Below, piece after piece: positions 1-23,560 of a stretch of 23,560 nt of DNA (positions are counted from its first letter, which is position 1; each line of letters starts with the position of its first letter). Location: positions 1 to 23,560 of the IMG/VR virus record IMGVR_UViG_3300031669_000238; one strand, written 5' to 3'. A model generated the notes under the pieces. It was given only the letters and a program-made list of their open reading frames with translations, searched no databases and had not been told where the DNA came from. Made by a program: the position numbers and the translations under genes. Origin of the DNA: a virus.

Positions 1-44
1 CCAACGTGTACTTCCGCAAGACCCAGGTGCTCAACTTGTTCTAA
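1..44 (+). CDS. 3' end of an upstream gene (partial)
   Basis: The frame from base 3 reads NVYFRKTQVLNLF and then TAA at 42-44. Only thirteen C-terminal residues are visible, too few for an assignment. The short aromatic and basic tail followed at once by a strong terminator would suit a highly expressed structural gene such as a capsid protein, but that is a guess. It is treated as real because the frame is open to the window edge and the terminator follows 25 bases later. Confidence 0.5.
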   Translation, partial: NVYFRKTQVLNLF

Positions 45-68
45 TCGACAAGCAGCATCTCGCAAAGG

Positions 69-89
69 ACCCGCTTCGGCGGGTTTTTT
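69..89 (+). terminator. Rho-independent terminator with UUCG tetraloop
   Basis: A perfect 6-bp stem ACCCGC/GCGGGT closes a TTCG loop (75-78) and is followed by six T residues (84-89). The C(UUCG)G tetraloop is exceptionally stable. It separates the upstream gene from the early block that starts at the promoter 32 bases downstream. Confidence 0.93.
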
Positions 90-120
90 GTTGGCCAGCC
101 AAAATAAGTCAAAATAATGC

Positions 121-149
121 TTGACATTCGGTATGGTTCCACATATAAT
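121..149 (+). promoter_or_regulatory. Consensus sigma-70 early promoter (P1)
   Basis: TTGACA (121-126), a 17-bp spacer, and TATAAT (144-149): both hexamers match the consensus exactly. The predicted start is near 156, giving a leader of about 28 nt to the ATG at 184. It follows directly after the terminator at 69-89 and presumably drives the accessory genes from 184 onward using unmodified host RNA polymerase. Confidence 0.92.
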
Positions 150-183
150 ATGTGTAGACAAGCTAACGCCAAGAGGAAGTATC

Positions 184-426
184 ATGAAGTTCACCCTGAA
201 AGCACTGAAAGCATGCATCCCCGGCATCGATCGGGCGCAGATTCGTCGTCGCGGTGAAAAAGAGTATCTCTGGGTCTATTCCGACGCCGAGAGCAATCAG
301 TTCACCCCAATGTGCCGGATGATGGGTGCGATACGCACTTACCTCAAGACCCAGGGCATCGACTGCTATGTCACGTCGGCAGGTTACGACTCAATGACCT
401 TCCGCCTCGACGTCAAACTCTACTGA
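184..426 (+). CDS. Unknown 80-aa early protein
   Basis: First gene after promoter P1. The ATG at 184 is preceded by AGAGGAAG, a good ribosome-binding site. The frame is open further upstream, but the TTG at 121 is the promoter -35 box and cannot be the start. The product is small and basic at its N-terminus (KFTLKALKACIPG, then RAQIRRRGEKEYLWVY), with alternating charged and aromatic residues that suggest a compact alpha/beta fold. There is no signal peptide or membrane segment. I do not recognise the family. The position, first behind a strong early promoter, is typical of small host-takeover proteins, but nothing in the sequence identifies a target. Confidence 0.8.
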   Translation: MKFTLKALKACIPGIDRAQIRRRGEKEYLWVYSDAESNQFTPMCRMMGAIRTYLKTQGIDCYVTSAGYDSMTFRLDVKLY

Positions 427-430
427 GAAT

Positions 431-479
431 ATCATGGCTCGCATCTGGTCCCAGCTCCAAAACAACATCTTCGACTTCG
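431..479 (+). repeat. Direct repeat copy 1 (5' end of gene 434)
   Basis: Bases 431-479 match 819-867 at 47 of 49 positions; the two differences flank one shared base near the middle. The repeat runs from three bases before the start codon through codon 15 (MARIWS-x-LQNNIFDF). It looks like a recent duplication of the 5' end of the helicase gene at 822. Confidence 0.95.
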
Positions 480-625
480 CGGTCGTTGAAGTCCACAACC
501 CGGACAATGGCTACGGCACGGCGATCCTCAAGATGTCGATTCCGTATATCGACATCTACAGCGAAGCGGTCAACGAGAAGGTTGTTGACCTGGTCGCCGC
601 TGTAATCGAAGAGGTGCAGTTGTGA
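434..625 (+). CDS. Unknown 63-aa protein sharing the helicase N-terminus
   Basis: The first 15 residues, MARIWSQLQNNIFDF, are almost identical to the first 15 of the helicase encoded at 822. From residue 16 the sequence is unrelated (AVVEVHNPDNGYGTAILKM and so on). This looks like a chimera in which a copied gene start, with its start-codon context, was joined to a different small domain. The body is acidic with alternating hydrophobics and no membrane segment. It begins 7 bases after the 184-426 gene, and its stop codon overlaps the GTG start of the next gene, which implies translational coupling. Function unknown. Confidence 0.72.
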   Translation: MARIWSQLQNNIFDFAVVEVHNPDNGYGTAILKMSIPYIDIYSEAVNEKVVDLVAAVIEEVQL

Positions 626-819
626 GCCAAGACCTTCTCGAGCAAATCGCCAAACTCACCTACATTGATGCCTTGCGCCTTCAGAGGTTCGAGCCCATCG
701 GTTCGCAGATGTATCAAGGCGTGGTGGGTGATGCTATGATGGCCCGGATGAAAGAATTGCAGAAAACCACCCCGGAAGCAGAGCGCATCGCGGCTTCCAA
801 ACAACTAGGCTGGAAATAA
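622..819 (+). CDS. Unknown 65-aa protein (GTG start)
   Basis: It starts with GTG at 622, overlapping the upstream stop (GTGA). GAGGTG at 611-616 is a strong ribosome-binding site five bases upstream, and no ATG lies in the correct region, so the GTG start is well supported. The product (MSQDLLEQIAKLTYIDALRL and on to KQLGWK) is predicted to be mostly alpha-helical, with a C-terminal half rich in Lys, Glu and Met. It ends three bases before the helicase ATG, so it probably sits in the same operon and is co-translated. No family recognised. Confidence 0.75.
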   Translation: MSQDLLEQIAKLTYIDALRLQRFEPIGSQMYQGVVGDAMMARMKELQKTTPEAERIAASKQLGWK

Positions 820-867
820 TCATGGCTCGCATCTGGTCCGACCTCCAAAACAACATCTTCGACTTCG
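819..867 (+). repeat. Direct repeat copy 2 (5' end of helicase gene)
   Basis: Second copy of the 49-base repeat at 431-479 (47/49 identical), covering the start codon and first 15 codons of the helicase. The copies lie 388 bases apart in the same orientation, so recombination between them would delete the 434 and 622 genes while leaving an intact helicase start. Confidence 0.95.
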
Positions 868-2267
868 TGTCCAACGGCAAGGGTTCTGCCATTGTGACCG
901 CCGTCGCGGGTTCCGGCAAGTCGACCACAGTCGAGAACGCCGCCAAGCTGGTTCGCGGGACGTCGATCGTCCTGGCTTTCAACAAGGCCATCGCCGAGGA
1001 GATGAAGGGTCGCGGTGTCAACGCCCGCACCTTCCACTCGGTGACCTACATGCCGGTGACCCAGGCCAAGAAGGCTGGCACGGTCGACATGGACAAGCTC
1101 AAGAACATCTGCAAGAACTGGTTGGATCGTGACGACCAGCGGAAATATGGCTACTTCATCCAGCGGCTGGTGGGCCTGGCGCGTCAGACGGGCATCGGCT
1201 GCCTGGTGGACGACGAGCCGCAGGCCTGGCAGGATATCGTGGACCATCACGACCTGGAGCTCGAGGCGACTGACGCCCGGATGCATACTGCTATCGACCT
1301 GGCGCGCCAGCTGCTCGTGATCTCGAACAAGTCGAAGAGTGTGGACTTCGATGACCTGCTCTACTTCGCGGTGATGGAGAACATCCGCCTCCCGCGTTTC
1401 GACGTCGTGTTCGTGGACGAGGCCCAGGACACCAACGCCATCCAGCGCGCCATCATCAAGATGATGCTGAAGCCGGGTGGTCGAGTAATCGCGGTGGGTG
1501 ACCCCGCGCAGGCCATCTACGGCTTCCGTGGCGCCGACTCGGATTCAATCGAACTGATCAAGCAGGCTTTCAACTGCATCGAGCTGCCGCTGAGCATCTC
1601 CTACCGCTGCCCGAAGGCGGTGGTGAACTACGCCCGTCAGTGGGTCTCGCACATTCAGCACACCGATGTCGCCGAGGACGGCGCCGTCAACGAGATGGGC
1701 AAGACCTGGAAGAATTCGATGTTCGCGTGCGGTGACCTGGTTGTCTGCCGTCGCACGGCACCGCTGGTGGAGCTCTGCTTCAGCCTGATCCGGGATCGCG
1801 TTGGTGCCAAGGTGCTCGGGAAGGACATCGGCACCGGTCTCAAGACGCTGATCCGTCGCATGGAGCCCAAGAGCATCGACGGTCTGATGGATCGCCTGGA
1901 GAAGTGGGTCGCGAAGGAAGAGCGCCGTCTCCAGGACGAGGACAAGCCCGAGAAGCTGCAAGTCATCCGTGATCGCGTGGACACCATCCGTGCCCTGGTT
2001 GACGGGCTGGGCCAGTCTGAGCGCACCATCAACGGTCTCCTGAAGTGCATCGACGAGATGTTCTCGGACAACGAGAACTCCTGCGTGATCCTGGCCACGA
2101 TCCACAAGTCCAAGGGCCTGGAGGCTGATCGTGTGTTCTGGCTGGACCGCGCCGGCTGCCCCGCCAATTGGTCCTCCAAGCCGTGGCAGGTACAGCAGGA
2201 AAAGAACCTCTGCTACGTCGCCACCACCCGCGCCAAGAAGGCGCTGTTCACCATCGAATTGAAGTAG
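822..2267 (+). CDS. UvrD/Rep-type superfamily 1 DNA helicase
   Basis: A 481-aa ATP-dependent helicase with the SF1A motifs in order: Walker A AGSGKST (29-35), Walker B VDEAQD (198-203), motif III GDPAQAIYGFRGAD (226-239), motif V TIHKSKGLEADRVF (426-439) and motif VI YVATTRAKK (465-473). This is the UvrD/PcrA/Rep pattern rather than the T4 Dda pattern. At 481 aa it is much shorter than cellular UvrD (about 720), so the accessory 1B/2B subdomains are probably reduced. It likely unwinds DNA 3' to 5' in replication or repair; polarity is family knowledge and is not visible here. It lies in the early block behind P1, separately from the replication operon, and its 5' end is duplicated at 434. Confidence 0.93.
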   Translation: MARIWSDLQNNIFDFVSNGKGSAIVTAVAGSGKSTTVENAAKLVRGTSIVLAFNKAIAEEMKGRGVNARTFHSVTYMPVTQAKKAGTVDMDKLKNICKNWLDRDDQRKYGYFIQRLVGLARQTGIGCLVDDEPQAWQDIVDHHDLELEATDARMHTAIDLARQLLVISNKSKSVDFDDLLYFAVMENIRLPRFDVVFVDEAQDTNAIQRAIIKMMLKPGGRVIAVGDPAQAIYGFRGADSDSIELIKQAFNCIELPLSISYRCPKAVVNYARQWVSHIQHTDVAEDGAVNEMGKTWKNSMFACGDLVVCRRTAPLVELCFSLIRDRVGAKVLGKDIGTGLKTLIRRMEPKSIDGLMDRLEKWVAKEERRLQDEDKPEKLQVIRDRVDTIRALVDGLGQSERTINGLLKCIDEMFSDNENSCVILATIHKSKGLEADRVFWLDRAGCPANWSSKPWQVQQEKNLCYVATTRAKKALFTIELK

Positions 2268-2277
2268 GAGATTCATC

Positions 2278-2478
2278 ATGATGCCGCGACTCATTGCTCT
2301 TGGTTGGACGGTTTGGATCTTCTTCATGTTTTTCGCGATGGTGTTCATCTGCTACACATGGCCCATCCTGATTCCGATACTCGCCCTTCTTTTCACATTC
2401 GGCTGCATATACTGTTGGATCCACGAAAGCATCATCCAGCACATGCAACCGCCCCGCGAATGCAACGATTCCTTATAG
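2278..2478 (+). CDS. Small two-segment membrane protein
   Basis: The ATG at 2278 follows TAGGAG (2265-2270) by seven bases; the second ATG, at 2281, is a possible alternative. The 66-aa product is dominated by two hydrophobic stretches, about residues 6-27 and 29-48, with a very short turn between them, and a polar tail (HESIIQHMQPPRECNDSL). It is predicted to be an inner-membrane hairpin. There is no cleavable signal peptide and no recognisable lysis-protein motif. It sits between early accessory genes, so a role in altering the host envelope or in superinfection exclusion is possible, but that is inference. Confidence 0.78.
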   Translation: MMPRLIALGWTVWIFFMFFAMVFICYTWPILIPILALLFTFGCIYCWIHESIIQHMQPPRECNDSL

Positions 2479-2487
2479 GAGAACCAC

Positions 2488-2736
2488 ATGGCACGTCCCG
2501 GTTTCGATACCAGTCCTCTTCTGGACAACGAGTTCAACAAGGCGAGCGTCGAGTACCTCAAGAGCATCAAGGCCCAGCCTGCTCCTGACGAGAACACCCC
2601 CGAGTTGCTGAGCAACACCATCAAGCGCCTGAACGTCGAGCCCACGGCACGTCAGATCGTTTTCACGATGCAGAAGACGGGCCTCACGGAAGAGCAGATT
2701 CGTGAGGTGTATGCCTGCATGTGGCTGCAAGGATAG
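2488..2736 (+). CDS. Unknown 82-aa protein
   Basis: The ATG at 2488 is preceded by AGGAG at a normal distance, and the gene begins 9 bases after the membrane-protein gene. The product starts MARPGFDTSPLLDNEFNKAS and ends VYACMWLQG. Predicted helices cover most of its length, and the region TARQIVFTMQKTGLTEEQIR resembles a small helix-turn-helix or UBA-like segment, but not clearly enough to name. It ends four bases before the -35 box of promoter P2. No function assigned. Confidence 0.78.
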   Translation: MARPGFDTSPLLDNEFNKASVEYLKSIKAQPAPDENTPELLSNTIKRLNVEPTARQIVFTMQKTGLTEEQIREVYACMWLQG

Positions 2737-2739
2737 GGC

Positions 2740-2768
2740 TTGACATTTTGATTCGCAGGTGCTACAAT
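2740..2768 (+). promoter_or_regulatory. Sigma-70 promoter (P2)
   Basis: TTGACA (2740-2745), 17-bp spacer, TACAAT (2763-2768), one mismatch from consensus in the -10. The -35 is followed by ATTT where P1, P3 and P4 have ATTCG. The predicted start near 2775 gives a leader of about 28 nt to the ATG at 2803, the same leader length as for P1. Confidence 0.87.
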
Positions 2769-2802
2769 AGTCTGTAAACTCAATCAACCTCGGAGATACA
2801 TC

Positions 2803-3162
2803 ATGGCTCAAGCAGTCAAAAATGTCAGGACCCGCATCGTCCAGCGTCCTGTCACGATCGAATGTGTTCGTGTGAACCTGGACCTGAACATCAAGGAGGC
2901 GGAGTTTCTTCTTTTCCTGCTGGACAGGGTTGCGGGTGATCCCGCCAAATCACCGCGCAAGTTTGCCGACACTATCAATACCGCCTTGCGAAATGCGTCA
3001 ATCGCGGATCCAGGGTACACTTCAGATGCGTGTGAAAGTCCACAAACCGGGCGTCCTGTCATCATGTTCAAGGACAACGCCAACACACCGGAAAAGCGCC
3101 GCCTCAAGGCTGCCTACTACGAGTATCCTGAAGGCTTGCTTTCTGCCGACTCGAGCGACTGA
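2803..3162 (+). CDS. Unknown 119-aa early protein
   Basis: First gene behind promoter P2, with a CGGAG ribosome-binding site and ATG at 2803. The product is hydrophilic: a basic N-terminus (NVRTRIVQRPVTIECVRVNLDL), a helical middle (IKEAEFLLFLLDRVAG) and an acidic C-terminus. No cysteine clusters, membrane segments or nucleotide-binding loops are visible. Its own promoter and short leader suggest strong early expression, like the first gene of the block. I do not recognise the family. Confidence 0.8.
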   Translation: MAQAVKNVRTRIVQRPVTIECVRVNLDLNIKEAEFLLFLLDRVAGDPAKSPRKFADTINTALRNASIADPGYTSDACESPQTGRPVIMFKDNANTPEKRRLKAAYYEYPEGLLSADSSD

Positions 3163-3163
3163 G

Positions 3164-3186
3164 AGAGCCAGGATTTCCTGGGCTCT
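3164..3186 (+). terminator. Possible terminator or processing hairpin
   Basis: Just after the stop codon at 3160-3162, AGAGCCAGG (3164-3172) pairs with CCTGGGCTCT (3177-3186) around a 4-base loop, with one bulged base. No run of T residues follows (only TCTTGATTT), so as an intrinsic terminator it would be weak. It may instead protect or process the transcript 3' end. Confidence 0.35.
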
Positions 3187-3243
3187 AGGCTCTTGATTTG
3201 AAAGACGTAAAAACACCGCAAAAACCTAAACCCTGAGATATCA

Positions 3244-3263
3244 ACCGGCCCTGGTGGGTTGGT
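3244..3263 (+). promoter_or_regulatory. Leader hairpin upstream of the HAD phosphatase gene
   Basis: ACCGGCCC (3244-3251) pairs with GGGTTGGT (3256-3263) around TGGT, giving eight pairs, two of them G-U in RNA. G-U pairs work only in RNA, so this is an RNA structure rather than a DNA palindrome. It ends 16 bases before the ATG at 3280. Together with the hairpin at 3164 it fills the 117-base gap between the genes. The function could be translational control or processing. Confidence 0.35.
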
Positions 3264-3279
3264 ACCATCTGGAAATATC

Positions 3280-3867
3280 ATGAGCCAAAAGCGACTCGTA
3301 ATCTTCGATGTTGACGACACACTCTGCTTCTTCACGGCGGGTTTCAACCGCTGGATGGCCGAGAAGTTCAAGTGCCCTGTCCGAGACCCTGCCACCCAGG
3401 CCAAATATGTGCTGATGGAACCGTTCAAACGGCACACCAACTGGACAGCCATCGAGGCCCTCAAGGATTTCGAAAGCACGAACTGGTTCAGAGAACACAT
3501 GGAACCCACGGGTCACATGAAACTGCTCAAGCGTTTCATTGCCCATGGTGTGTATGACGTGATGTTGCTCACGGCGCGTGGCTGGATGAAGAATCCAATC
3601 CCCGACACCCAGGCCTGGATGACCAAAAACGGTGTCGACAAAAAGGACTATCAACTGCACGTCCTGGAGCTCCACGAATCCAAGGCAGACTTCATCAACA
3701 AACTGAACCGTGATGTTTCGTTGGTCCTGGACGATAATCCTCACCACCTCGAGGAGATCCTCGCGAAATGCAAGCAGGTGGAAACCATCTCAATTTCCAC
3801 CCAGGCCTGGAACCAACATCTGCAAGACGGGTTTGTGCATCTGCACCCCGGCAACCCACAACTGTAG
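3280..3867 (+). CDS. HAD-superfamily phosphatase
   Basis: A 195-aa HAD hydrolase. Motif I is FDVDDT (9-14), giving nucleophile D10 and acid/base D12; motif II is LLTAR (96-100); a candidate motif III lysine is K135; motif IV is LVLDDNPHH (148-156). The small cap region between motifs I and II and the overall size fit phage 5'-nucleotidases or the phosphatase half of polynucleotide kinase/phosphatase, without any kinase domain here. The frame extends upstream to a TTG at 3259 inside the leader hairpin, but the ATG at 3280 is the better start. It sits nine bases ahead of the dNMP kinase gene, which suggests a joint role in nucleotide metabolism; the substrate is not determined. Confidence 0.85.
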   Translation: MSQKRLVIFDVDDTLCFFTAGFNRWMAEKFKCPVRDPATQAKYVLMEPFKRHTNWTAIEALKDFESTNWFREHMEPTGHMKLLKRFIAHGVYDVMLLTARGWMKNPIPDTQAWMTKNGVDKKDYQLHVLELHESKADFINKLNRDVSLVLDDNPHHLEEILAKCKQVETISISTQAWNQHLQDGFVHLHPGNPQL

Positions 3868-3876
3868 GAGAAAACT

Positions 3877-4440
3877 TTGACAAGAATCAAAGACGCGAAA
3901 CTGATTGGTATCTGCGGAGTCATGAACGCCGGCAAGGATACGGTTGCCAATCTCATCATTGCCCGGCGCCCTCGAGAGCTACGCCGATATGCCTTCGCAT
4001 CACCTCTCAAGGCAGGGGTGAAGGCGATGTTTGACTGGACGGACGAGGACATCGAGAACCGCCAGAAAAAGGAAGCTATCGATCCTCGTTGGGGCTTCAG
4101 CCCGCGCACCGCAATGCAGAAGCTCGGGACTGAGTATGGACGCGAGTGCCTCCGCTCCGATATTTGGGTGCACGCTGCCCTGAACAAGCATCTGAAGTCG
4201 CTCGATGCAGGGAAGGGTACTATCATCACGGATGTGCGTTTCGAGAACGAGGCTGCCTGGGTTCGTTTGCAGCCCGACTCTATCTTGATTCATGTGATGA
4301 ATCCCGAGCATGACTACACAGCTCCCGTGAAGCATGTGTCCGAGAATGGGGTCGCGTTCTGTAATGGGGATGTTCAGATCCAGAATGACAAGCGTCGTGG
4401 CTTCGCCCATTTGCACGATTGCCTTCTCTCACATTGGTGA
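3877..4440 (+). CDS. Deoxynucleoside monophosphate kinase (T4 gp1-like), TTG start
   Basis: A 187-aa protein resembling T4 gene 1 dNMP kinase, which phosphorylates dNMPs to dNDPs for phage DNA synthesis. Visible are the P-loop GVMNAGKDT (14-22), the conserved segment LGTEYGRECLRSDIWVHAAL and the TDVRFENEA segment typical of the family. It is shorter than T4 gp1 (241 aa). Translation starts at TTG: TAGGAG (3865-3870) lies six bases upstream and no ATG or GTG is available at the N-terminus. A weak start codon may limit expression. The stop is six bases before the GATAAATA late-promoter element. Confidence in the family is high; substrate range in a phage with modified DNA is unknown. Confidence 0.88.
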   Translation: MTRIKDAKLIGICGVMNAGKDTVANLIIARRPRELRRYAFASPLKAGVKAMFDWTDEDIENRQKKEAIDPRWGFSPRTAMQKLGTEYGRECLRSDIWVHAALNKHLKSLDAGKGTIITDVRFENEAAWVRLQPDSILIHVMNPEHDYTAPVKHVSENGVAFCNGDVQIQNDKRRGFAHLHDCLLSHW

Positions 4441-4445
4441 AGCCC

Positions 4446-4453
4446 GATAAATA
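4446..4453 (+). promoter_or_regulatory. Candidate T4-type late promoter (GATAAATA)
   Basis: GATAAATA matches seven of eight bases of the T4 late element TATAAATA, which is read by gp55-RNA polymerase loaded by the sliding clamp. Both gp55 and gp45 are encoded in this window. The element sits in the non-coding gap right before a tail-type structural gene, exactly where a late promoter is expected. The predicted start, about 6-7 bases downstream, is near 4460. Confidence 0.68.
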
Positions 4454-4485
4454 TACGATCAAGCAGACAAGCTCGGATCGTATAT
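4451..4485 (+). promoter_or_regulatory. Inverted repeat masking the tail-gene start codon
   Basis: ATATACGATC (4451-4460) and GATCGTATAT (4476-4485) are perfect 10-bp inverted copies around a 15-base loop that contains an inner AGC/GCT pair. The 3' arm includes the A and T of the ATG at 4484. In a read-through transcript the start codon would be locked in the stem. In a transcript started at the late promoter (near 4460) the 5' arm is missing, so the start is free. T4 uses this arrangement for genes such as e and soc. A DNA operator is the alternative reading. Confidence 0.7.
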
Positions 4486-4960
4486 GGCCAATGTAGTTGT
4501 CAATCGCAATCCAGCCCTCCAAACCAGTTACAAGCTGGTGATACCGGGGCTGGAATCCTTTAACTACTTCATCACGATGACGAGTCTTCCGGGCCTGAAT
4601 GCCTCGGGTATCGACACCCCGTTCCAAAATCAGCAGGCATCGGCTCCCTCCAATCGGATCGAGTATGACCCCCTGAACTGCGATTTCATCGTGGCGGAAG
4701 ACTATGCCAACCACACGCAGCTTCGTTTGTGGATGCACGCCTTCCAGTTGGGCGGGGATCCGATGTGGAGCACCACCAAGAACATCAATCTGTTCATCAT
4801 GAACTCGAACATGGTCCCCGCGTTGCGTGTGGAATTCATGTATGCCTACCCGACCTCTCTCGGGGCGGTTAGCCTCACCAGCGACACCTCGGACAACGAG
4901 GCGATCACATCCACCGCAACATTTCGCTATCAGTACTACGACATCTATTCGGTGATCTAA
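4484..4960 (+). CDS. gp19-family tail-tube-like structural protein
   Basis: A 158-aa protein close in length to T4 tail tube gp19 (163 aa). The pattern matches the gp19/tail-tube fold: an N-terminal SYKLVIPGL strand, a central ITMTSLPGLNASGI segment, then RIEYDPLNCDFIVAEDY...LRLWMHAF and a C-terminal beta-rich FRYQYYDIYSVI. It may be the tube protein itself or a baseplate/tube-initiator paralogue (gp54/gp48 role); I cannot decide between these. There is no good ribosome-binding site, only GGA six bases upstream, and the ATG lies in an inverted repeat. Its TAA overlaps the uvsY ATG (TAATG), so uvsY and uvsW should be co-transcribed from the late promoter. Confidence 0.78.
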   Translation: MANVVVNRNPALQTSYKLVIPGLESFNYFITMTSLPGLNASGIDTPFQNQQASAPSNRIEYDPLNCDFIVAEDYANHTQLRLWMHAFQLGGDPMWSTTKNINLFIMNSNMVPALRVEFMYAYPTSLGAVSLTSDTSDNEAITSTATFRYQYYDIYSVI

Positions 4961-5388
4961 TGAAAATTGATGAGCTGTCTGCCGAAATTCAGGTGGACTC
5001 TGTGATCGACAATGCCGAGCTGGACCGTGAAGCTCTCAAGATTCCGATGCTCCATGCGAAATACTATCGGTTCTTCATTGATGAGCTCCGTCACACAAAG
5101 GCGCTGGACCAGAAACTGAAGGAGGTCAAGCGAGCAAGGTCTGATTACTATCTCGGGAAGGCTGACGACGGGGTTTATCTGGACGAGCCCTTGGACTTCA
5201 AGGTTCTCAAGGCGGACTTGGACTTGTACCTGGAGTCTGATGCCAAGTATTCCGAGATCCTCATGCGCCGCGACCTCCAGAAGATGAAGACGCAGATGCT
5301 CGAGGATTTCATCAAGACAATCAACAACCGTTCGTTTCTCATCAACAACGCCATCGCGTGGCAGAAGTTCAAGGCAGGTCTTTCATGA
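4960..5388 (+). CDS. uvsY: UvsY-like recombination mediator
   Basis: A 142-aa protein matching T4 UvsY (137 aa), which loads UvsX recombinase onto ssDNA covered by the single-strand binding protein. The best match is the basic DNA-binding segment KRARSDYYLGKADDGV, like T4's LKARLDYYSGRGDG. The C-terminal RSFLINNAIAWQKFKAGLS parallels T4's RGFAIKHIQDMRAFEAGK. It is predominantly helical, as expected of the heptameric mediator. The start overlaps the upstream stop, and its own stop overlaps the uvsW ATG (ATGA). The uvsY-uvsW adjacency is as in T4, which supports the assignment. Confidence 0.87.
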   Translation: MKIDELSAEIQVDSVIDNAELDREALKIPMLHAKYYRFFIDELRHTKALDQKLKEVKRARSDYYLGKADDGVYLDEPLDFKVLKADLDLYLESDAKYSEILMRRDLQKMKTQMLEDFIKTINNRSFLINNAIAWQKFKAGLS

Positions 5389-6878
5389 TCGATGTGAAAA
5401 TCGTTCCAGTCAATCAGTTGTATGTGCGGCTGGAATGCGACGCTGGCCTCGGCTACGAAATCGCGGAAGAGTTTTCGTTCTACGTGCCGGGCTACAAATT
5501 CATGCCCACGTTCAAGTCTGGACGTTGGGATGGACGTGTCAAACTTTTCAATCGACAGACACACCAAATCTATCGTGGCTTGCTACCCAAGGTCTGCTCC
5601 TGGTTGACCGAACAAAAGTATCTGTTCGAGATCGAGAACAAGGCCGCGCTTCGCCCTGTGGTGCCGTATGATGCCGAATGGCTGAACCACTGGGCCGAGT
5701 ATTCCAAGTTCGAGCCCCGCGACTACCAGATCAAGGCTTTCGAGGGCGCCATGCGCCTCAACCAGGCCATGGTTCTATCCCCAACATCGTCCGGCAAGTC
5801 CTTGATCATCTATCTGATGATCCAATACATGCTCGAGAAGAATGAGGGCGACATCCTGCTCATCGTGCCGCGAACCGCGCTGGTCGAGCAGATGTATACC
5901 GATTTCCAAGACTACGAAGTCGAGGCAGGTTGGACCGAAAACAACTGCCATCGCATCCATTCGGGCGCCGACAAGGCCACCGGAAAGCGAGTGATCATTA
6001 CCACCTGGCAGTCGATTTTCCGTCTCAAGCCAACTTGGTTCGCGGGCTTCAGCACCCTTTTGTGCGATGAGGCGCATGAAGCCGACGCCAAGAGTATCAC
6101 AGGCATCGTGGACAACATGAAGAACGCTCCCGTCCGCATTGGCCTGACGGGCACCTTGGATGGCACGGTGATGCATGCTTACGAGATGGAAGGGCGCTTT
6201 GGCCCCATTCTCAAGTATGTCACGACCAAGCAGCTGATGGACGAGGGGCATATTGCGCCACTCGAAATCACTTGCTTCCGGCTGCAATACTCCAAGGAGG
6301 ATGCTGAAATTGTACATCACTTGGACTACCAAGGCGAGATTGACTTCCTGATCACGCACGAGAAGCGCAACAAGTTCATGGTGAACCTGGCCTTGAACTC
6401 GACAGGCAACACGCTGATGCTTTTCAACTTCATCGATCGTCATGGCAAGATGATCCTCGAGATGCTGGCCAAAAAGGCAGCCGAGAAGGGCAAGCGCATC
6501 CATTACATCGACGGTTCGGTGGCCGTCAAGGCGCGTGAAGAGATCCGCGCGATCCTGGAAAAGGAGGACAATGCGATCCTCTTGGCTTCTTTCGGGACAC
6601 TCTCCACTGGAACCAACATCAAGAACCTGCACAACGCTATTTTCTGTCATCCATACAAGGCCAAGATCAAGATTCTCCAGTCGATTGGACGTATCCTGCG
6701 ACTGGCTGCCGGGAAAGGCACCGCGACCCTGTTCGATTTTGGTGACGATTTGGTTTACAAGACCAAAAAGGGCACCGAGAAAATCAATATCACGATGCGA
6801 CACTTCATCGAGCGCATCCAATCCTATCAGTCCGAACAGTTCACATACAAAATCGTTACGGTTCCCATTTCAGGTTGA
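5385..6878 (+). CDS. uvsW: UvsW-type ATP-dependent helicase
   Basis: A 497-aa SF2 helicase (T4 UvsW is 503 aa) that in T4 unwinds R-loops and branched DNA and drives the switch to recombination-dependent replication. Motifs: Walker A SPTSSGKS (132-139), DEAH box (228-231), motif III GLTGTL (253-258), motif VI QSIGRILR (432-439). The N-terminal ~110 residues, with FKSGRWDGRVKLFNRQT, form the UvsW-specific substrate-binding domain. The start chosen is the ATG at 5385 overlapping the uvsY stop; an in-frame GTG at 5358 lies inside uvsY and is unlikely. The stop overlaps a perfect sigma-70 promoter (6875-6903). Confidence 0.94.
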   Translation: MIDVKIVPVNQLYVRLECDAGLGYEIAEEFSFYVPGYKFMPTFKSGRWDGRVKLFNRQTHQIYRGLLPKVCSWLTEQKYLFEIENKAALRPVVPYDAEWLNHWAEYSKFEPRDYQIKAFEGAMRLNQAMVLSPTSSGKSLIIYLMIQYMLEKNEGDILLIVPRTALVEQMYTDFQDYEVEAGWTENNCHRIHSGADKATGKRVIITTWQSIFRLKPTWFAGFSTLLCDEAHEADAKSITGIVDNMKNAPVRIGLTGTLDGTVMHAYEMEGRFGPILKYVTTKQLMDEGHIAPLEITCFRLQYSKEDAEIVHHLDYQGEIDFLITHEKRNKFMVNLALNSTGNTLMLFNFIDRHGKMILEMLAKKAAEKGKRIHYIDGSVAVKAREEIRAILEKEDNAILLASFGTLSTGTNIKNLHNAIFCHPYKAKIKILQSIGRILRLAAGKGTATLFDFGDDLVYKTKKGTEKINITMRHFIERIQSYQSEQFTYKIVTVPISG

Positions 6879-6903
6879 CAGGAGCTCCATGGCAGTCTAT
6901 AAT
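6875..6903 (+). promoter_or_regulatory. Consensus sigma-70 promoter across the uvsW end (P5)
   Basis: TTGACA (6875-6880), 17-bp spacer, TATAAT (6898-6903): a perfect consensus. The -35 overlaps the uvsW stop, and the -10 lies inside the first codons of the next gene. The predicted start near 6910 is about 20 bases past the ATG at 6889, so this transcript cannot express that gene from its annotated start and would chiefly serve gp55, gp47 and gp46. Confidence 0.85.
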
Positions 6904-7317
6904 ACGCGGATAGTAGATGGTGTAAACCTTGATGTTACGGTTCCGGCAGATTACAAGGCCCCCGAACACCAGGTTCGCTTACTAGTTCTCACAACAGGGT
7001 CTTTGGTGGTTGGTACCGTGATCGGGTATGACTCGGCAGTGAACGCCGTTGCTCTCACATTCCCGATGGAAGTATTCGTGGACTCGTGCGAAAGTCACGA
7101 CGAGGAGGAGATGTATGAATTCGTCCCATACCTTCGCAACCTGGTCGACTTCAATATCCAGTCACCGCAACCTGTGATTTTCAATTTGGCGCATTGCGTG
7201 AACGGGACCCTGATCCCTTCCATGCACATTGTGGCGAATTATTACAAGCAGCTGCTCTACATGAAGGCAGTTTCCAACGAACAGCTTGGATACCTCAAGC
7301 CCGAAACCTTACACTGA
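6889..7317 (+). CDS. Unknown 142-aa protein, possibly Sm-like fold
   Basis: The ATG at 6889 has AGGAG four bases upstream, and translation begins 11 bases after the uvsW stop. The N-terminal half is rich in beta strands (QVRLLVLTTGSLVVGTVIGY, VNAVALTFPMEVFV), the sort of pattern seen in small Sm-like/SH3 barrels of T4-like phages. This is a weak structural impression, not a firm family call. It then has an acidic stretch (ESHDEEEMYEF) and a C-terminal NYYKQLLYMKAV helix. It lies between uvsW and the late sigma gene. Promoter P5 fires inside its 5' end, so full-length protein must come from uvsW read-through messages. Confidence 0.8.
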   Translation: MAVYNTRIVDGVNLDVTVPADYKAPEHQVRLLVLTTGSLVVGTVIGYDSAVNAVALTFPMEVFVDSCESHDEEEMYEFVPYLRNLVDFNIQSPQPVIFNLAHCVNGTLIPSMHIVANYYKQLLYMKAVSNEQLGYLKPETLH

Positions 7318-7328
7318 AACGAGACTTT

Positions 7329-7823
7329 ATGGCAGACATCGCTGCGACACGAACCAACTACCTCGACAATACCAAGCTGCTGGAAGACATTCTGCTCTAT
7401 CAGAAGCACATGCGAGAAGCAGACGAAGCCGGCAGACCGCGTCCCAAGATCCCCGACAGCATAGGATCCGCGATCGAAAAGTGTGCGGCAGGCACCGCGA
7501 GCCGCCCAAACTTCCGCAACTACACCTACATTGACGAAATGACGCGCGACGCCATCGTGGATTGCGTGCGCGCCGTGCCCTTGTTCAATGTCAATGTGCT
7601 TGGGCGCGCCGGCAAACCAAACCCGTTCGGCTACTTCTCGCGTATCATTTGGTTCGCGTTCCTATCGCGCATCACGAACGAGAAGAAGAAACAGAAGACC
7701 AAGGTCGACATGATGTTCGACCCAACCATCGACTCGTACAATCGAATGGATGGCGACACCGCCTTCTACCAGGATGGAAAGAAGGAGATGCTCGATTTCT
7801 ATTACTCCGGGAAGGTGAACTGA
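7329..7823 (+). CDS. 55: Late-transcription sigma factor gp55
   Basis: A 164-aa protein aligning by eye along its length with T4 gp55 (185 aa), the sigma-like factor that directs host RNA polymerase to TATAAATA late promoters. Shared features are the N-terminal NYLDNTKLLEDILLYQ, the IGSAIEKCAAG...RPNFRNYTY...EMTRDAIVDCVRA block (sigma region 2-like core binding and -10 recognition) and KPNPFGYFSRIIWFAFLSRI. The C-terminus EMLDFYYS (153-160) corresponds to T4's SLDFLYE clamp-binding tail. The ATG at 7329 follows the previous stop by 11 bases; an in-frame ATG at 7194 lies inside the preceding gene and is rejected. The stop overlaps the gp47 ATG (TGATG). Confidence 0.9.
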   Translation: MADIAATRTNYLDNTKLLEDILLYQKHMREADEAGRPRPKIPDSIGSAIEKCAAGTASRPNFRNYTYIDEMTRDAIVDCVRAVPLFNVNVLGRAGKPNPFGYFSRIIWFAFLSRITNEKKKQKTKVDMMFDPTIDSYNRMDGDTAFYQDGKKEMLDFYYSGKVN

Positions 7824-8893
7824 TGGCTAAGATTGCCATGATAACGGACACCCACCAAGGTGTTCGTAATGCGTCGCAGTTTTACATGAACAACCAGGAG
7901 AAGTTCTACTCTGAAATCTTCATCCCGTACCTTCGGGACAATAACATCAAGACGGTCTGGCACCTGGGTGACTTCTGGGAAGATCGTCGCAAGCTCGACA
8001 TAGTGGCGATGAATCATGTGTTCAAGCACCTCCTGGATCCCTTGCAGGCGCTGGGCATCAACGTATACATGATCTACGGCAACCACGACATCGTTTATCG
8101 ATCCACGAACGACGTGAACGCGATCGACTTCCTGGGCAAGATGTATCCCAACATCCATGTCATCAAGACGCACGAGGTTATCAACTTTGATGGTTTGGAT
8201 GTGGCCTTCCTGTCTTGGGTTAACAATCAGAACCTGCAGTCGTCCATGGAGTTCATCCAGACTGCCGCGGCACCCATACTGTGCGGGCACTTCGAGATCA
8301 AGTCCTTTCTGATGCACCCTGGCTCGGTTTGCGATTCGGGCTTCGAGAAAAGCGTCTTCGATCGGTATGACACAGTCTACTCGGGGCACTTCCATACCAT
8401 CAGCACCGATGGGCGGATTCAGTACATCTCCAACCCATTCCAGACAACCTGGTCGGACTTTGGGCAGGAGAAAGGCTTCCGGATCCTCGATACCGCGACC
8501 CGCGAGCTTGATTTCATTCGAAACCCTTTCGAGTTGTATTCCAAGGTTGCCTACCAGGACGAGTTCGACATCCTGGAGTATGACTACGAGCAGCATGCCG
8601 GGAAGGTGACGCGGGTCTACATTCAGTCGTTCGCCAAGACCAACCAGCAGAAGTTCAATCTCTTCATCGAGAAGCTGAACACCGTGGCTCATGCCGTGGA
8701 TGTCTTCGAAGTGGATGAAACCGAATACAATACCGATGTCAATGCCATGGAGACGGCAGGCGACCTGCGCACCACGATCAACCAGTATATCGACGACGTT
8801 GTACAGAATCAGTTGGTCAAGAAGGAACCGCTCAAGGTCTACTTCGAGAACCTCTGGACCGAGGCATCCCGTAGCGTGGAGGTAGATGAGTGA
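7823..8893 (+). CDS. 47: Recombination endonuclease subunit gp47 (Mre11/SbcD-like)
   Basis: A 356-aa calcineurin-like phosphoesterase (T4 gp47 is 339 aa), the nuclease partner of gp46 that resects DNA ends for recombination. Metal-binding motifs stand in order: D9-T-H11, GD50 in HLGDFWEDRR, GNHD (86-89), GH156F, and GHFH (188-191). The C-terminal third, from about residue 240, is the region that contacts the gp46 ATPase. GAAGGTGA precedes the ATG, which overlaps the gp55 stop. The gene overlaps gp46 through GTGA, consistent with stoichiometric synthesis of the complex. Confidence 0.94.
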   Translation: MAKIAMITDTHQGVRNASQFYMNNQEKFYSEIFIPYLRDNNIKTVWHLGDFWEDRRKLDIVAMNHVFKHLLDPLQALGINVYMIYGNHDIVYRSTNDVNAIDFLGKMYPNIHVIKTHEVINFDGLDVAFLSWVNNQNLQSSMEFIQTAAAPILCGHFEIKSFLMHPGSVCDSGFEKSVFDRYDTVYSGHFHTISTDGRIQYISNPFQTTWSDFGQEKGFRILDTATRELDFIRNPFELYSKVAYQDEFDILEYDYEQHAGKVTRVYIQSFAKTNQQKFNLFIEKLNTVAHAVDVFEVDETEYNTDVNAMETAGDLRTTINQYIDDVVQNQLVKKEPLKVYFENLWTEASRSVEVDE

Positions 8894-10626
8894 GCAACGT
8901 ACGAACACACTTCAAAATCATTCGGTGGCGTAATGTCCTCTCCACAGGACAGATGTGGACCGAGGTTCGTCTCGACAAGTCTCCAAGCACCATGATCACG
9001 GGAAAGAACGGCTCCGGCAAGAGCACTTTGGTGGACGCCTTGACGTTCGCGCTGTTCGGGAAGGCCTTCCGCAAGATCAACAAGCCTCAGCTCATCAACA
9101 CCAAGAACAACAAGGACATGCTTGTTGAGTTGGAGTTCTCGATCGGGGCTGACGAGTATATCATCCGTCGTGGGCAGAAGCCAGACCTGTTCCAGGTGTC
9201 CAAGAACGGTGAGCAGCTGAACGTCCAGGGTGACTCCCGCGCCTTCCAGCAACAGTTGGAAACGCAGATCCTGCGCTTGAACTATGATGTGGCCACGCAA
9301 ATCATGGCAATCGGTAAGGCGCAGCATGTTTCGTTCATGCGGCTGGATAGTGCCAAGCGCCGACTGTTCGTGGAAAGCATCTTGGGCCTGCTGATTTTCG
9401 GGAAGATGTCGCAGCTGCATGGTGTCAAGATGACACACCACAAGGAGAAGCTCGCGGAGCTCAAGTCTGCCGTGAGCGTGTCGGGCGAGAAAGTCAAGGT
9501 GCGCCGTCGATATATCGAGGACCTGAAGCTTTCGGCCAAGGAGGCTCAGGACAATGCCGATCAGCAATCCCAAGGCAAGATCGATGAGCACCTTGTCGAT
9601 ATTGATCGGGCGTCCGCACTGATTGGTGCATGGAAAGAGCGCCTCCCGGAGCCCGTCGATACCAAGACGATCCGTGATCAGTTGAACAAGCACAAGAACC
9701 TTCTCCTGAAGTTCGACATGAAAATCGACGACATGACCCGTCGTTCCAAGCACCTGTTGGAGCATGAGTTTTGTGAATCATGCGAGCAGAACATTCCGCA
9801 TGACGTGCGAACACACAAGCATGGGCTCGCGCAAGCCAAGCTGGAAGCCTGCCTGGTGGCCCGTTCTGATGTTTCTGTCAACGTGAATGACTTGACAGCC
9901 TCCTTGGACGCCGCCTTGGCCATCGTGAAGGAGCGTGACCTCATCCTGCAAGACATCCAGCAGCACGAGTATGTGATCGCGGATCGCACCAAGCAGATAG
10001 AGAATCTGCGTCGAGACAAGCTGTCGGTCGCTAACAACCTGAACGAGCAAATCATCAACGAGACAGAGAACCTCGAGCGGCTCCAGGATGCCAACACCAA
10101 GATGCGCGACAAGTATGAGGTCCTGCTCCAACAGACCGAATACATGAACTTGGTGACCAGCATGCTGAAAGACAGCGGTATCAAGGCCATGCTGATCAAG
10201 AAGTATCTCCCGATCATCAACCACAGTATCAACATCAACTTGGCATCACTCGGGTTCTTTGCCAAGTTTACTTTGTCCGAGACCTTTGACGAGACGATCC
10301 AGGCTCGCGGCATCGACACGCTGTCGTACAACAACTTCAGCGAGGGCGAGAAGCTTCGCATCGACATGGCGATCCTGATGGCCTGGCGTGACATTGCGCG
10401 CATGCACGGCGGCGTGAGCACCAACCTGCTCTTCTTCGACGAGATCTTTGATTCCAGCATGGACGCCGTGGGTACCGACTCACTTATGATGCTGCTTGGG
10501 GCCATGAAGGAGACCAATCTGTTCATCATCACGCACACGCCCGAGAAGATTGCCGACAAGGTTCGATCCCATATCCAATTCGGGAAGGTGGATGGGTTCT
10601 CAAAGATTCTTGAAATAAAGGGTTGA
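8890..10626 (+). CDS. 46: Recombination endonuclease subunit gp46 (Rad50/SbcC-like)
   Basis: A 578-aa SMC-type ATPase (T4 gp46 is 560 aa). Walker A GKNGSGKST (38-46) is near the N-terminus; two charged helical arms flank a zinc-hook C-E-S-C at 295-298; the C-terminal half has the signature NFSEGEKLRID, Walker B LLFFDE (D517, E518), an SSMD D-loop and an ITH switch histidine. The short coiled coil is typical of phage versions. The start is GTG at 8890 with a perfect GGAGGT ribosome-binding site at 8878-8883; no usable ATG exists in frame. Its stop overlaps the -35 of promoter P3, so gp46 ends exactly where the clamp transcription unit begins. Confidence 0.95.
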   Translation: MSNVRTHFKIIRWRNVLSTGQMWTEVRLDKSPSTMITGKNGSGKSTLVDALTFALFGKAFRKINKPQLINTKNNKDMLVELEFSIGADEYIIRRGQKPDLFQVSKNGEQLNVQGDSRAFQQQLETQILRLNYDVATQIMAIGKAQHVSFMRLDSAKRRLFVESILGLLIFGKMSQLHGVKMTHHKEKLAELKSAVSVSGEKVKVRRRYIEDLKLSAKEAQDNADQQSQGKIDEHLVDIDRASALIGAWKERLPEPVDTKTIRDQLNKHKNLLLKFDMKIDDMTRRSKHLLEHEFCESCEQNIPHDVRTHKHGLAQAKLEACLVARSDVSVNVNDLTASLDAALAIVKERDLILQDIQQHEYVIADRTKQIENLRRDKLSVANNLNEQIINETENLERLQDANTKMRDKYEVLLQQTEYMNLVTSMLKDSGIKAMLIKKYLPIINHSININLASLGFFAKFTLSETFDETIQARGIDTLSYNNFSEGEKLRIDMAILMAWRDIARMHGGVSTNLLFFDEIFDSSMDAVGTDSLMMLLGAMKETNLFIITHTPEKIADKVRSHIQFGKVDGFSKILEIKG

Positions 10627-10651
10627 CATTCGAGTCAAGATGTCATATAAT
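10623..10651 (+). promoter_or_regulatory. Consensus sigma-70 promoter for the clamp operon (P3)
   Basis: TTGACA (10623-10628), followed by TTCG as in P1 and P4, 17-bp spacer, TATAAT (10646-10651): a perfect consensus. The -35 box overlaps the gp46 stop codon (10624-10626). The predicted start near 10658 gives a leader of about 35 nt to the gp45 ATG at 10693. The abundant sliding clamp is thus first behind a strong promoter. Confidence 0.93.
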
Positions 10652-10692
10652 AGCCGTTCACACGTTAGATCATTCACTACTGAGGGTTTGTC

Positions 10693-11322
10693 ATGCAGAA
10701 AGAAACCGTTGATGTCCTGAAGAACTTCGCCTCGATCAATCAGGGCATCCTGATCCTGCAAGGAAGCGAGCTTCGGACCATGTCAATCATGAAGAACGTC
10801 TTCGCGACCGCAAAGGTGCCGGACACGTTCGATCGCGAATTCGCCGTCTACGACTTGAACGAATTCCTGGCCACGCTGTCGCTGTTCGACAAGCCCGAGC
10901 TGGCGTTCAAGGAAGAGCACATCCTGATCGCGGAAGGCAAGTCCAAGATCAAGTATTTCTACTCGGCGCCCAGCGTGATCGTTTCGCCGCCGCGCGACAA
11001 GAGCATCAAGGTCGAAGGTGACCTGACGTTCCAGCTGCCGCTCGCGATTCTGTCGCAGCTGCTCAAGGCTGCCTCGGTGATGTCGCTCAAGGAGCTCGAG
11101 ATTACCTCGAAGGGCCTTCGCGCGTTCAACAAGTCCAGTGTCGGCAACCAGTACGACGTCAAGCTGGAAGACATCACGGGCGAAACCACCGCCAAGATCC
11201 TGAACATCGAGAACCTGAAGCTGCTGCCGCGGGACTACACCGTCGTGGTCGGCACCAAGGCCGTGAAGTTCACGAGCATCGACAAGGATCTCGAGTACAT
11301 TGTGGCTGTGGAGGCTGACTGA
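10693..11322 (+). CDS. 45: DNA polymerase sliding clamp gp45
   Basis: A 209-aa processivity clamp (T4 gp45 is 228 aa) that encircles DNA as a trimer, tethers gp43 and, in T4, activates late transcription through gp55 and gp33. The N-terminal VDVLKNFASINQGILI corresponds to T4's TTALLKNFATINSGIML; FAVYDLNEFLATLSLF matches T4's VAIYDLNGFLGILSLV; the end DLEYIVAVEAD matches T4's ANYVVALEAD. The short T4 extension after EAD is absent. It is first behind promoter P3 with GAGGG upstream of the ATG. Its stop overlaps the ATG of the next small gene. Partners visible here: gp43 and gp55 tails, gp44/gp62 loader. Confidence 0.93.
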   Translation: MQKETVDVLKNFASINQGILILQGSELRTMSIMKNVFATAKVPDTFDREFAVYDLNEFLATLSLFDKPELAFKEEHILIAEGKSKIKYFYSAPSVIVSPPRDKSIKVEGDLTFQLPLAILSQLLKAASVMSLKELEITSKGLRAFNKSSVGNQYDVKLEDITGETTAKILNIENLKLLPRDYTVVVGTKAVKFTSIDKDLEYIVAVEAD

Positions 11323-11492
11323 TGCCTACCGAAATCAACTCATACCTGATGCAACTCTGGATGGAAGTGTTCCAGAACTGTTTGGGACGCGTGGTGACAA
11401 GGATCACCTCCAGCGACATCGTGGACGCCGCCAACATGGCAGACCTGGCCATCGAGAAGCTCAAGGCTGCAAATCTGAGTTCACACCCATGA
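11322..11492 (+). CDS. Unknown 56-aa protein between clamp and clamp loader
   Basis: A small frame, MPTEINSYLMQLWMEVFQNC and on to NLSSHP, overlapping the gp45 stop (TGATG) and the following ATG (ATGA). GGAGG at 11310-11314 lies seven bases upstream, a strong site that supports translation. The product is a predicted amphipathic helical pair with two methionine- and tryptophan-containing turns. It has no known family. T4 has no gene in this position, so it is an insertion into the replisome operon. The tight overlaps on both ends argue that it is real despite its size. Confidence 0.68.
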   Translation: MPTEINSYLMQLWMEVFQNCLGRVVTRITSSDIVDAANMADLAIEKLKAANLSSHP

Positions 11493-12058
11493 GCAAGATG
11501 TTTCAGTCTGCTCGTGATGCTGCTCAGCTGCAACGTGAACTGGACCAGTGCGCCAAGGACTTTGATGAGCTTCGCCTTCGGGTGAAGCGAATCAAAGACG
11601 AAGCCGATGTCCAGGGTCGGATCGAGATGTGCTTGAGAGTCCAGAAGGGCATCCAAGAGGCTATTCAGATCCATGAAAACCTTATCAATTCTGCCGTCAT
11701 CGCCGACCAATCGACGCACCTGGGTCTTCAGCATTGGCTTCGCGAATATGGGACCCTGAAGCTGAATATGGGCCGGCAACTGGGGCACACTCACTATATC
11801 ATTCAGCATGCCAGGTCTGGCGACCTGGTCATCGCGAGGACTGCTAAACACGCACATAGGCTGAGGATAGATGCTGGTTGTGTCAATACCTCACCCAATC
11901 AGCCAACCATCATTTCATTATCAAGCCCCCTTCCGATGTGGCCATACAATACCGTTTGGATCGACGGGGAGTTTGTTTACCAGCAATGTTTGAAACAAGA
12001 CTTGTATTCGTGGCTTGCTCGCATGCCTGTCAAGAAAGTCATCGTCCTGGGTTCCTGA
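11489..12058 (+). CDS. Unknown 189-aa protein with N-terminal coiled coil
   Basis: It begins at the ATG overlapping the 56-aa gene's stop; the frame is open further upstream, but that part overlaps gp45. Residues 1-60 (ARDAAQLQRELDQCAKDFDE and on) have heptad-like spacing and are probably coiled coil. The rest is a mixed domain with HTHYIIQHARSGDLVIARTA and a C-terminal WLARMPVKKVIVLGS strand. No catalytic motif is recognised. Upstream ribosome-binding sequence is weak, so translation likely depends on coupling. Its place between gp45 and gp44 is foreign to T4 and may mark an accessory replication or host-takeover factor. Confidence 0.78.
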   Translation: MSKMFQSARDAAQLQRELDQCAKDFDELRLRVKRIKDEADVQGRIEMCLRVQKGIQEAIQIHENLINSAVIADQSTHLGLQHWLREYGTLKLNMGRQLGHTHYIIQHARSGDLVIARTAKHAHRLRIDAGCVNTSPNQPTIISLSSPLPMWPYNTVWIDGEFVYQQCLKQDLYSWLARMPVKKVIVLGS

Positions 12059-12076
12059 TTCAATCGGAGTTATATC

Positions 12077-13027
12077 ATGAGTGAAGAGAATCGGTCACGA
12101 TTCCTGTGGTGTGAAGAGTACCGTCCGCATAAGATCGCGGACTGCATCCTGCCCGAGCGTCTGAAGACATACTTCCAGAAGATCGTGGACAACGGGAACA
12201 TGGAGAACATGACCCTGGGCGGAGGTCCAGGCGTGGGCAAGACAACCGTGGCACGCGCCATGTGCGAAGAGATGGGGATCGATTACATTCTCCTGAACGT
12301 ATCCGAGAACGGCAACATCGACACCATCCGCACGACGGTTCGGCAGTTCGCGAGCTCGCGCAGCCTGATGGACGACAAGCCAAAGTGTATCATCCTCGAC
12401 GAGGCAGATGGTTTGGGTGCGCAGGCGCAGAAAGCCCTGCGCGGTTCCATTGAGGAGTTCAGTGCCAACTGCCGATTCATCTTCACGGCGAACTTCTCGA
12501 ACATGATCATTGAGGCGCTCCGCTCTCGTGCCCCGATGGTGGAGTTCAACTTCTCGCGTGAGGAGAAGAAGGGCCTGGTGGTCCAGTTCGACAAGCGGAT
12601 CAAGATGATCCTCGCCGAGAAGGGCATCGAGTTCGACAAGATGGAGCTCGCCCAGCTGGTCATGAAGAACTTTCCCGACTTCCGGAAGACCCTGATCCTG
12701 TTGCAGCGTTACTCCTCGGACGGTCTCTTGAAGGTGACCGGCGCCGGTGGGTTGGATGACGAGCAGTTCAAGCTCCTCATCAAGCATTTGCAGGACAAGA
12801 AGTTCTCGGAGATGCGCAAGTGGGTCGTGGACAACTTGGACAACGATGGGGCGATGATCCGTCGCGCCTTGTTCGATCGGGCGGTGACAGTATTCAAGCC
12901 GGCGTCGATCCCGCAGTTGGTTCTCTACATCTCGCAGTATGACGAGCGTGAGTCGCGTGTCGTGGACAAGGAGATCAACATGGTGGCGTTCTTGACCGAG
13001 GTCATGTCTGACTGCCAGTTGAACTGA
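12077..13027 (+). CDS. 44: Clamp loader ATPase gp44
   Basis: A 316-aa AAA+ protein (T4 gp44 is 319 aa), four copies of which combine with one gp62 to open gp45 and place it on primer-template DNA. Walker A GGGPGVGKTT (48-57), Walker B IILDEAD (105-111), sensor 1 FTANFSN, and arginine finger S150-R151-A152, where most clamp loaders have SRC. The N-terminal LWCEEYRPHKIADCILPE is the usual RFC-family start. The ATG has CGGAG upstream. One base separates its stop from the next gene, a membrane protein that interrupts the usual 44-62 pair. Confidence 0.94.
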   Translation: MSEENRSRFLWCEEYRPHKIADCILPERLKTYFQKIVDNGNMENMTLGGGPGVGKTTVARAMCEEMGIDYILLNVSENGNIDTIRTTVRQFASSRSLMDDKPKCIILDEADGLGAQAQKALRGSIEEFSANCRFIFTANFSNMIIEALRSRAPMVEFNFSREEKKGLVVQFDKRIKMILAEKGIEFDKMELAQLVMKNFPDFRKTLILLQRYSSDGLLKVTGAGGLDDEQFKLLIKHLQDKKFSEMRKWVVDNLDNDGAMIRRALFDRAVTVFKPASIPQLVLYISQYDERESRVVDKEINMVAFLTEVMSDCQLN

Positions 13028-13028
13028 T

Positions 13029-13301
13029 ATGACACCTGACCTGATCAACGGTGCGTTTGAGGTGGTCGGCGGCATCTGCAGCTGGCTCAACGTGTCGCGG
13101 TACGTGAAGGAACGATCAGTGTCGGGGATCTTCTGGCCCTCCGCTATCTTCTACTCGTCCTGGGGCATCTGGAATCTGTTCTACTACCCAGCCTTACACC
13201 AGCCGTTTTCGTTCATGGGAGGGCTCTTCCTGACATCGGGGACTCTCGTGTGGCTGGCGATGGTGGTGCGCGATAAATACCTGCGAGGCACACGAGGATG
13301 A
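13029..13301 (+). CDS. Small three-segment membrane protein
   Basis: A 90-aa protein with three predicted membrane segments, about residues 5-22, 32-52 and 58-80, joined by a basic loop (SRYVKERSV) and ending in a basic RDKYLRGTRG tail. Aromatic residues at segment ends (WGIWNLFYYP) are typical of inner-membrane proteins. I recall similar small membrane proteins in other phage genomes but know no function for them. It lies between gp44 and gp62, one base after gp44 and overlapping gp62 by ATGA, so it is translated in line with the clamp loader. Whether it tethers replication to the membrane is speculation. Confidence 0.82.
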   Translation: MTPDLINGAFEVVGGICSWLNVSRYVKERSVSGIFWPSAIFYSSWGIWNLFYYPALHQPFSFMGGLFLTSGTLVWLAMVVRDKYLRGTRG

Positions 13302-13693
13302 GCGAGAAACTCTCTCCCTTTGATATCGCTTCAAATATCAACAACAAAACCGACCCGCTGGATGTGAATGAGGTAGGCTACGATGCTTTTGTGATTAACC
13401 GCGTGTTCTCCAACACGCACGATTCGATCCTTTTTGCCAATGAGATGAATGCCGCGTGGGGCCTCCCGAAAGAGATGCAGTACGCGTTCTATTACCATGG
13501 GCTTCCAAAGAAGAGTCGATACGGGAAGTGGCACAAGAATCAGGACGACAAGGCGGAGCTTGCACCGATTCAAGAGTACTTCGGATATTCACGAAACAAG
13601 GCCAAACAGGTGCAATCGTTATTGCGCCCCCACCTTGACAGCATCCGTGCGGAGCTGGACAAAGGTGGGAGACATCGCAATGGTACTAAGTAA
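13298..13693 (+). CDS. 62: Clamp loader small subunit gp62
   Basis: A 131-aa protein like the compact gp62 of T4-like cyanophages and shorter than T4 gp62 (187 aa). Recognisable are SPFDIASNINNKT at the N-terminus, a DSILFANEMNAAWGLPKEMQ block, a basic KKSRYGKWHK segment and EYFGYSRNKAKQVQSLL near the C-terminus. It completes the gp44/gp62 loader of the gp45 clamp. Its ATG overlaps the membrane-protein stop, and the last codons overlap the regA start. The reduced size suggests loss of one of T4's peripheral helices. Confidence 0.86.
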   Translation: MSEKLSPFDIASNINNKTDPLDVNEVGYDAFVINRVFSNTHDSILFANEMNAAWGLPKEMQYAFYYHGLPKKSRYGKWHKNQDDKAELAPIQEYFGYSRNKAKQVQSLLRPHLDSIRAELDKGGRHRNGTK

Positions 13694-14144
13694 TGAAGCA
13701 ACCAACGCTCTGATGGAGCAGTTCATCGAGGTGGCGGCGCTGGATACCGATTCCTTCTTGAAGGTGAAAGAAACTCTCACCCGCATCGGACTCCCTGGAA
13801 AGCGCACGGACGAGAAACCTGTCTTGTGGCAGACTGCCCACATCCTCCACAAGCGGGGCCGGTACTTCATCTGCCATTTCAAGCAACTGTTTCAGCTTGA
13901 TGGGCGCGATGAGACGGACTTCACGGAAGAGGATGAGGATCGGCTCGAGTTCATCGCGTTCCTGCTCGAGGAATGGGGCCTGGTAAAGTCGGTGTTCGAG
14001 ATCGAAAAGCCAAAGGTCAATGTAATGATCATCCCGTTCTCCGAAAAGGGAAAATGGGACCTGAGATCCAAATACACGCTTGGGGCGGACAAGATTCGCT
14101 TCAAGCAAACCAAGAAGTGGAGTCATGATGGAAAAACAACCTGA
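13680..14144 (+). CDS. regA: RegA translational repressor
   Basis: A 154-aa version of RegA (T4: 122 aa), which binds start regions of early phage mRNAs, including those for gp44, gp45 and itself in T4, and blocks initiation. DSFLKVKETLTRIG is nearly identical to T4's DFLKVKETLTRMG. QTAHILHKRGRYFICHFKQLFQLDGR and FTEEDEDRLEFIAFLLEEWGL follow the same pattern. The extra length is at both ends. GGAG (13668-13671) stands eight bases before the ATG, which overlaps the gp62 3' end. Many genes here share an AUCAUG start context that could be its target, but that is inference. Confidence 0.91.
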   Translation: MVLSNEATNALMEQFIEVAALDTDSFLKVKETLTRIGLPGKRTDEKPVLWQTAHILHKRGRYFICHFKQLFQLDGRDETDFTEEDEDRLEFIAFLLEEWGLVKSVFEIEKPKVNVMIIPFSEKGKWDLRSKYTLGADKIRFKQTKKWSHDGKTT

Positions 14145-14280
14145 AAACATTGATCTGGGTTTGGTTCTCATGGAACCCGCCCACCCGGCAATCGGAGCTG
14201 TGATTCCTGAACTTCCCGATTGGGCGTTCCAGCAAGCAGCCCAGACCCCAAAGGACCCATCCCATGTCGAAGAAAAGTGA
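14128..14280 (+). CDS. Small 50-aa ORF bridging regA and dUTPase
   Basis: Two adjacent ATGs (14125, 14128) follow GGAG at 14119-14122; the second has the better spacing. The product, MEKQPENIDLGLVLMEPAHP and on to DPSHVEEK, is acidic and proline-rich, and probably disordered. It overlaps the end of regA in another frame, and its end overlaps the dUTPase start, so it may serve mainly to carry ribosomes across the junction. No family is known, and it could be spurious; the ribosome-binding site and double overlap are the support. Confidence 0.5.
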   Translation: MEKQPENIDLGLVLMEPAHPAIGAVIPELPDWAFQQAAQTPKDPSHVEEK

Positions 14281-14893
14281 GAGTCGTGATGAAATTCAAA
14301 ATCCAGTATTGGTTGACCCAGTTCTGCGTGAAACTCCAACCGCTATGGTTGATGCTGTCTTGATGCCGACGCTGGGCATCCATCGGCTGAGCGACCAGGT
14401 TGAACTGCCGAAGTACCAGACCTCCAAGGCGGGCTGCTTCGACACCCAGGTGTATCTTGGGGAGTCGGTAAGGGAAATCAAGGTCTGGAATCCGCACATG
14501 GGTCGCGAGGAAGCTCGTAACGTGCGCGAAGACAGCACCGGGCGCTACGTCGTGCTTGCCCCAAGTGAGCGTGGACTGTTCCCGACCGGTTTGGTCTTCC
14601 ATATTCCGGCAGGCTATGCCCTGCTTGGCCTGGCACGTTCCAGCACGGGTCTCAAGCGTGGTATCCAGTTGACCCAGTCAGCTGCCTACATCGACGAAGA
14701 CTATCGTGGCGAGCTGATGCTTCCGCTCCTGAACACCACGCTCGAAAACATCAAGGTCTGCCATCTGGAGCGGCTCATTCAGTTCGCGCTGGTGCCGTAC
14801 GTCCAGGCAGATATCCAGCACCTGAAAACCCGGCCAGGCCTTGTCGGGGACCGCGTAGGCGGATTCGGCTCCACCAATTCCAAAACCAAGTGA
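14264..14893 (+). CDS. dut: dUTP diphosphatase
   Basis: A 209-aa trimeric-type dUTPase that hydrolyses dUTP to dUMP, keeping uracil out of DNA and feeding dTMP synthesis. The five motifs are visible: KAGCFD (55-60), ARSSTGLK (124-131), AYIDEDYRGE (141-150) with D144 as the base-holding/catalytic acid, LERLIQ (168-173) and GGFGSTN (199-205). Length exceeds the usual ~150 aa through about 45 extra N-terminal residues and an insert near 70-100. AAAGGA lies upstream of the ATG. Its presence argues that this phage uses ordinary thymine and not a uracil-derived base. Confidence 0.92.
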   Translation: MSKKSESRDEIQNPVLVDPVLRETPTAMVDAVLMPTLGIHRLSDQVELPKYQTSKAGCFDTQVYLGESVREIKVWNPHMGREEARNVREDSTGRYVVLAPSERGLFPTGLVFHIPAGYALLGLARSSTGLKRGIQLTQSAAYIDEDYRGELMLPLLNTTLENIKVCHLERLIQFALVPYVQADIQHLKTRPGLVGDRVGGFGSTNSKTK

Positions 14894-14900
14894 GGTTGTG

Positions 14901-15194
14901 ATGAATATCAAGATTGCATACACGGACACCGGTCCGATCATGGGTGACTTCAACGAGACCCTCAATGGTGACTACACCGTTGAGAATCCGGTCATCCTCC
15001 AGGTGGGTCCGCAGCAGATCGGAATCGTTCCGCTGCTTGGCTTCGTGAAGGCCAAGTCCATCACCCTGAAGAAGAGCGATATCAAGTACGGTGACATCTT
15101 CGATCCCCAGGACGACCTGCGCAACCACTACTCCGGCCAGTTCGGCTCGGGTATCCAGCTGGCAACCAGCCCAGCCTCGATCAGCAAGAAGTAA
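14901..15194 (+). CDS. Unknown 97-aa protein, possibly Sm-like
   Basis: The ATG at 14901 has TGAGGT upstream; the GTG at 14898 is less likely. The product is beta-rich: an N-terminal NIKIAYTDTGPIMGDF, a core NPVILQVGPQQIGIVPLLGF, and the motif KKSDIKYGDIFDPQDDLRNHY before a QFGSGIQLA tail. This layout recalls small conserved Sm-like proteins of T4-type phages, but the call is tentative. It is the last gene of the clamp/RegA/dUTPase unit and is followed by a strong terminator. An RNA-binding role would suit the fold, without direct evidence. Confidence 0.8.
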   Translation: MNIKIAYTDTGPIMGDFNETLNGDYTVENPVILQVGPQQIGIVPLLGFVKAKSITLKKSDIKYGDIFDPQDDLRNHYSGQFGSGIQLATSPASISKK

Positions 15195-15199
15195 TCCAG

Positions 15200-15234
15200 A
15201 CGGCGGAGCGACATTGTATCGGCTCCGCCGTTTT
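15200..15234 (+). terminator. Strong rho-independent terminator
   Basis: ACGGCGGAGC (15200-15209) pairs perfectly with GCTCCGCCGT (15222-15231) around a 12-base loop, followed by TTTTGTT. The 10-bp GC-rich stem closes the gp45-to-14901 unit and insulates the polymerase gene, which has its own promoter 30 bases on. Confidence 0.93.
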
Positions 15235-15262
15235 GTTGACTGAAATATCGGACAATAAGGGC

Positions 15263-15291
15263 TTGACATTCGCCCAAAAGTATGCTATCAT
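15263..15291 (+). promoter_or_regulatory. Sigma-70 promoter for the DNA polymerase unit (P4)
   Basis: TTGACA (15263-15268) followed by TTCG, 17-bp spacer, TATCAT (15286-15291), one base off consensus. The predicted start near 15298 leaves a leader of about 32 nt to the polymerase TTG. It follows the terminator at 15200-15234, so polymerase and UvsX form a separate transcription unit. Confidence 0.88.
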
Positions 15292-15308
15292 TACTGCTTG
15301 AATCGACT

Positions 15309-15326
15309 ATGATCGTCATGAGGTGA
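15309..15326 (+). promoter_or_regulatory. Leader mini-ORF overlapping the polymerase ribosome-binding site
   Basis: ATG at 15309 opens a five-codon frame, M-I-V-M-R, ending at TGA 15324-15326. Its last bases form the polymerase site GAGGTGA (15320-15326), and it is in frame with the polymerase, whose TTG comes three bases later. The mini-ORF has no ribosome-binding site of its own, so translation is uncertain; an ATGA-TCG-TCAT mini-hairpin occupies the same bases. Either could restrain polymerase synthesis. Confidence 0.3.
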
Positions 15327-15329
15327 GAA

Positions 15330-17891
15330 TTGAGCAAGACCAACTACACGTTCTGTGACAAGCTCGGGCATCGCCTCTTCGTCCGTTGGATGGACGAGAA
15401 GGGCAAGCGCGGGCAGAAGGTTTTCTCGGACACGCCGCTCGAGTTGTTCATCCCAGGCACTCGTGACGACGCTCGAGGCTTGCATGGTGAGCGACTGTCT
15501 CGTGTCGAGTTTGGTTCCGTGGAAGACATGAACGACTTCGCGAAAGAGTACGATGGCGTCACGCCAGTATTCGGTCAGACATCCTCGGCGCACCAATACA
15601 TCGCGAAACAGTGGCCCGGGCACATCGACTTCGACATCAAAAACTTCACGATCCTGAACTTCGACATCGAGGTCGAGTCGCGTGAAGGCTTTCCTCATCC
15701 CGAGCAGGCAGCCTATCCGCTCACGTCCATCTCCATGAAGGTCTTTGGGAAAGACGAAAGGGTCACGTTGGGCTTGAAACCGTATACCAAGGGGCGCGAG
15801 CAGGACATCTACGAGCACTGCCGTGATGAGCGTGACCTCCTGATGCGTTTCTTGCATCACTGGAAGCGTATCAATCCTGAGATCGTGACGGGTTGGTTCA
15901 TTGACTCGTTCGACATTCCGTATATGGTCAACCGCATGACCAAGATCCTGGGTGAGGAATTGACCGCCCAGCTGTCTCCGTTCCACCATGAGACCAAGCG
16001 GGTGTTCATGGAGTCCAAGGTGGGTCGTGGCGAGACAACCTATCGGATCCTTGGCATCACGTCGTTCGACTATGCCAACCTGTATATGAAGTTCGCGCCC
16101 AAGAAGCTGGAATCCTATCGACTGGATTTCGTGTGCGAATTCGAGAAGGTGGGACGCAAGCTGGACTGGCATGAGCTCGGGTTCTCGGACTTGAATGATC
16201 TGTATGATCGCGATCACGACACGTTCATCGAATACAACGAGCGGGACGTGGAGTGCGTGGAGCAACTGGACGCCAAGCTGAAGTTCATCCAGTGCGCGAT
16301 CACGATCGTGTACATGACCCATAGCAGGTTCTCTGAGGCCTTGGCGACAGTCAAGCCTTGGGACAATTTCATCTACAACATGCTGCTGGAGGATGGCATC
16401 CAGATTCCGCCAGAAGGGTTCGCCAAGAACGCCGAAGGGATTGTGGGCGCCTATGTCAAGGTTCCGGTGCCCGGCAAATATCGTTGGGTGTTGGCGCTGG
16501 ACATGAAGTCGCTGTATCCTTGTATCGACATGATGTATAACATGAGCCCCGAGACGCTGGAATACCATGCCGCCAGCAACCCGATGGAGTTCATGGAAAA
16601 GGTCTTGAATAACGACCCTGGCACCATGCGTTTGATTGATGAGCGCAAGGCGCAGGGTCTCTGCACGGCATCCAATGGCTCCTCCTATCGACAGGACACC
16701 TCCGGGGTGATCCCGCGTGGCATGAAGTTCTTGTTCGACACCCGATCCGAAGTCAAGGGTGTTCACATGAAGGCAGCCAAGAAGCGTCTGGAGGCAGCCA
16801 AGAAGGCTGGAGAGGACTATCTTCTGATCGAGCAGGAGTACCAAAAGCTGGATGCCTACCAGCAGGCCCTGAAGGTTGTGGCGAACGGCGGATACGGTGC
16901 CTTGAGCAACCAGAGCTTCCGCTACTACAATACGGACATCGCGGAAGGCATCACGATCACGGGCCAGATGTCAATCAAGTATGCTGGTGCCAAGCTGAAC
17001 GCATTCTTGAATGAACGCTTCAAGACAACCGAGGTCGACTACGTCATCTACACCGACACCGACTCCTGCTATATCACGGTCGAGCATTTCGTGACCGATG
17101 TTCTGAAGGTTCCGGAGGCTGACTGGAAGCGCAAGATGCAAGGTATCGTGGATGCTATCGACAGCTTCGTGAAGAAAGAGATTGACCCGATGTTGGATCA
17201 GTCGTTCCTGGATCTGTGCGACAAAGTGGGTTCCAAGAACAACACCATGGAGATGAAGCGTGAGTCCATCAGCGACGTTGGCATCTTCCGCGGGCGCAAG
17301 AACTACGTCCTCCAGGTATGGGACAATGAGGGCGTCCGGTATGCCGAGCCAGATATCAAGTCAGTCGGCGTCGAGATCAATCGAACCAGCACCCCTACTA
17401 TCGTGCGCGACGCCCTGAAGGAAAGTCTGGACATTCTCCTGAACGGCACAAACGACCAGCTCTTGACCTATATCGCCAAGTTCAAGACCGAGTTCTCCTC
17501 GGTGCCTTTGAGCAAGATCGCATTCCCGCGTGGCGTGAGTGAGATCAAGAAGTGGCGCGGCGGCGTCATGGATTTCGAGAAAGGCACCCCGATACATGTT
17601 CGTGCCGCGATCTTGTTCAACAAGATGGTCCAGGAGCGTGGCTTGGAGGGCAAGCTGTCGCTCATCCAAGAAGGAAACAAGATCAAATTCATCTACCTGA
17701 AGGAGCCAAACCCGCTGCACTCGAACGTAATTGGGTTCATTGACGAACTTCCGAGTGAGTTTCAGCTCGATAAGTATGTGGACATCGATCTCCAATACGA
17801 GAAGACTTATCTGGGGCCCTTGCTATCGTTCACCGATATCATCGACTGGGTAGTGGAAAAGAAATCATCGCTTGACGACCTGTGGAGTTAA
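15330..17891 (+). CDS. 43: Family B DNA polymerase gp43 (TTG start)
   Basis: An 853-aa replicative polymerase with proofreading (T4 gp43 is 898 aa). Exo I FDIEVE (D112, E114), Exo II SFDIPY (D195), Exo III YNERD (Y302, D306); Pol A DMKSLYP (D391), Pol B KVVANGGYG (515-523), Pol C YTDTDS (574-579). Pol B has N-G-G-Y-G where the family usually has N-S-x-Y-G. The C-terminus SLDDLW resembles T4's SLDFLF clamp-binding tail. Initiation is at TTG with GAGGTG six bases upstream; the in-frame ATGs above it run into a TGA. Its 3' end is followed directly by uvsX. Confidence 0.96.
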   Translation: MSKTNYTFCDKLGHRLFVRWMDEKGKRGQKVFSDTPLELFIPGTRDDARGLHGERLSRVEFGSVEDMNDFAKEYDGVTPVFGQTSSAHQYIAKQWPGHIDFDIKNFTILNFDIEVESREGFPHPEQAAYPLTSISMKVFGKDERVTLGLKPYTKGREQDIYEHCRDERDLLMRFLHHWKRINPEIVTGWFIDSFDIPYMVNRMTKILGEELTAQLSPFHHETKRVFMESKVGRGETTYRILGITSFDYANLYMKFAPKKLESYRLDFVCEFEKVGRKLDWHELGFSDLNDLYDRDHDTFIEYNERDVECVEQLDAKLKFIQCAITIVYMTHSRFSEALATVKPWDNFIYNMLLEDGIQIPPEGFAKNAEGIVGAYVKVPVPGKYRWVLALDMKSLYPCIDMMYNMSPETLEYHAASNPMEFMEKVLNNDPGTMRLIDERKAQGLCTASNGSSYRQDTSGVIPRGMKFLFDTRSEVKGVHMKAAKKRLEAAKKAGEDYLLIEQEYQKLDAYQQALKVVANGGYGALSNQSFRYYNTDIAEGITITGQMSIKYAGAKLNAFLNERFKTTEVDYVIYTDTDSCYITVEHFVTDVLKVPEADWKRKMQGIVDAIDSFVKKEIDPMLDQSFLDLCDKVGSKNNTMEMKRESISDVGIFRGRKNYVLQVWDNEGVRYAEPDIKSVGVEINRTSTPTIVRDALKESLDILLNGTNDQLLTYIAKFKTEFSSVPLSKIAFPRGVSEIKKWRGGVMDFEKGTPIHVRAAILFNKMVQERGLEGKLSLIQEGNKIKFIYLKEPNPLHSNVIGFIDELPSEFQLDKYVDIDLQYEKTYLGPLLSFTDIIDWVVEKKSSLDDLWS

Positions 17892-17892
17892 A

Positions 17893-18972
17893 ATGAGCAA
17901 CCTTTTGCAAAGTTTCATTGACGTGACTGGGAACCCTTTCGCGGCGATCGTGGAAGACGGCATCCAGGCTGGCGACGTGGTGTCGTGGATCGATACCGGA
18001 TCGTATGCCCTGAACGCTCTCCTGAGCGGTGACATCTTCAAGGGCGCGCCTTCCAACAAGGTGACAGCCCTGGGTGCCGAAAGCAGCACCGGCAAGAGCT
18101 ACATCGTGCTCAGTGTCTTGAAGGCGTGGCTCGAGCAGCGCCCAACCGGCATCGCCTTCATCTTCGAGTCGGAGTCTGCCTACACCAAGCAGATGCTCGA
18201 GGAGCGTGGCATCGACATCAAGCGCGTGGCAATCATGCCTGTCACAACCATCCAGGAGTTCCGGACGCAGTCCCTGAAGATCCTGGACAACTACGAGAAG
18301 ACAAAGGTCAAGGACCGAGTCCCGTTGTGGTTCGCGCTGGACTCCTTGGGCAACCTGAGCACCACCAAGGAGTTGGAAGACACCTCCGCGGGTGTTGAGA
18401 CGAAGGACATGACGCGCGCCCAGCTGATCAAGGCTACGTTCCGTGTCTTGACGCTCCGCCTGGGTCGTGCCGATGTTCCGCTCTGGATCACGAACCACGT
18501 GTATGACGACGTGGGCGGCGGTCCGTATGCCCAAAAAGTCATGTCAGGTGGATCGGGCTTGATCTATGCTGCCTCCACCATTGTGACGCTCTCGAAGGCT
18601 CGCGACAAGGATGAGAAGCTGGGCGCCGGTACCAACCTGCGTGGTGTCACCATCACGGCGCGTGCCACCAAGTCGCGCTTGACTCGCGAGAACTCGATGG
18701 TCAAGCTGTACCTGGACTTCAACAAGGGCCTGGGTCGATACTTCTACTTGGCGGAGTTGGCTGAGGCTGGCGGCGTCTTCAAGAAGGTCGCGACACGTCT
18801 TGAACTGCCGGACGGACGCAAGGTGTTCCAGTCCGAGATCAACAAGAACCCCGAGAAGTATTTCACCCAAGAGATCCTCGAGGCCATCAATGTCTACGTG
18901 AACAAGACGTTCCCGTATGGCGGCGGCCCTGAAGGTGAGGATGGAGCTGAGGAGATCGAAAATGCTGACTGA
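17893..18972 (+). CDS. uvsX: UvsX recombinase (RecA-like)
   Basis: A 359-aa strand-exchange ATPase (T4 UvsX is 391 aa) that forms filaments on ssDNA with UvsY. Walker A GAESSTGKS (61-69), Walker B LWFALDS (145-151), the SGGSGLIYAAST segment (218-229) in the DNA-binding L2 area, and a strongly acidic C-terminal tail (EGEDGAEEIENAD) as in T4. GTGGAG (17882-17887) lies across the polymerase stop and five bases before the ATG. The order polymerase-uvsX is that of T4. The following gene starts inside its last codons, so translation is coupled. Confidence 0.95.
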   Translation: MSNLLQSFIDVTGNPFAAIVEDGIQAGDVVSWIDTGSYALNALLSGDIFKGAPSNKVTALGAESSTGKSYIVLSVLKAWLEQRPTGIAFIFESESAYTKQMLEERGIDIKRVAIMPVTTIQEFRTQSLKILDNYEKTKVKDRVPLWFALDSLGNLSTTKELEDTSAGVETKDMTRAQLIKATFRVLTLRLGRADVPLWITNHVYDDVGGGPYAQKVMSGGSGLIYAASTIVTLSKARDKDEKLGAGTNLRGVTITARATKSRLTRENSMVKLYLDFNKGLGRYFYLAELAEAGGVFKKVATRLELPDGRKVFQSEINKNPEKYFTQEILEAINVYVNKTFPYGGGPEGEDGAEEIENAD

Positions 18973-19240
18973 TGAGCAAATCCCATTCGCGCGAGAGATG
19001 ATCCAGCTGTTCATGGAGGGAGAGCCTGGAGACATCATTCTCGAGATCAACTTCGAAAAGGTTGATGGTTCGCAGCGCACCCTGTATGCCACCAATCGCA
19101 TTCCCGAGAGCGAGATTCCGAAGGATGTGCATGAGTCGAAACTCGACCTAAGTACTCACGCAAGGGTCTTCGATAAGGAGGCCCAGGGGTGGCGGACTAT
19201 CATCCTGAAGAACATCAACTCCATCACGGTGCAACTATGA
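18962..19240 (+). CDS. WYL_2/DUF2693-like SH3-barrel small protein
   Basis: A 92-aa protein whose pattern, INFEKVDGSQRTLYATN...IPESEIP...ARVFDKEAQGWRTIILKNINSI, matches my recollection of the small phage WYL_2 (DUF2693) family: a TKxDGTxR strand, an IP turn and a final WR-x-hydrophobic strand. Such proteins adopt an SH3/Sm-like barrel of unknown function. GAGGAG (18949-18954) stands seven bases before the ATG, inside the end of uvsX, and the stop overlaps the next ATG. Position after uvsX suggests a replication or recombination accessory, but this is inference only. Confidence 0.8.
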   Translation: MLTDEQIPFAREMIQLFMEGEPGDIILEINFEKVDGSQRTLYATNRIPESEIPKDVHESKLDLSTHARVFDKEAQGWRTIILKNINSITVQL

Positions 19241-19521
19241 CCGAGCTCCAGACAGACAAGAATATCGTCATCGATCAGGCTGCCGTTAAGGAGGACGGCA
19301 GCCTGATGTTCACGGTGTGGTGTCGCGACAACCCCGATTTCCTGTACGCCTACGACAAGGTGCACCTGAGAGAGGAGTGTGATGGCGGATTCTATCTGGA
19401 ATTCACGCTCTCGATTTCCTCTCGCAAAGATTCTCACGAAATCAAGTCAGAAGTGCTTGACAAGAAGGGTGAATCTATCATACAATACCTATTCGAAACA
19501 ACGACCGGGGTCAAGCTGTAA
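19237..19521 (+). CDS. Unknown 94-aa beta-rich protein
   Basis: It starts at the ATG overlapping the preceding stop (ATGA), with no strong ribosome-binding site of its own. The product is acidic with alternating strands: SLMFTVWCRDNPDFLYAYDK, then GGFYLEFTLSISSRKDSHE, and ends LFETTTGVKL. There are no metal-binding clusters or membrane segments. It may form a pair with the SH3-barrel protein encoded just upstream. The 3' end contains a sigma-70-like promoter in the direction of folE. No family recognised. Confidence 0.75.
   Translation: MTELQTDKNIVIDQAAVKEDGSLMFTVWCRDNPDFLYAYDKVHLREECDGGFYLEFTLSISSRKDSHEIKSEVLDKKGESIIQYLFETTTGVKL
19457..19486 (+). promoter_or_regulatory. Probable promoter for the DNA-modification cluster (P6)
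   Basis: TTGACA (19457-19462), an 18-bp spacer, TACAAT (19481-19486). It lies inside the end of the upstream coding region, so part of the match could be by chance, but the placement ahead of folE and the CTTGACA context shared with P1, P2 and P4 support it. The start would be near 19493, leaving a 119-nt leader. Confidence 0.55.
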
Positions 19522-19545
19522 GAACCCGCCAACCTAAATATGGAT

Positions 19546-19562
19546 GTGGGCGCAATGCCCAC
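19546..19562 (+). promoter_or_regulatory. Hairpin in the folE leader
   Basis: GTGGGC (19546-19551) pairs with GCCCAC (19557-19562) around GCAAT, followed by an A/C-rich segment. It sits in the 90-base gap before folE. There is no T run, so it is not an intrinsic terminator. A regulatory structure sensing a pathway product is conceivable but unproven. Confidence 0.35.
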
Positions 19563-19611
19563 CCCGTCAAAACCAAGCCCGAAAGGGACTGTCTAAAACC
19601 GAGGAGTCAGA

Positions 19612-20292
19612 ATGAGCCACGAACGAACGAAATGCGACCCAGTCTTGGGCGAACAGGTCCACCAGCATCTTCTCACGGTGGGCGTCGAAACACCAACCAC
19701 CTTCCTGCTTACATCTGTGCCAACCGACGAGAAAATCAAGTCGATTGAGTATCACATGGAAAATATCCTGAACGTATTGGGTCTCGATCTTACTGACGAC
19801 AGCCTCATGGAAACGCCGAAGCGTGTTGCCAAGATGTACGTCAACGAACTCTACTGGGGCTTGAAGCCTGAGTTCTTCCCGAAGTGTACTACTGTCCAGA
19901 ACAAGATGGGCTACGACGAGATGGTCCTGGAAAAGGACATCACGATCCTGTCGGACTGCGAGCATCACCTGCGCACCATTATCGGGGTGGCACACATTGC
20001 CTACATCCCGAAAGAGAAGGTCTTGGGTCTTTCGAAACTGAATCGTGTCGCGGATTACTTCGCCCGACGTCCACAGATCCAGGAGCGTCTCGCGGAGCAG
20101 ATCTTCCATGCGCTCTGCTTCATCCTTGGAACCGATGACGTGGCGGTTGTCATCGATGCCGAACATTTCTGCGTGAAGCAGCGCGGCGTGCAGGATTCCA
20201 ACTCGCATACCATCACGTCCAAGCTGGGTGGCTGCTTCAAATCTGACCCGACTGTTCGTTCGGAATACATGTCCCTCATCAACGCGAAGTGA
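19612..20292 (+). CDS. folE: GTP cyclohydrolase I (FolE)
   Basis: A 226-aa enzyme close to E. coli FolE (222 aa). It opens GTP to dihydroneopterin triphosphate, the first step to 7-deazaguanines and folate. Zinc ligands C116 and H119 (SDCEHH) and C187 (EHFCVKQRGV) are present, with the family signatures DDSLMETPKRVAKMYVNEL, GLSKLNR and ARRPQIQERL. The N-terminal VHQHLLTVGVETP is like the E. coli start. GAGGAG lies six bases before the ATG. In a cluster with queC, queF and dpdA the product should feed DNA modification. queD and queE, the next pathway steps, are not in the window and may lie beyond it or be supplied by the host. Confidence 0.95.
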   Translation: MSHERTKCDPVLGEQVHQHLLTVGVETPTTFLLTSVPTDEKIKSIEYHMENILNVLGLDLTDDSLMETPKRVAKMYVNELYWGLKPEFFPKCTTVQNKMGYDEMVLEKDITILSDCEHHLRTIIGVAHIAYIPKEKVLGLSKLNRVADYFARRPQIQERLAEQIFHALCFILGTDDVAVVIDAEHFCVKQRGVQDSNSHTITSKLGGCFKSDPTVRSEYMSLINAK

Positions 20293-20296
20293 AATC

Positions 20297-21025
20297 ATGA
20301 GCATTGCGAAACGCGCGCTTGAACTGCTGCCTGACAGTGCTGGAGCTGTCGTCTGTCTCTCGGGCGGCTTGGACTCCACTACCACGCTTCGGCTGGCGGT
20401 GGAGAAATATGGCCCCTCGAAGGTGCGGGCGGTCAGCTTCAACTACGGACAGCGACAGAAGATTGAGTTGCAGCTGGCAGCCAAGTCCTGTGCCCGCCTG
20501 AGTGTTGAGCATCGGGTGATCGACATTCCGTTCCTGAACACCATCAACCAAGGTTTCAGCGCCAACGTGGACACTGGGATCGAGATGCCAACCATCCATG
20601 ACATCTTGGGTGACCCGCAGCCTATCACCTACGTGGCCAATCGCAACATGATCCTGATGTCGATCGTGGCATCCTTCGCGGAAACTGTCGGGAGTGATTT
20701 GATCCTGGCGGGCTTCCAAAGCAACGACACCTACGGGTATTGGGACACCACGCCGGACTTCATCAAGAAGATGAACGCCGTGCTGGGACTCAACAGGCAG
20801 GCAGGGCTGCAAATCATCTGTCCGTTCGTGGAGTTGAACAAAAAGGAGGAGATCCAAGCTGTCTTTGAACTCGACGGCAATCTGGACTTGTTTTCCAGCA
20901 CCATTACATGCTATAATCCTGATTCCGAAGGACGGTCCTGCGGGACTTGCCCTTCCTGTGCCGAACGCATCCTGGCATTTCAGAAACTGGGTTTCAAGGA
21001 TCCTATCGTATACGTGGAGAAGTGA
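20297..21025 (+). CDS. queC: 7-cyano-7-deazaguanine synthase (QueC)
   Basis: A 242-aa PP-loop ATPase that converts 7-carboxy-7-deazaguanine and ammonia to preQ0. SGGLDST (22-28) is the ATP-binding loop; C205, C215, C218 and C221 (TCYNP...CGTCPSCAER) form the zinc site. The usual TYVPGRN segment reads TYVANRN (111-117). The frame is open upstream, but that part overlaps folE; the ATG at 20297 lies four bases after the folE stop with a weak ribosome-binding site, so coupling is likely. The next gene is a glutamine amidotransferase; in some phages QueC and such a domain are fused. Confidence 0.95.
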   Translation: MSIAKRALELLPDSAGAVVCLSGGLDSTTTLRLAVEKYGPSKVRAVSFNYGQRQKIELQLAAKSCARLSVEHRVIDIPFLNTINQGFSANVDTGIEMPTIHDILGDPQPITYVANRNMILMSIVASFAETVGSDLILAGFQSNDTYGYWDTTPDFIKKMNAVLGLNRQAGLQIICPFVELNKKEEIQAVFELDGNLDLFSSTITCYNPDSEGRSCGTCPSCAERILAFQKLGFKDPIVYVEK

Positions 21026-21026
21026 A

Positions 21027-21677
21027 ATGTGTGGTATCTTTGCCAGTTTCGACCGTGTCAAGCTCGAGCAGCTTTTCAGCCTGAACTACAAGCGGGGCCA
21101 GAAGGGTTTCTCCTTGAACGGTTTCACGACCTACAAGGGTGGCATGGTGGTTTGGGAGTCGCGCCATGACAGCGCCAAGCTGGAGATCCAGCCGCAGTAT
21201 CTGTCGACCTACAATATCTGTCATGTGATCGCGCCCACCACAACGGAATCGATATATCACCCTGCCTTGCGTGAAAGCGTGGGCGGTGAGTCCGAGGGCT
21301 TCACGGCTCTTTGGCATAACGGTATCTTGAAGGAAGGTACCATTTCGAAGCTGCAGGAGACAGACAACACAACCAACTGGGACACCCAGCTGATGGTGAA
21401 TCGTCTCCACAACATGCCGTTCGAGGAGATGGGCGACTTCTTGAGCTCCTTGGAAGGGTCGTTCGCCTGCATCCTGTATCGCGATTCCCAGCTGTTCGTG
21501 TTCCGAAATGAACTGGTGCCGCTGTATTGCGACAACATGCTGAGCATCAGCAGCGTGAAGTTCAAGTTCTCCATGTCAATCACTCCGGGCGTGGTATGGC
21601 GCATGAATCTCGAGACCAACAAGCTCGAGGACACTGGCGTCCGCTTCACGACCATGAACAACCCTTACGCCCTCTGA
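21027..21677 (+). CDS. Stand-alone class II glutamine amidotransferase
   Basis: A 216-aa Ntn-type glutaminase domain with the nucleophile at the N-terminus (M-C2-G-I-F). LWHNGIL (94-100) corresponds to the conserved glutamine-binding HNG segment, and the protein ends without a synthetase partner domain. It directly follows queC (ATG two bases after the stop, with GGAG seven bases upstream). In phage 9g the same kind of domain is fused to QueC (Gat-QueC) and is linked to 7-formamidino-deazaguanine (G+) in DNA. Here it is a separate protein, so it may supply ammonia to QueC or act on preQ0. The start at ATG 21027 is fixed by the need for Cys2. Confidence 0.88.
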   Translation: MCGIFASFDRVKLEQLFSLNYKRGQKGFSLNGFTTYKGGMVVWESRHDSAKLEIQPQYLSTYNICHVIAPTTTESIYHPALRESVGGESEGFTALWHNGILKEGTISKLQETDNTTNWDTQLMVNRLHNMPFEEMGDFLSSLEGSFACILYRDSQLFVFRNELVPLYCDNMLSISSVKFKFSMSITPGVVWRMNLETNKLEDTGVRFTTMNNPYAL

Positions 21678-21687
21678 GGTATTCGTT

Positions 21688-22605
21688 ATGACGCAGCAAA
21701 GCATGTCCGACATCGCCGGCAAGTCGCTTGGTGACTCAACCTCGTACGCTGTCTTCACCGACACGTTCGATCCATCACTCCTGAATCCGATGCCACGTTC
21801 CTTGGCTCGGGAGGGTTGGGGGATTGATGGTGCGCGCATGGGAGGGTTCGATCGTTGGACCTCCCATGAGGCAACATTCCTCCTGGATTCGGGTCGCCCG
21901 ATCGCGGGAACTCTGGTCTTCATCTACGGCGCGAACTCGGAGTTCATGATCGAGTCCAAGTCCATGAAGTTGTACCTGAACTCGTTCGACATGTGCCGCA
22001 TGGGTGCCAACCTGGAAGAAGCCATCAAGGCATACGAGAGCCAGATCAACATCGACCTGTCGCAGACTCTCCAGACCAAGGTACAGGTCAGGTTCTTCGA
22101 TTCCAAGGACTACTTGAAATCGGCAGTGGATCCGTTGTTTGGCTGCAACGACCTGGCGCGGCTGGAAGGCGTCGAGGATGTGGAGTTTGTGGATTTCACG
22201 GGGGAGGACAATCACATCGAGACTGTCGAGTTCGATAGCGTCTTGGATCAGCAGTGGTACACCAACGCCCTGCGTTCACGCTGCCGCCATACCAAGCAGA
22301 AGGACACTGGCACCGCAACCATTCGGTATCGTGGCACCAAGCGCATCCGCCCTGTCTCAATCCTGAAGCAGATCGTGAGCCTGCGCGAAGTGAACGAATT
22401 CCACGAGTTCTGTGCCGAGAAGATCCTGACCGAGATCGACAAGAAGGTCAACAACATGGACTGCCTGGGCGTGGCGTTGTACTATGCCCGCCGCGGATCG
22501 CTCGATATCAACCCCGTTCGCTGGATTCGCGGTACCGAGGCCTCGGCATGGTACAGCGAGATCTACAACGTGAACCTCATCGTCGAAAAGACGCAGGGGC
22601 AGTGA
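21688..22605 (+). CDS. queF: QueF-type 7-cyano-7-deazaguanine reductase
   Basis: A 305-aa protein of the two-domain E. coli QueF type (282 aa), which reduces preQ0 to preQ1 with NADPH. The N-terminal half has LGDSTSY...PRSLAREGWGI and the QueF motif ESKSMKLY (89-96); the C-terminal half has catalytic C199 and D206 with the usual seven-residue spacing, the glutamate in NEFHE (E240), and YYARRGSLDINP. The segment between C199 and D206 (CRHTKQKD) and just after it departs from E. coli's CLITHQPDWGS, so activity may differ. TGAGGT lies upstream of the ATG. With QueF present, preQ1 is a possible base for DpdA. Confidence 0.92.
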   Translation: MTQQSMSDIAGKSLGDSTSYAVFTDTFDPSLLNPMPRSLAREGWGIDGARMGGFDRWTSHEATFLLDSGRPIAGTLVFIYGANSEFMIESKSMKLYLNSFDMCRMGANLEEAIKAYESQINIDLSQTLQTKVQVRFFDSKDYLKSAVDPLFGCNDLARLEGVEDVEFVDFTGEDNHIETVEFDSVLDQQWYTNALRSRCRHTKQKDTGTATIRYRGTKRIRPVSILKQIVSLREVNEFHEFCAEKILTEIDKKVNNMDCLGVALYYARRGSLDINPVRWIRGTEASAWYSEIYNVNLIVEKTQGQ

Positions 22606-22606
22606 G

Positions 22607-23560
22607 ATGGGTGACCGGAAACTGTCGTATGTGTTCTCGGCACCAAACTACCTTCGCCTCTATCCCACCAAGTGGGGCAAGGACAACCCCGAGGAGGACA
22701 AGCTCCTCACCGACATCGTGTCGAGGGGTCTGGAGCGAGTTCGCGCCCGCTGTAAGGTAATCATGGGTGACGAGTCTCTCAAGACTTCTATCCTGTTCAA
22801 CGGATACACCGAATATCGTCACGGTCCCTACTTCCGAGACCGCAATCAGTTCAGCTTCGATCAGCTGTATGCGGACTCGGGCGGTCTCCAGGTTGTCACG
22901 ACTGGCAAGAAGCTGACGCATGAGCTGAAGCAGCAAATCTATCAGAACCAGAAGTCAGCCGACTATGGCTTCTGCTTCGACGAGATCCCGCTCGGTATCA
23001 AGGAGGGTGTGGACCAGGAGACTGGCAAGCACCGTTCCCAAACCGAATCCAAGCTGTTCTTCCCCGAGAACTTCGAGGCGTGTGCCATTAAGACAGCGCA
23101 CAACGTGAAGGACCAGACGGATGCGTTCCGTGGGTCCAACACCAAAGCCTTCTACATCATGCAAGGCAACACGACTGACGAGATGTTTCGTTGGTTCAAG
23201 CATGGCGTCGAGATTGTTGGGAAGGAGGGCTTCGAGCATATTCAAGGCATCGCCCCAGCAGATACTTGCATGGGCAACGGTGCATTGGAGTCGGTCGATA
23301 TGATCGTGGCGTATCATCGTTGTGTGGAGGAGTTCGGGCAGGAATACGCCAAGAAGCATCTGCACCTTCTGGGTGTGGGTTCGCCTTCGCGTCTCCTGCC
23401 AGCCGTGTTCCTGAAGGAGTCGGGGTTCATTCCGCAGAACGTCGAGATCAGCTTTGACTCCTCGAGCTCCAGCATGTCGTATGTCATGGGCAACTTCGTG
23501 GACTCGGACGGCAGTCGCCCGAACCGTGACCCCGTGAAGACCATCACCATGTTCGAGCAT
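22607..23560 (+). CDS. dpdA: DpdA-type DNA 7-deazaguanine transglycosylase (3' truncated by window)
   Basis: The ATG is one base after the queF stop and the frame stays open to the window edge; 318 codons are visible. It is related to tRNA-guanine transglycosylase: DSGGLQ (90-95) parallels the TGT DSGGFQ active-site segment (D90 as general base), CFDEIPLG (123-130) resembles the region downstream, HLLGVGSPSR (253-262) matches the HLLGIG motif, and ISFDSSSSS (281-289) carries a candidate nucleophile D284. The N-terminal VFSAPNYLRLYPTKWG is not of the tRNA enzyme type. Its neighbours make DNA, not tRNA, the likely substrate: it would swap guanine for a 7-deazaguanine. The C-terminal part is outside the window. 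Confidence 0.9.
   Translation, partial: MGDRKLSYVFSAPNYLRLYPTKWGKDNPEEDKLLTDIVSRGLERVRARCKVIMGDESLKTSILFNGYTEYRHGPYFRDRNQFSFDQLYADSGGLQVVTTGKKLTHELKQQIYQNQKSADYGFCFDEIPLGIKEGVDQETGKHRSQTESKLFFPENFEACAIKTAHNVKDQTDAFRGSNTKAFYIMQGNTTDEMFRWFKHGVEIVGKEGFEHIQGIAPADTCMGNGALESVDMIVAYHRCVEEFGQEYAKKHLHLLGVGSPSRLLPAVFLKESGFIPQNVEISFDSSSSSMSYVMGNFVDSDGSRPNRDPVKTITMFEH

Follow-up and report, generated by a model that had tools for sequence, protein, structure and literature searches.

The window, by which we mean the whole stretch of DNA analysed here (23,560 bases, the entire IMG/VR record IMGVR_UViG_3300031669_000238), ends in a real, probably working 7-deazaguanine cluster, predicted to modify DNA with preQ1; clusters of this kind are already known in T4-like phages. 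It is likely that this cluster makes preQ1, by means of a Gat-fed QueC and a QueF acting on free preQ0, and that DpdA2 inserts preQ1 in place of some guanines. In the proposed pathway, FolE, together with QueD and QueE (both outside the window), would lead to CDG, which QueC would convert to preQ0 with ammonia from the neighbouring Gat. QueF would then use NADPH to reduce free preQ0 to preQ1 before insertion, and DpdA2, with its ADTC loop, would swap guanine for preQ1 in the DNA, which should thereby be shielded from restriction enzymes.

Gene content and neighbourhood of the cluster

The genes and the loop discussed below are as follows.

19612..20292, + strand: folE, GTP cyclohydrolase I (PF01227, TIGR00063 and NF006824 above cut-off)
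20297..21025, + strand: queC, preQ0 synthase, predicted Gat-coupled type (PF06508 and TIGR00364 above cut-off)
21027..21677, + strand: Gat, stand-alone class II (Ntn) amidotransferase-fold protein (PHROG 12378, motifs, modelled fold)
21688..22605, + strand: queF, predicted NADPH-dependent preQ0 nitrile reductase, long two-domain type (PF14819 and PF14489)
22607..23560+, + strand: dpdA2, predicted DNA guanine transglycosylase, 318 codons (similarity, Asp motifs, modelled fold)
23258..23281, + strand: ADTCMGNG, putative substrate loop (DpdA2 residues 218-225) (QueF-linked in the DpdA2 set)

An arrangement of five adjoining pathway genes whose family matches run over nearly the full length is not due to chance. 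The preliminary description had recognized a head-to-tail 7-deazaguanine cluster of five genes, and the gene identities, the shared strand and the small gaps between the co-directional ORFs (4, 1, 10 and 1 nt from folE to dpdA) were all borne out. It had also placed the cluster directly behind uvsX; in fact, a pair of small ORFs, at 18917-19240 and 19237-19521, comes in between, as does a gap of 90 nt. The first ORF encodes a small WYL_2-like (Sm-like barrel) protein, slightly under the Pfam cut-off, and comparable small ORFs lie at the same position in a related IMG/VR locus, L005. At the other end, the readable sequence stops inside dpdA, which lacks a stop codon because the record ends there (codon 318). 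Elsewhere in the window, a small ORF (from 434) and the helicase ORF (from 822) share a near-identical N-terminus, MARIWSxLQNNIFDF (434-480 and 822-868), as if a gene start had been duplicated.

Neither queD nor queE was found within the 23,560 bases of the window. Similarly, a search for PTPS/QueD in longer contigs of the DpdA2 lineage of the window (L035, 126,753 b; L038, 67,143 b) found none, except that L036 has queD. KVP40, pf16 and ACP17, unlike these long contigs, do have QueD. Since queD is missing from both the window and the lineage contigs, the host may supply QueD.

No match was found for the window dpdA product in Pfam or NCBIfam, the TGT family models included, and its only family was PHROG 10773, annotated 'unknown function'. 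Peptide patterns taken from this single protein confirmed no close relative; an alignment query did succeed, and the window protein is 40% identical to KVP40 DpdA2 (KVP40.0122) over 250 aa and 30% identical to nt-1 DpdA2 (YP_008125322) over 305 aa. The TGT-type catalytic Asp residues are present (D90, D125 and D284, plus S285, invariant in 41 DpdA2 sequences). The C-terminal zinc motif of TGT, CxCxxC, is absent from the full-length L005 orthologue, and the window protein ends before that region. Because neither Gat nor a DpdA2 profile matched any PDB sequence, the structures of both proteins were modelled. The DpdA2 model has the barrel fold, and Foldseek matched it to Thermotoga maritima TGT (2ash, E 9e-8) and to DpdA (7ui4, E 6e-7). 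Thus, the possibility raised earlier that the transglycosylase might prove to be a tRNA-type TGT gained no support, there being no TGT family match and the product being DpdA2-like. From the DNA chemistry of phages nt-1 and 6E35.1a, we infer that the window DpdA2 would act on DNA and not on tRNA.

The window QueF scores above cut-off with PF14819 and PF14489 and reaches 177.8 with TIGR03138, which is under the curated cut-off of 293. Over almost its whole length it can be aligned to solved QueF structures (3bp1, E 5e-32), and it preserves the catalytic Cys and Asp, FHE, the NADPH site ESKSxKLYLNS and the Arg-bearing RRG..DINP motif. Since the catalytic and NADPH residues are retained, it is predicted to be a reductase rather than QueF-L.

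Known relatives and the base in the DNA

The preliminary description knew of no T4-order phage with this exact set of genes. However, a tblastn search of 50,697 phage records with Gat, QueF and dpdA located the combination in KVP40, 6E35.1a, some 40 further KVP40-like Vibrio records and pf16, and in IMG/VR dozens of loci combine folE, queC, gat, queF and dpdA2. Four of these (L005, L034, L035 and L039) have the gene order of the window, followed by queE. Pseudomonas phage pf16 (Chakrabartyvirus) carries folE, dpdA2, queF, queC and gat in one block (gp77-gp81) and has the ADTC loop, although in a different gene order and with 34-51% identity to the window proteins. We know of no measurement of the DNA bases of pf16. 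By its polymerase and gene order, the window belongs with ACP17, Mendera and X1, T4-like phages that have DpdA2 and no QueF. Acidovorax phage ACP17 (Busanvirus), the nearest cultured backbone with the gene order of the window, shares gp46, clamp, clamp loader, polymerase and uvsX, followed by folE and dpdA2, and its FolE is 69% identical to that of the window. In ACP17, however, the region is without queC, gat and queF and the DpdA2 loop reads GAASLG, so another base is expected there.

The closest chemical precedent comes from the Vibrio phages 6E35.1a and KVP40 (Straboviridae), which combine folE, dpdA2, queF, queC and a split Gat in one block with the ADTC loop. They differ from the window in gene order (queD-folE-dpdA2-queF-queC-gat), in protein identity (31-60%) and in having queD adjacent, which the window lacks. 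Mass spectrometry of 6E35.1a DNA showed approximately 15% of dG to carry a modification whose mass is that of dPreQ1 (PMC12028318). As 6E35.1a has the same gene set, the window phage is much more likely to contain dPreQ1 than any other modified base. In an earlier reading, the base had been left open among preQ0, preQ1, G+ and an amide form; the 6E35.1a set narrows this to dPreQ1, with which both the loop and QueF agree.

Vibrio phages nt-1 and CZ01 (Straboviridae) likewise have folE, dpdA2, queC and split Gat, but no QueF; an ArcS-like (DUF5591) gene is found instead, and the loop is SGAAIG. The modified bases in nt-1 DNA are dPreQ0 for the most part, along with some dADG and a trace (0.02%) of dG+ (PMC6884629). 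The assumption that Gat points to G+ therefore fails as a rule, given that nt-1 has a stand-alone Gat without QueF and mainly dPreQ0. Comparison of 6E35.1a (Gat and QueF) with nt-1 (Gat and QueC, no QueF) suggests that QueF, not Gat, would set the product.

The DpdA loop and its association with QueF

The DpdA2 alignment shows the TGT catalytic residues and, as one striking feature, the stretch GIAPADTCMGNG, which was placed by hhalign on GYAVGGLAVGEP of E. coli TGT. With one profile (E 3e-5), the DpdA2 loop aligns with the preQ1-binding loop of TGT, GGLAVGE, and a deeper profile shifts this alignment; the pattern of DpdA2 proteins without QueF, G-x-A-x-G-x-x-A-x-G, fits TGT well. In TGT, residues Leu231-Glu235 form this loop, which makes contact with the 7-substituent and switches between guanine and preQ1 (PMC3660597).

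The comparison covered 114 distinct DpdA2 proteins from phages and IMG/VR, of which seven were left out because their contigs end at or soon after dpdA. Among the 107 informative sequences, the ADTC loop was present in all 38 with a queF gene nearby and in none of the 69 without one. Several apparent exceptions to the loop rule were rejected: the contigs of L046/L215, L048/L208, L062 and L066 stop past dpdA before queF could become visible, and L240 does have a short QueF, scoring slightly under the first cut-off. No QueF above cut-off was found in the whole contigs of the QueF-negative loci. On a DpdA2 tree built without the loop columns, the ADTC loop and QueF each change six times. They change together in four of four independent, well-supported pairs (p 0.125 by sign test, the lowest value that four pairs can give), and two of the switches separate near relatives (nt-1 from KVP40, and L195 from L197). 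A parallel is seen in DpdA1, where the QueF side has SPANDS (Dp-1, dPreQ1) or SPANDT (phiSM, QueF-positive) and the other side, namely 9g (dG+), CAjan (dPreQ0) and the Rosebush-type MasterPo, has GG[LM]VG.

Many marine DpdA2 loci (L076-L112), together with ACP17 (L004), contain folE, queD and queE and no queC near dpdA2, and their loop is mostly GAAALG. For these loci, the probable base is one that needs no QueC, either carboxy- or plain 7-deazaguanine.

Read most simply, the Asp of the loop would bind the charged aminomethyl group, and reduction by QueF would precede insertion. Hutinet 2019 (PMC6884629) did not decide whether phage QueF works on the free base or on DNA, which gives room for the opposite order, in which DpdA2 inserts preQ0 and QueF then reduces it within the DNA to give dPreQ1 with residual dPreQ0. 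We regard this order as improbable. Each gain or loss of QueF is accompanied by a change of the DpdA loop, as expected only if DpdA itself meets preQ1, and the active site of QueF is of the bacterial free-base type.

Just as improbable is a pathway in which preQ1 is an intermediate and an enzyme encoded past the contig end makes a derivative such as formyl or methyl preQ1. The record does stop within dpdA, and related queF-queC-gat clusters with a different, short DpdA-like protein (L006, L011, L013, L016 and L017) carry a formyltransferase-like gene. However, L005, the nearest relative, has only two small ORFs between dpdA and queE, and next to its cluster there was no sign of a formyltransferase-like ORF.

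The formyltransferase clusters have an arrangement of their own, seen in L006 (4777-8481) and also in L009, L011, L013, L016 and L017, in the order folE, short DpdA-like gene (~265 aa), formyltransferase-like gene, P-loop kinase, queF, queC and gat. By their gene content, they look like makers of formylated preQ1. In Flavobacterium phage immuto (L032), a comparable set has no gat next to queF.

QueC and its proposed amidotransferase partner

The window QueC scores 164.7 with TIGR00364 (cut-off 150.3) and keeps SGGLDS (SGGxDS) and the Cys zinc motif; it also reads VANRN. In canonical QueC, the motifs YxQxHxxE and YPDC sit at the mouth of the pocket (PMC13329287). The window protein has instead YGQRQKIE, in which the His is replaced, and YWDTT, a type of pocket that it shares with its Gat-positive relatives. 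Throughout the Gat-positive loci with readable motifs, QueC has YGQ[KR]Q and YWD[TC] in these places, and the fused Gat-QueC is likewise without the His of YxQxHxxE. In contrast, QueF-positive DpdA2 clusters without Gat (L217, L218, L228, L229 and L060) have an ordinary QueC with YGQxH and YPDC; the Gat-less QueF-positive clusters entered the QueC motif comparison as L051, L052, L060 and L061. As its pocket motifs match those of the Gat-positive relatives and not those of canonical QueC, the window protein is predicted to be a Gat-coupled variant.

The window Gat gives a weak sequence match (GATase_7, E 1e-3). Its AF2 model (pLDDT 86) has a PurF/GlmS-type fold, with PurF 1ao0 as the best Foldseek match (E 1e-8). 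The class II amidotransferase features are present, namely an N-terminal Cys (C2), WHNG, the Asp of WDT and the Ntn fold. However, the Arg that binds the glutamine carboxylate is missing from the split Gat family, being Ile in the window and Gln in other split Gats, while fused Gat-QueC does have it at that position. Because the family lacks this Arg, glutaminase activity of Gat is not assured. Upstream of folE in L005 (5496-6110) lies a second Gat-like gene, whose product is without the N-terminal Cys and the HNG motif and is probably a catalytically dead Gat paralogue.

In the loci seen, Gat adjoins or sits close to QueC, and no Gat without QueC was found among the DpdA2 loci. A role as partner of QueF was rejected, since nt-1 and CZ01 keep Gat beside QueC without QueF. 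As judged from this distribution, Gat goes with QueC and not with QueF. In otherwise similar clusters, QueC and Gat are exchanged together for an ordinary QueC, and QueF and the ADTC loop are kept. Because Gat tracks the type of QueC and the two are swapped together, Gat would alter the ammonia source of QueC and not the product of the cluster. Thus, Gat is most likely a putative ammonia-supplying partner of QueC rather than a G+ maker.

The least probable alternative is that QueC and Gat form a split Gat-QueC archaeosine synthase, so that the DNA holds dG+, alone or beside dPreQ1. Gat does adjoin QueC and has the class II fold, and Enterobacteria phage 9g, which also has FolE and a DpdA, yields dG+ in its DNA with a fused Gat-QueC (PMC6884629). 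However, 9g differs in that its Gat-QueC is fused and retains the glutamine Arg, in its lack of QueF and in its DpdA1 loop GGLVG, whereas the two proteins of the window are separate ORFs (20297-21025 and 21027-21677). Against a split synthase stand the mainly dPreQ0 of nt-1, whose trace of dG+ is explicable by its ArcS-like gene, the dPreQ1 reported for 6E35.1a (PMC12028318) and the clusters in which plain QueC replaces QueC and Gat while QueF and the ADTC loop stay. A 'Gat-QueC' match in Xanthomonas phage PhiXhv-15 was set aside, as it lies outside any 7-deazaguanine cluster.

Beyond the prediction of preQ1 for the window, we lean, by a little, towards a more general scheme. The DpdA loop would contain a code for the base, in which Asp-bearing loops (ADTC in DpdA2 and SPAND in DpdA1, independently reached) stand for preQ1 from QueF and other loops for preQ0, G+ or a QueC-less base, and the stand-alone Gat would be a dedicated ammonia subunit docking onto the changed pocket mouth of a specialized QueC. 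We found no published description of the loop code or of the QueC-Gat pairing in literature of incomplete coverage, so an earlier description is possible.

The cluster in the window adds one more T4-like lineage to the known range of an anti-restriction trait, and the pairing of Gat with QueC gives a nameless phage family, PHROG 12378, a likely role. The QueF-linked loop also bears on points left open by Hutinet 2019, namely the order of QueF action and insertion, and the relation of sets of QueF and amidotransferase genes to the base in the DNA. If the loop code is true, sequence would suffice to predict which base hundreds of uncultured phages have in their DNA.
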